Shown in pieces: positions 1 to 64,000 of a DNA stretch of 64,000 nt. The notes below the pieces were generated by a model. The model searched no databases and was not told the DNA's origin. It was given only the letters and a program-made list of their open reading frames with translations. The translations under genes were made by a program, and so were the position numbers. This DNA is from Bryobacterales bacterium F-183. Its GTDB lineage: Bacteria; Acidobacteriota; Terriglobia; Bryobacterales; Bryobacteraceae. Each line of letters begins with the position of its first letter. Positions within the stretch are counted from its first letter, which is position 1. The stretch lies in the NCBI GenBank assembly GCA_016865505.2, contig AP025252.1:3658001-3722000 (forward strand), written 5' to 3'.

Positions 1-192
1 ATCGTAACGAAGTACCCGTCGTGTGGGTTTCGTGCATCAGAGAAGTGGGATCCGCAGGCGTTTATCGAGTTCTGTGAGACGGCGCGGCGGAAGCCGGGGT
101 CCGATGCAGAGCAGGCGGCTCTGGAGATCCAGTTGGCGGAATGGCAGTTGTTGTTCGGCTATTGTGCCGGCCCTAAGGGACAAAACATTTGA
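1..192 (+). CDS. 3' end of an unrecognised gene (partial)
   Basis: Frame 1 is open from the window edge to a TGA at 190-192, giving the last 63 residues of a protein. The segment contains the run KYPSCGFRASEKWDP and then a charged, probably helical stretch. I do not recognise a family. The TGA overlaps the TTG start of the HlyD-type adaptor by 3 bases, so the two genes are probably translationally coupled and may work together. It does not look like an ABC transporter permease or ATPase, the usual partners of such adaptors. Confidence 0.6.
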   Translation: MVTKYPSCGFRASEKWDPQAFIEFCETARRKPGSDAEQAALEIQLAEWQLLFGYCAGPKGQNI

Positions 193-1406
193 AACGAATT
201 CTGGGTGTTGTCGTACTGCTGCTTTTGGCGGCGGGCGTCTGGTGGTTGCTGGAGTGGCGGAACGCTCCGCCAGTGCTGGAGTTTTCGAAAACCACACGCG
301 AGACGATCGTCGATCAATTGTCGACCAACGGCAAGATTGAGCCTGTGCAGTGGGAAGCGGCGCGCAATGAGAGTGCGGGCGTCGTGCAAAAGGTGCACGT
401 CCGCAAGGGGCAACGCGTGAATGCCGGGGATCCGCTGATTGAGATCGAGATGCGTGAGGCTCGGGCTGCTGTCGAGGCCGCGAATGCGCGGATTGCGCAG
501 ATACGGGCGGAACTGGACACGATCAGCCGTGGAGGTCGTGCGGCGGAGTTGTCGACGATTGATAGCTCATTGGCGACGGCACGGCAGGAGCTTTCGACGG
601 CGCAGCGCGAGAGTGCGGAGTTGGAACGTCTGGTGGCGAAGCAGGCGGCTACTCCGTATGAGTTGACCTTGGCGAAGCAGCGCGTGGATGCGTTGCGGAC
701 GCAGATACAAGGTTTGGACGCGCGGCGGGTGTCGCTGGTGGGTGCCGCGGATCGCACGTCGGCAGAGGCGCGGTTGCGGGAGGCGGAATCGTCAAAGAAG
801 TTGGCCGAGCAGCAGGTGGCCTTGGGTACGGTACGAGCGCCGATGGCGGGTGTCGTGTACCAGATTGATGTTCGCGCGGGTGACTATATCGCGCCGGGTA
901 CGCTTGTGGCTTCTGTTGGGCGAGTGGAGCAGGTTCGCGCGTTGATCTACGTTGATGAGCCGGAGTTGGGGCGGATCGGCGAGGGTAAGCCGGTGACGGT
1001 GACGTGGGATGCGCTGCCGGGTCGGGAATGGAAGGGTACGGTGCAGAAGGTTCCGACGGTGATCACGGCGCTGGGGTCGAGGCAGGTGGGCGAGGTGGAA
1101 TGCGTGATTGAGAACCCGTCGCTGGACTTGCTGCCGGGGTCGAACATCAACGCGTTTATTCAAGCGGCCGTGGTTCCGAATGCGGTGGCTGTGTCGAAGG
1201 CGGCGCTGCGTCGTGAGAATAACGAGACCGGTGTGTACGCTTTGCGTGCGGATGGCAAGACGGTAGAGTGGCGTCCGGTAAAGCTGGGGGTGTCGAGCCT
1301 GGTTCGTGCGCAGGTGATTTCGGGTTTGAAGGATGGGGAAGCGGTGGCGATGCCGACGGATCGTCCGCTCAAGACGGGGATGGAAGTGGCGGTGGAGTAC
1401 CGCTAA
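189..1406 (+). CDS. HlyD/MacA-family efflux periplasmic adaptor subunit
   Basis: A 405-residue membrane fusion protein that should bridge an inner-membrane transporter to an outer-membrane channel. It has one N-terminal membrane anchor (about residues 4-20, rich in V/L), a biotinyl/lipoyl-like segment (VQKVHVRKGQRVNAGDPL, about 67-84), a long alpha-helical hairpin rich in A/E/R/Q (about 90-205), the second lipoyl half (LGTVRAPMAGVVYQIDVRAG), and beta-barrel and membrane-proximal domains. The start is TTG at 189 and overlaps the preceding stop codon. No transporter or TolC-like gene lies downstream; the next genes run on the opposite strand and overlap its end by 4 bases. The partner may lie before the window. 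The substrate cannot be inferred. Confidence 0.88.
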   Translation: MKRILGVVVLLLLAAGVWWLLEWRNAPPVLEFSKTTRETIVDQLSTNGKIEPVQWEAARNESAGVVQKVHVRKGQRVNAGDPLIEIEMREARAAVEAANARIAQIRAELDTISRGGRAAELSTIDSSLATARQELSTAQRESAELERLVAKQAATPYELTLAKQRVDALRTQIQGLDARRVSLVGAADRTSAEARLREAESSKKLAEQQVALGTVRAPMAGVVYQIDVRAGDYIAPGTLVASVGRVEQVRALIYVDEPELGRIGEGKPVTVTWDALPGREWKGTVQKVPTVITALGSRQVGEVECVIENPSLDLLPGSNINAFIQAAVVPNAVAVSKAALRRENNETGVYALRADGKTVEWRPVKLGVSSLVRAQVISGLKDGEAVAMPTDRPLKTGMEVAVEYR

Positions 1407-1675
1407 ACGTCGAGGTGGACTTCGTCGATGACGCCTAAAATCGCGGCGTCGATGGGGGAGTTGGGGCGGCCGACTGAGGTCATGGCCGAAAAGCCTTCAA
1501 TCACTAGCAGGACTTTATCGCCTACGCCAGCGTCCGCGGAATCGAGCGCGATGACGGCGTCGCCGCGGTTGGTTCCGTCGAGGTTCAACGGTTGTACGAG
1601 CATCGCTTTGCGGCCCACGTGCGAGGGATGCTTGTGGGTCGCGACAGTCTCGCCAATGACCTTGCCGATGAGCAT
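1403..1675 (-). CDS. Bacterial microcompartment vertex protein (EutN/CcmL family), copy 3
   Basis: A 90-residue pentameric shell protein (BMC-P, Pfam EutN_CcmL) that caps the vertices of a proteinaceous organelle. It starts with MLIGKVIGETVATHKHPS, contains KAMLVQPLN and GDKVLLVIEG, and ends with DAAILGVIDEVHLDV, the usual BMC-P order. The longer open frame upstream is only readthrough of the neighbour in another frame; the ATG at 1675 sits 2 bases after the stop of copy 2. It is the last gene of the operon and its stop overlaps the convergent adaptor gene by 4 bases. Confidence 0.9.
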   Translation of the reverse strand: MLIGKVIGETVATHKHPSHVGRKAMLVQPLNLDGTNRGDAVIALDSADAGVGDKVLLVIEGFSAMTSVGRPNSPIDAAILGVIDEVHLDV

Positions 1676-1677
1676 TG

Positions 1678-1944
1678 TTATTCGACCCTGACCGAGTCCA
1701 CTACAGCTACGATCGTCGTGTCTGTGGGTACTTCGACGGGCAGGAATGGGAAGCTCGATTCCTTGCCGCGGCAGTAGTAGATCGTCTCGCCGATGCCTAC
1801 GCCTACGGCGTCCGTACAGACGATTTGACGGCCGTTTGGCTCGAGCGCGGTGTTTAACGGTTGGACGATCAGCAGCTTGTGCGCCGACAGATTCGCGTCC
1901 TTCGCGGTGGACCACACGCAGCCTGTGACTCGGCCGAGGTACAT
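1678..1944 (-). CDS. Bacterial microcompartment vertex protein (EutN/CcmL family), copy 2
   Basis: An 88-residue BMC-P protein, beginning MYLGRVTGCVWSTAKD and ending TTIVAVVDSVRVE. It is the most divergent of the three vertex proteins. It carries two extra cysteines in the middle (VCTDAVG and IYYCRGKE) and lacks the usual VLVV/GSSAR strand sequence at that place. Three different BMC-P genes in a row suggest that they differ in position, or in gating or binding at the vertices, rather than being simple duplicates. Confidence 0.88.
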   Translation of the reverse strand: MYLGRVTGCVWSTAKDANLSAHKLLIVQPLNTALEPNGRQIVCTDAVGVGIGETIYYCRGKESSFPFLPVEVPTDTTIVAVVDSVRVE

Positions 1945-1953
1945 GGTGACGGG

Positions 1954-2229
1954 TTACTTCTTCTTTTCGAGGTGGACGGAGTCGACGATGCCTACGATTG
2001 CGGCATCGACGGGCTTATCCTTGCAGCCTTCGGCCATGCGGGCGGAGGAACCGCTGACGACCAGCACCAGTTCTTTGGAGCCTGCGCCGACGACGTCTAC
2101 GGCGATGAGGTAGTTGGCTTCGTCCTTGCCGTCCGGCGAAACCGGACGGACGATGAGAAGCTTCTGGCCCTCGAGCCTTGGGTCCTTGCGGGTGGCGACG
2201 ACGTTGCCGGCTACGCGGGCGAGGATCAT
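1954..2229 (-). CDS. Bacterial microcompartment vertex protein (EutN/CcmL family), copy 1
   Basis: A 91-residue BMC-P protein with the canonical pattern: MILARVAGNVVATRKDP at the start, KLLIVRPVSPDGK, LIAVDVVGAGSKELVLVV, GSSAR, and DAAIVGIVDSVHLEKKK at the end. Of the three copies it is the closest to the family consensus. It lies 9 bases downstream of the hexameric shell gene in the same operon and should be expressed together with it. Confidence 0.92.
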   Translation of the reverse strand: MILARVAGNVVATRKDPRLEGQKLLIVRPVSPDGKDEANYLIAVDVVGAGSKELVLVVSGSSARMAEGCKDKPVDAAIVGIVDSVHLEKKK

Positions 2230-2238
2230 TTCTTCCGC

Positions 2239-2529
2239 TTACTTCGAGGACGATGCCTTGCCGATGGGCAGGACTTCTTCGAGGCTGGGGTGCGGGCGCG
2301 GGATCACGTGTACGCTGATGAGTTCGCCCACACGGCGTGCTGCGGCAGCACCGGCATCGGTGGCAGCGCGTACGGCAGCGACATCGCCACGGACGAGGGC
2401 CGTCACGTATCCAGAACCGATCTTTTCCCAACCGACGATAGTGACGTTGGCAGCCTTGACCATTGCATCCGAGGCTTCGATCATCGCGACCAGGCCGCGA
2501 GTTTCAATCATTCCGAGCGCTTCGCCCAT
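2239..2529 (-). CDS. Bacterial microcompartment hexameric shell protein (BMC-H, PduA/EutM type)
   Basis: A 96-residue single-domain BMC-H protein that tiles the facets of the shell. It starts [19 protein letters not shown], has the pore-region segment [19 protein letters not shown], and ends its domain with [17 protein letters not shown]; all three are hallmarks of the family. It is the only hexamer gene in the locus, so shell facets here would be made mainly of this protein unless other BMC genes lie elsewhere. It follows the aldolase gene after 3 bases. Confidence 0.95.
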
Positions 2530-2532
2530 TTG

Positions 2533-3363
2533 TTACGAATTCCTTCCCAAATCCCGTGTTGCTGCCGCTACCGCCTTGTTGATCAGGTCGACCAGTTCGG
2601 CGCGCGTGAATTCAAACTTCTCTTGTTCCGGTGACGTCGTCGTTGTCGTGCTGCATGTGACGCCAGCGGCCAGGTCTTCTGCCGCAGAGGGACAACCCGG
2701 TTGCGGCGTGTTCTTGATGTCGATGCCGTAGCGCGACCTGGAATCAAACAGTTTAGCGACTTCTTCGCGCGGAAGCACCTTTGCGCCGCCCAATTGTTCA
2801 GCGACAAGCGCGATGCGGGCCGTGTGCTCGACGGTTTCCATGCGGAAGTAGGCTTTCCAAAGGTCGGAGGCGTAGCAGACGGCGCCGTGGTTGCCCATGA
2901 GGATCGCGTCGTAGGACGGGATGTAGGGCTTCAAGGACTCGCTCAACGCCGGGGTGCCGGGCAGGCCGTAGGGCGCGAGGGGCACACAGCCGAGGTTGAC
3001 GATGACTTCCGGGAGAATCGCTTCTGTGAGTCCGCGGCCGGCGAGTGCGAAGCCGGTGGAAAGCGGCGGATGAAAGTGTACGACGGCGTTGATTTCCGGG
3101 CGCATTTCATACACGGTGAGATGCATCATGATCTCGCTGGTACGTTCGCGCTTGCCTTCCACCTTCTTGCCGGACTTGTCGACGATGATGAGATCGTCGG
3201 GGGTCATCATGCCTTTGCTGATGCCGGTGGGGGTACACAAGAATGTACCGGTGTCGCCGAGGCGAACCGAGATGTTTCCGTCGTTCGCGGCGACCCAGCC
3301 CTTTTGCCACGCATACTTGCCGATCTCAACGATGTCCGCGCGGAGTTGCTGTTCGTTTGCCAA
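2533..3363 (-). CDS. Class II aldolase (L-fuculose-1-phosphate aldolase-like), probable microcompartment cargo
   Basis: A 276-residue class II aldolase/adducin-family enzyme, predicted to split a deoxy-sugar phosphate such as fuculose- or rhamnulose-1-phosphate into DHAP and lactaldehyde. The metal ligands are in place: Glu77, His96 and His98 (VVHFHPP) and His159 (MGNHG); GNISVR forms part of the phosphate site. After the catalytic domain come a linker (CSTTTTTSPEQ) and a C-terminal amphipathic helix (about 254-272, AELVDLINKAVAAATRDL) that looks like an encapsulation peptide. The gene heads the shell operon. Its start is uncertain: I chose TTG at 3363 because it avoids overlap with the divergent rhomboid gene and has a GGA upstream. 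The homologous gene in planctomycete/verrucomicrobial fucose-rhamnose microcompartments has the same role. Confidence 0.85.
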   Translation of the reverse strand: MANEQQLRADIVEIGKYAWQKGWVAANDGNISVRLGDTGTFLCTPTGISKGMMTPDDLIIVDKSGKKVEGKRERTSEIMMHLTVYEMRPEINAVVHFHPPLSTGFALAGRGLTEAILPEVIVNLGCVPLAPYGLPGTPALSESLKPYIPSYDAILMGNHGAVCYASDLWKAYFRMETVEHTARIALVAEQLGGAKVLPREEVAKLFDSRSRYGIDIKNTPQPGCPSAAEDLAAGVTCSTTTTTSPEQEKFEFTRAELVDLINKAVAAATRDLGRNS

Positions 3364-3394
3364 ATCGAATTCCGATTTTATCAGAGGCGATACA

Positions 3395-4297
3395 ATGAAG
3401 GCAGTGGATCGCCGCCGCATGTGCCCGCACTGCCGGGCATTTATTTCGTCCGATGACAAAATCTGTCCGTATTGCGAGGAACCGATCGGCGCCAGCGCCG
3501 GCACGCGGATCACGCTGACGGGCGGTTCTTCCGACAGTGGCGGCGTTGCATCGTCGCTGGTGCCGGATCATTCGGCGATGACGTTGTTGTTCCTGCTGGT
3601 GAATGTCGCGCTGTTTCTGGCGTCGGTTTGGGTGAGCGCCAATAGCGGGAATAACGGCGCGATTATGGGCCTGGACAATCGCACGCTGATCCTGCTGGGC
3701 GCAAAGTGGCGACCGGAGATCATTTATGCGGGCCAGTGGTGGCGGTTGATTACTGCCGGGTTCCTGCATGGCGGCATCATGCACATCTTCATGAACGGAC
3801 TGAGTCTGTTCCATGTCGGGCGGCATTTTGAAGACTATTTGGGGTCCACGCGATTCATCATCGTGTACGTGGTGGCGACGATCACCGGGTTCTTCTTTAG
3901 CTTGATTGCAAGTCCTGGATCGACGTCGGTGGGGGCGTCCGCGGCACTGGCGGGTATGGTCGGCGCGCTGCTGGCGTCGAGTTCCGCACCGGGGTCGCCG
4001 ACTGCGCCGATCCGGCGGTTGTATGTGCAGTGGACTTGGGGTCTGCTGGTGATCGGGTTTATTGGGAACCTTACCGGGATGATGCGGATCGACAATGCGG
4101 CTCACATCGGGGGGCTGGCAGGGGGATGGCTGTTCATCAAGATTGCCGGGTTTCCTGGGGCACAGCGGTCGGCAGCTGAGGTCGTGTGGAGGGTGTTGAG
4201 TGTGGTGCTGGTGTTGCTGACCTTGGTGTCGTTCTTCAAGATGTACGTGTTCTTTTCGGCGTTGTCGGCGTCGCCGGCGTACCGGATGCGGTTTTAG
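3395..4297 (+). CDS. Rhomboid-family intramembrane serine protease with N-terminal zinc ribbon
   Basis: A 300-residue membrane protein. The N-terminus has two CxxC knuckles (CPHC and CPYC, about residues 10-28), so a cytoplasmic zinc ribbon precedes about six membrane helices. The rhomboid core shows HGGIMHIFMN (the HxxxxHxxxN helix), a GASA motif with the presumed nucleophile serine, and AHIGGLAGG with the catalytic histidine. The usual motif is GxSG, and here alanine replaces the last glycine. The start ATG at 3395 follows a GAGGCGA stretch. It diverges from the microcompartment operon with about 30 bases between starts. The substrate is unknown. Confidence 0.88.
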   Translation: MKAVDRRRMCPHCRAFISSDDKICPYCEEPIGASAGTRITLTGGSSDSGGVASSLVPDHSAMTLLFLLVNVALFLASVWVSANSGNNGAIMGLDNRTLILLGAKWRPEIIYAGQWWRLITAGFLHGGIMHIFMNGLSLFHVGRHFEDYLGSTRFIIVYVVATITGFFFSLIASPGSTSVGASAALAGMVGALLASSSAPGSPTAPIRRLYVQWTWGLLVIGFIGNLTGMMRIDNAAHIGGLAGGWLFIKIAGFPGAQRSAAEVVWRVLSVVLVLLTLVSFFKMYVFFSALSASPAYRMRF

Positions 4298-4323
4298 GTA
4301 ATACTGAAGCGAGGAGCGATACT

Positions 4324-4572
4324 ATGGCTACTGTCAATGTCGCTGAGGAGCGCACACAGCGCGTTCGTGAAGTAGAAAATGCGCTCGCTAATCTGCGTCT
4401 CGAGGGGCTCGAACCTTCCGCTGAAGCACTCCATATCGGCGAGCGGTATCGCGACGGGGTGATCTCCTTCGAACGAATGCAGCAAGAGTTTGCTGCATTT
4501 CTTGGCTTGGCTGATGGACCCGTACCTATATCCGAACAGCTCGGTACTGAAGAATCGCCGCGGACTTCGTAA
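4324..4572 (+). CDS. VbhA-like antitoxin of a Fic toxin
   Basis: An 82-residue protein that should block the AMP-transferase activity of the Fic protein encoded next to it. Residues in ENALANLRLEGLEPSAE closely resemble the VbhA inhibitory helix. The known motif is (S/T)xxxE(G/N); here E and G are present but asparagine takes the place of the Ser/Thr. The segment after it (YRDGVISFERM) matches the rest of the family. The gene overlaps the toxin gene by 59 bases in another frame, which ties the two translation products together. Confidence 0.85.
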   Translation: MATVNVAEERTQRVREVENALANLRLEGLEPSAEALHIGERYRDGVISFERMQQEFAAFLGLADGPVPISEQLGTEESPRTS

Positions 4573-5095
4573 TCCAGACGAATTGAACCGGTTCGAAACC
4601 GATGCGTCATTCTTTCGGTCACTCGAACTTGAACATCGGCCATTGCGAGGCCGCTTCGACGCTGCGCATCTGAGCTCGATTCACCGGCATTTGTTCGGCG
4701 ACGTGTACGATTGGGCGGGCTGCTTTCGCACAGTTGATATCAGCAAGGCGGACAGCCTCTTCGCTCTTCACCAATTCATACCGCAGGCTCTGGACGCGAC
4801 GTTTGCGTCGCTGCATGCGGAGAGGCTGCTTGCGGGACTGGAGGCTGCCTTGTTTGTGCGGCGTCTTGCCCACTACTTCGGTGAGGTGAACGCCATTCAT
4901 CCGTTCCGCGAAGGTAACGGGCGGACGCAGCGGGAGTTCTTCGGTGAACTCGCGCTGGTCCAGGGCTATCGCTTGGATTGGACGCTGATCTCACAAGCAG
5001 AGATGGTCGCAGCCTCTCGCGAAAGCATGGTTCGCGGAAACGCTGCGCTGGAAGAGTTGCTTCGCCGGATTGCGACGCGCAGTCCTGTTTACTGA
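4514..5095 (+). CDS. Fic/Doc-family protein adenylyltransferase (VbhT-like toxin)
   Basis: A 193-residue Fic-domain protein that would transfer AMP from ATP to a hydroxyl of a target protein; in the VbhT class the targets are topoisomerases. The full catalytic motif HPFREGNGRTQR lies at residues 129-140, with the catalytic His129 and all phosphate-binding residues. The N-terminus MDPYLYPNSSVLKN is typical of the family, so I prefer the ATG at 4514 over the one 24 bases upstream. It is paired with a VbhA-type antitoxin. Its last 7 bases overlap the convergent aldo/keto reductase gene. Confidence 0.92.
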   Translation: MDPYLYPNSSVLKNRRGLRNPDELNRFETDASFFRSLELEHRPLRGRFDAAHLSSIHRHLFGDVYDWAGCFRTVDISKADSLFALHQFIPQALDATFASLHAERLLAGLEAALFVRRLAHYFGEVNAIHPFREGNGRTQREFFGELALVQGYRLDWTLISQAEMVAASRESMVRGNAALEELLRRIATRSPVY

Positions 5096-6060
5096 TAGAA
5101 ATTCTTGCCCCACGCATGGCGACGTAGGACTTCCATCGTTGCTGCCTTCAATGGCGGTCGCTCGGAGACTCCTAGGCTGGAGTCGACTGTTTTGATGCGG
5201 CGCATCCCGGGGATTACAGTCGTCACTGCCGGGTGCGCGAGGCAGAAGCTTAGCGCTACTTCCGCTAGCGGTCGTTCGTCGACGCCTTGGAGGTCCTTCT
5301 GCAGTGCGGTGACGTGCTGGACCACTTGTGACTTGCGGTCGTCACGGAAGTACCAGGCTCGGAAGTCGCCTTCTTCGAACTTTGTGTCCTCCGTGATGGT
5401 GCCGGTGAGCGAACCTTCGTCGAGCGGCACACGGGCGAGGACTCCGATCTGCTTTTCCTGGCAGAGCGGGAAGAGATTCTTTTCCGGGCTCTGGTCAAAG
5501 ACGTTGTAGATGACCTGCACGCTGTCGATCAGTCCCGTTTCGATGATGCCGAGTGCGGAGTCCGGCTGATGGTCGTTTATCGAGATGCCCATGGCTCGTA
5601 CTTTGCCGGCCTTTTTGAGGTCCTCGATGGCGCGCTTCCAATCGTCGTTGTCGAGCCATTCGGGGTTCCAGACGTGGAACTGCTGGAGGTCGATGGTTTC
5701 GGCTTTGAGGTTGCGCAGCGACTCTTCTGTACTGGCGATGGCGTAATCGTACGGGTACACGTCTTCGATGCCGATGCCGGGTTGGGCGGGCCAGATGCGG
5801 TTCTTCGGCGGGATCTTGGTGGCGACGTACACGCGGTGAGGGGCGTCGGCGATTACCTGCGACACGAGGCGCTCGGAGTGGCCGTCTCCGTAGGCCAGCG
5901 CGGTGTCGATGAAGTTCAGGCCCAGGTCGAAGGCGTGGCGGAGTGCGTTGAGCGATTCGTCGTCCGTACCTCCGAGCCACTGCTTCTGTCCAATGCCCCA
6001 GGCTCCATAGCCGACTTCACTGATCTCAATTCCGGTCTTGCCGAGTGTACGGAAACGCAT
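5089..6060 (-). CDS. Aldo/keto reductase
   Basis: A 323-residue NADPH-dependent (beta/alpha)8 oxidoreductase. It opens with MRFRTLGKTGIEISEVGYG. The catalytic tetrad is visible: Asp and Tyr in FIDTALAYGDGHSE, Lys in VYVATKI and His in QQFHVWN. The C-terminal segment AEVALSFCLAHPAVTTVIPG contributes to cofactor binding. The ATG at 6060 diverges from the next gene with 27 bases between them. The substrate cannot be told from sequence. A role in reducing the lactaldehyde made by the microcompartment aldolase is possible but is only a guess from proximity. Confidence 0.92.
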   Translation of the reverse strand: MRFRTLGKTGIEISEVGYGAWGIGQKQWLGGTDDESLNALRHAFDLGLNFIDTALAYGDGHSERLVSQVIADAPHRVYVATKIPPKNRIWPAQPGIGIEDVYPYDYAIASTEESLRNLKAETIDLQQFHVWNPEWLDNDDWKRAIEDLKKAGKVRAMGISINDHQPDSALGIIETGLIDSVQVIYNVFDQSPEKNLFPLCQEKQIGVLARVPLDEGSLTGTITEDTKFEEGDFRAWYFRDDRKSQVVQHVTALQKDLQGVDERPLAEVALSFCLAHPAVTTVIPGMRRIKTVDSSLGVSERPPLKAATMEVLRRHAWGKNFYQ

Positions 6061-6087
6061 AACGTTATGGTGGCATCATATCTTTGA

Positions 6088-6912
6088 ATGCCGCTGAAAT
6101 TCTCTAACTGGCTTTCGCGTCGTAGCCTGTTTCTTCTGTTGTCGGCCTCGCCGATGGTGCTGACGGCTGCCCCAACCATTCGTCTGTATTTGAAAGACGG
6201 CGAGTTTCATGTCGTGCGCGAGTACCAGGTGCTGGGCGATCGCGTGAAGTTCTATTCCGTCGAACGGGGCGATTGGGAAGAGATCCCGCTTGACCTGGTG
6301 GACCTGAAGAAGACCAAGTCCACGATTGAACAGAACGAGGCGGAGACGAAGAAGCTGGTAGACGCCGAGCGGGAAGAGGTCGCTGCGGAACGTGAGGCGC
6401 AGCGGGAGGTAGCGAGCGTGCCTGCTGAGCCAGGCGTGTACTGGATCAACGGCAAGACGCTAGAGGCGCTGACGGTGGCTGAGGTCAACTACGCCGTGGA
6501 TAAGAAGCGGCGTGTACTGAAGGCGCTGTCGCCGATTCCGATGGTGGCGGGCAAGGCGGTGCTGGAGATCGACGGCGAGACGTCGGCGAGGATCATCCCG
6601 GAGGAACGGCCTGAGTTTTACTTCCGGCTGGCGCGCGAGGAGCGACTGGCGATTATCCGGTTGAATCCAGGGCAGGGCAAGGACAAGAAGAAGACGCGCA
6701 TCGTCGAGAAGATCCAGATTGTGCCAGTGGTGAACGAGCTTGTCGAAGAATTGGACGAAGTGGAGAGTTTTCGGCGTCAGGTTGGAGATTTGCTGTTCAA
6801 AATCTGGCCAACCAAGCCGCTGGTTCCTGGAGAGTATGCGTTGATTGAGTACTCACCAGCTGTGGATGGAAAGTACAGCTTGCAGGTGTGGGACTTCAGC
6901 GTGAGGAAGTAA
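6088..6912 (+). CDS. Secreted hypothetical protein
   Basis: A 274-residue protein with a signal peptide (about residues 1-28: arginines, then LFLLLSASPMVLTAAP). The mature part has a short beta-rich segment (TIRLYLKDGEFHVVREYQV, then WEEIPLDLVDL), a charged coiled-coil-like stretch (KKLVDAEREEVAAEREAQ, about 90-108), and a second beta-rich half ending in YSLQVWDFSVRK. I do not recognise a named family. The C-terminal half (about 115-274) resembles envelope-associated unknowns of acidobacteria. No ribosome binding site is evident before the ATG. Confidence 0.8.
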   Translation: MPLKFSNWLSRRSLFLLLSASPMVLTAAPTIRLYLKDGEFHVVREYQVLGDRVKFYSVERGDWEEIPLDLVDLKKTKSTIEQNEAETKKLVDAEREEVAAEREAQREVASVPAEPGVYWINGKTLEALTVAEVNYAVDKKRRVLKALSPIPMVAGKAVLEIDGETSARIIPEERPEFYFRLAREERLAIIRLNPGQGKDKKKTRIVEKIQIVPVVNELVEELDEVESFRRQVGDLLFKIWPTKPLVPGEYALIEYSPAVDGKYSLQVWDFSVRK

Positions 6913-6927
6913 AGCGGGAATTCATCG

Positions 6928-7040
6928 GGTCAGCCGGCAATCCCAAGAGCCGTCGAGCAGGGGAGACATCGCATTCCCGGGACCACCGGCTGACCTTTTG
7001 TTCCCCGGGCGACTCGGGTCCTGCCAAGTCGCCCGTGAAC
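6928..7040. other. Two strong hairpins between convergent genes; terminator pair or small structured RNA
   Basis: The gap 6913-7129 holds two perfect inverted repeats. GGTCAGCCGG at 6928-6937 pairs with CCGGCTGACC at 6986-6995 (10 bp, 48-base loop with a possible inner GGGGA/TTCCC stem), followed by TTTTG. Then CGGGCGACT at 7006-7014 pairs with AGTCGCCCG at 7027-7035 (9 bp), extended outward by GTTC 7000-7003 with GAAC 7037-7040. Both flanking genes end here, so termination from both sides is the simplest explanation. The first loop is unusually long for a terminator, and a small RNA is possible. Confidence 0.6.
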
Positions 7041-7129
7041 GCTCCATTAGAGTGCATCTGCTGTACCAAAGTGGTAGTACGCATTATCAACGGGTTACAG
7101 GCATATGCCCGTCGTAGGGTGTCTTAAGG

Positions 7130-7900
7130 CTAGGATTTTGTCTGTTTTTGAGACAGGAAGCGCGCGACGCCTGCGCGGCACTCTTCGCTGGAGCGCGCGA
7201 TGGCGTTTGTGTCGACTCCTGCCGCGATGGCGGCGTCAAAGCTGAGGCCGTCCGTGCGGTACAAGAGACTTTTGCAGAGCGCTGCCGCTTCCCGGGGCTT
7301 GCCGGCGAGCCCGATCGCGTACGCTTCGGACGCGGCTACAAATTCCGCGTCTGTATACATACGCGTGATTAGTCCGAAATTCTGAGCATCGCTTGCAGAC
7401 AAAATTGTGCCGTTGACGACGAGGTCGAAGGCGCGCTTTTCGGAGACCTGACGGCGGAGAAGCGCCATGACGATGGCGGGTACGAAACCGATTTGGATTT
7501 CCGGATAGCCGAACTGCGCGGATTCGGCGGCGAGCACCACGTCGCAGGCAGTGGCTAATCCGCAGCCTCCGGCCAGTGCGCGACCTTGTACGGCGGCGAT
7601 GATGGGGCGCGGATGGGCTCGCATGGCGAGGAACAGGTCCGCGAGTTGCTGGGCATCGGCGCGATTTTCGAGGATCGTAGCGGTCTGGATTCTCTGGAGC
7701 GCCGCGAGATCGGCGCCGGAGCAGAAGTCCTTGCCCGCTGCGGTGATGAGCACGGCGCCTGCGTCGTGGCTATTGTCGAGGGCTTGGTGGAGTTCGTGGA
7801 TGGTCTGCGAGTCGAGCGCGTTGCGCTTTTCGGGGCGATTCAAGGTGATGCGAAGGATGCCATTGTCCGATCGTTCGGTCTTAATACGTTCGCCGCTCAT
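7130..7900 (-). CDS. Enoyl-CoA hydratase/isomerase family protein
   Basis: A 256-residue crotonase-fold protein acting on acyl-CoA thioesters. Visible family marks are LRITLNRPEKRNALD at the N-terminus, the first oxyanion-hole loop KDFCSGADLAAL, the second GRALAGGCGLATACD, and GYPEIQIGFVPA holding the candidate catalytic glutamate. I place the start at the ATG at 7900, which gives the family's usual length and is preceded by GAAGGAC. A TTG at 7945 would add 15 residues and reach into the palindrome upstream of the PadR gene. The exact reaction (hydratase, isomerase or other) is not clear. Confidence 0.9.
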   Translation of the reverse strand: MSGERIKTERSDNGILRITLNRPEKRNALDSQTIHELHQALDNSHDAGAVLITAAGKDFCSGADLAALQRIQTATILENRADAQQLADLFLAMRAHPRPIIAAVQGRALAGGCGLATACDVVLAAESAQFGYPEIQIGFVPAIVMALLRRQVSEKRAFDLVVNGTILSASDAQNFGLITRMYTDAEFVAASEAYAIGLAGKPREAAALCKSLLYRTDGLSFDAAIAAGVDTNAIARSSEECRAGVARFLSQKQTKS

Positions 7901-7929
7901 GTCCTTCTGCCAGTATCGGACGTGGATTT

Positions 7930-7985
7930 CCTTTGCGTTGCGCAAAGGAGTGTGGCATTCTCTTCCTATGCGCTACGCAAAGGAG
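7930..7985. promoter_or_regulatory. Palindromic operator between the hydratase and padR-type genes
   Basis: CCTTTGCG at 7930-7937 and CGCAAAGG at 7941-7948 form a perfect 8+8 palindrome around TTG. A further copy of CGCAAAGGAG, also present at 7941-7950, occurs at 7976-7985, where it includes the likely ribosome binding site of the PadR gene. PadR proteins bind such palindromes in their own promoters, so this is the probable autoregulatory site. It could also affect the divergent hydratase gene. Confidence 0.7.
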
Positions 7986-7996
7986 GGCGCGAACCG

Positions 7997-8335
7997 ATGT
8001 CCAACCGACTGGAAGTCCTTCCCGGGACCCTGGAACTGCTCGTTCTCAGTACCGTTGCCACAATGGGGCCGCTACACGGTTACGGCATCGCGAGGCGCAT
8101 CGAACAACTTGGCGGCGAAGGTCTGCTGCTAAATGAGGGAACCGTTTACGCGGCGCTGATCCGCCTGCAGCAGGAGGGCGCGATCTCGGCGGACTGGGGC
8201 GTGTCGGAGAACGGCCGCAAAGCGCGCTTCTACTCGATCACCAAGCAGGGAAACAAGCGTCTGACAACCGCCACGCGCGATTGGGACCGCACCGTGTCGA
8301 TGGTGGCGCGCATTCTGAACGCGGAGGCTAAGTAG
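7997..8335 (+). CDS. PadR-family transcriptional regulator
   Basis: A 112-residue winged-helix repressor. It begins MSNRLEVLPGTLELLVLS and continues with GPLHGYGIARRIEQ and LLNEGTVYAALIRLQQEG, the standard PadR DNA-binding domain, then a wing (KARFYSITKQG) and a short C-terminal dimerisation helix. The ATG at 7997 follows AAGGAGGG with good spacing. It precedes the ADOP permease by 3 bases. The PadR-ADOP pairing is a recurring arrangement in acidobacteria, where the regulator is thought to control the permease. Confidence 0.95.
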   Translation: MSNRLEVLPGTLELLVLSTVATMGPLHGYGIARRIEQLGGEGLLLNEGTVYAALIRLQQEGAISADWGVSENGRKARFYSITKQGNKRLTTATRDWDRTVSMVARILNAEAK

Positions 8336-8338
8336 GCG

Positions 8339-10957
8339 ATGCGCCGGCTCTTACAGCGTCTGTTGGCGAGCCTGTCCAGACGCCGGCACGACGACGCCTT
8401 CCGCGACGAGTTGGACGCGCATATCGAGATGATCGTCGACGAACGGATGGCCCAGGGCGCAACCCGCGAGGCCGCTCTGCGTGAGGCCAGGATTCGTCTG
8501 GGCGGCGTGGCGCAACTGGAGGACGCACATCGCGAGTGGCGCGGACTAGCCTCGATCGAACGTCTCCTGTTCGACGTTCGCTACGCGCTACGTACGTTGC
8601 GCCTGAACCCCGGTTTCGCGGCTGGCGCGATCCTGACGACGGCTGTTGCGGTGGGCGCGGCAACGGCTGTCTTCAGCCTCGCCGACCGTTCGCTGTTCCG
8701 GCCGCTTCCTTACGGAGGCAATGGGGACCGGCTTGCGCACGTGGGGATCCACGCACCGCTGATTTCCGCACAGGAGTGGCTGTTCGCTGGGACTTTTCAA
8801 CAGTGGCTACGAATGTTGCCTCCCGCGGTGGAGGCCTTCTCCGCATGGCGTACCGCGTCCGCGTGCGACTGGAATCCAGGGACGCCGGAGCGTACGCTCT
8901 GTGCCCACGCAGACCACAGATTCCTGCCGGCGTTGCAGGTGACGCCAGTGTTGGGGCGTAACTTCACGGAGGAAGAAGATCGGTTTGGCGCGGCGCCGGT
9001 AGCTCTTGCTTCGTTCGACGTTTGGCAGTCGCGGTTTGGCGGTGATCATCACTTGCTTGGCCGTAGTGTGACGGTGGATGGTGTGGCCGCCAGAATCGTG
9101 GGCGTTCTTCCGCGCGAGTTCCGCACGCCGGGTGAGGGCGGCGTGGAACGTCCGGCCTTTCTGATGCCTCTGCGCTTGCGCGAGGGCGCGGAACGCCAAC
9201 GCGTCATTCAAGCGATTGCACTTCTGCGTCCTGGCGTCTCGATCGCGATGGCGCGTGAACAGTTTGAAGCCCTATACCGCCCAATGATGCGCGACGTCCC
9301 AGCAGACTTTCGAAAAGCGATCGCGGGGTCGCTACGCGTAATCGGCATTCGCGACCAGATGACCGCGTCGTACCGTCATGGACTCATGCTGCTGATCGCC
9401 GCCGTCGCCTGCTTTTTGTTGCTGTCCTGCTCAAACGTCGCAAGCCTGTTGCTGGCACGTGCCGAGGCGCGCCGTCACGAGTACGAGGTTCGCGCGGCGT
9501 TGGGCGCAACGCGCGGCCGCCTCGCCCAGCAGGCATTGACAGAGAGCTTGCTGATCGGCCTTGCCGCCTCGTGCGTCGGAGCGGGTCTCGCCTGGGCGCT
9601 ATTGCGCGGGTTTCGCGCTTGGACCCCCACAGTGGGCATGCGCCTAGAGGACGCCACGGTGGACCTGCGGGTATTGTTGTTCGCCATCGGATTGTCCCTT
9701 GCCGCGGGCGTTCTCTTCGGGCTGGGACCAGCTTTTTTCCGCAAGTCGACGGTCGCGCGTCAACCGATGCGGACGGCGCTGACGGCAATTCAGATCGCCG
9801 TATCGTGCGTGCTGCTGACGGCATCTGGACTGATGGCCAGGAGCCTGTGGAACCTCGAACGCTCGAAGCCCGGATTCAGGGCGGAGTATGTCGTGACTGG
9901 TTCTTTCGTGCTGCCCGCTGCACGCTACGCTGCACCAGAGAGACAGATCGCTTTCTTCCGCGATCTTGAGGACCGCCTGCGTGCGATTCCAGGTGTAACC
10001 GCGGCGGCGATCTCTGATTCCGTTCCGCCCGGCGGCGATCCCCGCAGCGTGCCGTACGTGGCCCTTGTGGGGGGCGGCGACGCAAGCGCCGAAGGGCTCC
10101 GTGGCTTGGTGAAGTGGCGTTACGTGACCCCGGGTTACTTTCGCGCGATGGGCATTCCGATTCTCCATGGACGCGCATTCGAGGACGCGGATCGCGCCGC
10201 TGCGGATCCCGTGGTGATCGTCAGCGAAGGGTTGGCCAGACGGCGCTTTGGTGGCGTACAACGCGCCGGGCCGGAACTCCGTAAGGGCGAGCGTGTGATC
10301 GGCGTGGCCGCAGATGTACGCAATGCCGGACTTGCCTCGCCGCCTGATCCCGAGTACTACATCCTGCGGTCGAACGTCGTGAGTGGAACGGCGCACAATC
10401 AGCGTCCTCCACACGGATGGCGTAGCGCGGTGGCAATTGTGCGTTCGTCGGCCGCGCCGGAGGTTGCTGTGCGGTTGCTACGGGAGGCTGTTCATGCCGC
10501 GGAGCCGTCGATGCCCGTGGTAGCTGAGGCGCTACCAAGTCAACTCGGACCGTACCTGGCGCGCCCGCGATTTCACGCTGCATTGCTATCGGCGTTTGCG
10601 TTGATCGCCTTGTTGCTAGCCACTGCAGGACTGTACGGTTTGACGTCTTACCTTGCGGCGATGCGGCGACGCGAACTCGGCGTGCGCATTGCGGTTGGCG
10701 CGACCCGGATGGACCTAATCGTACTGTTGGCACGATCCGGCGTACGCATCGCAGCCTTCGGACTGCTGGCGGGGTTCGCCGTCTCGCTCTCCGTAACGAG
10801 GCTCCTACAGTCGTTCCTGTTTGAGGTGCAACCGTTGGATACCGGCGTCCTCGCGGTCAGCTTTAGCTTGCTCGCCGTGTCCGCACTCGCCGGATCGGTA
10901 CTGCCGGCGTTACGCAGTTCGAGGACCCCGGTGCTGGAGTCGCTACGTCATCAATAG
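8339..10957 (+). CDS. ADOP-family ABC transporter permease (MacB/FtsX-like, duplicated)
   Basis: An 872-residue acidobacterial duplicated orphan permease. The N-terminus carries the ADOP-specific helical segment (DDAFRDELDAHIEMIVDE, about 17-34, and AALREARIRLGG), then a first transmembrane segment near 95-115, a large periplasmic MacB-like domain, three membrane helices (about 350-470), a shorter second repeat with another periplasmic domain, and three more helices at the end (about 740-860). The segment ARRHEYEVRAALGATRGRL before the second helix set, and its C-terminal echo MRRRELGVRIAVGATRMDL, are the FtsX/MacB coupling motifs. No ATPase gene is adjacent, as is usual for this family. Confidence 0.95.
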   Translation: MRRLLQRLLASLSRRRHDDAFRDELDAHIEMIVDERMAQGATREAALREARIRLGGVAQLEDAHREWRGLASIERLLFDVRYALRTLRLNPGFAAGAILTTAVAVGAATAVFSLADRSLFRPLPYGGNGDRLAHVGIHAPLISAQEWLFAGTFQQWLRMLPPAVEAFSAWRTASACDWNPGTPERTLCAHADHRFLPALQVTPVLGRNFTEEEDRFGAAPVALASFDVWQSRFGGDHHLLGRSVTVDGVAARIVGVLPREFRTPGEGGVERPAFLMPLRLREGAERQRVIQAIALLRPGVSIAMAREQFEALYRPMMRDVPADFRKAIAGSLRVIGIRDQMTASYRHGLMLLIAAVACFLLLSCSNVASLLLARAEARRHEYEVRAALGATRGRLAQQALTESLLIGLAASCVGAGLAWALLRGFRAWTPTVGMRLEDATVDLRVLLFAIGLSLAAGVLFGLGPAFFRKSTVARQPMRTALTAIQIAVSCVLLTASGLMARSLWNLERSKPGFRAEYVVTGSFVLPAARYAAPERQIAFFRDLEDRLRAIPGVTAAAISDSVPPGGDPRSVPYVALVGGGDASAEGLRGLVKWRYVTPGYFRAMGIPILHGRAFEDADRAAADPVVIVSEGLARRRFGGVQRAGPELRKGERVIGVAADVRNAGLASPPDPEYYILRSNVVSGTAHNQRPPHGWRSAVAIVRSSAAPEVAVRLLREAVHAAEPSMPVVAEALPSQLGPYLARPRFHAALLSAFALIALLLATAGLYGLTSYLAAMRRRELGVRIAVGATRMDLIVLLARSGVRIAAFGLLAGFAVSLSVTRLLQSFLFEVQPLDTGVLAVSFSLLAVSALAGSVLPALRSSRTPVLESLRHQ

Positions 10958-10960
10958 GGG

Positions 10961-11290
10961 CTACAGCAGGTCATCCGGGACTTGCACTTCCATGCGGAGC
11001 AACGCGGTTGAGTACGTCTTGCCTTGCGGGTCTGACCGGAGGGACATGGTGCCGCCGCCGTCGAGGCTTTCGTTCAACAGGAAGTTGAGTGCTTCGAGAT
11101 TCGGGATCTCGTAACGCTCGACGGTGCCGTGGCAGAGTTCTTCGAAGTGCGCTTTCACTCGTTCGGCGGTGACTTCGCGGACGAGGATCGGGTAGAACTT
11201 GGACTCGCGTGCGATGAGGCCGATGTTCGACGTGTCGCCTTTGTCGCCCGATCGGGCGTGGGCGATGTGGATGAGTTGTACGAGTGCCAT
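10961..11290 (-). CDS. AtuA C-terminal-like domain protein
   Basis: A 109-residue protein matching the small domain that is often fused to, or encoded just after, the acyclic terpene utilisation protein AtuA. It starts MALVQLIHIAHARSGDKGDT, with the conserved ARSGDKGD motif, followed by SNIGLIAR. The start lies 2 bases after the stop of the larger AtuA-like gene, so the two form a split version of a protein that is single-chain in other bacteria. The biochemical role is not established. Confidence 0.85.
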   Translation of the reverse strand: MALVQLIHIAHARSGDKGDTSNIGLIARESKFYPILVREVTAERVKAHFEELCHGTVERYEIPNLEALNFLLNESLDGGGTMSLRSDPQGKTYSTALLRMEVQVPDDLL

Positions 11291-11292
11291 GG

Positions 11293-12651
11293 CTAGGAGG
11301 CCTCCACGGATACAGTTGCTTCGACGGCTGTCTTGGGAATGAGCGCGGGCCAGTAGGCGACGATCTCTTCGACTTTGGGACGTCCTGCGCCGAGGCCTGA
11401 GGCTGTGGGAGGTCCGTTCAAGGCAAGTGGGGCGATCTCTTTGGTGAAGCGTTCCACTGCGTGTTTGTTCTGCGAGCGTACGCCGACGCGCAGGACCACT
11501 TCCGGGATGTCGCCGAGGGGCTTGCCGGCAAGCTTGAGTCCGTGGGCTGCGCCTGCGCCGAGGTATTCGGTGTGGATCTTGTCGAACTGCAGTCCGAGGC
11601 GGTCCAGACGCTGGCGGAGGATACGGTCTGCGGCTTGGGCTTTCTCAAATGCGTTGGGCCAAGCGTACAGCATGGAGCCGATGGCCTTGTAGCCGTTGGA
11701 GTAACTGATAGAGACCTTGTAGAACGGGGTCGCGGGGCGGCCTTGGATGCCGCTGAAGCGTACGCGGTTGTCGCCTGCGTCTGCGAGGTGGATGGTGGTG
11801 AAGTCCGCGATGCAGTCCGGTGTGATGTACTCGCGCGGGTTGCCCATCTCGTACACGAGTTGTTCTTTGACGCCAGCGACGGTGACGCGGCCTCCGGTGC
11901 CTTCATGCTTGGTGAAAACGAACGAGCCGTCGGTTTCGACTTCCACGATCGGGTAGCCGACGTCGGCGAGGTCGGGTACGTCGGGCCAGTGGATGAAGCT
12001 GTTGCCTCCGGTGGACTGGGCGCCGCATTCAATGGAGTGTCCGGCGATGATGCCCGCGGCGAGGCGATCCCAATCGTCCATCTTCCAATCAAACTCGTGC
12101 ACCATGGGCGCGAGCGCGATGCCAGTGTCCGTACAGCGGCCTGTGATGGTGATGTGCGAGCCCATGCCGAGTGCTCGCGCGACGGGTTCCGCACCGAGGT
12201 ACACGTTGGCGCTCATGACACGGGAACGTACGGTGGCGAGTTCTTCGCCGGTTTCCATGTGACGGAGTTCGATGCCGCGTTCGATCAGGCTGTCGAGCGA
12301 GTCCATGAGGTTGTCGCCTGCGACCACGCCGACCTTGACGCCGTGCTTGCCTGCTTTGCGAAGTACATTGAGGACGGCCTGGCGGCAACCTTCGGGATTG
12401 ACGCCGCCTGCGTTGGCGATGACTTTGACGTTGTTGCCGACGATGACGTCGAGGCCACGCGCGATCATCTGGACAAAATCGTGCGCGTAGCCCATGGCGG
12501 GGTCGCGCAGCTTTTGCTTCTGCAGGATCGACATGGTGATCTCTGCCAGATAGTCGAGCGTGAGATAGTCGAGTGGCCCACGGCGTAACTGTTCGATGGG
12601 GGCTTCTAAGGAATCTCCCCAAAATCCTTGGCCATTCGCGATTCGGATCAT
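11293..12651 (-). CDS. AtuA-like protein (DUF1446, acyclic terpene utilisation)
   Basis: A 452-residue protein of the DUF1446/AtuA family. It begins [18 protein letters not shown] and contains [34 protein letters not shown] and [11 protein letters not shown], all strongly conserved family motifs. AtuA is named for a role in citronellol/geraniol catabolism in Pseudomonas, but family members are widespread and their reaction is unknown. I chose the ATG at 12651; the open frame extends upstream without family sequence. It is translated just ahead of its small partner domain. Confidence 0.88.
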
Positions 12652-12729
12652 CGAATAAGTTTTTCCTGACCGTAGTGTACGTTTTTTCGATGAAGTGCGC
12701 TCTCCCAATGTAGAAGGAGAACTCATCAC

Positions 12730-13080
12730 ATGGAAACAACCCAGGGAAGAGTGACTTCCATCGCGATCAACGAACACAGAATGTCGTTCGCGTTGGACCG
12801 GAAGAATAACGAGCGCTACGTCCTATACGACGAGGCGCCGAACACGCAGGCGATTCCGCAGTTTGAAGTCGCGACGCGGAGTTGGATGCTGGCGCTACTG
12901 CAAACCGCATTCACATCGAAGAAAGAGCTTGTTGTGAAGTTCGATCCCGATGCGAACCGGCTGGTGTCGCGATTGGAATTGTGGGACCCGCTGGTGATCA
13001 ACGAGGACTTGCTTGGAAAGGGTCCTGCGGTGCCGGTTGGCGGTGGTGTCGGCGGGCAACCGATCCAGAAGGGCAAATAA
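12730..13080 (+). CDS. Small hypothetical protein
   Basis: A 116-residue protein, [18 protein letters not shown] at the start, with a beta-rich body ([38 protein letters not shown]) and a flexible Gly/Pro-rich tail. There is no signal peptide or membrane segment. I do not recognise it. The start is preceded by AGAAGGAGAACTCATCAC, a good ribosome binding site. It lies 6 bases before the FAD-dependent oxidase gene and is probably cotranscribed with it. Confidence 0.75.
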
Positions 13081-13086
13081 AACGCC

Positions 13087-15009
13087 ATGTCATGCGCAGC
13101 ACGCGACCCACTGGACAGTTTGGTCCAGGTGGTGAAGGATTACACGCTCACACATCCTTACTCGCCGCGCGGTGTGTTTCAACCTAGAACCCTGCGTGAG
13201 TTGGTGAAGTGTGTGCAGCAAGCGGAAGCGGAGAAGCGCGGCGTCAAGGCACAAGGGTCCGGCTATTCGTTGTCGAACGCAGCGGTGGCCGACGATTATC
13301 TGATTTGTACGGACAAGCTGAATAAGTGGTTGAGCAGGCCGTTTCCTGCTTCGCCCAAAAGTGTCGATTCCGACCGGTTCCGTGATGGTTGCAACCAGGA
13401 TTGGTTGCAGTTTCTGACAAGGCCCGGCGCCAAGCCTCTGCCTGATGATTCGTTCCTGATCCATGTGGAAGCGGGGATCAAGATCAAGCATCTGCTGGCA
13501 GATCTGGATGCGGCGGGATTGGCGTTGCCGACCATGGGTGCAGGCGGCGGACAGAGCCTTGCTGGGGCGATGTCCACGGGTACCCATGGCAGTGACTTTC
13601 TGTTGCCGCCGTTGTTCGACAACATACGCGCGGTGCACTTGGTGGGTCCTGGCGGACAGGAGTGGTGGATCGAGCCGGGTGTGGGTCCGATCGGGGGAGC
13701 AGGGCTGAATTCGCTGCCGTACTGGTGCCCGGATACGAAGGTGGTGCGTAGCGATGAGTGGCTGCATGCGCCGGTGGTGTGTGCGGGCCGCTGCGGGGTG
13801 ATTTACTCCGTGGTTCTACAAGTGACGAGGCAGTTCCGGTTGCGCGATCGTTCGGAGAAGAACCTGGACTGGAAGGAAGTCCGCAAGAAACTGAAGGCAT
13901 CCGAGGTGAAGGTGATGCGCGACGGTACGGTGGAGGCCGGCGGCTTATTTCGCCAGAACTCGCCGGAAGGTGACGGCCAACCGCAGCGGTTCTTTCAGGT
14001 GACGGTGGATTTGGCGGAGGGTGAGAAGTGCTGGATCACACGGCGATGGCTGACGAACAAGTCGGGGTCTGAGAATACGTCGAAGGCTACGCCAGGATCG
14101 TTTGACGCAATTCTGTGCCAGAGTCCAAAGCCGTTTGCCGCTGCGATTGCCGCACTGCAGTTGGCTCCGGAGTTGGTAGCGGCGAAGGTGGGGCTGTCGT
14201 TGACACCGTTTGTGGGTCCGGTTTGGGTGACGGCCATTGACGCACTCTTTGTGGAATTGGCAGTGTACGCTCTGGACAGTCCCACGACGGGGGATTTTCT
14301 GGCGCGGGTGATTGAGCGGTGTTCTCGATTGACCGATGCGCAGGTTGGCGCTGCGGGGTTGTTGAGGGATCTGGTGATGGGCTTGTCGTCCACGATCATC
14401 GATCAGGAGCATGATGCAGATCGCTGGGGCAAGAGCCACGAGATTGTGGACGGACATCCGGATAAACGGAGGGGCTGCATCAGCGTCCACTCTGCGGAGT
14501 TCTTCTTTGACGCTTCGGCGGATGACTATCTGCAGTTTCTCGATAAAGTGCTGGAGTCTTCGAAGGAGAATCACGTACCGGGGTATGCGTCGCTGCGGTA
14601 CATGGGGCGGTCGCGGCATCTGATGGCGATGCAGCGGCATCCGTTGACGGTGTCGATTGAGATCGCGTTTCCGCGGCGCGCGAACTCCGATGAGGACTTC
14701 TTCCAACCGTTTGTCGATCGCATTCATCTGCTGGCCAAGCAGTGGGGTGGGATTCCGCACTGGGGCCAGCGGCATGTGCTGAGTTCGGGGTACGTCGAGT
14801 CGCTGTACCAGATGGATATGGTGGCCTGGCGGTACGTACTGGCGGAGTTGGAGCAGGGGTACGCGAGACAGGCGGAGCCCCGGAAGACGTTCAGTACCGT
14901 GTTCAGCCGTAAGGTTGGCTTGGAGCCGTTGGAAGGGAATCCTGTCGCGACCGGACGGCGCCAACGTGATCTCGGCGCTTTTGGGGCGAGCCTCACGCCG
15001 CTGCTCTAA
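13087..15009 (+). CDS. FAD-linked oxidase (VAO family, aldonolactone oxidase-like)
   Basis: A 640-residue flavoprotein of the vanillyl-alcohol oxidase superfamily. The N-terminal FAD-binding PCMH domain shows PRTLRELVKCVQQAEAEKR, KAQGSGYSLS and the diphosphate-binding stretch GAGGGQSLAGAMSTGTHG (about 152-169). The C-terminal half has the substrate-domain pattern of sugar-lactone/alditol oxidases (HWGQRHVL). An unusual insert with a helical, partly hydrophobic character lies at about 340-440. The protein is longer than typical aldonolactone oxidases (about 450). The substrate is unknown; no cytochrome or transporter is adjacent that would define it. Confidence 0.85.
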   Translation: MSCAARDPLDSLVQVVKDYTLTHPYSPRGVFQPRTLRELVKCVQQAEAEKRGVKAQGSGYSLSNAAVADDYLICTDKLNKWLSRPFPASPKSVDSDRFRDGCNQDWLQFLTRPGAKPLPDDSFLIHVEAGIKIKHLLADLDAAGLALPTMGAGGGQSLAGAMSTGTHGSDFLLPPLFDNIRAVHLVGPGGQEWWIEPGVGPIGGAGLNSLPYWCPDTKVVRSDEWLHAPVVCAGRCGVIYSVVLQVTRQFRLRDRSEKNLDWKEVRKKLKASEVKVMRDGTVEAGGLFRQNSPEGDGQPQRFFQVTVDLAEGEKCWITRRWLTNKSGSENTSKATPGSFDAILCQSPKPFAAAIAALQLAPELVAAKVGLSLTPFVGPVWVTAIDALFVELAVYALDSPTTGDFLARVIERCSRLTDAQVGAAGLLRDLVMGLSSTIIDQEHDADRWGKSHEIVDGHPDKRRGCISVHSAEFFFDASADDYLQFLDKVLESSKENHVPGYASLRYMGRSRHLMAMQRHPLTVSIEIAFPRRANSDEDFFQPFVDRIHLLAKQWGGIPHWGQRHVLSSGYVESLYQMDMVAWRYVLAELEQGYARQAEPRKTFSTVFSRKVGLEPLEGNPVATGRRQRDLGAFGASLTPLL

Positions 15010-15023
15010 GAGTGCATGGCAAG

Positions 15024-15060
15024 CGAACGCCCTGTTGTTCGTGATGAAATAGGGCGTTCG
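15024..15060. terminator. Hairpin between oxidase and lactate permease genes
   Basis: CGAACGCCCT at 15024-15033 and AGGGCGTTCG at 15051-15060 are a perfect 10-bp inverted repeat with a 17-base loop. No T-run follows, so it may be a terminator of another kind, an mRNA-stabilising structure or a protein binding site. It ends 9 bases before the permease start, where such a stem would also affect translation. Confidence 0.55.
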
Positions 15061-15069
15061 TAAACCAGC

Positions 15070-16689
15070 ATGTGGCAGCATAACTACACGCCTCTTGGCG
15101 GAAGCATTCCACTGTCGGCGCTTGCCGCCGCGTTTCCTATCTTTGTCCTTCTGGCGATGCTTGCTGTGTTTCGCAAGCCATCGTGGATGGCGGCGCTAAG
15201 CGGTCTTGGAGCCGCGATGGTGGTGGCGCTGGGGTTGTACGGCATGCCCGCCGGGATGATGCTGAGCGCTACGGCGTACGGCGCGGCGTTTGGCTTGTTC
15301 CCCATCGGCTGGATCGTGTTCTGGGCGATTGTGCTGTACCGGATCACGGTGGATACGGGCAAGTTCGAAATCATCAAAGATTCTATTGGCGGACTCACGA
15401 GTGACCCTCGCCTGCAAGCGCTGCTGATTGCGTTCGCTTTTGCGGCGTTCATCGAAGGTGCTGCCGGGTTCGGTACGCCAGTGGCGGTAGCGGCGGCGAT
15501 GCTGACTGGCTTGGGATTTACGCCATTTCAGGCGGCGGCCATCTGCTTGGTTGCGAATACGGCGCCGGTGGCGTTTGGATCGATTGGTACGCCGCTGGTG
15601 ACCTTGCAAGGCATCACCAAGTTGCCGATGGAGGAGTTGTCCGGCAACGTGGGCCGCATCTGCGCACCGCTGTCGCTGTTCACGCCAGCGTACCTGATGC
15701 TGATTATGGGCGGACCTCGCGCATTGGCCGGCGTGTGGCCTGCCGCGGCGCTGTGCGGCATCGCGTTTGCGGGCGCGCAGTTTTATGTGTCGAATTACCT
15801 GGGTCCGTACCTGACCGACATCATCGGCGCGATTGCTTCGATCGCGGTACTGGTGGCATTGCTGAAGGTATGGAAGCCGGCGGATAAATTTGAAGGCTCG
15901 CATACGGTGGCGGCGGTGAAGCATCACCCGGCGAGCGAAGTGTTCTTGGCCTGGTCGCCGTACGGACTGCTGGTGATTATGGTGCTGCTGTGGGGCCATA
16001 GCGACATCAAGGCGATCCTGAACCAGTCCACGATGTCCATCCCGTGGCCGGGGCTGCACAACCTGATTCAGCGAATGCCACCGACGGTGGATACGCCCGC
16101 GCCCTATGACGCGAAGTACACGTTCAATCTGCTGTCGGCATCGGGTACGTCGTGCATGATTGCGGCGATCCTGTCGGCGATGGTGCTGCGAGTGTCGCCG
16201 GGGCGGTTCTTTGGGATTGTCGGCGCGGCTGCGATGCAATTGCGGTTGTCGATGTTGACGATCGCGTCCGTGTTGGGTCTGGCGTTTTTGATGAATTACT
16301 GCGGCGCGACGGCTACGCTTGGTATGGCGTTTGCCGCCACGGGCGCAGCGTTCCCGTTCTTCAGCGCGTTCCTGGGTTGGCTGGGCGTGTTCTTGACGGG
16401 TAGTGATACGTCGGCCAATGCGCTGTTTGGCAACTTGCAGGTGGTGACGGCGAAGAGCCTGGGTTTGAGTCCTGTATTGATGGCGTCGTCGAACTCAGCA
16501 GCAGGCGTGATGGGAAAAATGATCAGCCTTCAATCCATCGCCGTCGCTTGTGCGGCCACTGGAATGAAGGCTGAGGATGAATCGAAGCTGTTCCGCTTTA
16601 CGCTGCGGCACAGTATCTTTCTAGCGTCGGTGCTGGGACTGCTGGTGGTCGCGTATGCCTACCTGATTCCCGGCGCGGTGTACCAGTAA
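15070..16689 (+). CDS. lldP: L-lactate permease (LctP family)
   Basis: A 539-residue inner-membrane proton/lactate (glycolate) symporter with about 12-13 membrane helices. It begins MWQHNYTPLGGSIPLSALAA and carries the family signatures FAAFIEGAAGFGTPVAVAAA and TAPVAFGSIGTPLVTL near residues 130-180, and FLTGSDTSANALFGNLQ with SNSAAGVMGKMISLQSIAV in the C-terminal half. The length is usual for LldP. It stands alone without lactate dehydrogenase or a regulator nearby. A hairpin precedes its start. Confidence 0.95.
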   Translation: MWQHNYTPLGGSIPLSALAAAFPIFVLLAMLAVFRKPSWMAALSGLGAAMVVALGLYGMPAGMMLSATAYGAAFGLFPIGWIVFWAIVLYRITVDTGKFEIIKDSIGGLTSDPRLQALLIAFAFAAFIEGAAGFGTPVAVAAAMLTGLGFTPFQAAAICLVANTAPVAFGSIGTPLVTLQGITKLPMEELSGNVGRICAPLSLFTPAYLMLIMGGPRALAGVWPAAALCGIAFAGAQFYVSNYLGPYLTDIIGAIASIAVLVALLKVWKPADKFEGSHTVAAVKHHPASEVFLAWSPYGLLVIMVLLWGHSDIKAILNQSTMSIPWPGLHNLIQRMPPTVDTPAPYDAKYTFNLLSASGTSCMIAAILSAMVLRVSPGRFFGIVGAAAMQLRLSMLTIASVLGLAFLMNYCGATATLGMAFAATGAAFPFFSAFLGWLGVFLTGSDTSANALFGNLQVVTAKSLGLSPVLMASSNSAAGVMGKMISLQSIAVACAATGMKAEDESKLFRFTLRHSIFLASVLGLLVVAYAYLIPGAVYQ

Positions 16690-16694
16690 CGAGC

Positions 16695-17366
16695 CTATTT
16701 GTCGACGTGGCAGCCTACACAGCGCTGCTGCGCGGGTGTGAGCGACTTGGTGGTGAGCCAGATGTCGGCGCGCTTGGCGTAGTTGGTGTTGGGCATCTTG
16801 TCGGTGATCATCTTGAACCACTCGTTGGCTTTGGCTTCGTCGCCCAGACGGCGATAGGAGTTGGCGATGCCGAACAGGAGTTCGCCGCGCGGGTGTTCGC
16901 CGACTTTGTCGAAAAAGGCCTTCTGCACGTCGTAAGTGGTCATGTAATCGTCGAGCGCTTTCTCGAGGACGGGCTTGGCCATTTCCGGCGGCATACCGAA
17001 GCTGGCTTGCATGAGCACGGAGCCGCGGGGTACGCGAACGCCGACAGCTTTAGGGGCGAGCGCGACGGCTTTGTCCATCATCGCCATGCCCTTCATGTAC
17101 TGCTCAATGCCTTTTTGTTGCTCACCCTTTTGAAAAAGGTCGCCCGATTGGAAGACCAGACCGGCGCCGTGCCACACCAGCGCTTCCGCATGGTTGGGGT
17201 CTTTCTCGATGACAGCCTGGGTCTTTTCCATGCCGCGGGAGAGCGCTTCACGGTTGCCGGAAAAGCCGGCGAAGAAATCATTGCGCACGACGTGATCGAA
17301 GCGGACTTCCTGCGCGGCCAAAACGCCGATCGCCGCGCCGAAAGCCATCCAAGAAGAGGTTCTCAT
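16695..17366 (-). CDS. Secreted TPR protein with a C-terminal CxxCH motif
   Basis: A 223-residue exported protein (signal peptide about 1-18, ending VLAAQ). The body is helical with tetratricopeptide-like repeats (AEALVWHGAGLVFQSGDL; AMMDKAVALAPKA; ELLFGIANSYRRLGDEAKA). At the very end lies CVGCHVDK, a single CxxCH haem attachment motif that lacks a cytochrome c domain around it. Either one c-type haem is attached to a flexible tail, or the motif binds a metal. No family name can be given. Confidence 0.8.
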   Translation of the reverse strand: MRTSSWMAFGAAIGVLAAQEVRFDHVVRNDFFAGFSGNREALSRGMEKTQAVIEKDPNHAEALVWHGAGLVFQSGDLFQKGEQQKGIEQYMKGMAMMDKAVALAPKAVGVRVPRGSVLMQASFGMPPEMAKPVLEKALDDYMTTYDVQKAFFDKVGEHPRGELLFGIANSYRRLGDEAKANEWFKMITDKMPNTNYAKRADIWLTTKSLTPAQQRCVGCHVDK

Positions 17367-17447
17367 AGGCTTGATGGTAGGGCAGGGATACGGCTGCGGT
17401 CATCGGAGATGCGGCGAACTGTCGGCAGAAAACGGCGAATGACGGAT

Positions 17448-18290
17448 CTATGCCGGTAAGCTGAGCTTGTAGAATCGAGCGGCGTTCTCACCGAGCATCT
17501 TGGCGCGGGTATGCTGGTCGAGCGGACCCAGCGCCTGCGTGAACGCGGCGAGCACCTCTTTCCACGTCCCGGCCAGCAGGCATACGGGCCAGTCGCTGCC
17601 GAATAGGATGCGGTCGGCACCGAACTTCCAGTACACATGCTGGACATAGGGGCGTAGGCTCTCCGCGCTCCAACTGGTGTGGTCCGCTTCCGTGATCATG
17701 CCGGACATCTTGACGTGGACGTGCGGGATCTTGGCGATGGCTTCCATTTGCTGGGCCCAGCCATCAAAAATCCGATCCTTGATATAGGGCTTAGCGATGT
17801 GATCGATGACGACCTGAAGATCGGGTACGCGGTCGACGAGTGGTTCGACAACATGGAGCTGCGGCGGCTTGACCAGGATGTCATACGGAATCCCCCGGCG
17901 TGCCAGTTCCTTTAACCCGTCTAGGACATCGTGGCGGAGGAGCCAGTCGACGTCCGGTTCATCCTGTACGAGGTGGCGAATGCCTTTGAACTTAGGATGC
18001 TTCTGCAGGTTGTCGAGCACGGCGGGGAGGTTGGCGCCATCGCGAAGGTCGGCCCAGGCGACCACGCCGAGGATGGAGGGATGCTTGTCCGCGAGGTCGA
18101 GCATCCAGGCGGCCTCTTTGGGATCATGCGCCGCTTGTACCAGCACCGAACCGGCGAACTGATTGCGTTCGAGGATGGGTTCGAGATCGGCGGGACCGTA
18201 GGCCCGGGTAAGCACCGGATGATTTTCCGGCATCCAGAAGTAGTGGACAGCCTGCGGGTCCCAATAATGCTGGTGCGCGTCGATTCGCAT
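17448..18290 (-). CDS. Amidohydrolase, fuconolactonase/rhamnonolactonase-like
   Basis: A 280-residue TIM-barrel hydrolase of the amidohydrolase-2 family. It opens MRIDAHQHYWDPQAVHYFWM, typical of L-fucono- and L-rhamnono-lactonases, with the HxH metal motif. KGIRHLVQDEPDVDWL, VIDHIAKP and LFGSDWPVC are further conserved parts; the last contains the catalytic aspartate. I chose the ATG at 18290 over a TTG two codons upstream. Such enzymes open the lactone in non-phosphorylating deoxy-sugar catabolism. No other gene of that pathway is adjacent, so the substrate is inferred from similarity alone. Confidence 0.88.
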   Translation of the reverse strand: MRIDAHQHYWDPQAVHYFWMPENHPVLTRAYGPADLEPILERNQFAGSVLVQAAHDPKEAAWMLDLADKHPSILGVVAWADLRDGANLPAVLDNLQKHPKFKGIRHLVQDEPDVDWLLRHDVLDGLKELARRGIPYDILVKPPQLHVVEPLVDRVPDLQVVIDHIAKPYIKDRIFDGWAQQMEAIAKIPHVHVKMSGMITEADHTSWSAESLRPYVQHVYWKFGADRILFGSDWPVCLLAGTWKEVLAAFTQALGPLDQHTRAKMLGENAARFYKLSLPA

Positions 18291-18486
18291 GAGCAAAGTT
18301 TCGCACAGGCAGCGGTACCGGTGCGCGTCGGGCCTTTCCCTTATGTACGAAGCAGTTGCGGAGGAGGCTTCTAAGGAAAAAGGGTGCAGGAAAAGACACT
18401 TAGTACCTATCTGCGCGGAAAGGGGAATCCGATCACCTCAATGTGGGGGAAAGCTGTACGGTTCCTAGCCACAACCACCCGCAAAA

Positions 18487-19152
18487 ATGAGTATTTCCGT
18501 CTTCGCTTACGAATCGCAACCGATCGCCCTGCGTGGCCTCGAAGCCCTGGCTTCCGACTATCCGGAACTGGAGTTCCGTGGAGCCGCAACCACCTCTGCC
18601 GACGCGTTGGATCGCCTGCGCGAAGCCGCCGCCGATGTCGTTCTGGTGGACCACCATACGGGATTGCGTACCGCGTTGCAGTTCGTTTCGGACTTGCGGC
18701 AACTGTCGCCGGCTTCGAACGCCGTGCTGTGGGTGCAGGAACAGACCGATATCGATTCGCTGCGCGCGATCCAAATGGGCGTACGCGCGGTGCTTCGTAA
18801 GACGTTGCCGCTGTCGCAGATGCTCGAATGTTTTCGGACGGTTGCGGCGGGGAACATTTGGGTCGAACAGTCCCTGGAGTTGAATCGCCAGCATAACTGG
18901 CGTCCAACGCCGAAGCTGACACCTCGTGAACGGGAGATCGCGGTTTGTGTGTGCCGCGGGATGCGAAATCGCGAGATCGGTGAGCGGCTGGCGATTACTC
19001 CAGGGACGGTGAAGGTCCACCTCATGCACATCTTTGAAAAGACGGGCGTAAAGGATCGCTTCGAGTTGGCGATTCACGGCCGGAAGTTGCTGGGCGTGGA
19101 TCCGGGGACCGGGGCTGAGACGGGCGACGCAACGTCTTTCCGTGTGGCCTAA
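18487..19152 (+). CDS. LuxR/NarL-family response regulator with a partly degenerate receiver
   Basis: A 221-residue protein with an N-terminal receiver-like domain and a C-terminal LuxR HTH domain (LTPREREIAVCVCRGMRNREIGERL, then TPGTVKVHLMHIFEKTGVKDR). Asp55 in VVLVDHH sits at the usual phosphoacceptor place. The acidic pocket normally formed by two aspartates near residues 8-9 is reduced to AYES with one glutamate, so phosphorylation by a kinase is doubtful. No histidine kinase is adjacent. It lies upstream of a membrane protein and the pilus operon on the same strand. Confidence 0.88.
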   Translation: MSISVFAYESQPIALRGLEALASDYPELEFRGAATTSADALDRLREAAADVVLVDHHTGLRTALQFVSDLRQLSPASNAVLWVQEQTDIDSLRAIQMGVRAVLRKTLPLSQMLECFRTVAAGNIWVEQSLELNRQHNWRPTPKLTPREREIAVCVCRGMRNREIGERLAITPGTVKVHLMHIFEKTGVKDRFELAIHGRKLLGVDPGTGAETGDATSFRVA

Positions 19153-19221
19153 AGAAAACAGTCGATTCGCTCGAAGAACGTTGTAGCACTTTTGTACCAA
19201 CTGCGAAGGGCACACGACCGA

Positions 19222-20865
19222 GTGAACGACTTACCACCATCTTCTTCTGCAGGCACCGAAACACCGAGTACATCCGGAAACGCCGCTGAGGACTTACGCC
19301 TACTGGCAGGTGCCGGTGTACGGCCGGCGGCTGAAGTCTTACCGGCTTCAAGCGGGTCGAGCACGTGGCGCTCCTGGTTGCAGTTGAGCTTTGCCGACGT
19401 GTTCATCGTCGCCCTGGTGGCATGGACGTTCGCGTCGGGTCCGCATGGATGGTCGAGTTTGCTTACCGATGGCGACGCCGGCTGGCATATCCGCGTAGGC
19501 GAGATGATTCTCGATACGGGCGCGGTGCCGCATACCGATCCGTTCTCATTCTCAAAGCCGGGCGAGGCCTGGTATGCGTGGGAGTGGCTCTCTGACGTCG
19601 GGATGGGGCTACTGCATCGTGCGGGTGGTCTTAAGGCGATTGTGTGGTTCGCCGGCGGCCTGATCGCCCTGTTTGCGGGCATCCTGCTGCGGTACATGAT
19701 GTGGAAGGGCGTGAACGCCCTGGTCGCGCTGGGGCTGACCTTGATCGCCGTCGGCGCGTGTTCGATTCACTTTTTGGCGCGTCCGCACCTGGTGACTCTG
19801 GTGCTGATTCCGGCTCTCGCCTGGCTGATTGACGCAGACCGGAAAAATCCTTCCTGGAAGCTGTGGCTGGTGGTTCCGGCGATGGCGTTGTGGACCAATC
19901 TGCATGGCGGATTCCTGGCCGGGATCGTGCTGGTGGGCGGCGCAACTGCGGGTACGTTGCTCGAACGCCGCTGGGACGAGGCGCGGCGGTACGGCCTGTT
20001 GACGGCGCTGTGCGGGGTCGCGACCTTGGCCAATCCGTACGGATTTCACCTACACCAACATGTTTTCGCGTATTTGGGTTCGGACTTCATCCGCAACGCG
20101 GTGCAAGAGTTCCAGTCGCCGACGTTTCGTGGCGAGAGTGCGATGCAGTTCGAGTTGCTGTTGTTCCTGGGCCTGATTACGGCAGGTGGTCTCATCGCGC
20201 GCGGACGCTTTGTCGAGACCGTATGGATCGCGGGCTTGGCGCATATGGCATTGGGGTCGCAACGCCACATCACGATCTTTGCCTCGGTGGCGACGCCGCT
20301 TGCCGCCGTACAACTCACCGAGTGGTGGAACGGGTTCGCGGCGGGGCAATCGCGTAAGAGTATTCCGGGGATCCTGCAGCAGATGTCGAAGGATCTGGCG
20401 CCGAACTTCCGCCGGAATTCGGTATGGGCCGCTGTGTTCTTTGCAGCGCTTTTGGCCTTTGACGCACCGTTGATGCGCTGGCCGTCGGACTTTACTTCGG
20501 TGATGTTCCCGGTCGAGATCCTCGAGAAATACCGTACCCGCATGTTGACCTCGCGGGTGCTCACCACGGACCAATGGGGGGACTACCTGCTCTATCACGG
20601 CTACCCCAAGCAGCGTGTGTTCGTAGACGGCCGGAGCGACTTTTACGGTCCGCAAACGGGGGGAGACTACGTACACCTCCTGAACGGTCTGCACAACTGG
20701 CAAGGGCTGATGGAGAAGTACAAATTCGACTTTGTGGTCGCGCCGGTGGAGTGGCCGCTGAATTCGCTTTTGAAGGCGAGTTCACGCTGGAAGTTATTGG
20801 AAGATAACGGCAAAACGCTGGTGTATGAGAAGGTCGAGCAGAAAGTGCGGGAACCAAAGTTCTAG
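19222..20865 (+). CDS. Polytopic membrane protein, glycosyltransferase-like
   Basis: A 547-residue protein with about ten or more membrane helices after a disordered Ser/Thr-rich N-terminus. The first loop contains LTDGDAGWHIRVGEMILDTG and HTDPFSFSKPGEAWYAWEWL, a pattern shared with GT-C-type integral glycosyltransferase-like proteins of acidobacteria and planctomycetes. The soluble C-terminus (about 440-547) includes WGDYLLYHGYPKQRVFVDGR. I favour the GTG at 19222 over the TTG at 19192, since the upstream residues add only polar sequence and GAAGGG precedes the GTG. The activity is unproven. Confidence 0.75.
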   Translation: MNDLPPSSSAGTETPSTSGNAAEDLRLLAGAGVRPAAEVLPASSGSSTWRSWLQLSFADVFIVALVAWTFASGPHGWSSLLTDGDAGWHIRVGEMILDTGAVPHTDPFSFSKPGEAWYAWEWLSDVGMGLLHRAGGLKAIVWFAGGLIALFAGILLRYMMWKGVNALVALGLTLIAVGACSIHFLARPHLVTLVLIPALAWLIDADRKNPSWKLWLVVPAMALWTNLHGGFLAGIVLVGGATAGTLLERRWDEARRYGLLTALCGVATLANPYGFHLHQHVFAYLGSDFIRNAVQEFQSPTFRGESAMQFELLLFLGLITAGGLIARGRFVETVWIAGLAHMALGSQRHITIFASVATPLAAVQLTEWWNGFAAGQSRKSIPGILQQMSKDLAPNFRRNSVWAAVFFAALLAFDAPLMRWPSDFTSVMFPVEILEKYRTRMLTSRVLTTDQWGDYLLYHGYPKQRVFVDGRSDFYGPQTGGDYVHLLNGLHNWQGLMEKYKFDFVVAPVEWPLNSLLKASSRWKLLEDNGKTLVYEKVEQKVREPKF

Positions 20866-20940
20866 GGTCATGACGGGATTCGCAAACAAAGCCTAATGAA
20901 ATCACCGGACAGTGCCGAAATTTTAGGAAGGAATACCCGA

Positions 20941-21237
20941 ATGGAGACGGACAAGATCGACGCACGCAGTCCGGGGTCCGGCAAGATCCCAGGCAAGAAT
21001 CGCGTCCGATCGGGCTCCGGCGAGTTTGGCTCCAACGGGTTTGCTTCGAAAAAGTTCGGTTTGGCGCCCATGCCGTTGGAGTGGATGGATGACTCGTCCT
21101 GGCGCCTGCCATCGGGGAAAGCGCTCGCTGAGTTCGCCCTGCAAGCCGGGTTTTTGGCTCCGTTGATGTTACGGATGCCCCGGCTGATGGGCGCTGCCGG
21201 GCAGCAAAAGCCCACGGCCGGTAAGAAGGGCCGCTAG
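20941..21237 (+). CDS. Hypothetical protein upstream of the pilus operon
   Basis: A 98-residue basic, Gly/Ser-rich protein with a moderately hydrophobic helix near residues 64-82 (ALAEFALQAGFLAPLMLR). It starts METDKIDARS; the ATG at 20941 has AGGAAGGA upstream, better than the ATG at 20896. It does not look like a Flp pilin (no GxxxxE cleavage site before a hydrophobic segment). It ends 24 bases before cpaA and may be part of that transcript. Function unknown. Confidence 0.65.
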   Translation: METDKIDARSPGSGKIPGKNRVRSGSGEFGSNGFASKKFGLAPMPLEWMDDSSWRLPSGKALAEFALQAGFLAPLMLRMPRLMGAAGQQKPTAGKKGR

Positions 21238-21261
21238 AGAGAAAGAGTTCTTAAGAGAGTT

Positions 21262-21711
21262 ATGGTCTGGAATCCACAGGTCGCGCTTGCCATTTTCGTC
21301 GGAATCACGGCGACGGTCGAGGATTTGGCACGCCGCGAGATCCCGAACTGGATTCCGGTGGCCGCCGTCACCGGTGGTCTTGCCGCTGCCGCCTGGACTG
21401 GCGGTTGGAGCGGTTTTGGGTCCTCGTTACTGGGGACCGTACTTGGTTTTCTGGTGTTTTTAGTGTTCTACCTCCTCGGCGGCATGGGGGGAGGGGACGT
21501 GAAGTTAATGGCCGGTATCGGCGCGATATTGGGCGCCGGCCGGATGCTCGAAGCCTCGCTGTGGACGGCGGGCCTCGGGGGTATTTTCGCGGTGTTGGCG
21601 CTCGGTTGGAGTGCGCTGTTGCGGCGAGGGCCGAAAACAACGCCCGCTCACATACCGTATGCGCCCGCCATCACGCTTGGGGCGTGGTTGTCGCTTGTGC
21701 CGAAAGGATGA
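21262..21711 (+). CDS. cpaA: Prepilin peptidase (CpaA/TadV type)
   Basis: A 149-residue aspartic endopeptidase of the inner membrane that trims Flp-type prepilins. Both catalytic aspartates are visible: one in TATVEDLARREIPNW and one in GGMGGGDVKLMAGIG. Four or more membrane helices fill the rest, and there is no N-methylase domain, as in the short TadV class. It is the first recognisable gene of the Tad operon. Confidence 0.92.
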   Translation: MVWNPQVALAIFVGITATVEDLARREIPNWIPVAAVTGGLAAAAWTGGWSGFGSSLLGTVLGFLVFLVFYLLGGMGGGDVKLMAGIGAILGAGRMLEASLWTAGLGGIFAVLALGWSALLRRGPKTTPAHIPYAPAITLGAWLSLVPKG

Positions 21712-21726
21712 GGACTGGAGTAAGAA

Positions 21727-22665
21727 ATGGACCGCAGATTTTTAACCGTCTTGGGCATTAGCCTTGTGTTCGCGCTCGTCGTTTCGAGCATCTTCTATCA
21801 GATCAATGCTCGGGCCGGCAACGGCGCGCCAAAAGCGCAGGCGCCCACCGAGACACGTGACGTCGTGGTCGCGACGCGGCCGCTAAACGTCGGTGTGACG
21901 GTCAAGCCAGGCGACGTAAAGCTGGTGAAAATCGCCGCCGAAGCCTTTCCCAAAGGCGCATTTTCGAAAGACACGGACGTGCTGGATCGTCCGGTGGCGA
22001 GCAACATCCTCGCTGACGAGCCGGTGCTCGAGGGCCGCCTCGCGCCTCGCGGAGCGGGGGTCGGTCTTGCGCCAATCATCCCGCAGGGGATGCGTGCGGT
22101 GACGGTTCGCGTCAATGACGTGACGGGTGTTGCCGGTTTCGTGCTCCCGAACATGCGTGTCGACGTCCTGGTGACAGGTCGTCCGACGGGTTCGGAAGGT
22201 AGCGTGACGCAGACGGTTCTGCAGAACATTATTGTGCTGTCGGCGGGTCAGAATCTGCAAGCCGATGCACGAGGACAGGCAATCAGCGCACCGACGGTAA
22301 CGCTGCTGGCGGATCCCAAACAGGCGGAAATCCTAACCTTGGCCAATCAGGAAGGTCACATTCAGTTGATTCTCCGCAATGGTAGCGATCAGGAGATCAC
22401 GAAGACCTCCGGCCGCAAGGTGAATGACTTGTTCCGCGTCGGCGGCCACTCGCGCGCCGGTGGTGATTCTGCGAAGAACGACGTGGTGGAAGATCCGGAA
22501 GCGCCGCGCCCCCGTCCCCGTCCCCGCCCGGTCGTGCAGGCTGCAGTGGCGCCCGCGGCCCCATCTGTCGCTCCGCCGCCCCCGCCCGCTCCGCCAGACC
22601 AGGTGATTGTGATCCGCGGCACCACGAAGAGCGTCGAGGCCGTGCGGCCGAGCGCCCGCCAGTAA
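21727..22665 (+). CDS. cpaB: Flp pilus assembly protein CpaB/RcpC
   Basis: A 312-residue periplasmic protein with an N-terminal membrane anchor (LTVLGISLVFALVVSSIFYQ). A SAF domain follows (DVVVATRPLNVGVTVKPGDV, about 42-61), then the RcpC domain (GMRAVTVRVNDVTGVAGFV; RVDVLVTG). The C-terminus is a Pro/Arg/Ala-rich low-complexity tail (about 258-312) that could span peptidoglycan. CpaB proteins sit beside the secretin and help form the Tad secretion channel. It starts 15 bases after cpaA. Confidence 0.93.
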   Translation: MDRRFLTVLGISLVFALVVSSIFYQINARAGNGAPKAQAPTETRDVVVATRPLNVGVTVKPGDVKLVKIAAEAFPKGAFSKDTDVLDRPVASNILADEPVLEGRLAPRGAGVGLAPIIPQGMRAVTVRVNDVTGVAGFVLPNMRVDVLVTGRPTGSEGSVTQTVLQNIIVLSAGQNLQADARGQAISAPTVTLLADPKQAEILTLANQEGHIQLILRNGSDQEITKTSGRKVNDLFRVGGHSRAGGDSAKNDVVEDPEAPRPRPRPRPVVQAAVAPAAPSVAPPPPPAPPDQVIVIRGTTKSVEAVRPSARQ

Positions 22666-22715
22666 AACGAGACAGGTAACGAGAGAGCACCGAAGTGAAA
22701 AGTACGGGAGTAACT

Positions 22716-24149
22716 ATGAGAAGCAGATTTTCGGGATTCGCCGCTGTCGCCGCCGCGCTCGCTCCGTGGATGCTTTTGGCGCCCGCGGCGCTGGCCCAGC
22801 CCGGAGAGGACTTGCGCCTCACCATTGGCAAGAGCGTCGTCATCGATTTTGCGTCCGACATCCGGCAGATCTCCACGAGCAATCCGGATGTGGTCGATGC
22901 CAGCCCGATCACCACGCGTGAAATTCTTCTGCACGGCAAGGGATTCGGCAACGCCACCATGGTGGTGTGGAACAAGGCCGGTCAGCGGACGTTCTACAAC
23001 ATCTCGGTGGAGTTGAACCTCGAAGCCATCCGCCGGATGGTGAAGGATACGTTCCCCAACGAGGAGATCCACATCGTGTCCTCGCGCGACTCCCTGTCGC
23101 TGAACGGCACGGTGAGCACACCGCAAATCGCCGAGCGAGCGGTGGCGATGGCGGCAGGCTTTGCCAAGACGGTGATCAATAACCTGACGATCAACGTCCC
23201 GGTTGAAAAGCAGATCGTGTTGCGCGTGAAGTTCGCGGAACTGGATCGTAACGCCGGCCAGCAGTATGGCGTGAACTTGCTTTCTACGGGCGCTTTGGGC
23301 GGCACCATTGGCCGTACTAGCACCGGGCAGTTCGGCGCTCCCAGCGTCACCAATGTCGCTCCCAACGCGCCTGGAACTGTCGTCAATCCCGCAGCGAACT
23401 TCACGATTAGCGACGCCTTAACCATCTTCGCGTTTCGCCCGGATCTGAACTTCGGTGCCTTCATCAAGGCGTTGCAGACCAAGGGTGTACTGCAGATCCT
23501 CGCCGAGCCGAACCTGGTGACGTCCAACGGAAAAGAAGCCGCGTTTCTGGTTGGTGGCGAGTTCCCCGTTCCAGTGTTGCAGGGTGGCGCGAATGCCGCT
23601 GCGGTGACCATTCAGTTTAAGGAGTTTGGTATCCGCCTTCGGTTTACCCCCACGGTGACTCCGAACAAGACCATCAAGGTCGATTTGGTACAGGAAGTGT
23701 CTACCATCGATCTCGCCCAGGGCGTAAGCTTTAACGGATTCACGATCCCCGCATTGTCGACCCGCCGTACGCAAACAGGCATCGAACTGGGCGACGGTCA
23801 GACGTTCATCGTCTCGGGCTTGATCGACAATCGCGACACCGAGCGTTTGTCTCGTGTTCCGGGCCTTGGCTCGGTACCGATACTGGGTGCCTTGTTCAAG
23901 AGCAAAGACGTACAGAAGTCGCTGTCGGAACTGGTTGTGATGGTGACGCCTGAGATCACCTTGCCGCTGAATCCGTCCGATCCGAAGCCGATGCTGGACT
24001 TCCCGAACGAGTTCCTCATCCCGGTGAAGAGCACTCCGGCCCCCAAGCCGCAGAGCTCAGCTTCACCCACCAGCGGGAAGACGCAGAACGCGAAGAACAA
24101 TGCAAGCGATGCAAAGTCCGCGAAGAACAAGCAGAAGGGCAACAACTAA
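22716..24149 (+). CDS. cpaC: Tad pilus secretin CpaC/RcpA
   Basis: A 477-residue outer-membrane secretin. After a signal peptide (about 1-28, ending AALAQ) comes the N-terminal pilus/BON-like domain (LTIGKSVVIDFASDIRQIST, HGKGFGNATMVVWNKAG), then the secretin core with LQTKGVLQILAEPNLVTSNG, AAFLVGGEFPVPV, FKEFGIRLRFTPTV and the family end TQTGIELGDGQTFIVSGL to VPGLGSVPILGALF. A Lys/Asn/Ser-rich tail follows. I prefer the ATG at 22716 (GGGAG upstream) over a GTG at 22695. Confidence 0.93.
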   Translation: MRSRFSGFAAVAAALAPWMLLAPAALAQPGEDLRLTIGKSVVIDFASDIRQISTSNPDVVDASPITTREILLHGKGFGNATMVVWNKAGQRTFYNISVELNLEAIRRMVKDTFPNEEIHIVSSRDSLSLNGTVSTPQIAERAVAMAAGFAKTVINNLTINVPVEKQIVLRVKFAELDRNAGQQYGVNLLSTGALGGTIGRTSTGQFGAPSVTNVAPNAPGTVVNPAANFTISDALTIFAFRPDLNFGAFIKALQTKGVLQILAEPNLVTSNGKEAAFLVGGEFPVPVLQGGANAAAVTIQFKEFGIRLRFTPTVTPNKTIKVDLVQEVSTIDLAQGVSFNGFTIPALSTRRTQTGIELGDGQTFIVSGLIDNRDTERLSRVPGLGSVPILGALFKSKDVQKSLSELVVMVTPEITLPLNPSDPKPMLDFPNEFLIPVKSTPAPKPQSSASPTSGKTQNAKNNASDAKSAKNKQKGNN

Positions 24150-24172
24150 GGTTTCCTGACCCTGGAACTGAT

Positions 24173-25405
24173 ATGAACTGGAACGGTAGAGCGGGTGGAG
24201 GCGGTTCGGAACTCACGGCGCTGTTGATCGCATGCGATCCACGGCTGAGCCAGCAGTTTCAGGATTCGCTTCCGGCGGCCAAGACATTTCAGCTGTTGGG
24301 GGAGCTCAACTCGTACCCTAACCCACAAACGCTCGAAATGCGGCTGAACCAATACAATCCGCAAGCCGTTCTGGTGGATCTATCCTCAGACCTCGAAACC
24401 GCCGCTGGGGTAATTCAGTACCTGGCGGGGTGTGGCCGTGACCTACATATTGTCGGTCTGCACTCAACTAATGATTCTCCGGCGATTCTGCGCTCGCTTC
24501 GCGCTGGTGCGTCCGAGTTTTTGCACGCTCCGTTTGACCCTCAAATTCAGCGCGAAGCGGTCACCCGGTTGGTCCGCATGCGTCAAGGGGATGCGGAAGC
24601 GGCGCAGCGACGTGAGTTCGCAGGGAATCTCATCGCAGTTTCGAGCACCAAGCCGGGATCCGGCTCATCGACGATCGCTGTTCAGACGGCGTTCGCGCTG
24701 GGGCGGCTGACGGGTAGCCGTGTCTTGTTGGCTGATTTCGACCTGATGGGTGGCGCTTTGGGCTTCTACCTCAAGCTCGAGAGCCGCTACTCGCTGATCG
24801 ATGCGATGATCCATGCCGAGTCGCTGGACCCGGAAAACTGGGGATCGCTAGCGGAGCCGCACGGCGGCATCGATATACTCCCGGCTCCGATCCAGCCGGA
24901 GAACGTTGAGATCGATAACGCACGGTTGTCCTATGTGCTCGACTCGATGCGCCACTCCTACGATTGGATCGTCGTCGATCTTCCGATGATTTTCCAGCGG
25001 ATCAGCATGATTGCCGCCTCGCAAGCAGATCGTATTTTCCTGGTCACGACGTCGGAATTGCCAAGTCTGCATCTGGCGCGCAAGTCCGTAGCGCTGCTCG
25101 AGCAGATCGGGTTGCCGAAGGAGCGTGTACAGATGCTGGTGAACCGAATTAGCCGTTGGGATGGTATCGGCACCGCGGACCTCGAAAAGCTCTTCAACTG
25201 CCCCGTGTATGCCAGTCTGCCGAACGACTATTTTCCGCTGCACCGGGCGATTTCTCTCGGCCAGCCGCTCGGCTCGGATGGCGATCTCGGCAAAGCCATT
25301 GATGCATTTGCAGCCAAACTCGCCAATTTGAACAGCCCGGGCGGGAAGCGTCCGGCGGTCGATACAGGGTCGCACCGCAGTGGCGTGATGTCGGCTGCCC
25401 ATTAG
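24173..25405 (+). CDS. cpaE: Pilus assembly ATPase-like protein CpaE/TadZ
   Basis: A 410-residue protein with an atypical receiver-like N-terminus (about 10-135) and a MinD/ParA-type domain. TadZ proteins mark the cell pole for pilus assembly. The P-loop region reads STKPGSGSSTIA: the signature first lysine is present, but the lysine before the Thr of GKT is replaced by serine. LLADFDLMGGALG is the second nucleotide-site motif and WIVVDLPM the Walker B-like strand. ATP hydrolysis may be weak or lost. It lies between the secretin and cpaF genes. Confidence 0.9.
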   Translation: MNWNGRAGGGGSELTALLIACDPRLSQQFQDSLPAAKTFQLLGELNSYPNPQTLEMRLNQYNPQAVLVDLSSDLETAAGVIQYLAGCGRDLHIVGLHSTNDSPAILRSLRAGASEFLHAPFDPQIQREAVTRLVRMRQGDAEAAQRREFAGNLIAVSSTKPGSGSSTIAVQTAFALGRLTGSRVLLADFDLMGGALGFYLKLESRYSLIDAMIHAESLDPENWGSLAEPHGGIDILPAPIQPENVEIDNARLSYVLDSMRHSYDWIVVDLPMIFQRISMIAASQADRIFLVTTSELPSLHLARKSVALLEQIGLPKERVQMLVNRISRWDGIGTADLEKLFNCPVYASLPNDYFPLHRAISLGQPLGSDGDLGKAIDAFAAKLANLNSPGGKRPAVDTGSHRSGVMSAAH

Positions 25406-25443
25406 CAAAAGAAAGAACGAAAGAAATAAGGCGCTAAATTCAC

Positions 25444-26805
25444 ATGTTCTCTCCGCTTGATCCGAATAAAGGCAATCAAATCAGCTGGGAACAGCGGCTG
25501 ATGAAGAACTCGGGCCGCGTCAAGTCGAGCTTGAAGCCGGAGTATCAGGAGCTGAAGTTCACGCTCCACCGCAAGCTTGTCGACAAAATCAACCTCGAAG
25601 CGCTCGCCACGATTGATAACCAGCGGGTTCGTGGTGAGGTCCGGCAGGCGTTGATTCAGCTCATCGATAGTGAGCCGACATTGCTCAGCTCGATCGAGAA
25701 GCAACAAATCAGCGACGAAGTTCTTGACGAGGTTTTCGGTCTTGGGCCGCTCGAGCCGTTGCTGCAGGATGCCACCATCTCGGACATTCTGGTCAACGGA
25801 CACAAGCAGGTTTATGTGGAACGCAAGGGCTTGTTGGAATTGACCAACGTCTCGTTCCGTGATGATCAGCACCTGCTGCGCATCATCGACAAGATCGTAT
25901 CTCAGGTCGGCCGCCGCGTCGACGAATCGACACCCATGGTCGACGCACGTTTGCTCGATGGTTCGCGCGTCAACGCGATCATCCCTCCGCTCGCGGTTGA
26001 TGGTCCGCTACTCTCCATCCGCCGCTTCAGCCAGGATAAGTTGCTGCCACACGATCTGGTCGAGAAGCGAGCCATGACGTCCGGCATGATGGAGTTGCTC
26101 GAGGCCGCGGTAAAGGCTCGCATGAACATCATCATCGCGGGCGGCACCGGCGCCGGCAAAACGACTCTTCTGAACGCCATGTCGTTCTTTATCTCGCCGA
26201 AAGAACGTATCGTGACCATCGAAGACGCCGCCGAATTGCAGTTGAAGCAGCCGCACGTGGCACGTCTTGAAACCCGCCCGCCAAACCTCGAAGGGAACGG
26301 CGCGATCCGGCAGCGCGAGTTGCTTGTCAACAGCTTGCGTATGCGCCCCGACCGCATCGTGGTCGGCGAAGTCCGTGGCGAGGAAGCGCTCGACATGTTG
26401 CAAGCAATGAATACGGGTCACGACGGCTCGCTGACCACGGTCCACGCCAACTCCCCGCGCGACGCTGTCTCGCGTCTGGAAGTGATGGTGTCTCTGGCGA
26501 ATTCGAACATGCAGTTGACCTCGATTCGGCAGCAGATCTCCAGCGCCGTCAACCTTCTGGTACAGGCCTCTCGTTTGTCTGACGGTAGCCGCCGCGTCAT
26601 CAGCATCACGGAAGTGACAGGCATGGAAGGCGAGGTGGTCACCCTGCAGGACCTGTTCGTGTTCGAAAAGCGTGGTTTGAATCCTGACGGCCGGGTGGTC
26701 GGACGATTCGCGGCCACCGGCATTCGACCGAAGTTCTACGAGAAGCTGCTGGCCGCCGGTATTCGCCTGCGTCCCGATCTGTTCGACGAAGTGGTAGAGG
26801 TCTGA
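25444..26805 (+). CDS. cpaF: Pilus assembly/secretion ATPase CpaF/TadA
   Basis: A 453-residue hexameric type II/IV secretion ATPase that powers pilus extension. The N-terminal domain includes [20 protein letters not shown]. The core shows Walker [13 protein letters not shown] (about residues 235-246), the Asp-box [11 protein letters not shown], Walker B-like [19 protein letters not shown] and the His-box [14 protein letters not shown]. The full set argues for an active motor. It drives the membrane platform encoded by the next two genes. Confidence 0.95.
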
Positions 26806-26825
26806 GGCGCGGTTAGGAGAATCCT

Positions 26826-27815
26826 ATGTTTCTGTTTCTCGGCATCTTGCTTGTTGTCTGGATCTCCGCCATGGCCGTTTGGTGGGTCCTGTCGGGTCTT
26901 TTGAAGTCTGCTGACTTCACAAAGATCAAGGATCGGCTTACGGGTAGGGAGAAGAAGGGAAGCGCGGCAAAGGCAAAGGCGAAGGCGGCTGCAAAACCAA
27001 AGCACCTGCTGGAGCGCGAGTTGGCCGGTGGCCGCCTTGTGGACGTACTCAAAAAGTACGAACTGCTGCCAAAACTACAGGTTCTTCTAGACCAGGCGGG
27101 ACTGAAATGGAATCCGCTCAAAACAATCCAAGGTTGCTGCGGCCTATTTATTGTTGGCTTTCTGGTGACGTGGATGATACTGCCGTCCGCGTTTCAGGCC
27201 TTCGCGTACTTGGTGGGCGCGGGGTTCGCCTGTCTCCCGATTCTCTACGTGATCCGGGCGCGCGGTAAACGTCTGGCGCGGTTTGAGGAACTGTTCCCGG
27301 AAAGTCTCGAGTTTGTTGCGCGTTCGATGCGCGCCGGCCATGCATTTAGCGTTTCGCTCGAAATGATCCACCGTGAGTTCCAGGAACCGATCGCCGGTGA
27401 GTTTCGCCGTTCGTTTGAAGAACACAACCTCGGCTTGCCGTTGGACGTCGCTCTCCAAAAGATGGCAAAGCGAGTTCCGTCGCTGGACGTGCATTTCTTC
27501 GTGTCGGCAGTGCTATTGCAGAAGCGGACTGGCGGTAACCTCGCGGAGATTCTCGACAAGCTGGCCTACGTCATCCGCGAACGGTTCAAGCTAAGGGGTC
27601 GCATTAAGGCGATCAGTGCGCACGGCAAGATGACTGGTACTGCGCTGACCTGTATTCCGATCGGTGTCGCCCTGTTGATGTTTTGGGTGAATCCGGACTA
27701 CATCAGGTTCTTCTTTCTCGACGAGATTGGCAACTACATGATGGGGGCCGCCATTCTGCTGCAGATCATCGGCTACGGCATCATGCGCAAGATTGTGGCG
27801 ATCGACGTCACCTAG
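26826..27815 (+). CDS. tadB: Tad pilus inner-membrane platform protein TadB
   Basis: A 329-residue protein with an N-terminal membrane helix (FLFLGILLVVWISAMAVWWVL), a basic Lys/Ala-rich loop, further helices near 105-140 and a T2SSF domain (about 155-280: ESLEFVARSMRAGHAFSVSLEM, RTGGNLAEILDKLAYVIRERFK). Two helices close the protein. It starts 20 bases after cpaF. With TadC it forms the platform through which the ATPase acts. Confidence 0.92.
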   Translation: MFLFLGILLVVWISAMAVWWVLSGLLKSADFTKIKDRLTGREKKGSAAKAKAKAAAKPKHLLERELAGGRLVDVLKKYELLPKLQVLLDQAGLKWNPLKTIQGCCGLFIVGFLVTWMILPSAFQAFAYLVGAGFACLPILYVIRARGKRLARFEELFPESLEFVARSMRAGHAFSVSLEMIHREFQEPIAGEFRRSFEEHNLGLPLDVALQKMAKRVPSLDVHFFVSAVLLQKRTGGNLAEILDKLAYVIRERFKLRGRIKAISAHGKMTGTALTCIPIGVALLMFWVNPDYIRFFFLDEIGNYMMGAAILLQIIGYGIMRKIVAIDVT

Positions 27816-27842
27816 GGAACTGCCGGAAGTGGAGATGAAGCC

Positions 27843-28760
27843 GTGTTCTTAATGACTTTAGTTGTATTTATCGTAGTGGCGGTGGCCTTTACCCTCGTTG
27901 GCGTCAAGTTTTGGGTGCGGCCAAAGGAAGCGATTGAGCGCGTTACAGGCGTAACGGCAATCGAACAGGAGATTACGCCCACTCATCCTAGCCTGATCTT
28001 CCGCGACGTGCTGCAGAAGCTGGGAAGCCTGATTCCCGCCTCGCCCAAAGACGTTACGGTCATGCAGCGCCGTATGATTCGAGCGGGTATTCGTAACCCG
28101 AATGCGCTCAAGTATTTGTACGGTGCCAAGCTAGCCTTGGCGGTGGCTCTTCCGATTGTCATGACCATGCTGGTGGCGGGCTCCGACTCCGATCCGGCAA
28201 ACAAGTTCGTGGCGATTGCCGCGGCCGGTGCGATGGGGTTCTTTGGTCCCAACGAGTATGTCAATTTGCGGGCGAAGAAGCGTCAGCGCGAAATCTCGCG
28301 CGGGTTGCCCAATTCTCTTGACCTGATGGTCGTTTGCGTGGAGTCGGGGCTTGGACTTGACCAGGCGATTCTGCAGGTTTCGAAAGAGTTGGAACATGCG
28401 CATCCGGACATCAGCGAGGAGTTTGCGCTGGTGAACCTCGAATTGAAGGCGGGCAAAAGGCGCGTTGAAGCGCTTCGCAATCTATCGGAACGCACCGCCT
28501 CTGACGATCTAAAGAAATTAGTGGCGGTCTTGATCCAGGCTGACCGGTTTGGAACGGGCGTCGCTCAAAGTCTTCGCGCGCACTCGGACTTCATGCGAGT
28601 CCAGGCGCGTCAGGTTTGCGAAGAGAAGGCTGCCAAGCTTGGCGTCAAGCTGGTGTTCCCGATCTTCTTTTGCATTCTTCCGTCGCTATTCGTAGTGACG
28701 GTGGGCCCGGTAGCAGTAAAGATCGTTCGGGAGTTGATCCCGATGATGAACGGAATCTGA
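27843..28760 (+). CDS. tadC: Tad pilus inner-membrane platform protein TadC
   Basis: A 305-residue T2SSF-domain protein: N-terminal helix, cytoplasmic segment (RRMIRAGIRNPNALKYLYGAK), two helices (about 90-135), the conserved LPNSLDLMVVCVESGLGLDQAI at about 157-178, and closing membrane helices (VFPIFFCILPSLFVVTVGP). It starts at GTG 27843, with GGAGATGAAGCC before it. It ends the set of recognisable tad genes; a small membrane peptide gene follows. Confidence 0.92.
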   Translation: MFLMTLVVFIVVAVAFTLVGVKFWVRPKEAIERVTGVTAIEQEITPTHPSLIFRDVLQKLGSLIPASPKDVTVMQRRMIRAGIRNPNALKYLYGAKLALAVALPIVMTMLVAGSDSDPANKFVAIAAAGAMGFFGPNEYVNLRAKKRQREISRGLPNSLDLMVVCVESGLGLDQAILQVSKELEHAHPDISEEFALVNLELKAGKRRVEALRNLSERTASDDLKKLVAVLIQADRFGTGVAQSLRAHSDFMRVQARQVCEEKAAKLGVKLVFPIFFCILPSLFVVTVGPVAVKIVRELIPMMNGI

Positions 28761-28824
28761 TCAGTGGTGGCCGCCCGCATGTTGCAGGAATTAAAGGAAT
28801 GGCGGGCGAGAAAGGAGAGGACGA

Positions 28825-28920
28825 ATGGATAGCGGAATGGTTCGTATTGTTTGCGCGGTGCTGGCGATCCTGTTTCTCGGCATTATCGTGTTGCGCCGTA
28901 AGAAAAGCGCCGACGAGTAA
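28825..28920 (+). CDS. 31-residue single-pass membrane peptide after tadC
   Basis: ATG at 28825, preceded by AAAGGAGAGGACGA (a strong ribosome binding site), opens a 31-codon frame ending TAA at 28918-28920. The peptide has a short N-terminus (MDSGM), one clear membrane helix (VRIVCAVLAILFLGIIVL) and a basic tail RRKKSADE. Position and topology suggest a minor component or stabiliser of the pilus platform. It is not a Flp pilin: no leader and no cleavage site. No family is recognised. Confidence 0.65.
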   Translation: MDSGMVRIVCAVLAILFLGIIVLRRKKSADE

Positions 28921-28962
28921 CGGCCTTTATCAACTTCGGTTCCTGGGCTTCCCAATGGGATA

Positions 28963-29004
28963 GAAGCGCTGCGGCGGTTGTCGAACAGCCGGTGAAGCGC
29001 TGCG
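28963..29004. repeat. Short direct repeat upstream of the propeller protein gene
   Basis: GAAGCGCTGCG occurs at 28963-28973 and again at 28994-29004, 31 bases apart (about three helical turns). Both lie in the 199-base gap before the large surface protein gene. The core AGCGCT is palindromic. It could be a pair of regulator binding sites; chance is not excluded. The rest of the gap shows nothing else clear. Confidence 0.35.
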
Positions 29005-29119
29005 TTTCCGGGGAGCCTGGGATGCCTCTAGGGCGTTTCGCCGGGATGTGCCGGGTGGGACGTTGGGAAAAGTAGACCGGAACACAGAAGAAGACAAGAA
29101 AAGAAGAAGTGGAGTGAGT

Positions 29120-32113
29120 ATGAATTCGAAGCCTTTCTTGCGAGTGCTCGTGGCTTTTGCCGCGATCGCCGGCAGTGCCGGCGCCGCGGGTACGTTGGGC
29201 CGCGTGGTTCCCATTGGAGGCCAAGGCGCGGATCTGGCCCTCGACGAGGCCCGTGGTGTTCTCTATGTGGCGAACTACACGGCGAACCGGATCGAAGTGA
29301 TGTCACTTGCCAATGAGACGGTGCAGACTTCGATGAACGTCGCCTCGCAGCCAAGCTCGCTGGCATTGTCTCCGGACGGCCGCTATCTGGTCGTTGCCCA
29401 CTATGGAAATTTCTCGGCACCCGCAAGTGCCGGCAATGCGTTGACGGTAATTGAGCTCGAAAGTGGCTCCCGCCAAACGTTTGCATTAGGCACCCCACCT
29501 CTGGGTGTTGCCTTCGGCCTGGATGGCCGCGCGCTGGTTGTGACCAGCCAAGAGTTTATTGTGTTTGACCCCGTATCGGGAACCACGCAGGTGATCGCGA
29601 CGCTGACCGATTTGGCGGCGAAGTCGCTCCCTCAGCCGGCCGCGAGCTTTCCGACCAATATTGTCGCCGCGAGCGTTGCTGCCTCCGGTGATGGTTTGTG
29701 GATTTGGGGCTTTGGCGACAGACTGATGTTTCGCTACGACGTGGTGAATCGCGCCTTGTCAGCGGGTTTGTACACCGCCTCGCCACCTCTCGGGCCTCGT
29801 GCGGTTAGCGTAAGCCGCGATGGCCGTATGGCGGCGATGGGTTGGGCTTTGCAGGACGTGAACTTCTTTGACATCGCCGAGTACCCCAACCCCACCGGTA
29901 CGCTCAACGTTGGTAGCTTGCTGATCGACTCCGCGCGGGGCCTGGTGTACGGCCAAGTAGCGACCCGCGATGCGAATGGCGTGAACGGAACGGCAGTATC
30001 TACGGATCCGATTCTGCACGTCGGCGATTGGGATAATCTGACCACCCGAGAGCAGATCCGCTTATCAGAAAACCTTGCTGGCAAGAGCGTTCTCTCTGCC
30101 GATGGGTCGATGATGTACTCGATCTCGGACAGCGGCATCATGGTTCTGCCGATCGGGATCCTCGAGCGTTTTCCTCGCGTTACGGCACTGGAAGAGGATA
30201 TGGTATTCCGAGGCAATTACTGCGTTCGCACCCTGCCTTCTCAGCAGCTTACGATCGTCGATCCAGGCGGTGGGAACACCCCGTTCACGTTGTCGGTCGA
30301 GGGTTCCGGCCTGCGCCTGAGCCAGACCAGCGGTGTGACGCCAGCTACGATCCAGGTCAGCGTCGACGGATCGGCTCTGCAGAACACCACTGGCACAACG
30401 GTTGCCAAGATCATCATCAACTCTGACGCCGCAGTGAACATTCCAAACCCCGTTCGAGTTCTCATCAACAACAAGGAGCCCGACCAGCGCGGGACCTTTG
30501 TGAACGTGCCGGGTACTTTGAAGGACCTTGTGGCGGATCCTTCACGGGATCGCTTCTACGTGTTGCGCCAGGATCGTAACCAGGTTCTCGTTTATGACGG
30601 TGCGAATAGCACGCGTCTTGCGACCCTCCGCACCTGCACTCAGCCCATGAGCATGGCCGTGACCTTTGATCGTCAACACCTGCTGGTTGGCTGCGATCGG
30701 TCGCACTATGTCAGCGTGTTTGATCTGGAGACTCTTGAGCCTTCGCAGCCCATTCGCATGGCCAAGGGCGACTATGTGCAGTCGATCGCTACTTCCAACC
30801 GTGGCATTCTCGCCAGCACTCGCAGTTCGTCGGGTGGCAGCAATCAGGTGCACCGCATTGATATGGTGACCCGGACCAGCACAATTCTGCCCAGCCTTGG
30901 CATCTTTGAGAACAAGGTAGATGTCAAGACGGCTCTCTCGGCCACCCCGAATGGCTCGGCGATTCTGTTCGCTTCTTCCGACGGCAACGTGATGCTCTAC
31001 GACGCCAACGTCGATACGTTCACTGTTTCGCGCAAAGACTTCACCAGCCTCTCGGGAGCCTATGCCGCGTCGAGCTTTAACCAGTACGTCGTCGGGAACT
31101 TCCTGCTGAATCGCTCGCTGGTTCGTGTGTCGCAGTTTGACGCGACCTCCGGCACCTCTTCCGGGTTCGCCTTTGTCGACAATGAAGGATTCCGGACGGT
31201 TGCCGCAAGCGCCTCGTCCCCTGGCATCATTCAACGCATGACGGCTTCGGGTTCCGGTATCCGTGCGACTCGCATGGCGGAAGCACCATTGCTGTCGTCG
31301 GCGTCGACCGGCACCTTTACCCGTACCATCGCCCCGCTCTATTCGCGGAGCGCCATCGTGAATCTGACGACCTCGGGCTTCACCGTCCTCCCCTGGCAGT
31401 ACGACGCAGCGGTTGCGCCCCCGCAGATTCGCCGCGTGGTGAATGCCGCGGACCAGACCGGTAGTGTTGCCCCTGGCGGTCTGGTGACAATCGGCGGAAC
31501 CAACCTAAGCCCGGTCAACCTGGCTAGCGTTGAGAAGCCGTTGCCCACGGCGCTTGGCGAGAGCTGCCTGACGGTAAACGGGCTGCCGCTCCCGGTCATC
31601 TTCGTTTCGCCGAACGTGATCAACGCGCAGCTGCCCTTCCAGGCGACTGGCAACGTGGCGCTGATTCTCCGCACTCCCGGTGGCGTCAGCGATACGTATA
31701 ACCTCACCATTCAGCCTCAGGCACCTTCGGTCTTCCGGACGGCCGTGCAGGATGTCGGTGAAGTTCCGACGGTAATCCGCGCCGCCAACCGAATTGTGGT
31801 GACGGATTCGAACCCCGTCCACCGCAACGATACACTCACGGTCTTCCTCACGGGGCTCGGACAGACGAACCCTCCGGTCGAGTCCGGCATGCCGGCCCCG
31901 TCCGATCCTGTGGCGGTGCCGCTGGTTGCTCCCACGGTTTCGCTTGGTGGGGTTGCTCTACCGGTACAGTCCGCAGCCATGGTTCCTGGCGAAATTGGCC
32001 AGTACCAGATCACGGTCACCGTACCTCGTAATGTTCCGACGGGTCTTTCAGTTCCGCTGCAGATCCGCCAAGGCAATGGTTCCACTACCCTCAACCTGCG
32101 GGTGGTGGAATAG
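29120..32113 (+). CDS. Large secreted beta-propeller protein with TIGR03437 C-terminal domain
   Basis: A 997-residue exported protein. Signal peptide about 1-24. An N-terminal YVTN/NHL-like propeller follows (DLALDEARGVLYVANYTANR; SLALSPDGRYLVVAHYG), an Ig-like segment near 380-460 (VSVDGSALQNTTGTTVAKI), a second propeller region (about 470-770), and at the end the TIGR03437 domain typical of Solibacter proteins (VVNAADQTGSVAPGGLVTIG, NVINAQLPFQATGNVALIL, LTVFLTGLGQTNPPVESG). Start ATG at 29120 with GGAGTGAGT before it. It sits between the pilus operon and outer-membrane genes, which fits a cell-surface role. The ligand is unknown. Confidence 0.9.
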   Translation: MNSKPFLRVLVAFAAIAGSAGAAGTLGRVVPIGGQGADLALDEARGVLYVANYTANRIEVMSLANETVQTSMNVASQPSSLALSPDGRYLVVAHYGNFSAPASAGNALTVIELESGSRQTFALGTPPLGVAFGLDGRALVVTSQEFIVFDPVSGTTQVIATLTDLAAKSLPQPAASFPTNIVAASVAASGDGLWIWGFGDRLMFRYDVVNRALSAGLYTASPPLGPRAVSVSRDGRMAAMGWALQDVNFFDIAEYPNPTGTLNVGSLLIDSARGLVYGQVATRDANGVNGTAVSTDPILHVGDWDNLTTREQIRLSENLAGKSVLSADGSMMYSISDSGIMVLPIGILERFPRVTALEEDMVFRGNYCVRTLPSQQLTIVDPGGGNTPFTLSVEGSGLRLSQTSGVTPATIQVSVDGSALQNTTGTTVAKIIINSDAAVNIPNPVRVLINNKEPDQRGTFVNVPGTLKDLVADPSRDRFYVLRQDRNQVLVYDGANSTRLATLRTCTQPMSMAVTFDRQHLLVGCDRSHYVSVFDLETLEPSQPIRMAKGDYVQSIATSNRGILASTRSSSGGSNQVHRIDMVTRTSTILPSLGIFENKVDVKTALSATPNGSAILFASSDGNVMLYDANVDTFTVSRKDFTSLSGAYAASSFNQYVVGNFLLNRSLVRVSQFDATSGTSSGFAFVDNEGFRTVAASASSPGIIQRMTASGSGIRATRMAEAPLLSSASTGTFTRTIAPLYSRSAIVNLTTSGFTVLPWQYDAAVAPPQIRRVVNAADQTGSVAPGGLVTIGGTNLSPVNLASVEKPLPTALGESCLTVNGLPLPVIFVSPNVINAQLPFQATGNVALILRTPGGVSDTYNLTIQPQAPSVFRTAVQDVGEVPTVIRAANRIVVTDSNPVHRNDTLTVFLTGLGQTNPPVESGMPAPSDPVAVPLVAPTVSLGGVALPVQSAAMVPGEIGQYQITVTVPRNVPTGLSVPLQIRQGNGSTTLNLRVVE

Positions 32114-32140
32114 CTCAACACAAATAGAGAGACATGGATT

Positions 32141-32169
32141 GGGCCGCTCTCCGATATCCGGGACGGCCC
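32141..32169 (+). terminator. Possible terminator after the propeller protein gene
   Basis: GGGCCG at 32141-32146 can pair with CGGCCC at 32164-32169. The stem is short and the 17-base loop pairs poorly inside. There is no T-run after it. It lies 28 bases after the stop codon, the right place for a terminator. Confidence 0.35.
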
Positions 32170-32242
32170 TCATCCTAAGCTCCGCAAAAGTCGAATACGA
32201 CTTGCAGACAATAAGCAGGCTAAACGACAAGGAAACACACAC

Positions 32243-32890
32243 ATGATGAAGCGAGTAGTATGCATGCTGATGGCCTCGCCTCTGTTCCTGGGCTCCTATG
32301 CCTTTGGACAGAAGTGGGAGTTTGGCGGAGGAGCTGGTGCGGGGTTCTACACTTCGCAGACGATTGCCAATTCGGCGGCTGGCTCGGCCAAAGCCAATAT
32401 CGGGACGGGGTTGAGTACCTCGGCTTGGTTAACCAACAACTCTTCGGATCGCTGGAGCGGGGAAATGCGGTACAACTATGCCCGCGGTCCTCTGCAACTG
32501 GATGGCAATGGGGCAAAGGCCTCGTTCGGCGCCCAGGCGCACACGATCCATTACGACGTCCATCTCCACTTTGCTCCTCGCGAAGCTACGATTCGCCCGT
32601 TTGTCGCCTTCGGTGGCGGCGTGCGTCTCTTCCAGGGCACCGGCCAGGAACAGGCAGCGCAGCCGCTAAGCCGCATCGCCCTCCTCACCAAGACCAACGA
32701 TCTTCGTCCGGTCATCAGCGTCGGTGCCGGCTTCTCCGCTCGCCTCAATGAGCGTTGGGCTCTTCGCGCCGGTGTTTGGGATTACCTGACGCCGTTCCCC
32801 AAGAAGGTGATCGTGCCGAACGCCGGGTCAAGCGTCAGCGGATGGCTCCAGGGCATCACCCCAATGGTTGGCCTCAGCTACCTGTTCTAA
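32243..32890 (+). CDS. Small outer-membrane beta-barrel protein
   Basis: A 215-residue protein with a signal peptide (about 1-23, ending SYAFGQ) and alternating beta strands of an 8-stranded barrel. Examples are KWEFGGGAGAGFYTS, MRYNYARGPLQLDG, IHYDVHLHFAP and RPVISVGAGFSARL. It ends in the outer-membrane insertion signature VGLSYLF with terminal Phe. It resembles the general OmpA/OmpW-barrel type without an OmpA peptidoglycan domain. The ligand or pore function is unknown. Confidence 0.82.
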   Translation: MMKRVVCMLMASPLFLGSYAFGQKWEFGGGAGAGFYTSQTIANSAAGSAKANIGTGLSTSAWLTNNSSDRWSGEMRYNYARGPLQLDGNGAKASFGAQAHTIHYDVHLHFAPREATIRPFVAFGGGVRLFQGTGQEQAAQPLSRIALLTKTNDLRPVISVGAGFSARLNERWALRAGVWDYLTPFPKKVIVPNAGSSVSGWLQGITPMVGLSYLF

Positions 32891-32925
32891 AGACTTAAGA
32901 TCTTCTAATCTCAGAAAAAGTAAAA

Positions 32926-32969
32926 AATGCGCGCTAGAGAATTGCAACCTGCAACGCTCAGCGCGCATT
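32926..32969. terminator. Bidirectional-type terminator hairpin
   Basis: AATGCGCGCT at 32926-32935 and AGCGCGCATT at 32960-32969 form a perfect 10-bp stem. An A-rich run (AAAAAGTAAAA) lies before it and ATTGTTAAT after it, so it could terminate the barrel gene's transcript. The stem end lies 10 bases before the start of the decaheme gene, so it could also affect that gene's leader. Confidence 0.6.
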
Positions 32970-32979
32970 ATTGTTAATC

Positions 32980-33918
32980 ATGCGCTTTGGGGTCTGTTGG
33001 GTCGTTCTGTACCTACTCTCACTGGCGAGTGCCGGCGCCGCCGACAATCGTGCACCAAACAAAGAACTATATGCAGGCTCATTAGCTTGCCGGACCTGTC
33101 ATCCCGACATTTACTCCACTTTCTATCGGAATCCGCATCAGAAAACACTTGTCGACGCGTCCGTTCCGTTTGAGCAGCAAGGCTGCGAAGGGTGCCACGG
33201 ACCAGGCAAAGCGCACGTTGAGGCCAAAGGCGACAAATCGAAGATCTTTGCGTTCTCTCAGAAAGAACCGCGTCAGATCCTTGACCGCTGCCTGACCTGC
33301 CACTCAAATACATTAAATCGCGCTAACATTCGGCGGTCTGACCATACCCGTGCGGATGTGGTTTGCTCGACTTGCCACTCGATTCACAAGTCGCCCACCC
33401 CCAAAGCGTTGTTGGCCAAGAACCAGGTGGAGCTCTGCTATACCTGCCACTCGAATGTACGCGCCCAGTTCTCGATGCCGTTTAAGCATCGCGTGAACGA
33501 AGGGTTCATGCAGTGTTCCGATTGTCATAATCCGCATGGCACGAATACCCCAACATGGCGCGGCGGCGGACGGCCTCGAATGGTGGACCAAGCTCTGGCC
33601 AACGAGGAACCTTGCCTCAAATGCCATGTCGACAAGCGTGGACCTTTTGCTTTTGAGCACCTTGCGACCCGCGTCGACGGGTGTGAAAGCTGCCATATCC
33701 CGCATGGCTCGGCCAATGCCCGGCTGCTGAAACGACCTACGGCGTTTCCGCTTTGCCTGGAGTGCCACAATGGCGCGCCTGGCTTCGGAGCGAACCCCGC
33801 CTTGGGTGTCCCACGCCAGTCTGCCAGCCACAACATGGCGGACCCGCGATATCAGAACTGCACTTCCTGCCACGTTCGAATCCACGGTTCGAACACCGAT
33901 AGCCGTTTCCTCAGATAG
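32980..33918 (+). CDS. Decaheme c-type cytochrome (DmsE/MtrA type)
   Basis: A 312-residue periplasmic electron carrier. After a signal peptide (about 1-21, ending ASAGAA) I count ten CxxCH haem sites: CRTCH, CEGCH, CLTCH, CSTCH, CYTCH, CSDCH, CLKCH, CESCH, CLECH and CTSCH. The number, spacing and length match the MtrA/DmsE decaheme family, which threads electrons through an outer-membrane barrel. The barrel gene follows 21 bases later. No outer-surface cytochrome (MtrC-like) or inner-membrane quinol oxidase gene is adjacent. The ATG at 32980 is preferred over an upstream TTG. Confidence 0.93.
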   Translation: MRFGVCWVVLYLLSLASAGAADNRAPNKELYAGSLACRTCHPDIYSTFYRNPHQKTLVDASVPFEQQGCEGCHGPGKAHVEAKGDKSKIFAFSQKEPRQILDRCLTCHSNTLNRANIRRSDHTRADVVCSTCHSIHKSPTPKALLAKNQVELCYTCHSNVRAQFSMPFKHRVNEGFMQCSDCHNPHGTNTPTWRGGGRPRMVDQALANEEPCLKCHVDKRGPFAFEHLATRVDGCESCHIPHGSANARLLKRPTAFPLCLECHNGAPGFGANPALGVPRQSASHNMADPRYQNCTSCHVRIHGSNTDSRFLR

Positions 33919-33939
33919 AGAAAGGAGAGCCACAAACCC

Positions 33940-35949
33940 ATGAAACGAAGCATCTTTGTCGCGCCTTTCCTGATCCTGACGGTAGCGTCGGCGCAGCCTA
34001 CCGTGGCTCCTACCAACGAGCTGGTGGGGACCAACCGGGGGACGAATGTTAGCGAGTACAACATTCGGAACTCGTTTGAAGTCGGGTATCGATTCCGCTC
34101 GGTGGGCGGCGACCTCGGCAAGTTCCGGTCCGATGTGAACTTCGGCAACGGCCTCCGTGTCCTGGGCAGCTCTTTGTATGTAAACAGCCGGGACGGCAAG
34201 GGGCACTTGTTTGATGAGCTCGTGATCAGCACGCAGGGGCTTGGGAACGATCCGTATCAGTCGGCGATGCTGCGCCTGCAGAAGAACAAGACCTACCGCT
34301 ACGACATGATGTGGCGGTCGAATGATTATTTCAATCCCGCTGCGGCAATTGCGCGGGGTCAGCACCTGATGAACACCACGCGGCAGTTGCAGGATCATGA
34401 CCTCACCCTCTTCCCGCAGGCTAAGTATCAGCTGTACATGGGGTTCTCGCGCAACACCCAGAATGGGCCGGCCTGGACTACCACCAATCTGTTGGAACAC
34501 ATCGGAGATGAGTTCACGCTCCTGGCGGGGATCCGGCGGCAGCAAGCCCAATACCGGTTTGGTGGACGAGCCTCACTCGGGGCAGGGTTGAAGCTGGATG
34601 TCCTGCGCGGCTGGGAAAACTTCAAGGAAGATACGCCCTACGACTTCTATGCGGTAGGTGCAAATGGCGCGAATCTTGCCGATGAGACAACTTTGCAGCG
34701 TTATGCAAAGCGCGAACCGTACCACGGCAACAGTCCCTTCTGGCGGATTGCCCTTTTCCGTGAAAACAGCAACTGGTGGGCTGTGAACGGACGATTCACG
34801 TACACGGATGGCCGGCGGAACTTTGTGTCGGATGAATCGTTGCTCGGCGGGACGGCGTTTGGTCCGCTCACGCGGCAGATCATCACCCTGGGTGACGCCC
34901 GACGTCCGGTGGCTACGGGAAATCTGACGGTTAGTCTGTTTCCGACGGAGCAGATTACTGTCACGAACCATACCGCGGTCTCCAACGTGAGGATGGATGG
35001 GCAGTCGAACTACCTCGAGTTCAACTCGGGCTCGCTGGACCTGCAGCGGTTCAGCTTCCAGTACTTCGGAATCCTATCGACTTCGAATGCTACAGACGTT
35101 TCGGTGACCGCCACCAAGTGGCTCACAGCGGTGGCCGGGTACCAGTACACCAACCGGCGGATTCGGACAGTGGAATCGGATTCGTTTTTTGGTGGGGCTG
35201 CTGACCGTACGGCTGTGGAGCAGACAAACAATATCCATTCCGGACGGTTTGGGCTCCGGTTGCGCCCCGCAAAACCAATCTCAATCACCTTAGACTCTGA
35301 AGTTGGAAGGGCAGATCAGCCGATCTATCCTACAAGCGACCGGAACTACCACTTGCTGAACGGTCGCGTGCAGTATAAGACGAAATCGGTTCTGCTCGCG
35401 ATGTACGCCAAGACGAACTACAACTTCAACTCCACCAGCATCACGAGCTTTAGCTCGCGGGCGCGGAGCTATGGCGTCGACGCAAGCTGGAACGCGCGTC
35501 CGTCGTTCTCGATCCAGGGCGGATACTCGAAGCTGCATACCGACACCCTCTCCGGCATCGCGTATTTTGTGGACTTCAACCTCCAGCGTGGCACCTATGC
35601 CTATCTGAGCAATATCCACACGGGTTATCTTACGCTGCATACCACCGTGGCAAAGCGTGTCGATCTGTTGACGGGCTTTTCGCGTGTGGAAGATACAGCC
35701 GACGGCACCAACCGGAACGGCGGCAGCCTGTACCAGGCCACCACGCGTCCGTTCTACTTTTCGGCGGAGACTTTCCCGATGGCGTTTACTTCGCCCATGG
35801 GACGGATCTCGATCCGCCTGCATGAGCGCCTGCGGTGGAACGCGGCGTACCAATACTATGGCTACCGGCAATCGTTTGCGTCGCTCATCATCCCCAACCA
35901 GGGCTATCGCGCGCACACCGGCTTTACCAGCCTGAGCTGGGCGTTCTAA
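33940..35949 (+). CDS. Large outer-membrane beta-barrel of a porin-cytochrome conduit (MtrB/PioB-like)
   Basis: A 669-residue protein with a signal peptide (about 1-18, ending VASAQ) and a long run of amphipathic beta strands to a terminal aromatic residue (FTSLSWAF). The size suits a barrel of about 26 strands. Examples are FEVGYRFRSVGGDLGKFRSD, MLRLQKNKTYRYDMMWR and WLTAVAGYQYTNRRIRT. MtrB-type sheaths are encoded next to decaheme MtrA proteins, as here, and together let electrons cross the outer membrane. I do not see the CxxC pair present near the N-terminus of Shewanella MtrB. Confidence 0.82.
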   Translation: MKRSIFVAPFLILTVASAQPTVAPTNELVGTNRGTNVSEYNIRNSFEVGYRFRSVGGDLGKFRSDVNFGNGLRVLGSSLYVNSRDGKGHLFDELVISTQGLGNDPYQSAMLRLQKNKTYRYDMMWRSNDYFNPAAAIARGQHLMNTTRQLQDHDLTLFPQAKYQLYMGFSRNTQNGPAWTTTNLLEHIGDEFTLLAGIRRQQAQYRFGGRASLGAGLKLDVLRGWENFKEDTPYDFYAVGANGANLADETTLQRYAKREPYHGNSPFWRIALFRENSNWWAVNGRFTYTDGRRNFVSDESLLGGTAFGPLTRQIITLGDARRPVATGNLTVSLFPTEQITVTNHTAVSNVRMDGQSNYLEFNSGSLDLQRFSFQYFGILSTSNATDVSVTATKWLTAVAGYQYTNRRIRTVESDSFFGGAADRTAVEQTNNIHSGRFGLRLRPAKPISITLDSEVGRADQPIYPTSDRNYHLLNGRVQYKTKSVLLAMYAKTNYNFNSTSITSFSSRARSYGVDASWNARPSFSIQGGYSKLHTDTLSGIAYFVDFNLQRGTYAYLSNIHTGYLTLHTTVAKRVDLLTGFSRVEDTADGTNRNGGSLYQATTRPFYFSAETFPMAFTSPMGRISIRLHERLRWNAAYQYYGYRQSFASLIIPNQGYRAHTGFTSLSWAF

Positions 35950-35964
35950 TCACAGACGAGAACT

Positions 35965-36300
35965 ATGCTTTACTTTGACCCAACGCCGATCAATTTCAGC
36001 CTCCTGCTGGTGCTGATGCTGGGCGGTTGGGCCATTCACAGCGCTTCCAGACAGCGGCCGGATGCGAACCTGCCGCTGATCTTCTACGCCGTCATCCTGA
36101 TCTTCAACCGCCTCTTTGACTTGCAACTGGACATCACACTCATTCTGGGCGGCGTGGCGTTGGCCGCGCTCATCCGGTTTGAGTTCCTCAGCAAGACGTT
36201 TATCCGCTGGATCACTTACCTCGAAATCGCCGTGCTGGTGATGATCCTCTGGAACGGCCTCGGCGTGATCTTCGGTCCGGGCCTCGCCCTAAGGATTTGA
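35965..36300 (+). CDS. Small four-helix membrane protein
   Basis: A 111-residue protein with about four membrane segments (INFSLLLVLMLGGWAIH; LPLIFYAVILIFN; ITLILGGVALAALIRF; WITYLEIAVLVMILWNGLGV). It begins 15 bases after the conduit barrel gene and is probably in the same transcript. It could be a membrane partner of the electron conduit, but it has no haem or quinone motifs that I can see. Its last 12 bases overlap the convergent rhodanese gene. Confidence 0.7.
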   Translation: MLYFDPTPINFSLLLVLMLGGWAIHSASRQRPDANLPLIFYAVILIFNRLFDLQLDITLILGGVALAALIRFEFLSKTFIRWITYLEIAVLVMILWNGLGVIFGPGLALRI

Positions 36301-36663
36301 CGAGGTCGGCAGCCCTGCCGCCACCCAAGCTTTCCAGCCGCCATCCAGCGAAATCGGGTCCGTGTACCCCATTTTCTGCAGGTTGTCGGCCACCAGCGCC
36401 GAACGGAATCCGCCGCCGCAGTACAGCACGATCTTGGTGTTCTTGTCCGGGATCTTGGTCTCAACATCCCGCTCGATGATGCCCTTGCCCAGGTGTACAG
36501 CGCCTTCGGCATGGCCCGCCGCCCATTCATTGTCCTCGCGAACGTCCACCAGCACGTGCTCCACACCGTCTGCCAGCATCTTCTGGTACCCCGGTATGTC
36601 GGTTTCCTTCACACGGGACTTCGCGTCGTTGACGATGTCCAAGAATCCTTTGTTGTGCGCCAT
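36289..36663 (-). CDS. Rhodanese-domain sulfurtransferase
   Basis: A 124-residue single-domain rhodanese. The family marks are HVLVDVREDNEWAAGHAEGAVHLGKG and the active-site loop CGGGFRS with the sulfur-carrying cysteine, followed by DGGWKAWVAAGLP. It is cytoplasmic, with no signal peptide. It is the last gene of the murQ-murA transcript direction. The sulfur acceptor is not evident from context. Confidence 0.92.
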   Translation of the reverse strand: MAHNKGFLDIVNDAKSRVKETDIPGYQKMLADGVEHVLVDVREDNEWAAGHAEGAVHLGKGIIERDVETKIPDKNTKIVLYCGGGFRSALVADNLQKMGYTDPISLDGGWKAWVAAGLPTSSNP

Positions 36664-36674
36664 ATTCCTACAGC

Positions 36675-37187
36675 TTATTCCACCTGTGTGAGGGTGACCT
36701 CGATGTCCAGCCGTCGCGTTGTGGCCGGATCGTCAATCGACGCGACCACGGTCGGCTTCTTCACCGGCACCACAGCCTGCACGGTGGTTCGAATATTGGC
36801 GATGGTGGGGTTTGCCGCACCCTGGCGTTCGCCCTGCTGCAATGCGGTAAGCTCCACATCGAGGCGGAGCGATATCTTGCCGCCCGCCGCGCTGCGAAGG
36901 CGCAGGTCCAGGTTGATGCCCGTATCCATGTAGTTAAACTGGCTGGGCACCCCACTCGGCGATAAGGCCGAAGCCACGGGAACCTTGGTCCCGATACGAA
37001 GTGAGTTTTGGCCGCCTGCCTCCGCCAGCATCGAAAAGCGGCGAGGTTTACCGGTGTCATCACGAAGCTGAAAGTCCACCCGGTAGACTTCGGCCGGCGA
37101 CGGCGAGGTCCTCTCCTGTGCGACGGCGGCGGTAATGGTGATCGCCGCGGCGGCTACCGTAAACCATGGGGATAAGAGTCGGCTCAT
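36675..37187 (-). CDS. Secreted hypothetical protein with secretin-like beta pattern
   Basis: A 170-residue exported protein (signal peptide about 1-23, ending AAVAQ). The segment RIGTKVPVASALSPSG, then FNYMDTGINLDLRLR and ISLRLDVELTAL, recalls the beta strands of the secretin core (G-x-x-x-P-V ... DVG-L-L ... L-L-V-E), but there is no pilus N-domain and the chain is short. It might be a stand-alone relative, or the likeness may be accidental. It lies between murA and the rhodanese gene. Confidence 0.7.
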   Translation of the reverse strand: MSRLLSPWFTVAAAAITITAAVAQERTSPSPAEVYRVDFQLRDDTGKPRRFSMLAEAGGQNSLRIGTKVPVASALSPSGVPSQFNYMDTGINLDLRLRSAAGGKISLRLDVELTALQQGERQGAANPTIANIRTTVQAVVPVKKPTVVASIDDPATTRRLDIEVTLTQVE

Positions 37188-37250
37188 GGGTTCTTGTTGC
37201 TCCTCTGCAGGACAAGACGCTGACTGCCGACGTTCCGTGCAAAACCTTTA

Positions 37251-38507
37251 CTAAGCGACGCGCGTGATCGAGGCTCCCAGCCCAGCTAGCTTCTGTTCGA
37301 GATTCTCGTACCCGCGGTCGACGTGGTACACGCGATCCACCAAGGATTCGCCTTCGGCCACCAGCGCTGCCAGGATGAGCGATGCGCTCGCTCGCAGATC
37401 CGAACACGTCACCGGCGCGCCGCTCAGCTTGGACGCTCCTGCGACAATCGCCCGGCGGCCCTCGATGCGGATCTTGGCGCCCATGCGACCCAACTCCGGC
37501 ACGTGCATAAAGCGGTTCTCAAAGATCGTCTCTTCGATCAGCGAAATCCCCTCGGCCTGGGTCATCAACGCTAGAAACTGCGCCTGCAAGTCCGTCGCAA
37601 AGCCGGGGTACTCAACAGTGGTCATGTCTACCGAACGCAGCTGCCCGTTCTTGCGGACGTGCATCCAGTCCTCGCCGGTCTCGATGAGGCTGCCGGCTTG
37701 ACGCATCAGGTCGATGGTGGCCATCAGATGCTCGGGGTTGCAGCCATTGATCCGGACGTCGCCGCCGGTGATCGCACCCGCGATCAGAAACGTACCCGCC
37801 TCGATGCGGTCCGGGATGATGGTGTGGTCCGCACCTTTGAGGCTCGACACACCTTGCACGGTGATCGTCGACGTACCCGCGCCTTCGATCTTGGCGCCCA
37901 TCTGGGTCAGCAGGTTCGCGACATCCACCACTTCCGGTTCGCGTGCCGCGTTGTCGATGACGGTCTCGCCTTCCGCCAGCACGGCTGCCATCAGCAGGTC
38001 TTCCGTACCCGTCACCGTGATGCGGTCAAACTTGATCTTGCCGCCCTTCAATCCGTTGTCTGCGCGAGCCTCCACGTACCCGTGCTCCTGGTGGATGCGG
38101 GCTCCAAGGCTCTCCAGCGCGTTTACGTGCAGATTGATCGGGCGAGCGCCAATCGCGCAACCACCCGGCATCGACACTCGTGCGCGACCCGTGCGAGCCA
38201 CCAGCGGACCCAGCACCAAGCTCGACGCACGCATCGTCTTGACGATTTCATACGGCGCTTCCGGGTTAGCGATTGTGGCAGCATGTACACGAACCGTGCC
38301 GGAATCGTCCACATCCACGGTTGCGCCGTTGTAGCGCAGCAGCTTCTGCATGGTGCCGATGTCGCGCACCTGCGGGATGCGGCGCAACGTCACCGGTTCG
38401 CTCGAAAGCAAAGAGGCGGCCAGTACAGGAAGCGCGGAGTTCTTCGCGCCCGACGTTTGTACTTCACCAGCCAGCGGCGCACCGCCGCGAATCAAAAACT
38501 TATCCAT
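37251..38507 (-). CDS. murA: UDP-N-acetylglucosamine 1-carboxyvinyltransferase
   Basis: A 418-residue enzyme that adds enolpyruvate from PEP to UDP-GlcNAc, the first committed step of peptidoglycan synthesis. It begins MDKFLIRGGAPLAGEVQTSGAKNS with the Lys-Asn of the active site. The PEP-binding cysteine is present in PGGCAIGARP, so the protein should be sensitive to fosfomycin, unlike Cys-to-Asp variants. FATDLQAQFLALM and other segments match MurA. The start overlaps the end of murQ by 8 bases. Confidence 0.97.
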   Translation of the reverse strand: MDKFLIRGGAPLAGEVQTSGAKNSALPVLAASLLSSEPVTLRRIPQVRDIGTMQKLLRYNGATVDVDDSGTVRVHAATIANPEAPYEIVKTMRASSLVLGPLVARTGRARVSMPGGCAIGARPINLHVNALESLGARIHQEHGYVEARADNGLKGGKIKFDRITVTGTEDLLMAAVLAEGETVIDNAAREPEVVDVANLLTQMGAKIEGAGTSTITVQGVSSLKGADHTIIPDRIEAGTFLIAGAITGGDVRINGCNPEHLMATIDLMRQAGSLIETGEDWMHVRKNGQLRSVDMTTVEYPGFATDLQAQFLALMTQAEGISLIEETIFENRFMHVPELGRMGAKIRIEGRRAIVAGASKLSGAPVTCSDLRASASLILAALVAEGESLVDRVYHVDRGYENLEQKLAGLGASITRVA

Positions 38508-39408
38508 TCAACCCTTCTTGCGCCAGCACCGCGCGAATGCGGCCGTGCGATGCGCGGAGGCTCTGTTCCGCCTCATCTTTGCCAATGCGCAACTTACCCA
38601 TAACGATGGCGGTCTTGACGACCATACCGGCGGCGTCCAGCAATTGGGCGGCTTCTTCGTAAGGCACACCGGCGGCCTGCGAAACGATACGCCGTGCACG
38701 ATCCACCAGCTTTTCGTTGCTGGGCTTCAAATTCACCATCAGGTTGCCGTACACATGTCCAAGGCGAACCATCACCCCGGTACTCAGCATGTTCAGCACC
38801 ATCTTCGTCGCCGTACCGGCACGCAGCCTCGTGGACCCCGCCACGACCTCCGCTCCCGGCGCCGCTTCAATGCCGATGTCGACACTGCGCGATAGCTGCG
38901 AATGCGGCGTACAGCTTACGCCAACCGTCAACGCGCCAAGTTCCTTCGCGTATGCGATCGCGCCCAGCACGTATGGCGTACGTCCACTGGCGGCGATCCC
39001 TACCGCGACGTCGCCTTTGGTAAAACCTTTGGCCTCGAGATCCGTGCGACCCAGTTCGACGCTGTCCTCCGATGCTTCGGTAGCCGAATAGAGCGCGGTC
39101 ATGCCGCCAGCCATTACGCCCTGAATCATCTCGTACGGCACGCTGAACGTCGGCGGACATTCCGAAGCATCGAGTACGCCCAGGCGTCCGCTGGTCCCGG
39201 CGCCGACGTAAAACATCCGTCCGCCCGCTTCCAAACGGTCCGCAATCGCGTCCACGGCCTTGGCAATTTCAGGAATCGCGCGACCCACCGCGTCGGCCAC
39301 CTTGTGGTCTTCGTGGTTCATCACGCGCATCATTTCAAAGGTAGAGAGCGCGTCCAGGTTCTCAGACGCCGGATTGCGCTGCTCGGTCAGGAGGGAGTCC
39401 AAACTCAT
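38500..39408 (-). CDS. murQ: N-acetylmuramic acid 6-phosphate etherase
   Basis: A 302-residue SIS-domain lyase that cleaves the lactyl ether of MurNAc-6-phosphate to GlcNAc-6-phosphate in cell-wall recycling. Marks are MFYVGAGTSGRLGVLDASECPPTF, VAVGIAASGRTPYVLGA and GAEVVAGSTRLRAGTATKMVLNM, all strongly conserved in MurQ. It is read together with murA, so recycling and new synthesis of peptidoglycan precursors are linked in one transcript. The ATG at 39408 diverges from thiC with 35 bases between. Confidence 0.96.
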   Translation of the reverse strand: MSLDSLLTEQRNPASENLDALSTFEMMRVMNHEDHKVADAVGRAIPEIAKAVDAIADRLEAGGRMFYVGAGTSGRLGVLDASECPPTFSVPYEMIQGVMAGGMTALYSATEASEDSVELGRTDLEAKGFTKGDVAVGIAASGRTPYVLGAIAYAKELGALTVGVSCTPHSQLSRSVDIGIEAAPGAEVVAGSTRLRAGTATKMVLNMLSTGVMVRLGHVYGNLMVNLKPSNEKLVDRARRIVSQAAGVPYEEAAQLLDAAGMVVKTAIVMGKLRIGKDEAEQSLRASHGRIRAVLAQEGLNG

Positions 39409-39440
39409 CGGTCACGTTCTAGGTTAGCCTGATTGTTTAG

Positions 39441-40844
<1,404 letters not shown>

Positions 40845-40864
40845 TCACGATTACAACAACGCAC

Positions 40865-42310
40865 ATGTCGATGGAAAAGTATGAAGCGGTGATGGGCCTT
40901 GAGGTCCATTGCCAGCTTGCCACTCGCACCAAGATCTTTTGCGGTTGCGCCACCGGCTTTGGCGCGGACCCGAACACCAACGTCTGCCCGGTGTGCCTTG
41001 GCCTGCCGGGCGCCTTGCCCGTCCTCAGCCGCCAGGCCGTCGAGTACGCGATCAAGGCCGCGCTGGCGCTGAAGTGTACGGTGAACGAAGCGTCCATCTT
41101 CGCCCGCAAGAACTACTTCTACCCGGACCTTCCCAAGGGCTACCAGATCTCGCAGTTCGACAAGCCGCTGGCCGAGCACGGTCACGTGGATTTTGAACTA
41201 AACGGAGAAACCAAGCGGGTCCGCATCACGCGCATCCACATGGAAGATGACGCGGGCAAGTCCATCCATGACGGCTTCAAGGACTCGGAAAAGTACACCT
41301 ACGTGGACTTGAACCGCAGCGGTACGCCGCTCATCGAGATCGTGACGGAGCCGGACATCCGTAGCTCCGATGAGGCGTACGCGTTCGTCACCGCTTTGAA
41401 GCAAATCCTCGAGTACATCGAGATTTCCGACTGCGACATGGAGAAGGGCAACCTCCGTTGTGATGCGAATGTGTCGGTCCGTCTGCGCGGGGAAGAGAAG
41501 CTCGGCACCAAGGCGGAAGTGAAGAACGTCAACTCGTTCCGCTTCCTCAAAATGGCTTTGGATTATGAGATTCCGCGTCAGATCAACCTGATTGAAAGCG
41601 GCGGCAAAGTCGTGCAGGAAACGCGGCTGTTCAACGCCAATACAGGTGAAACGGCGTCGATGCGCAGCAAGGAGCAGGCGCACGATTACCGGTACTTCCC
41701 GGAGCCGGACTTGTTGCCGCTACGCATCCCCAAAAACTGGATGGAAACCATCCGCGCGACGATGCCGGAACTCCCGGCAGACAAGCGTGCGCGGTTCATC
41801 AGCGAGTACGGCCTGCGCGAGTACGATGCGCAGGTGTTGACGGCGGACCAATATTTGGGAACCTACTTCGAACAGGTCGCAAAGGCCACCGGCGACGGGC
41901 GTACGGCATCGAACTGGGTGCAGGGCGACCTGTCGGCGTTGTTGAAGGAGTCCGGCAAGTCGATCGCGGAATCCCCGGTGACGGCGGCGGGCCTGGCGGA
42001 GTTGCTGCAGTTGCTGGCCAAGCAGGAAATCAACGGCAAGCAGGCTAAAGAGGTCTTTGCCAAGATGTTCGAGACGGGCGACAGCGCCAAGGCGATCGTC
42101 GAACGCGAGGGCATGAAGCAGATCTCGGACACGGGCGCGATCGAAAAGATCATCGACGAGGTCCTGGCGGCGAATCCCAAGCAGGTGGAGCAGTACAAGG
42201 GCGGCAAGACCACGGTGATCGGCTTCCTGGTCGGGCAAGTGATGAAGGCGTCGAAGGGACAGGCGAATCCGGCGACGGTAAACGATCTGCTGAAAGCGAA
42301 GCTGGGCTAA
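40865..42310 (+). CDS. gatB: Aspartyl/glutamyl-tRNA amidotransferase subunit B
   Basis: A 481-residue subunit of GatCAB, which converts Glu-tRNA(Gln) and Asp-tRNA(Asn) to the correct amides. It has [20 protein letters not shown], then [12 protein letters not shown] (zinc site), [49 protein letters not shown], and a C-terminal YqeY-like tRNA-binding domain (about 330-481). The presence of gatB implies indirect amidation in this organism. gatA and gatC are not in the window. Two in-frame ATG codons (40865, 40871) are possible starts. Confidence 0.97.
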
Positions 42311-42312
42311 AG

Positions 42313-45192
42313 CTACCGAAACCGCGCCAGCCAGAGGTCGCCGTCCCTTTTGACCTCGCTATAAAAGATGCTGCCGCCACCGGGCGGCGACGCGATGCAT
42401 TGAACGGCATTCGGCGCTACCGATAACAGCGGAGTTTCCTGCTTCTGTACGCGATCGTAAAGCAGGATCTCGCTTTCCTGAACGATGATCATGTACCGCT
42501 GATCTGCGTTGCTTTGCTCGCGGGGCCAAACCGCAAGGCGGCCCGCCACGTCCAGTTCGGTCAGGTTCCCGGGCTCATACAGCACGACCTTTTGCGGACG
42601 CGCGTACGTCGTGCCCGCGGCGTAGCGCCACCGCCAGTCATGCAGCCAGACCAATGGACTTTTCTCGAGCCCCGGTGCAAGCGGCGGATTGGTCTGCAGT
42701 TTCGGCGACCTCGGATCCACCAGGATGCTTGGCTCCGAGTTCCGCATGTAAATCAGCTGTGTGCCGTCTGCGGACCAGACCGGGCGCTGAATGCCGACCT
42801 TGCCAAGAGCCGTCAGACGCCGGAGACCGCTACCGTCACTATGGATGGTCCAGCCGTCGTAGATCCCGGCACGGTCCGAGAAGAATGCAATCTCATCGCC
42901 GTTTGGGGACCACATCGGAACCCGATCTTTCGACTTGCCGCTGGTCAGGCGCCTTTGCCCGGAACCATCTGTGTTCATCACCCAAAGATTCTCCAGGCTG
43001 TCGGAGATCGTGTCGTACGCGATCTTGGTGCCGTCAGGGGAGAAGGTGAAGTTGGCGATCACGTCCGTGTTGGACGCGATCGGGTGCGGTGACCCCGTCA
43101 CGGCTTTGCGGCTCAGATCAAACGGGACGCTATTCAGCGTGATCTGCCGAACCGCTCGCGAATACACCAGCGAGTTGCTGGCCGCGCTGAAGTGCATGCC
43201 GCCGACATAATGCGCCGGTACCGTCACCGGTTGCGGCTCGCCACGCGTCTTGCCGGTACTCTCATCGATGGGTACGCGCCAAATGTTCATCGACCCGCTG
43301 CGGTCACTCAAAAAGTACAGATACCGCCCCGACGGTGACCAGATGGGGTTCCAGTCAATAGCGCTGTCGTTGGTGACGTGGATCGGTTCCGCCTTTCCCG
43401 ACGCCGCAATGGTGACAATGTCGCGCTGGCCCCCAGCAGAGAGTGCCCAAAACGCGATGCGAGTCCCCGAGGGCGACCATGCTGGTTGGATCGCATCGCC
43501 GCTCGCCAGTTCCCGCTCCGTACCGTCGCTTGTGTCCACAATGTGCATCCGCTTGACGGGACCAAAGCGAGCCGACGGCGTGGTGAACGTCAGTTCGGAA
43601 TACGCGACATGGCGATTGTCCGGCGACCATGCGGGCCAATACCCCCGGCGCGTCAAACGTCGCGGATTCTCGCCCGTCGCCTCCATCAGAAAAAGCCCGC
43701 CGCCATCCTGTTCCGAGCGGAACACAATGCGCGACCCGTCGGGCGACATGGCGGGCTGCATCGCGTCATCCGGAAAGCGCTCTGTCAGGTTGATGGCCGC
43801 GTTGCCGCCGATCCGCTGCAAATAGATGTCCCACTGGCCGGCCGCACGGCTCGCGTACAGCACCTGCTTGCCGTCGGGCGAAATGCTGATGCCCACTTCC
43901 TCACCGGTGAGATTGGTGATGCGCTCGTACGAGATAGGCTGCAGTAACTCGGGATCGTCGCCCATCGCCCGACCTCGCATCCACAGCATCGATGCGACGG
44001 CACCCAGCGCAAGCAGACCCGCGCCCGTAGCGATGGTGCGCAAGCTGGGGAGACGGCGCCGCCAGCCAAATGGCAGCACGACCGTACCGGCACCGGAACT
44101 GCTGCTCGACGATTCACGACCCAACCGCTTGCAACTGCTCCGAAGATCCGCGGCAGTCTGGAAGCGCAGGTCGACGTCCTTTTCGAGCGCCTGCATGATC
44201 AGCGTGTCCAGCATTGGACCCAAGCTCGGCTTCACTTGCGACGGCGGAGGCGGCGTGTGATTCAAGATCGCGTCAAAGATCACACCCTCGGTGGGACCAT
44301 CAAACGGCCGCTGCTTGGTAGCCAGTTCGTACGCCACCACGCCAAGGCTGAACAAGTCGGACCGGCCATCGACGCGCTTGCCCGCCACCTGCTCCGGCGA
44401 AAGATAGCGGATCGTACCCGCAAGACGCCCGACCTGGCTACGAAACACCGATACCGCGGCATCCTGCGTTGCTGAGGGTTCGCGTAGTTTGGCCAGGCCA
44501 AAGTCCAAGACCTTGACGAAGCCATCCTTGCGGACCATGATGTTTTCGGGCTTGATGTCGCGGTGGACGATCCCCGCCTCATGCGCGGCACCCAGCGCGG
44601 ACGCCGTTTGCGACACCCAATCCAGAATCGTCTTCGGATCGATATCGCCGGACCGGGTCTGCAGATAATCGCGTACCGTCTGCCCCTCGACGTACTCCAT
44701 CGCGATGTACTGGTGATCCCGCCACTGGCCGGCGTCGAACAGCGCGACAATGTGCGGATGGTTCAACAACGCGACCGCACGAACTTCCTGCTGGAAGCGC
44801 TGTTCGCGTTCCTCGTTGCCGCCGGGGTAGAGCCGGTGCAGAATCTTCAAAGCGACGCGACGGTTGAGGCGCGTGTCCTCGGCTAGATACACGGCGCCCA
44901 TGCCGCCCTCGCCAAGATTGCGCTCGATGCGGTAACTACCCACCAGGTCGCCAGGACTCAGGGGACCACTTACCTGCTGCGCGAGCATCGCGGCAGCCTC
45001 TTCGATGGCGCCGTTCTTGAGAAACTGATCGCCGCTGGCGTGACGATCCGCCTCGAGCAATCGGCGCACAGTTTCGCGCAACTCCGAGTCGTCACCTGCG
45101 ACGGTGGCCAGAGCGCTTTGTGCTTGTTGGTCGGGTAGGTCTTTCAGCCGCTCAAAAAGGTCGCAGGCGCGCCTATATTGATCCGAGTCCAT
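42313..45192 (-). CDS. Membrane Ser/Thr protein kinase with extracytoplasmic TolB/PD40 propeller
   Basis: A 959-residue sensor kinase. An N-terminal helical segment (1-85) precedes a Hanks-type kinase domain (about 87-350): glycine loop NLGEGGMGAVYLAED, Lys116 in VALKIL, catalytic loop IVHRDIKPENIMV and KVLDFGLAKL. One membrane helix (about 385-405, IATGAGLLALGAVASMLWM) leads to a PD40/WD40-type six- to eight-bladed propeller (ISPDGKQVLYASRAAGQWDI and repeats SPDGSRIVF, SPDNRHVAY, SPSGRYLYF). This architecture is common in acidobacteria. It ends 2 bases from the convergent gatB stop. Confidence 0.95.
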   Translation of the reverse strand: MDSDQYRRACDLFERLKDLPDQQAQSALATVAGDDSELRETVRRLLEADRHASGDQFLKNGAIEEAAAMLAQQVSGPLSPGDLVGSYRIERNLGEGGMGAVYLAEDTRLNRRVALKILHRLYPGGNEEREQRFQQEVRAVALLNHPHIVALFDAGQWRDHQYIAMEYVEGQTVRDYLQTRSGDIDPKTILDWVSQTASALGAAHEAGIVHRDIKPENIMVRKDGFVKVLDFGLAKLREPSATQDAAVSVFRSQVGRLAGTIRYLSPEQVAGKRVDGRSDLFSLGVVAYELATKQRPFDGPTEGVIFDAILNHTPPPPSQVKPSLGPMLDTLIMQALEKDVDLRFQTAADLRSSCKRLGRESSSSSSGAGTVVLPFGWRRRLPSLRTIATGAGLLALGAVASMLWMRGRAMGDDPELLQPISYERITNLTGEEVGISISPDGKQVLYASRAAGQWDIYLQRIGGNAAINLTERFPDDAMQPAMSPDGSRIVFRSEQDGGGLFLMEATGENPRRLTRRGYWPAWSPDNRHVAYSELTFTTPSARFGPVKRMHIVDTSDGTERELASGDAIQPAWSPSGTRIAFWALSAGGQRDIVTIAASGKAEPIHVTNDSAIDWNPIWSPSGRYLYFLSDRSGSMNIWRVPIDESTGKTRGEPQPVTVPAHYVGGMHFSAASNSLVYSRAVRQITLNSVPFDLSRKAVTGSPHPIASNTDVIANFTFSPDGTKIAYDTISDSLENLWVMNTDGSGQRRLTSGKSKDRVPMWSPNGDEIAFFSDRAGIYDGWTIHSDGSGLRRLTALGKVGIQRPVWSADGTQLIYMRNSEPSILVDPRSPKLQTNPPLAPGLEKSPLVWLHDWRWRYAAGTTYARPQKVVLYEPGNLTELDVAGRLAVWPREQSNADQRYMIIVQESEILLYDRVQKQETPLLSVAPNAVQCIASPPGGGSIFYSEVKRDGDLWLARFR

Positions 45193-45280
45193 CTGCCTTG
45201 CTTATCGGAAGCTTACGAGGCCTCCATGGGGTCCAAATGCCGAGTATAACGCGCATGAAGAATCGTATAAAATTCAGACA

Positions 45281-47635
45281 GTGCTTACGCTGTTGTCCGC
45301 TATCTTGTTGCTGGCGCAGGACACACCGGTGTCGGGCCGCGCCGTCTCGATCATTGAGGCCAAGTGCCAGCAGTGCCATTCCGCGAACGTTCGAATGGGC
45401 GGCATACAGTTCACTTCGTCCAGCGACGTACAGGCCGTAGCCGGCAAGCTGAAGACGGCCATCGCCTACACCGGCAAGATCAAGATGCCGCCTGGCGGTG
45501 CTTTGGCCGCGGATGAGAAACAGGCCATCGAGCAATGGATCGCATCCGGCGCGGTTTGGACAGCTCCACCAAAGGGCACTGTGACCTCGTCCCACTGGGC
45601 CTTCCGCAAGGTCACCAAACCCAAAACCCACACCACCATCGACCAGTTCATCAGCGAAAAGCTTGCAGAAAAATCCTGGAAGATGGCGCCAGAGGCCGAC
45701 AAGCGTACCCTCATCCGCCGCGCGACCTTTGACCTGCACGGCCTGCCTCCCACGCAAGCGGAGATCGACGCCTTCCTCGCCGACACCGCGCCCGATGCCT
45801 ATCAGAAGCTGATCGACCGTCTGCTGGCCTCACCACGCTACGGCGAAAAGTGGGGACTCCACTGGCTCGACCTCGCCCGCTACGGCGACACCTCGGGCTT
45901 TGAGCAGGACCCCTATCTTCTGTACTCCTGGCGCTATCGCGACTACGTCATCAAGGCGTTTAACGACGACAAGCCGTACGACCGGTTCATTCTGGAAACC
46001 ATCGCCGGCGACGAGATCTTTCCGGAAGATCCCGAATCGCAGCAGGGCACAGGCTTCTACACCGTCGGCGCCAACCGCGACATGCTCTACAAGGTGGAGG
46101 ACATCAACCGCGAAGAGTCCCTCACGGACTTCACCGACACGACCTCGTCTGTCTTTCTCGGCCTCACTGCAGGCTGCGCCCGCTGCCACGACCATAAGTT
46201 CGACCCCGTCCCCCAGCGTGACTACTTCCGCATGCAGGCCGTCTTCGCGCCTTTCTTGAAGACCCGTGTCTTCCTGCACTACAACAACGCCCGCGGCTAC
46301 GACCTGAGCGAGAACACCCGCACCTTCCGCCTGTACGAGGTCGGCGCGCAACTCAGCGCGATCCTGGACCCCCATCGTACCCGCCTGCGCGAGGCCCGTC
46401 TGGCCAAGCTTCCCAAAGAAGTTGTCGATGCTTACCGCACACCGGAAGATAAGAAGACGCCGGAACAGAAGGCGATCAACGACGCCAACATCAAGAACAT
46501 CGAGCCGCCGGATGACGAAGTCTACGCGCAGTTGAATCCCGAAGAGAATGAGCGCCTCCGCAAGATCGAGCGTCGCCTGGTCGGCATGTACCGCAACTAC
46601 GCACCGGGTCCGTTCTCCCCGGGGTTGACGGACGTGGGTCGCGAATCGCCGCGTACGTTCGTGCCCGCCAAGGCGGGATCGGCACCGCAGGAAGTCCGCG
46701 CGGGGTTCCTCACGGTACTCGGCGGCGGCGACATCGCGGATCCGCCGATGGATTCGCCCACCACTCTACGTCGTAAGGCTTTGGCCGAATGGATCGCGTC
46801 GCCGGAGAACCCGCTCACCGCTCGCGTGATGGCCAATCGCATCTGGCAGTATCACTTTGGACGCGGCCTCAATCCCACGCCGAGCGACTTCGGTACGCGT
46901 GCTGGCTCCCCATCGCACCCCGAGCTTCTGGACTGGCTCGCGTCCGACTTTGTCGAACGCAAGTGGTCCATCAAGGCGATGCACCGGCTCATCATGAACT
47001 CCGCGGCGTACAAGCAGAGCGCGCGTCCTGCAGACCCGAGGTCGCTTGAGATGGACCCGGAAAACGTCCTGCTATCCCGCTTCACCCGCCGCCGTCTGCA
47101 GTCGGAAGAGGTTCGCGATGCGGTGTTGCAAGCTGCCGGGACACTGAACTTGAAGATGGGCGGACGTCCTGTCGTGCCTCCGCTCGCGGCCGAAGAGCTG
47201 TACGGCATGAGCCAGCCGGTGAATAGTGCGTGGATCGTGACCGAAGATCCCAAAGAACATACGCGACGGTCGATTTACCTGATCTCTCGCCGCAACTTCC
47301 GCGTACCTCTGCTCGAGGCGTTTGACCGTCCGGAAGGCGTACTCAGTTGCTCCCGCCGCGAATCATCGACAACCGCACCGCAATCGCTGAGCTTGCTGAA
47401 CGGCCAGTTCACCATGCAGCAGGCAACCGTACTCGCGTCGAAGATGGAAGCCGCGCCGGACCCCATCGCCTACGCCTGGAGCGCGGTGTTTGGCCGCAAG
47501 CCCACCGCGCAGGAAGCCGAACGTACTGCGAAGTTTTTAGCAGCGCAGACCAAAAACCTCGGTACGCGCCAGGCGGCGCTCACCGAACTCGCCCGCGGCC
47601 TTTTCAACGTCAACGAATTTTTGTACGTGGAGTAA
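45281..47635 (+). CDS. Planctomycete-type cytochrome protein with DUF1549 and DUF1553 (PSD1 type)
   Basis: A 784-residue exported protein. After a short signal peptide comes a cytochrome c-like domain with CQQCH at 29-33 and KMPPGG as the likely haem axial region. DUF1549 follows (about 115-320: RATFDLHGLPPTQAEIDAFL, GEKWGLHWLDLARYGDT) and DUF1553 at about 490-750 (LAEWIASPENPLTARVMANR, FGTRAGSPSHPELLDWLA). The start is a GTG. It is read 3 bases before the DUF1501 gene, a pairing found throughout Planctomycetes and Acidobacteria and thought to act on polysaccharides or other polymers; the activity is unproven. Confidence 0.93.
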   Translation: MLTLLSAILLLAQDTPVSGRAVSIIEAKCQQCHSANVRMGGIQFTSSSDVQAVAGKLKTAIAYTGKIKMPPGGALAADEKQAIEQWIASGAVWTAPPKGTVTSSHWAFRKVTKPKTHTTIDQFISEKLAEKSWKMAPEADKRTLIRRATFDLHGLPPTQAEIDAFLADTAPDAYQKLIDRLLASPRYGEKWGLHWLDLARYGDTSGFEQDPYLLYSWRYRDYVIKAFNDDKPYDRFILETIAGDEIFPEDPESQQGTGFYTVGANRDMLYKVEDINREESLTDFTDTTSSVFLGLTAGCARCHDHKFDPVPQRDYFRMQAVFAPFLKTRVFLHYNNARGYDLSENTRTFRLYEVGAQLSAILDPHRTRLREARLAKLPKEVVDAYRTPEDKKTPEQKAINDANIKNIEPPDDEVYAQLNPEENERLRKIERRLVGMYRNYAPGPFSPGLTDVGRESPRTFVPAKAGSAPQEVRAGFLTVLGGGDIADPPMDSPTTLRRKALAEWIASPENPLTARVMANRIWQYHFGRGLNPTPSDFGTRAGSPSHPELLDWLASDFVERKWSIKAMHRLIMNSAAYKQSARPADPRSLEMDPENVLLSRFTRRRLQSEEVRDAVLQAAGTLNLKMGGRPVVPPLAAEELYGMSQPVNSAWIVTEDPKEHTRRSIYLISRRNFRVPLLEAFDRPEGVLSCSRRESSTTAPQSLSLLNGQFTMQQATVLASKMEAAPDPIAYAWSAVFGRKPTAQEAERTAKFLAAQTKNLGTRQAALTELARGLFNVNEFLYVE

Positions 47636-47638
47636 ACG

Positions 47639-49036
47639 ATGCTCAATCGCCGTCAGATGTTTATCCGTTCCGCCAAGGGCTTCGGCGGACTCGCGCTTGC
47701 CTCGATGCTGGCGGAAGAGACCGGTCATGCCGCGGTGGACGCGAGCAAGGCCAAGGCCAAAAGCATCATCTACATCTTCAACCACGGCGGCGTGAGCCAC
47801 GTCGACACCTTCGACCCCAAGCCCACGCTCACGCGCCTTTCCGGCGAAACCGTACCCGCCAGCTTTGCCCAGGGCCTCAAGACCTCGCGCATCGACTTCC
47901 GCAAAGCCATCATGCGAGGCTCGCCCTGGCAGTTCCCCAAGCACGGCCATGGTGGGCTCGAAATCTCCACGCTCTTCCCGCATCTGTCGCAGCACGCCGA
48001 TAAACTCGCCGTCATTCGCTCGTGCTACAGCGAAGCGTTCGACCACGCCCCGGCGATGTTCCATAGCTGCACGGGCTCGCAGTTTCCCGGGCGTCCGTCC
48101 TTGGGCGCCTGGCTCAGCTACGGCCTCGGCAGCGAGAACAAGAACCTGCCCTCGTACGTGGTGATGTCCGATGGCGCGATGAAGTCCGGCGCAGGTGCGT
48201 ACGGCTCAGGCTTCCTTCCAGCGACCTACCAGGGCACCATCTTCCGCAGCGGCAAGAGCCCGGTGCTGAACCTCGCCAGTCCCGACAAGGTCACCACGCA
48301 AGCCCAGCGCGAGACCCTGGACTTCATCAACGACCTCAACCGCGGCCACTATGCCTCGCGCGAAGAGGACACCGCGCTCGACGCACGCATCCGGTCCTAC
48401 GAACTCGCCTTCCGCATGCAGGCCGAAGCTCCCGGCGTGGTGGACATCAGCACCGAATCCGAAGCGACGCAAAAGCTCTACGGCATTGACCAACCGATGA
48501 CCGCCGACTTCGGCCGCAAGTGCCTGCTCGCCCGCCGTCTCGTCGAACGAGGCGTCCGCAGCGTCCAACTCTTCTTCGGCACCAACCTCGGCGACGATTG
48601 GGACGACGCGCATAACGACCTGCTCGGGTCGCACAACAAGATGGCCAAGAAGTCGGACCAGCCGATTGCCGCACTGCTCACGGACCTCGCGGCCCGCGGA
48701 CTCCTGGATCAAACCCTCGTCGTCTGGAACAGTGAGTTCGGCCGCACGCCGCTCGCCGAAGGCAAGAACGGCCGCGACCATCATCCGTACGGCTACGCAA
48801 TGTGGATGGCCGGCGCGGGGATTCAAGGCGGCCGTGCGTTAGGAGCCACCGACGAGTTTGGCCTCCGCGCCACGGAGGATCGCAAGTCGATCCACGACGT
48901 CCATGCCACGATCCTCCGCATCCTCGGCATCGACCATTTGCAATTGACCTGGCGCTACCAAAGCCGCGACATGCGCCTCACCGATGTACATGGTGAGGGC
49001 GAGTTCACGAATTGGCTGTATCAGCAGAAGGCATAG
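47639..49036 (+). CDS. Tat-exported DUF1501 protein
   Basis: A 465-residue protein of the DUF1501 family (alkaline phosphatase-like/sulfatase fold). The N-terminus MLNRRQMFIRSAKGFGG contains the RRxxF pattern of a Tat signal, implying export in folded form. Conserved stretches are IYIFNHGGVSHVDTFDPKP, RPSLGAWLSYGLGSEN, VVWNSEFGRTP and GRDHHPYGYAMWMAG; they supply likely metal ligands. It is translationally linked to the preceding DUF1549/DUF1553 cytochrome gene, its usual partner. Confidence 0.94.
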   Translation: MLNRRQMFIRSAKGFGGLALASMLAEETGHAAVDASKAKAKSIIYIFNHGGVSHVDTFDPKPTLTRLSGETVPASFAQGLKTSRIDFRKAIMRGSPWQFPKHGHGGLEISTLFPHLSQHADKLAVIRSCYSEAFDHAPAMFHSCTGSQFPGRPSLGAWLSYGLGSENKNLPSYVVMSDGAMKSGAGAYGSGFLPATYQGTIFRSGKSPVLNLASPDKVTTQAQRETLDFINDLNRGHYASREEDTALDARIRSYELAFRMQAEAPGVVDISTESEATQKLYGIDQPMTADFGRKCLLARRLVERGVRSVQLFFGTNLGDDWDDAHNDLLGSHNKMAKKSDQPIAALLTDLAARGLLDQTLVVWNSEFGRTPLAEGKNGRDHHPYGYAMWMAGAGIQGGRALGATDEFGLRATEDRKSIHDVHATILRILGIDHLQLTWRYQSRDMRLTDVHGEGEFTNWLYQQKA

Positions 49037-49040
49037 CAAG

Positions 49041-50399
49041 ATGTGGCGATACTTGTTTGCGGTCTTGCTCGCAGGCGCTCCGGCGTTCGCCTGCAGTTGT
49101 AGCTTTAGCGATGCCACGGTCCGCGAAGTATGGAAAGCTCGTCCGTATGTCTTCCTCGGTACTGTCGTTGCTGCGGTACCCGACACGGATCAGTCGTACA
49201 TCCCGCACGTCGCGCATATTCGCGTCGACGAAGCATTCAAAGGCGTCCAAAAGGGCGAGATGCTGGACCTCGAGCAGGGCGGCACCAGTTGCGACGCACA
49301 CTTTCGCAGCGGGCAGCGTTACGTTTTCTATTTGGCCGGAACACGCGGACGCTATCAATTGCCCTGGTGTAGCATTGCCCTGGGAAGTCCGGACCCGGAA
49401 GGGGAAGATCTGTTGTTCCTCAACGGTCTTCCCGCAACGGCAAAGGGCACCCGTCTGTCGGCGGTCGTCTACAGCAAGTGGGGCAGTGTACCAGGCGCTC
49501 CCGTTACCATAACGGGTTCGCCTTCGATGCGACCGCTGGTAAAGAAAACCAACTCAGCCGGTGTCGTCGAGTTTTATGGTCTTCCGCCGGGCGAGTATAA
49601 AGTTCGGGTAGCTGCACCCACGGGCTATCGCGTTGAGGATGGTCGCCCGGAAGTGGAATCTTCCGTTGTTCTCAAGAACGACAGCGCCAGTGGCCATACC
49701 TACGCTCGGTTGGATTACGATACGTCCATTTCCGGTACGGTTCTGACGGGTGGCGCTGCCAGGGTGGAACTGATTCCTGTCTCGCCAGTCCCCGGCCGCA
49801 ACCGCGCGTGGCTCGATTCCGGTAGGCCTTCGGAAGACGGCACCTTCGCCATCAAGAACATCGAGCCCGGGTCGTATTGGCTTCGCGTGACTCTGGAGGA
49901 TCGCAAGAACCCGCGTTTCACCTCCACTTTGTACTACCCGAACGTGCGCACCCGCGCGAATGCGAAGGTGATCACGATCGAGTCCGCCCGCAAGTTGCAG
50001 GACATGAAGGTCGCGCTACCCGCGGATGAGCCCATGCATACCATCCACGGACGCTTTACCTATTCGGACGGGAAAGCAGTTGCAGAGGCGCGGGTTGTGT
50101 TCCGGACTGCAGCAGAGCTTGATCATCTTTCCGCAGCCAGCACCGATGATGACGGTGCCTTTCGCCTGAGGGTCCCCGCAGGCTTGAAAGGAACTGTGCA
50201 TGGTGCCCTGGGCGTATTCGATTTGGAAAACCGAGAGTGTCCTCAGTTCGAGCACGCCGAGTCCGAGAGGCAAGGTATATTTCGTAGTCTTCAAACGCCA
50301 AACATCCCCTTGGATGAAAGTGAAGCCGATAAGGAAGTGAATCTGCAATTCCCGTTTCCTTCCTGCCCGGCTCACGACAGGCTCCGTAACAAAAAGTAG
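49041..50399 (+). CDS. Secreted protein with TIMP-like N-terminus and carboxypeptidase-regulatory-like repeats
   Basis: A 452-residue exported protein. Cleavage after the signal peptide (PAFA) would leave CSCSFSDATVREVWKARP at the mature N-terminus, a CxC start as in netrin/TIMP-like domains; VFLGTVVAA and VDEAFKGVQKG fit that fold. Several CarboxypepD_reg-like beta-sandwich repeats follow (GVVEFYGLPPGEYKVRVAAP; DGTFAIKNIEPGSYWLRVTL; DDGAFRLRVPAGLKGTVHG). It starts 4 bases after the DUF1501 stop. The role may be binding or scaffolding at the surface; no enzyme motif is seen. Confidence 0.8.
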   Translation: MWRYLFAVLLAGAPAFACSCSFSDATVREVWKARPYVFLGTVVAAVPDTDQSYIPHVAHIRVDEAFKGVQKGEMLDLEQGGTSCDAHFRSGQRYVFYLAGTRGRYQLPWCSIALGSPDPEGEDLLFLNGLPATAKGTRLSAVVYSKWGSVPGAPVTITGSPSMRPLVKKTNSAGVVEFYGLPPGEYKVRVAAPTGYRVEDGRPEVESSVVLKNDSASGHTYARLDYDTSISGTVLTGGAARVELIPVSPVPGRNRAWLDSGRPSEDGTFAIKNIEPGSYWLRVTLEDRKNPRFTSTLYYPNVRTRANAKVITIESARKLQDMKVALPADEPMHTIHGRFTYSDGKAVAEARVVFRTAAELDHLSAASTDDDGAFRLRVPAGLKGTVHGALGVFDLENRECPQFEHAESERQGIFRSLQTPNIPLDESEADKEVNLQFPFPSCPAHDRLRNKK

Positions 50400-50456
50400 C
50401 CAAATCGCTCCAAAATCCGTGGCAGTGCGATTGCATAGTTCCCAACCGGGGACACT

Positions 50457-51434
50457 ATGAACATCGCCGCTACCCTTTGCCTTGCCACCTGCCTCTCCGC
50501 CGCTGCCGCCAATCCAACTGCACCCATCTCTGTACTTTGGAAAAACCCGCAATCGCGCGAGCTTTACTACGGCTCGGGCGGCAGCGCCCATCAGCCCCGC
50601 GCGCCGTACACATTTGTCAAAGAGATGGACGGTGCATCATCACCCAAATTCATCGTCAAGGACGCTGCCGGCAAAGAATGGCGCGTCAAACTCGGTCCCG
50701 AGGCCAAGGCGGAAACTGCCGCGACCCGCTTGATCTGGGCCGCCGGCTACTACACCGACGATGATTACATGGTGAAAAACTTCCGCATAAAGGGTCTGCC
50801 CAAAGAACTGACGCGAGGCCAGAACTTCGTGCATAACGGCACCGTGGAGTACGGCCGCTTTGAGCGATCCTACGCCAACGGCAAGTACCTCGGCTCCTGG
50901 GACTGGAAGCAGAACCCCTTCACCGGCACCCGCGAACTCAACGGTCTCAAGATCATGATGGCCCTGGTGAACAACTGGGACCTGAAGAATGCCAACACCA
51001 CCATCTACGAACTGCGCGACCCTGCGGCAGGCGTGAAGCGCCACGTGTACCTGATCGGCGATCTCGGCGCGACGTTCGGCCGCCCCAGCTATGCGATCCC
51101 CAACGCCAAGTCCGATCCCAAGGCCTACCGCAAGTCCGAAATGGTCGCGAAGGTAGAAGGCAAGACCGTAGACTTCAACACGCCGTCACGCCCACCGCTG
51201 GTGCATCCCATGGCTGTACCCCACATGTTCTTCACCATGTTCCGCCATGGCGAAAAAGAACTGACCCGCGACATCCCCACGCGCGATGCACGCTGGATGG
51301 GCGGTATCCTCGCCCGGCTTTCCGAGACACAGATTCGTTCCGCCTTCCGCGCTGCCGGCTACAACGCGGAAGAGGTCAGCATTCTCACACGCGAAGTACG
51401 CGAACGCATCGCCGTACTTCGCAACCTCCGCTAA
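50457..51434 (+). CDS. Secreted protein with kinase-fold-like motifs, function unknown
   Basis: A 325-residue protein with a signal peptide (about 1-18, ending SAAAA). I do not recognise a named family, but motifs follow the order of an atypical kinase: FIVKDAAGKEWRVKLG with Lys78, Glu86 in KAETAATRLIWAAGY, then NNWDLKNAN with Asp175 and Asn180 in a D-x4-N arrangement, then LIGDLGATFG with Asp202 in a DxG place. HipA- and FAM20-type kinases share this skeleton. The typical glycine-rich loop is not evident. If correct, it would phosphorylate something outside the cytoplasm. The prediction rests on motif order only. Confidence 0.6.
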   Translation: MNIAATLCLATCLSAAAANPTAPISVLWKNPQSRELYYGSGGSAHQPRAPYTFVKEMDGASSPKFIVKDAAGKEWRVKLGPEAKAETAATRLIWAAGYYTDDDYMVKNFRIKGLPKELTRGQNFVHNGTVEYGRFERSYANGKYLGSWDWKQNPFTGTRELNGLKIMMALVNNWDLKNANTTIYELRDPAAGVKRHVYLIGDLGATFGRPSYAIPNAKSDPKAYRKSEMVAKVEGKTVDFNTPSRPPLVHPMAVPHMFFTMFRHGEKELTRDIPTRDARWMGGILARLSETQIRSAFRAAGYNAEEVSILTREVRERIAVLRNLR

Positions 51435-51440
51435 AGCAAC

Positions 51441-53732
51441 TTACATCAACTTATCGAGGGTGATCGGCAAACTGGTCACCCTCTTGCCCGTGGCATGGTA
51501 CACCGCATTCGCCACCGCCGCCGCGACACCCGTGATGCCAATCTCACCGATGCCATGCGCGCCCAGCGGCGTATGCGGATCCGGCTCATTCGTGTACACG
51601 ACCTCTATATCCGGGATGTCCGCCTGCACCGGCACGTGATACTCAGCGAGCGACGGATTCATGATGCGGCCCGTACGATCGTCGAACATCGTCTCCTCCG
51701 TCAGCGCCATGCCGATACCCATGATGATGCCGCCGCGGAACTGCGACACCGCCATCTTTGGATTCAGAATGCGTCCGGTATCGAACGAACCCACCCAACG
51801 CTGTACACGCACTTCGCCCGACAGCGCATGCACACGAACCTCGCAGAACTGCGCCGCATACGAATGCATGGAGTACTTCAGCAACTCCATCGGAGCGCCG
51901 GTCTTGTGATCCGCCTCGACAAAGTCCTTGCCCGCACGCGACAGGATCGCCGCATAGCTTTCGCCGCCACCCGACACGCGCCAAAAGATGCCTTCGTCTT
52001 TTGCCACCACATCCTCAAAGTTCGCCTCGCGTAACGGACTGCGCTCGTCCTTCTGCGCCAACGCCAGCAGTTCTTTCAGAACCTTCGCCCCAGCCTCTTG
52101 CACCGCCAGCGCGACGCTCACCGTTTGCGACGATCCACCAGCGACGCCCGCATACGGCAAGGTGCTATCGCCATATTCAAACCGTACCTTCGACATCGGC
52201 AATCCCAATCGCTCCGCCAGATGCTGCGTCTGCACGGTCTCCGTACCCATGCCCATCTCCTGGCACGAGGTCTGCGCCACTGCCGTACCATCGGCGGAGA
52301 TGCGGACACGCGCTGCTGTCACCATGCGGTACACCGGATAGGTTCCCGTGGCGACGCCTTGTCCGATCCACCAGTCGCCATCGCGCTGGCTACGAGGCTC
52401 CGCCGGACGCGACTTCCAGCCAAATCGCTCCACCCCCATCTCGTACGCCTTGCGCATATGGCGGCTCGAGAATGGCGACCCGCTCACCGGGTCCGCGTCG
52501 GGCTCATTGCGCATGCGCAACGCCACCGGACACATCTTCAATTCGTACGCCAACGCGTCGATCCCGCTCTCCACCGCAAACGTTCCAATCGATTCGCCCG
52601 GCGCCCGCATAAACGTATTCGCTACACGGCTCAGGTCCGTCACCTTCTGCCCGATGCGGTACGCCTCCATCGAATACAGGTGCCGCGGCGGAAAGCTGAA
52701 CTGTTCCGGAAAATGATTGTGGGTCGACTGCGCCGTCACACCCTCATGTACAAACCCCAGGAACTTGCCCGCATCATCAGCGCTGATCGCGACACGCTGT
52801 TGCGACGGCGTCCTGCCGCCAACAATGCGAAACACACCTTCACGCGTCATCGCCAAACGTACCGGACGTCCCGTCTCGCGCGCCGCCAATGCGCACAGCT
52901 GAATGTACGGCCAGGCACCGCCCTTTCCGCCAAATCCACCGCCGACATACGGCGCGACCACGCGTACATGATCCGCCTTCAGTCCAAACACCTGCGCGAT
53001 GGTCGTGGCAACGCCTGCCGTGAACTGGCTGGTGTCGTACAGCGTCAGATCGTCCTTGCCGTCCCACTGCGCGATGCAGGCGTGCGGTTCAATCGCGTTG
53101 TGATTGTGAGGCGGCGTGGTGAACGTCAGGTCGATCCGCGCCGCGCTTTGCGACAACGCTTGTTCAACGTCGCCTCGCGTAACCTCCGGATCTTCGCCCA
53201 TAATCGCTTTGGGCTGCTTGGCATCGCCAATGGCGGCTTCAAAGCTCGTGACGCAATCTTCCTTCTCATACGTCGCATGGATGCGTGCTGCAGCCGCCTC
53301 GGCCTGCTCCGGCGTCTCGGCCACAACCAGCGCGATCGGCTGGCCATTCCACGACACATGATCCGTATTCAGGATCTTTGCCTGTGTCGTACCCGCGTCG
53401 TTCGAACTGCCGTCGCCGAACTCCTTGGGGACCTTCATCTCAGGCGCATTCTCATGCGTCAGCACCAGGATCACGCCCGGCAAGGCCTCTGCGGCCTTCG
53501 TGTCGATGCTTGTGATCCGGCCCTTGGCAATCGTGCTGTACGCCAGCGCCGCATGCGCAAGGTTCGCCACCGGATAGTCCGCGGTAAAGGTCGCCTTGCC
53601 GGTCACCTTATCGGGACCGTTGAGGCGGTTGATCGACCGGCCCAGGTAACGGTTGGACGCGATCAGTTCATCGGGCGCCTGGTCAGGCATCACCTGCACC
53701 ACCGACCGAATCACCTTGTTCAGTATGCTCAC
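51441..53732 (-). CDS. Molybdenum hydroxylase large subunit (xanthine dehydrogenase/PaoC family)
   Basis: A 763-residue molybdopterin cytosine dinucleotide-binding subunit. SINRLNGPDKVTGKATFTADYP opens the family domain. PYVGGGFGGKGG and MRAPGESIGTFAVES bind the cofactor, and GAHGIGEIGITG near the C-terminus carries the catalytic glutamate. The GTG at 53732 overlaps the stop of the FAD subunit gene (GTGA). The longer upstream reading lacks family sequence. The substrate is probably an aromatic or other aldehyde, judged from the subunit pattern. Confidence 0.92.
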   Translation of the reverse strand: MSILNKVIRSVVQVMPDQAPDELIASNRYLGRSINRLNGPDKVTGKATFTADYPVANLAHAALAYSTIAKGRITSIDTKAAEALPGVILVLTHENAPEMKVPKEFGDGSSNDAGTTQAKILNTDHVSWNGQPIALVVAETPEQAEAAAARIHATYEKEDCVTSFEAAIGDAKQPKAIMGEDPEVTRGDVEQALSQSAARIDLTFTTPPHNHNAIEPHACIAQWDGKDDLTLYDTSQFTAGVATTIAQVFGLKADHVRVVAPYVGGGFGGKGGAWPYIQLCALAARETGRPVRLAMTREGVFRIVGGRTPSQQRVAISADDAGKFLGFVHEGVTAQSTHNHFPEQFSFPPRHLYSMEAYRIGQKVTDLSRVANTFMRAPGESIGTFAVESGIDALAYELKMCPVALRMRNEPDADPVSGSPFSSRHMRKAYEMGVERFGWKSRPAEPRSQRDGDWWIGQGVATGTYPVYRMVTAARVRISADGTAVAQTSCQEMGMGTETVQTQHLAERLGLPMSKVRFEYGDSTLPYAGVAGGSSQTVSVALAVQEAGAKVLKELLALAQKDERSPLREANFEDVVAKDEGIFWRVSGGGESYAAILSRAGKDFVEADHKTGAPMELLKYSMHSYAAQFCEVRVHALSGEVRVQRWVGSFDTGRILNPKMAVSQFRGGIIMGIGMALTEETMFDDRTGRIMNPSLAEYHVPVQADIPDIEVVYTNEPDPHTPLGAHGIGEIGITGVAAAVANAVYHATGKRVTSLPITLDKLM

Positions 53733-54715
53733 GCCTTCACCTCCGCCAACTCCTGCAGCACCGACGCGATCATGCGCTGTGCCAACTCCACTTTGAATGC
53801 GTTGTCGTGACCCGGTGTCGCGGGCGTAAGTTCGGCTTCCGCTGCTTGCCGGAAGTTCGCCTCCGTCGGCTCTGCGCCATGCAGCATCTGCTCGGCAATC
53901 GATGCCCGCCAAGGCTTGTGCGCGACACCGCCCAGCGCGATCCGGACATCGGCGATGCGGCCGTCCTCGACGCGAAGCGCCGCGCCCACCGACACCAGCG
54001 CAAACGCGTAACTGGCGCGATCCCGCACCTTGCGGTAAATCGACGGCAGGTTCGCGCTGCTCGCCGGCAGGTCCACCGCCGTAATCAACTCGCCCGCGCG
54101 CAACTCGGTCTCGACATGCGGCGTATTGCCGGGCAAACGATGAAAGTCCCCAAACGCGATGCTACGTTCGCCGTCGGGACCCGTCACCTGCACGGTCGCA
54201 TCCAGCGCCGTCAGAGCAACGCACATGTCAGATGGATGCGTCGCGATGCAGTGCGGCGATGTACCCAGAATCGCGTGGATGCGGTGAAACCCCTGCGCGG
54301 CATCGCAACCGCTACCCGGGGTCCGCTTATTGCATCGCGACGCCGTGTCGTAGAAGTAGTAACAACGCGTGCGCTGCATCAGGTTGCCGCCAGTGGTCGC
54401 CATGTTCCGCAATTGCGCCGACGCTCCATGCAAAATCGCCGACGACAGCAGCGGATAACGGTCGCGTACCAGTGGGTGAGCCGCGCAGTGGCTATTCTTC
54501 ACCGTCGCCCCGATGCGCAAGCCACCCTCACGTTCTTCAATCTGCGCCAGCGGCAGCCGCGAAATGTCCACCAGCGCGGCCGGCGTCTCGATCTCTTCGC
54601 GCATGAGGTCGATCAGGTTGGTGCCACCAGCCAGGTACCGGCCCTGGTTCTCATTCAGGAGCGCCACCGCCAAGTCCGGGCTTTCCGATGCCCTTGCGTA
54701 GGAAAAGGAGTTCAT
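53729..54715 (-). CDS. Molybdenum hydroxylase FAD subunit with extra 4Fe-4S site (PaoB-like)
   Basis: A 328-residue flavin-binding subunit. YLAGGTNLIDLM and MATTGGNLMQRTRCYYFYD are the FAD-binding motifs. Cysteines in RCYYF, RCNKR, GSGC and SPHC lie in the inserted loop that in E. coli PaoB holds a [4Fe-4S] cluster. This insert separates the PaoABC group from ordinary xanthine dehydrogenases. It overlaps both neighbours by 4 bases, so the three subunits are made together. Confidence 0.9.
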   Translation of the reverse strand: MNSFSYARASESPDLAVALLNENQGRYLAGGTNLIDLMREEIETPAALVDISRLPLAQIEEREGGLRIGATVKNSHCAAHPLVRDRYPLLSSAILHGASAQLRNMATTGGNLMQRTRCYYFYDTASRCNKRTPGSGCDAAQGFHRIHAILGTSPHCIATHPSDMCVALTALDATVQVTGPDGERSIAFGDFHRLPGNTPHVETELRAGELITAVDLPASSANLPSIYRKVRDRASYAFALVSVGAALRVEDGRIADVRIALGGVAHKPWRASIAEQMLHGAEPTEANFRQAAEAELTPATPGHDNAFKVELAQRMIASVLQELAEVKA

Positions 54716-55221
54716 TGCGCGGCCGCCTCCAGAATCGCTTCCCGAATGCCAACGTACGCGCCGCAGCGGCACAGATTGCCACTCATCCGTTCCTGCAGTT
54801 CCGCGCCGGCCAACTCGCCGACCTCGCCATCGGTCACCGCGCTCGGTGCGCCCGCCTTGTACTCGGCAAGCATGCCGACTGCGGAACAGATCTGGCCCGG
54901 GGTACAGAACCCGCACTGAAAGCCATCATGCTCGACAAAGGCCTTTTGCAGCGGATGCAGGCTGCCATCGGCCTCGGCAAGCCCTTCGATGGTTCGGATG
55001 TCGCGCCCTTCGTACTGCAGCGCCAAAGTCAGGCAGGAGTTGATTCGCTCGCCGTCCACAAGCACGGTGCAGGCACCGCAGGCCCCCTGGTTGCAGCCCT
55101 TCTTGGCGCCGGTGAGGCCGCAGTGGTCGCGGATGGCATCGAGTAAAGAGACACGCGGATCCAGATTGCTCAGGGTCCGGGTGTCTCCATTGATCTGGAG
55201 TTGGAATGTGTGCAAGGGCAT
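54712..55221 (-). CDS. Molybdenum hydroxylase 2Fe-2S subunit (PaoA-like)
   Basis: A 169-residue iron-sulfur subunit with two [2Fe-2S] sites: GCNQGACGACTVLVDG plus a later cysteine (INSCLTLA) for the plant-type cluster, and QCGFCTPGQ with LCRCGAY for the second. It begins MPLHTFQLQINGD with no Tat signal. E. coli PaoA has one and is periplasmic, so this complex should be cytoplasmic. It is the first gene of the three-subunit operon. Confidence 0.93.
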   Translation of the reverse strand: MPLHTFQLQINGDTRTLSNLDPRVSLLDAIRDHCGLTGAKKGCNQGACGACTVLVDGERINSCLTLALQYEGRDIRTIEGLAEADGSLHPLQKAFVEHDGFQCGFCTPGQICSAVGMLAEYKAGAPSAVTDGEVGELAGAELQERMSGNLCRCGAYVGIREAILEAAAQ

Positions 55222-55276
55222 GGTGTAAGCGCTTGCACACTAGAGTCAGCGACTCGGGGAGTCGTTTCGATGCCTG

Positions 55277-56071
55277 CTAGACAGTGATCGTCCCGCGCAG
55301 GTACTCGACGCTATGCCCGGCAATCCGCACCCGTTCGCCCTGCAGTTCGCAAGAAAGTTCGCCGACGCGTTTGGAAATCTGCCGTGCCGATAGTTTCTGC
55401 TTGCCCAACCGGTCGGCCCAATACGGGATCAGCGTGCAGTGCGCGGACCCTGTCACCGGATCTTCATCGATACCGGCTTTGGGAGCGAAGAAGCGCGACA
55501 CAAAGTCCACCTCCTTGCCCGGCGCCGTCACGATCACCGCGAAGCGATCCACCTGGCGAAGTTCGCGCTGGTCCGGTTCGAGCGCGGCGATCTCGTCCTC
55601 GCTCTCGTACACCACCATGTAGTCGCGTTGTGAAGCCAGCACCTGCAGCGGCTTGCCACCGAGCGCTGCCTTCAACCGGCTATCCACGGCGCAAGGCTCG
55701 GGCGGACGGGCAGGGAAGTCCAATGCGAGCATTCCGGTCTCGGCATCGCGCGTGACGATGAGTTCGCCGGAACGTGTCTCAAAGGTGAGTTTAGTGGCCG
55801 CTTGGTCAAGGTGCTGGAGGATGACGTGCGCTGCTGCCAGAGTCGCGTGGCCGCACAGGTCGACCTCAAGGCCGGGGGTGAACCAGCGAAGCTTCCAGCG
55901 TTGATCGCCGTTGGGCAGGATAAAGGATGTCTCGGCGAGGTTGTTTTCCGCAGCGATGTTCTGCATCACTGCATCCGGCAGCCAGTCCCCTTCGAGCGGT
56001 ACGACAGCGGCCGGATTGCCGCCGAACAGGCGCGACGTGAAGGCGTCCACCTGGTAGATGGCGAGTTCCAT
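55277..56071 (-). CDS. PhzF-family isomerase/epimerase-like protein
   Basis: A 264-residue protein of the PhzF/diaminopimelate epimerase fold. Marks are YQVDAFTSRLFGGNPAAVV, NNLAETSFIL with the catalytic glutamate, RWFTPGLEVDLCGHATLAAA and GIDEDPVTGSAHC. The ATG at 56071 is preferred over a TTG two codons earlier. Most family members outside phenazine clusters have no known substrate, and no phenazine genes are present here. Confidence 0.92.
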   Translation of the reverse strand: MELAIYQVDAFTSRLFGGNPAAVVPLEGDWLPDAVMQNIAAENNLAETSFILPNGDQRWKLRWFTPGLEVDLCGHATLAAAHVILQHLDQAATKLTFETRSGELIVTRDAETGMLALDFPARPPEPCAVDSRLKAALGGKPLQVLASQRDYMVVYESEDEIAALEPDQRELRQVDRFAVIVTAPGKEVDFVSRFFAPKAGIDEDPVTGSAHCTLIPYWADRLGKQKLSARQISKRVGELSCELQGERVRIAGHSVEYLRGTITV

Positions 56072-56095
56072 ACCCAACTATAGCAATGGGAAAAC

Positions 56096-56365
56096 TTAGT
56101 GGGCGGCGGCGCGGGAACGGTTGCGTTCCAGGTCCACTAGCTCGTCGAAGATGGCGAGCACTTGCTTGCGGTACTGATACACCTTTTGAAAATTCTCGCG
56201 GCTCGCAGAATACCCTCGATGGGTCAGCCACTTGTTGATGAGGTGTGGCGCGATGTCGATATCGGAGCGCAGTGCGTCCGCCGAATGCCCCCTCATGAAC
56301 AGGCCGTAAAAGAGGGCGGCTTCGCGCTGCGGCGCAAGCGGATCGAAATCATCCATAGGAATCAT
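56096..56365 (-). CDS. Small hypothetical protein with HTH-like segment
   Basis: An 89-residue protein, MIPMDDFDPLAPQREAALFY at its start. The segment RGHSADALRSDIDIAPHLINKWLTHRG has the hydrophobic spacing of a helix-turn-helix, followed by a charged helix (about 60-85). The ATG at 56365 has GGAGG ten bases upstream. It is divergent from the gene at 56541 across a structured leader and might regulate it. This is inference from position; the family is not recognised. Confidence 0.65.
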   Translation of the reverse strand: MIPMDDFDPLAPQREAALFYGLFMRGHSADALRSDIDIAPHLINKWLTHRGYSASRENFQKVYQYRKQVLAIFDELVDLERNRSRAAAH

Positions 56366-56416
56366 TCAGGTTCGACCTCCGACTTCCGAAGTATACCGAG
56401 GCATGGAAAAACTGGC

Positions 56417-56465
56417 AAGCTGTATGCCCATTCACACCCGCAAGGGCGCGCCAAGCATACGGCTT
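56417..56465 (+). other. Structured leader candidate upstream of the 93-residue protein
   Basis: AAGCTGTATGC at 56417-56427 pairs with GCATACGGCTT at 56455-56465 over 11 bp (one G-T). The 27-base loop holds CCCGCAAGGG, a second small hairpin with a GCAA tetraloop. The element lies in the 175-base gap, 75 bases before the gene at 56541. I could not match it to TPP, cobalamin, fluoride, c-di-GMP, SAM or glycine riboswitch consensus. It may also be read on the minus strand. Confidence 0.5.
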
Positions 56466-56540
56466 TCAACCACTTAGGAGGCTCCTGCACCCCGGAATCT
56501 CCCGTGCCGCGCCCACACCCTGTCGGACGTAAGGAGGCAC

Positions 56541-56822
56541 ATGCCTATGTACAACCAACTCGCAACGAGCGAAGAGGCACAGCAAATCGCAACGGCGCTC
56601 GGGTCAATCGGCGGCGGCGTGGTCGAAACCTATATCCCGGAGTACGGCGGACCCTACGTGGTTCCCGAAAACGGGCCGTCAAAGTTCTACCACTTCCGCT
56701 TCGCCAACGGCGCGGAGGGTTTCAATGTCGGTTTGATCCGTGCGTTCATGCAGTACAGCCCCATGCGGTGGCCGATGATGATCGCGACCGAAGTGGAAGC
56801 CGCTCGTAAGGTAGAGTACTAA
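56541..56822 (+). CDS. Hypothetical 93-residue protein with strong translation signal
   Basis: Starts MPMYNQLATSEEAQQIATAL, contains GGVVETYIPEYGGPYVVPEN and FYHFRFANGAEGFNVGLIRAF, and ends EVEAARKVEY. There is no signal peptide or membrane segment. The GTAAGGAGGCAC before the ATG is one of the best ribosome binding sites in the window, suggesting high expression. A strong hairpin follows 11 bases after the stop, and a structured leader precedes the gene. I do not recognise the family. Confidence 0.75.
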   Translation: MPMYNQLATSEEAQQIATALGSIGGGVVETYIPEYGGPYVVPENGPSKFYHFRFANGAEGFNVGLIRAFMQYSPMRWPMMIATEVEAARKVEY

Positions 56823-56833
56823 CCCCCGGAGCC

Positions 56834-56865
56834 GGACGGTCCTTCTCGCAAAGGGAAGGCCGTCC
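56834..56865. terminator. Hairpin after the 93-residue protein gene
   Basis: GGACGG at 56834-56839 pairs with CCGTCC at 56860-56865, and CCTTC at 56841-56845 with GAAGG at 56855-56859; T56840 bulges out. Total stem 11 bp with a 9-base loop. It lies between convergent genes and probably ends transcription of one or both, though no T-run follows. Confidence 0.6.
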
Positions 56866-56886
56866 TGGCAGGGTTCGCATTGGAAC

Positions 56887-57624
56887 CTAGCGAAAGCGGA
56901 ACAGGTCACCCAGCCGCTTCGTCGAAAAGATACTCACCTGTATGCTGTGGTTCACCTCATGAATCCGCGCATTGCGTTGCACCAGATACTGGTTCAGGTA
57001 CCCCACCTCCACCCGGGCAGTGTCGCTCAGATTCACACCAAGCGCTCCGTAGGCGCGATTCTGGTCGAAAATGCGAGGCGCCATATTCGGCGGCACATGT
57101 ACCAGCAGTTCGTTGGCAACGGTCCAGTAGTACTTGTCGTTGATAGGGATCGTGGCGCGGGTCTGCCACCGGAACCGCTGCTGGAACCGCCATCGCTCGT
57201 GAGGCAGCGGACCAACGGGTACTTCCCTCTGAATGTCCAACCAGCGCTGCTCGTGCCGTGCCCGGTGCGCGAACCTCACTTTACCGATCTTGTGTTTGAA
57301 AACCGCCTGCTGGTGCGTACGATGTTCGTCAAACGCCTGCCGTACCGGAAAGCTCCCATAGGGATAGGTCTTTGCGAATGCGTAACCGCCGGAAAGCTGC
57401 AGCCAGGAGTTGACATCGTAGTTGATCGCCGGCCGGTAGAACGACTGTTGCCACCGGTTAAACCCCTCATCGCGCCGCCATTGCGCTTCTAAGTGTAAGC
57501 CCCACTTGGTTTTACCAATCGGATGGTCGCCAAAGTACATGACCCACCCCAGCAGATTCGGGTCCTGCACGACGTCCTGTGCGGACATTAACAAAAGTAA
57601 AGAAACGGCGGTCACTGCACGCAT
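56887..57624 (-). CDS. DUF2490-family outer-membrane protein
   Basis: A 245-residue protein with a signal peptide (about 1-16) and strands of an outer-membrane barrel: WGLHLEAQWRRDEGFNRWQQ, FYRPAINYDVNSWLQLSGGY, RFQQRFRWQTRATIP, YYWTVANELLVHVPP and ARVEVGYLNQYLVQ. These are standard features of DUF2490. The C-terminus ends in an arginine rather than an aromatic residue. Function unknown; probably a small barrel or periplasm-facing beta structure. Confidence 0.85.
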   Translation of the reverse strand: MRAVTAVSLLLLMSAQDVVQDPNLLGWVMYFGDHPIGKTKWGLHLEAQWRRDEGFNRWQQSFYRPAINYDVNSWLQLSGGYAFAKTYPYGSFPVRQAFDEHRTHQQAVFKHKIGKVRFAHRARHEQRWLDIQREVPVGPLPHERWRFQQRFRWQTRATIPINDKYYWTVANELLVHVPPNMAPRIFDQNRAYGALGVNLSDTARVEVGYLNQYLVQRNARIHEVNHSIQVSIFSTKRLGDLFRFR

Positions 57625-57682
57625 TGTAGCGGGCAGACCCCCGTGGCTGTCACCTGTTTGACATCATTTTGTTACCGAAAAG

Positions 57683-59962
57683 TCATTCTGCAATTCGTTC
57701 CAGAATGGTCGCCAGCGCCTGTTCTTCCTGCTCGATCTCCAGATCGATCTCCAGCCAGCACAGCCGCAGACCCCGGAACTCCGCCAGCGCGAGGTCCGAC
57801 AGGTTCATGTAGTCCTTCTCTGTTGTGACCACGCAATCCACCTTGGCGTTTCGAGCCTGCCACGCGATCCGCGCCGTTTCCTTCGGCGTGTACACGTGAT
57901 GGTCCCCAAACTCCCACTTGGGACGGGCAAAGATGCCGAGCCCCTCCAGCGTCCGCCAGAACGTCCGCGGATTCGCCAGCCCGCAGAACGCCGCCACACG
58001 ACCCACCGGCTGACCATCCCCGCGCCACTGCCGGAACCGTACCCGCGACCGCAGCACCGGAGCATGCTCGTTGTACTTCCGCAGTTCCCGCTCAATCCCG
58101 TCCGTATGCTGGTTCGGCTCCACCCGCGTCAGCACAAAGAGATCGGCCCGCCGCAACTGTTCCAAAGGCTCGCGCAGCTTGCCCAGCGGAAACACCTTGC
58201 CGCCGCCAAACGGGTCCAGACTGTCAATCAGCACCACATCCACCGTACGCGCTAGTTTCCGATGCTGAAACCCATCGTCCAGAATCGCCACATCTGCCGG
58301 ATAACGTCGCAACAGCCTCTGCGCCGTGACATACCGGTCCGCGCCGATCCCCAGGTGCGACACTCCACGTCGTACAAAGATCTGCGCCTCATCCCCCGTC
58401 AACCCCGTATCCACCTTGGCGCCCTTGGGTACAATCACCGTCGTATGCGGAGTCCGCCGCCTGTACCCGCGAGTCAGGATCGCCGGCTGCCACCCCCGAT
58501 CCCGCAGCTTCTCGCTCAGCCAGATCACCATCGGCGTCTTGCCCGCGCCGCCCATCGTGATGCCGCCAATCGAGATCACCGGGATGTCCAACTTGCGAGC
58601 CCCGTCGCTGGACCTCGAAAACGCCGCCCAAATCCGCGCAAAAGGCCACAACAGTACAGTTGCCAAAAGGCTCCGCGGCGACACCGGTAAAGCCGCATGA
58701 CACGCTGCCAGCAGACGATCCGCCGCCTTTGCCGTAACCCCGCGCTTGGACTCCGCAATCGCCCGGCCTCGCTCGCCGATCTCCCGCCGTCGTCCTGGAT
58801 CGGCCAGCAGACCATTCACCGCCGCCGCCAACTCAGCCGGCAGAGAAATCTGCTCCAGCGCCCCGGCCGCCGAAAACTCGGCATGGATCTCCGCAAAGTT
58901 ATGGTTATGCGGACCCACAATCACCGGCTTGGCAAAGAACGCCGGTTCCAGCAGATTATGCCCGCCGCGACGCGCAATCGTGCCGCCCATAAACACCACC
59001 GTCGCGATCGCAAACAGACTGCCCAACTCGCCCATCGAGTCCAGCAGCAGGACATCCTCGTCTCCCATCGCCTCCTCGATCTTCGTCCGCCGCACAAACC
59101 GCAGCCCTGCCGCCGCCAGCTTCTGTGCCGCTAGATCAAAGCGCTCCGGCCTCCGCGGCACCAGCAGCAACAACGTACCCGGATGCTCGCGCCGGACATC
59201 CCCAAACGCCGCGATCACGACATCGTCTTCGTCCACATCCGCGCCATCCACCGGAGGCATCGTACTCGCCGCAATCCAAACCCGCTCGCGCCCCCGCAGG
59301 AACTCCAAAACCTCCGGCGCGATGCCCTTGGACGATGGATTGAAATCAAACTTCAGATTGCCCAGCGTTTCCAGCCGCGCAGGCTCGACCCCCACCGCCA
59401 GATACCGGTCATAATCCTGCGCACTCTGTACACAGATGAGATCCGCTTGATTCAGCACCGGCGCAAAGAACCAGCTCCAACGGCGATACGTCGGGAACGT
59501 ACGATCACTGATGCGCCCATTCACAATCACCAACGAACACCCGTGGCGCTTGGCCTCACGGTACAGGTTGGGCCAGATCTCGGTTTCGAGCACGCACACC
59601 AAGCTCGGCCGCAGCATACGGAACACGCGTCGTACAAACCACCGGTAATCGATCGGCGCGTAGAAGATCCCCGCCGCCATCCCGTCCAGCTTTTCCAGGC
59701 AAATCGCACGGCCCGCCAGCGTCGACGTGGATACATACACCGGCGCATTCGGGTACCTCGACCGCAACTCCCGCACCAGCGGCACCGCCGAGATCGCCTC
59801 GCCCACGGATACCGCATGCAACCAGATCGCTCCGTGCGCCGTCCGTTGCCAAGAGGCCTTCAGGCTTCCAAAGCGTTCGCCGAGATGCCGCAAATAGGCG
59901 CGATTCCGCAAAATCCGGCGCAGCAAATACAATAGAACGAGTGGAAACGCCAGCCACTGCAA
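57683..59962 (-). CDS. waaA-lpxK: Fused Kdo transferase (WaaA) and lipid A 4'-kinase (LpxK)
   Basis: About 759 residues in two domains. The first (about 1-400) is 3-deoxy-D-manno-octulosonic acid transferase: membrane anchor, GERFGSLKASWQR, WLHAVSVGEAISAVPLV with the catalytic glutamate, LETEIWPNLYREAKR, and GGHNLLEPAFFAKPVIVGP. The second (about 430-759) is tetraacyldisaccharide 4'-kinase: Walker A GGITMGGAGKTP, TRGYRRRTP, VAILDDGFQHRKLARTVDVV and FCGLANPRTFW. Both act at the inner face of the cytoplasmic membrane on consecutive lipid A steps. No stop or frame change separates them. The start is uncertain: TTG at 59962 loses a few family residues (IYPLYVLL) and no ATG is available. Confidence 0.9.
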   Translation of the reverse strand: MQWLAFPLVLLYLLRRILRNRAYLRHLGERFGSLKASWQRTAHGAIWLHAVSVGEAISAVPLVRELRSRYPNAPVYVSTSTLAGRAICLEKLDGMAAGIFYAPIDYRWFVRRVFRMLRPSLVCVLETEIWPNLYREAKRHGCSLVIVNGRISDRTFPTYRRWSWFFAPVLNQADLICVQSAQDYDRYLAVGVEPARLETLGNLKFDFNPSSKGIAPEVLEFLRGRERVWIAASTMPPVDGADVDEDDVVIAAFGDVRREHPGTLLLLVPRRPERFDLAAQKLAAAGLRFVRRTKIEEAMGDEDVLLLDSMGELGSLFAIATVVFMGGTIARRGGHNLLEPAFFAKPVIVGPHNHNFAEIHAEFSAAGALEQISLPAELAAAVNGLLADPGRRREIGERGRAIAESKRGVTAKAADRLLAACHAALPVSPRSLLATVLLWPFARIWAAFSRSSDGARKLDIPVISIGGITMGGAGKTPMVIWLSEKLRDRGWQPAILTRGYRRRTPHTTVIVPKGAKVDTGLTGDEAQIFVRRGVSHLGIGADRYVTAQRLLRRYPADVAILDDGFQHRKLARTVDVVLIDSLDPFGGGKVFPLGKLREPLEQLRRADLFVLTRVEPNQHTDGIERELRKYNEHAPVLRSRVRFRQWRGDGQPVGRVAAFCGLANPRTFWRTLEGLGIFARPKWEFGDHHVYTPKETARIAWQARNAKVDCVVTTEKDYMNLSDLALAEFRGLRLCWLEIDLEIEQEEQALATILERIAE

Positions 59963-59981
59963 AAGGACGTAAAGGGGATAT

Positions 59982-60581
59982 ATGAAAACAGTCTTGAGTC
60001 GCAGCGTTTTGACCGCCCTGTTGGTTATTATCCCGGCTTTCGGGCTGGATAAGGAACCGTTCAAGGCCGGTCGCGCCGAAACGTACACGGCCAAGTCTGT
60101 ACAAGGCAAGGTGACAGTAGCCGTCGCCCCCTACGGCCGCCCGGACCAGATCCGCCAGGCCTTCGGTAAGGCGGACCTCGACAAGTACGGCGTTTTGCCG
60201 GTGCTGGTAGTGATCGACAACAACGGTTCCACGACCATCAAGCTGGACCTCATCGCCGAGTACATCACTGCCGACGGCAAGCACGTCGAAGCGATCCCGG
60301 CGGACGAAGTGATGTACCTGAACACGCCCAAGCGCCCCAAGATGGTGGACACCCCCCGTTTCCCTCTCCCCTCCCGCAAATCGAAGAACAAGCTGGAGGC
60401 ATGGGAAGTCACGGGTCGCGCCTTCACAGCCAAGATGGTGCCCCCGGGCGAGTCGGTATCAGGTTTTGTATACTTCCAGGTGCCGCAGGAATCGGGCTCG
60501 CGCATCTATCTCAACGGCTTTAGCGACGCCAACACGCGCAAGGACCTGTTCTACTTCGAAATTCCGTTACCCAGCGAATAG
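59982..60581 (+). CDS. Secreted hypothetical protein
   Basis: A 199-residue exported protein (signal peptide about 1-22: basic start, LTALLVIIPAFG). The mature chain is beta-rich (VLPVLVVIDNNGSTTIKLDL, VSGFVYFQVPQESGSRIYLN) and probably an immunoglobulin-like fold. It is divergent from the lipid A fusion gene, with starts about 20 bases apart. The next gene, the STAND-like NTPase, begins 13 bases after it, but a signal-peptide protein is an odd partner for that gene, so cotranscription may not mean shared function. Confidence 0.75.
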   Translation: MKTVLSRSVLTALLVIIPAFGLDKEPFKAGRAETYTAKSVQGKVTVAVAPYGRPDQIRQAFGKADLDKYGVLPVLVVIDNNGSTTIKLDLIAEYITADGKHVEAIPADEVMYLNTPKRPKMVDTPRFPLPSRKSKNKLEAWEVTGRAFTAKMVPPGESVSGFVYFQVPQESGSRIYLNGFSDANTRKDLFYFEIPLPSE

Positions 60582-60594
60582 CTAGGAACCCTGC

Positions 60595-62979
60595 ATGTCG
60601 CCTACTGTCGCAGGGTCGGGCAACATCCTGGTGCAAGTCTGCGGCGATGCCAACAGCGTCACCGTATGCCAGCGGCCAGGCGTTCATTTATGGCGTCCGC
60701 CGAGGGGACGAAAGCCGTCGCACGAGCGCGAAGTCCTGCTCAGTCACTTCGAGGCCATCCCGTTCGCCGCCCGGGAAACTGACCTAAAGCTTATCGGCGA
60801 ATGGCTGAGCAGCGACCGTCAAACCTCCGCCCTCTGTATTGTAGGAGCCGGCGGCACGGGCAAGACGCGCCTGGCTCTTGAGCTGTTTCACCGCTACGAA
60901 GCGGACTGGTCCTGCGGCTTTATCACCGGCTTCCGCGACCCCAGCGCCCTCGCCGCGAGTACGCCGGCCATGGATCGAAACAGGCCTTTGCTCGCAGTGG
61001 TGGATTACGCCGCCTCGCACGCAGAAGACCTTCGAAAGTTTCTCGAAGATCTGGCGCAGTACGGAACGCGCATCCCAAAGGTTCGAATCCTACTTCTGGA
61101 ACGCTTCGCCGACCCACAATCCGGGTGGTACCAGCGCCTATTCAACTACTCGCAAACCGCGCCGACGGCGGATCTCTTTTTCCAGCCAGAGCCGCATTTG
61201 CTCACGCCGCTCACCAGCGATCTGGACCGCCGGTCGATCTTTAACCATACTCTCGATGCAAGCGCCGTCTTTCATCCGAATTCTACCCGACCGCAGGATG
61301 CTTTCGATTTAGGCCTTCTGGATAAGCCCCATCTTGCCGATCCGCTCGTGCTCATGATGGCTGCTCTGGCGGCTTGGGAAACTGGCGTCTACGGTGTCCT
61401 TTCGTTATCGCGTCCCGACCTCGCCGTGCGAATGGCCCGCCGCGAGCGGACCCGGCTAGCCAAACGTTCCAACTCCATACTGCTCCCACATCTGGCGGCG
61501 CACAGCACGCTTTCCGGCGGATTCAACAAGGCAGCCCTTCGGACCGCCGCGCGCGAAGAGTGCGAATCGTTGGAAACCACTTACCCGGACGGTCCTGGCG
61601 CACTTGCCCGCGATCTTGCCGACATGCTGCCCGGTCCAACGCCCGAGTCGAGTGGAGTGATCTTGCCGGACATCATTGGCGAAGCATTTGTGCTGGACGT
61701 AAAACCGGAAGGCATAGATCGCGCCGCCCACCGGGATGCTGACGCTGTCATTCGCACGCTGACACGCACTCTGCAGGACTTTTATGATCCCCACGAAGTT
61801 CGCGGAAAGAATCAGTCCGGCGTGGATGGGTCAACATCTGTCCAGTGGCTGCGCCAACTTGCCAGTCAAGCGCATGCCGGAGACGTCGAACTGCTCTTCG
61901 GAATCGCAAACAATTTACCCGAGTCCTCAGTGGAACTGGCACCGCTCGCCGCTGAGGTACATTCGCGTTTGTTGGATATCTTATCTTCCGTTCCTGGATT
62001 GGCGGAGTCACGTCGCGCACAGCAAGCGGCGCTGCTAAACAACTATGGCAACCGGCTTGGTGCCCTTGGGGATCGGAAAGCGGCGAAGGAGGCGACAGGC
62101 GAATCGGTAGCGATTCGGAGAAAGCTGGCAATCGCGCGACCAGACCTCTACCTTGCGGATTTGGCGGGTTCGCTGACCAACTACGGAAATAGGCTTCGCG
62201 ACCTCGGGGAAAGGGAGGCGGCTAAGGAAGCGGCGGGCGAGGCGGTAGTGATCTATCGCAAGCTGGCAGAAGCGCGACCGGACGCCTTCCTGCCCAACTT
62301 GGCGAAGGTGCTGAACAACTACGGGAACATGCTCAGCGACCTCGGGGAGCAGGAAGTGGCGAAGGAAGCGGCGGGCGAGGCGCTAGTGATTCGACGGAAG
62401 CTGGCGGAAGCGCGACCGGAGGCCTTTCTCCCGGACTTGGCGAGATCGCTGAACAACTATGGAAATAGGCTCAGCGATCTCGGGCAACGCGAAGCGGCGA
62501 AGGAAGCGGCGAGCGAGGCGGTCGTGATTCGGCGTAAGCTAGCCGCAGCGCGACCCGACGCCTTCCTGCCCAACTTGGCGACGTCCCTGAACAACTATGG
62601 AGGGATGCTCGCCGCCTGCGGGGAACGGGAAGCGGCGAAGGAAGCGGCAGGCGAGGCGGTAGCGATTTATCGCAAGCTGGCGGCAGCACGACCGGACGCT
62701 TTCGTGCACGGCTTGGCGGCGTCGCTGGCTGCATTTGCGATGGTGACAGACGACCCCCGCGAATCGGGGGCGTTGTTTCATGAGGCACTTCGAACATTGG
62801 TGCCAATATTTCTGCGGTTGCCAAAAGCGCATGCGCACCTCATTGGTCGGATCGTGGCCGACTACATCGAAGTGTGCGAGGACCTCGGCTCACCGCTAGA
62901 CGTGGACCTGCTGATGCTGATTCTTCCAGTCTTGGCGCAGTTACAAAACAACAATTCGCAAGGAAATACAGAAGGATGA
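60595..62979 (+). CDS. STAND-like P-loop NTPase with C-terminal TPR repeats
   Basis: A 794-residue cytoplasmic protein. Residues 7-24 (GSGNILVQVCGDANSVTV) form a Gly/Asn beta motif of the kind seen in conflict-system effector-associated proteins. The NTPase follows: Walker A GAGGTGKT (84-91), Walker B-like PLLAVVDYA (131-139) and RILLLERF as the next strand. A helical region (about 200-470) leads to five near-identical TPR units (481-710) and a helical C-terminus ending in [15 protein letters not shown] proteins are switch NTPases that sense a signal through repeats and activate an effector. No toxin, protease or nuclease domain is visible, so the effector may be the small coupled partner. 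Confidence 0.8.
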   Translation: MSPTVAGSGNILVQVCGDANSVTVCQRPGVHLWRPPRGRKPSHEREVLLSHFEAIPFAARETDLKLIGEWLSSDRQTSALCIVGAGGTGKTRLALELFHRYEADWSCGFITGFRDPSALAASTPAMDRNRPLLAVVDYAASHAEDLRKFLEDLAQYGTRIPKVRILLLERFADPQSGWYQRLFNYSQTAPTADLFFQPEPHLLTPLTSDLDRRSIFNHTLDASAVFHPNSTRPQDAFDLGLLDKPHLADPLVLMMAALAAWETGVYGVLSLSRPDLAVRMARRERTRLAKRSNSILLPHLAAHSTLSGGFNKAALRTAAREECESLETTYPDGPGALARDLADMLPGPTPESSGVILPDIIGEAFVLDVKPEGIDRAAHRDADAVIRTLTRTLQDFYDPHEVRGKNQSGVDGSTSVQWLRQLASQAHAGDVELLFGIANNLPESSVELAPLAAEVHSRLLDILSSVPGLAESRRAQQAALLNNYGNRLGALGDRKAAKEATGESVAIRRKLAIARPDLYLADLAGSLTNYGNRLRDLGEREAAKEAAGEAVVIYRKLAEARPDAFLPNLAKVLNNYGNMLSDLGEQEVAKEAAGEALVIRRKLAEARPEAFLPDLARSLNNYGNRLSDLGQREAAKEAASEAVVIRRKLAAARPDAFLPNLATSLNNYGGMLAACGEREAAKEAAGEAVAIYRKLAAARPDAFVHGLAASLAAFAMVTDDPRESGALFHEALRTLVPIFLRLPKAHAHLIGRIVADYIEVCEDLGSPLDVDLLMLILPVLAQLQNNNSQGNTEG
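62035..62724 (+). repeat. Five tandem 138-bp units encoding TPR repeats
   Basis: Five units of exactly 138 bases (46 codons) begin at 62035, 62173, 62311, 62449 and 62587. Each encodes a unit starting LNNYGN-L--LG and continuing REAAKEAAGEAVVIYRKLAE with ARPDAFLPNLA. Similarity is high in DNA as well as protein, with no gaps. The last unit runs into diverged sequence. The array is likely to gain or lose units by recombination. Confidence 0.9.
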
Positions 62980-63347
62980 CTACCGACTACATGCTGCTGG
63001 CCAGCACCCTGTTTAACTTCCTGCTCCCCCACCTCAACTACGTCCGAGGCAAGGTCGCAGACAGCGCGCTATCCGAATCAGGCAAGGCACTCGTCGGCCT
63101 CCTGAAAGACAAATGGCTCGGCAAAAGCGAAGCCGCCAAAGCGGTCGTCGCAGCAGCCGACCCCGCCGACTCCAACGACCGCGATGCCATACTCGCCCAA
63201 CTGAAAAAGGCGCTCAAGGCCGACCCCGAGTTTGCCAAGGAAGCCGAAAAGCTCGCCACCAACGCCGGCTTGCAGCTATCCATCACAGGGGATAACAACA
63301 AAACCGCCGTGGTGCAGGGCACTGGCAACACCGTCAGCATCAGTTAG
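62976..63347 (+). CDS. Small partner of the STAND-like protein
   Basis: A 123-residue protein whose ATG overlaps the preceding stop codon (ATGA), so it is coupled to the NTPase. The N-terminus is hydrophobic and helical ([18 protein letters not shown], 6-23), followed by helices typical of small effector-associated proteins ([35 protein letters not shown]). The C-terminus [20 protein letters not shown] repeats the Gly/Asn beta motif found at the N-terminus of the NTPase. The first helix could insert in a membrane. Function unknown. Confidence 0.8.
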
Positions 63348-63877
63348 TAAAACAGATACTTCCGCCACTGGTCGTCGCTACGCGCCTGCAGCCGCATCAG
63401 ATGCCGCGACGTATGCAAGCTGAACGGACGCGGCGTCCGCGCCAACCGCATCCCCGCTTCATCCGGCGTGCGATTCCCCTTGCGGTTATTGCACGTCACA
63501 CAGCAAGCCACCAGATTCTCCCAGGAGCTATCGCCAGACCGCGACCTCGGCACCACATGATCGAGCGTCAACTCCCCACTGGGCAGGATCTTGTGGCAGT
63601 ACTGGCAAGTAAACCGGTCGCGCAGCAAAATGTTCTTGCGCGATAAGGCGCGTGTCTGAATCGGAATGCGACGGTAATCGAGAAGCCGGATCACGCTCGG
63701 AATGTGGAGCGTAGACCGGCTGGAGTGGACGTGTGCCTGCCCTTGTTCTTCCACCGAAGCTACACCCTTCAACAACAGGACGAGCGCACGGCGGGCGGCG
63801 CAAACATTGATGGGTTCGTAGCTGGCGTTAAGCACCAAGACCGGCCTTTGCAGTCGTTCCTGTGCATGCATCATCAT
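63344..63877 (-). CDS. HNH endonuclease family protein
   Basis: A 177-residue protein of the common bacterial HNH type. The N-terminal part [20 protein letters not shown] is characteristic of this orthologous group. The nuclease core is [25 protein letters not shown] and [14 protein letters not shown], with the two zinc knuckles and the His-Asn-His residues. It overlaps the convergent partner gene by 4 bases. Such genes are usually housekeeping-like rather than restriction enzymes; the target is unknown. Confidence 0.93.
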
Positions 63878-63961
63878 TCGAACTTCTCCCTCCCGAATCG
63901 GTAGTAGTCGTATCTGGCGGTCAGCGCATCAAAAAAGAAAAATCGTAAGTCGTTCTATCCT

Positions 63962-64000
63962 TCAAGCCCCGGCAGCGCGGGCGGCACGCTTCTTCGTGTA
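63962..64000 (-). CDS. Possible 3' end of a gene running in from the right edge (partial)
   Basis: On the minus strand the last 39 bases read as 12 codons (YTKKRAARAAGA) followed by a TGA at 63964-63962. The basic, alanine-rich tail would suit a nucleic-acid-binding protein, but 12 residues cannot prove a gene. Between this and the HNH gene (63878-63961) I see no gene. Confidence 0.3.
   Translation of the reverse strand, partial: YTKKRAARAAGA

Follow-up and report, generated by a model that had tools for sequence, protein, structure and literature searches.

Few bacterial kinases are found outside the cytoplasm, and ATP is not known to be plentiful in the periplasm, so that an ordinary kinase reaction in this compartment needs explaining. 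The described systems closest to the locus presented here are the CtkA/HipA/HipT kinases, the Fam20 kinases of the secretory pathway, the CotH kinases, and PI4KII-alpha and actin-fragmin kinase. According to KINtaro (PMC10870513), other proteins with the kinase-like (PKL) fold catalyse AMPylation or glutamylation, and PMC7112168 names cotH, DUF4956 and a poly-phosphate polymerase among the accessory genes of pel gene clusters. Against this background, we analysed a gene for which a sequence-only reading had proposed an exported protein with the residue skeleton of a kinase. In relatives, genes for polyphosphate synthesis or for phospholipase-like proteins are frequent neighbours of this gene, and one is led to ask by what an extracytoplasmic kinase would be fuelled. 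The family thus makes the phosphate donor supply of extracytoplasmic kinases a concrete question, and a PKL family without annotation, putatively exported, with an apparently intact active site and a recurrent gene link to polyphosphate or PLD-like proteins, is a system in which to ask it.

The gene lies in a window of 64,000 nucleotides, by which we mean the whole stretch of DNA analysed, with the following surroundings:

45281-47635, + strand: DUF1549/DUF1553 protein (Pfam), upstream, on the same strand as the kinase-like gene
47639-49036, + strand: DUF1501 protein (Pfam), upstream, on the same strand as the kinase-like gene
48984-50399, + strand: CarboxypepD_reg-domain protein (PF13620, 4.9e-15), upstream neighbour, 57 bases ahead of the kinase-like ORF
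50457-51434, + strand: putatively exported kinase-like (PKL-fold) protein of 325 aa; ORF with an ATG start, supported by relatives, an AlphaFold2 model and fold matches
50457-50510, + strand: predicted signal peptide, about residues 1-18 (hydrophobic-segment rule, cleavage site set by eye, low pLDDT over residues 1-20)
51441-53912, - strand: molybdopterin-binding dehydrogenase gene, downstream and convergent

The ORF at 50457-51434 is a real gene. On the + strand it fills a frame that stays open for 331 codons from stop to stop, which leaves six codons at most upstream of its ATG. The arrangement of DUF1549/DUF1553 followed by DUF1501, here at 45281-49036, is a pair common in Planctomycetes. 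The sequence-only reading had described the gene as lying beside surface-protein genes, which is loosely true, the upstream neighbours being DUF1549/DUF1553, DUF1501 and CarboxypepD_reg proteins.

Sequence searches placed the window protein in no described family. Pfam gave no match, NCBIfam a single chance match at 0.26, and phmmer against PDB sequences chance matches only (EF-Tu, E 0.11). An alignment-based scan of species genomes found 127 relatives; the best 80 of these 127 loci were taken for analysis, and all 80 belong to Acidobacteriota. Of the 89 ORFs in these public loci, L067 and L083, both truncated by a contig end, and the fusion L070 were set aside, and L035, likewise truncated, was kept; together with the window protein, the 86 remaining ORFs make up a working alignment of 87 rows. 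At E <= 1 none of the 87 rows matched a kinase family of Pfam or NCBIfam, HipA_C (PF07804) and CotH (PF08757) included, Fam20 models are absent from the 14 Pfam families listed for these rows, and the family profile found no PDB sequence at E <= 10. Pfam's best candidate over the rows, Permuted_GreAB-C (12 rows, best 8.9e-4), and DUF6544 (15/87 rows, best 0.014) were taken for chance because neither is a kinase fold and both cover few rows. Profile comparison with hhalign gave nothing meaningful against 14 HipA homologues (aligned without L128 and L132); against nine CotH homologues (aligned without L112 and L116) it gave E 0.0098 with a probability of 4.2% over 36 columns, a value that does not establish homology, the unrelated control, the PLD-like alignment, giving E 0.58.

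The kinase-like protein is carried by 11 of 61 genomes (the window's own plus 60 relatives), and 61 of 396 Acidobacteriota genomes match at E <= 1e-5, up to five candidates per genome being scored and some matches being partial and in longer open frames; among viral contigs and plasmids no relative was confirmed. Two or three copies per locus, often in tandem, occur in L025, L026, L029, L078, L081, L085, L088 and L089 and in contig C96 of genome G022. We conclude that this is a family without a name, from soil Acidobacteriota and widespread in that phylum, by which the PKL superfamily gains a member family missed by both Pfam and NCBIfam. KINtaro (PMC10870513), which has a table of 72 families, may already include it; in the literature searched, with that table and subscription journals outside the scope, we found no paper on the family.

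The five residues singled out by the sequence-only reading occupy the positions given there, and lie as follows:

50688-50690, + strand: Lys78, candidate ATP-phosphate lysine; 87/87 rows, in strand 74-79 of the AlphaFold2 model
50712-50714, + strand: Glu86, candidate helix-C glutamate; 87/87 rows, in helix 82-95 of the model
50979-50981, + strand: Asp175, candidate catalytic-loop aspartate (DLKNAN); 87/87 rows, in the loop between helix 159-170 and strand 181-188
50994-50996, + strand: Asn180, candidate metal-binding asparagine; 85/87 rows
51060-51062, + strand: Asp202 of DLG, candidate metal-binding aspartate; 87/87 rows, following strand 193-200

Conservation to this degree indicates that the residue set is not due to chance, and the invariance of Asp175 and Asp202, one of two points on which the reading could have failed, supports it. 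The family motif is D-x-K-x-x-N ... D-L-G, the two rows that lack Asn180 being L029:7896-8921 and L054, and Glu82 (87/87), Gly204 (87/87), Lys64 (86/87) and Lys177 (78/87) are conserved as well. A wider alignment of 14 rows, which includes three long relatives that are 19-23% identical in sequence to the window protein, kept Lys78, Asp175, Asn180 and Asp202 invariant and Glu86 nearly so, L008, from outside the 87 rows, having Ala at position 86. The long relatives (L009, L010 and L011) form a sister family: their open frames run to 559-801 codons, the proteins measure about 550 residues, the kinase residues are shared, and Pfam gives nothing at E <= 0.1. As the beta-3 Lys, the helix-C Glu, the catalytic Asp, the Asn and the DxG Asp all fall in the secondary-structure elements expected of them in the AlphaFold2 model, the kinase active site is, judged by its residues, intact.

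AlphaFold2 run on the 87-row alignment returned a model with mean pLDDT 90.6 and pTM 0.87. In Foldseek, nine PDB chains scored E <= 0.001: CtkA accounts for seven (best 5.5e-5), and Rio2 and MK2 follow. Matches to Fam20, actin-fragmin kinase and HipA have E values of 0.002-0.005, and PI4KII stands further down; TM-scores stay modest, those of the CtkA chains lying at 0.38-0.53. VIA-align, used as a second look at Foldseek's own list, gave Z 13.7 for CtkA (rmsd 4.2, 219 aligned), 13.2 for the Fam20 family (rmsd 3.7, 231 aligned), 11.9 for PI4KII-alpha, 11.3 for actin-fragmin kinase, 10.9 for HipT, 10.6 for CotH and 10.0 for HipA. These scores to several atypical kinases, 10-13.7 over 190-238 residues, against about 5.5 for typical protein kinases, place the window protein with the atypical branch. 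SelO does not appear among the matches listed by Foldseek and VIA-align (50 rows). The model thus shows the two-lobed kinase fold that defines the PKL superfamily and aligns with atypical kinases including Fam20 and HipA, as the sequence-only reading had suspected, so that on predicted structure the assignment to the PKL fold, nearest in shape to the branch of HipA/CtkA, Fam20, PI4KII, actin-fragmin kinase and CotH, largely holds.

Export was judged by a home-made hydrophobicity rule rather than SignalP, with free choice among in-frame starts, and by this rule 83/87 rows have a signal-like N-terminus, compared with 2/36 rows of the neighbouring PLD-like family, which served as a control. At the start codons first chosen 51/87 rows pass; an earlier count of 53/87 rows with a hydrophobic segment was replaced because many starts had been set too far downstream. 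The window row passes at its own ATG, even without a Lys or Arg in its n-region. A fusion offers a second line of evidence: L070:3044-5170 encodes a 709-residue protein with the kinase-like domain at its N-terminus and an Omp85 barrel at its C-terminus (PF01103, 9e-12). The topology of Omp85 proteins is established, and the domain of L070 would accordingly lie on the periplasmic side. Both the row count and the fusion support the view, already proposed with the signal peptide, that this is an exported family.

We then considered the neighbouring genes, for which 926 predicted proteins from the 80 loci were clustered by BLAST with single linkage and recounted within four genes of the kinase. 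At 69/80 loci a gene is present on both sides. The commonest neighbours are an ABC-exporter cluster at 51 of 80 loci (representative L063, PF00664 and PF00005; a loose single-linkage group that may contain unrelated ABC proteins), PLD-like proteins at 47, calcineurin-like phosphatases at 28 and the C5 family at 25, followed by tyrosine/dual-specificity-type phosphatases at 11, the polyphosphate kinase PPK1 at nine and the membrane protein DUF4956 at four, and 14 loci have no PLD-like, PPK1, ABC, DUF4956 or phosphatase gene in this range. The cluster first labelled PLD mixes PLD-like proteins of 370 residues with PPK1 of about 710, the latter carrying the full set of four Pfam PPK domains at L081 and L087 and assigned at the other loci by BLAST clustering and length; the two kinds never occur together at one kinase locus. 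In the commonest order, phosphatase, C5 and PLD-like genes run on one strand, with 22 of 43 adjacent pairs overlapping, the kinase lies on the opposite strand and the ABC gene follows. Export by the same signal rule is predicted for 16/20 calcineurin-like phosphatases (20 of 28 assessed), 16/16 C5 proteins (16 of 23 assessed) and 10/11 tyrosine-type phosphatases. C5 itself (for example L074:5983-6564) is a small family without a Pfam match.

In 52 genomes selected for carrying the kinase-like gene, with 87 kinase genes, the numbers of genomes with the partner within 6 kb of a kinase gene were 25 for PLD-like, 16 for DUF4956 and five for PPK1. At least one of the three lies in that range in 39/52 genomes and at 40/87 kinase genes, and a rough estimate under uniform placement expects about 0.5 such pairs in all; as the genomes are related, the counts are not independent events, and they were made without weak or partial kinase matches, genomes G006, G027 and G044, and the 16 weakest PLD rows. 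This recurrent neighbourhood is new here and goes beyond the earlier reading. In the tree, where PLD loci L021, L033 and L037 and PPK1 locus L020 were left without a label, a single branch with support 84/87 sets the PPK1-linked rows apart from the rest (one change), so that the PPK1 link may have a single origin.

The partner denoted PLD-like (alignment A4) has two PLDc_2 domains by Pfam. Its AlphaFold2 model (pLDDT 84.9) matches phospholipase D first in Foldseek (3.3e-21) and PPK1 next (1.3e-18, TMq 0.63), and sequence profiles favour phospholipase D over PPK1 in the same way (3.6e-15 vs 2e-6); lipids and polyphosphate are both possible substrates.

The gene in the window does not share this neighbourhood. 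No PLD-like, PPK1 or DUF4956 gene lies within 6 kb of it, as is the case for 47/87 kinase genes including this one, its assembly has no match to the PLD-like alignment at E <= 1e-10, and the PPK1 of the assembly is at C1:2259107, 1.4 Mb away. The window copy is thus an orphan, with no partner genes alongside, and the gene context of its relatives is not transferable to it without a test. In the tree it falls on the PLD-like side, without a resolved position and with a long end branch (1.06 against a median of 0.29).

A comparable arrangement around another kinase-like protein is found in the same assembly, where CotH (PF08757, 1.4e-40), DUF4956 (PF16316, 4.2e-9) and the polyphosphate-polymerase domain VTC (PF09359, 3.5e-25) are consecutive genes at L134:7803-10760 (C1 near 5.84 Mb). 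In genome G088 the three lie within 4 kb, and across the 52 genomes five VTC genes were detected, four of which have a DUF4956 gene no more than 1 kb away. At L087, L088, L091 and L095 the kinase has a DUF4956 neighbour whose protein matches the one adjacent to CotH (phmmer 5e-17 to 1.2e-13). The assembly has a second CotH gene at C1:4511786.

The gene, the residues, the fold and the signal-like N-terminus are computed, and it is catalysis, location, donor and acceptor that we infer. Export of the kinase-like protein through the inner membrane would follow the Sec route, and the chain would then take up its fold in the periplasm or on the outer membrane. There Lys78, Glu86, Asn180 and Asp202 would bind a metal-nucleotide or other phosphoryl donor and Asp175 would serve as catalytic base, so that a phosphoryl (less likely another) group is moved to a component of the envelope, for which the sequence-only reading had named proteins or glycans as candidates. 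We think it likely that the window gene encodes an exported PKL-fold enzyme transferring a phosphoryl group in this manner, and an exported phosphotransferase acting on the envelope is the most likely identity of the protein. That the protein has no kinase fold at all and shows the residue order by coincidence would agree with the failure of sequence profiles to match any kinase family, but the high-confidence model, the fold matches to atypical kinases and the invariance of the residues contradict it and make it very improbable. A catalytically silent or alternative PKL protein (a pseudokinase, an AMPylator or another transferase), binding a ligand in the periplasm, is doubtful: the long branch and missing partners of the window copy are compatible with it, as are the AMPylation and glutamylation for which the fold also serves (PMC10870513), whereas the canonical residues are kept in 85-87 of 87 rows, unlike in typical pseudokinases.

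For an exported phosphotransferase, the neighbours of the relatives suggest two candidate substrates or donors. A kinase of envelope lipids or lipid-linked glycans is possible, if on the unlikely side: the PLD-like enzyme would make a lipid head group, the ABC exporter would flip the lipid, the exported kinase would phosphorylate it and exported phosphatases would trim it. The frequent ABC, PLD-like and phosphatase genes fit such a pathway, the nearest folds include the lipid kinase PI4KII, and the partner matches the PLD superfamily better than PPK1. The pathway does not account, however, for loci where PPK1 takes the place of the PLD-like gene, the ABC cluster may be heterogeneous, and the phosphate donor would still need explaining. 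A link of exported kinases to polyphosphate is plausible, and a rather unlikely form of it is an extracytoplasmic kinase fuelled by, or acting on, this polymer. PPK1, VTC or the PLD-like protein would make or handle polyphosphate in the cytoplasm, DUF4956 or the ABC exporter would carry it or a product across the membrane, and the exported enzyme would take it as donor or modify it. What speaks against this is that the PPK1 link may be a single event, that profile and Foldseek E both rank phospholipase D ahead of PPK1 for the PLD-like protein, that more than half of the kinase genes, among them that of the window, lack all three partners, and that in the literature searched, subscription journals lying outside it, we found no paper proposing or testing polyphosphate as donor of such kinases. 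It is favoured by the presence of at least one of the three partners near the kinase in most of the 52 genomes, by the mutual exclusion of PPK1 and PLD-like genes, by the complete PPK1 domain sets and the alignment of the PLD-like model with PPK1, and by the CotH-VTC-DUF4956 genes of the window's own assembly and the cotH, polymerase and DUF4956 genes reported at pel (PMC7112168). We regard as unlikely the proposal that joins these points, in which a phosphotransferase family would work outside the cytoplasm without ATP, on polyphosphate from the linked PPK1 or PLD-fold relative delivered via a DUF4956 or ABC partner, with CotH-VTC-DUF4956 as a parallel second case.

Compared with the known systems, the exported PKL-fold protein shares its fold with PI4KII-alpha and actin-fragmin kinase, from which it differs in that these are eukaryotic, cytosolic or membrane-bound, with no sequence similarity found. 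With CtkA of H. pylori, HipA and HipT, its best fold matches, it has the identical order Lys, Glu, Asp...Asn, Asp, whereas the family has no HipA_C match, carries a signal-like N-terminus and receives no support from hhalign. The Fam20 kinases are alike in fold and in being exported kinase-like proteins, but the present family is bacterial and matches no Fam20 Pfam model at E <= 1. CotH differs in that our family has no PF08757 match and in that its partner, in the loci seen, is PPK1 or a PLD-like protein and not VTC; CotH resembles it in fold, in the weak hhalign alignment, which puts Asp175, Asn180 and Asp202 on CotH residues, and in the DUF4956 gene that neighbours the CotH-VTC cluster as well, so that two kinds of putatively exported kinase-like protein have in common a membrane partner and a polyphosphate polymerase encoded nearby.
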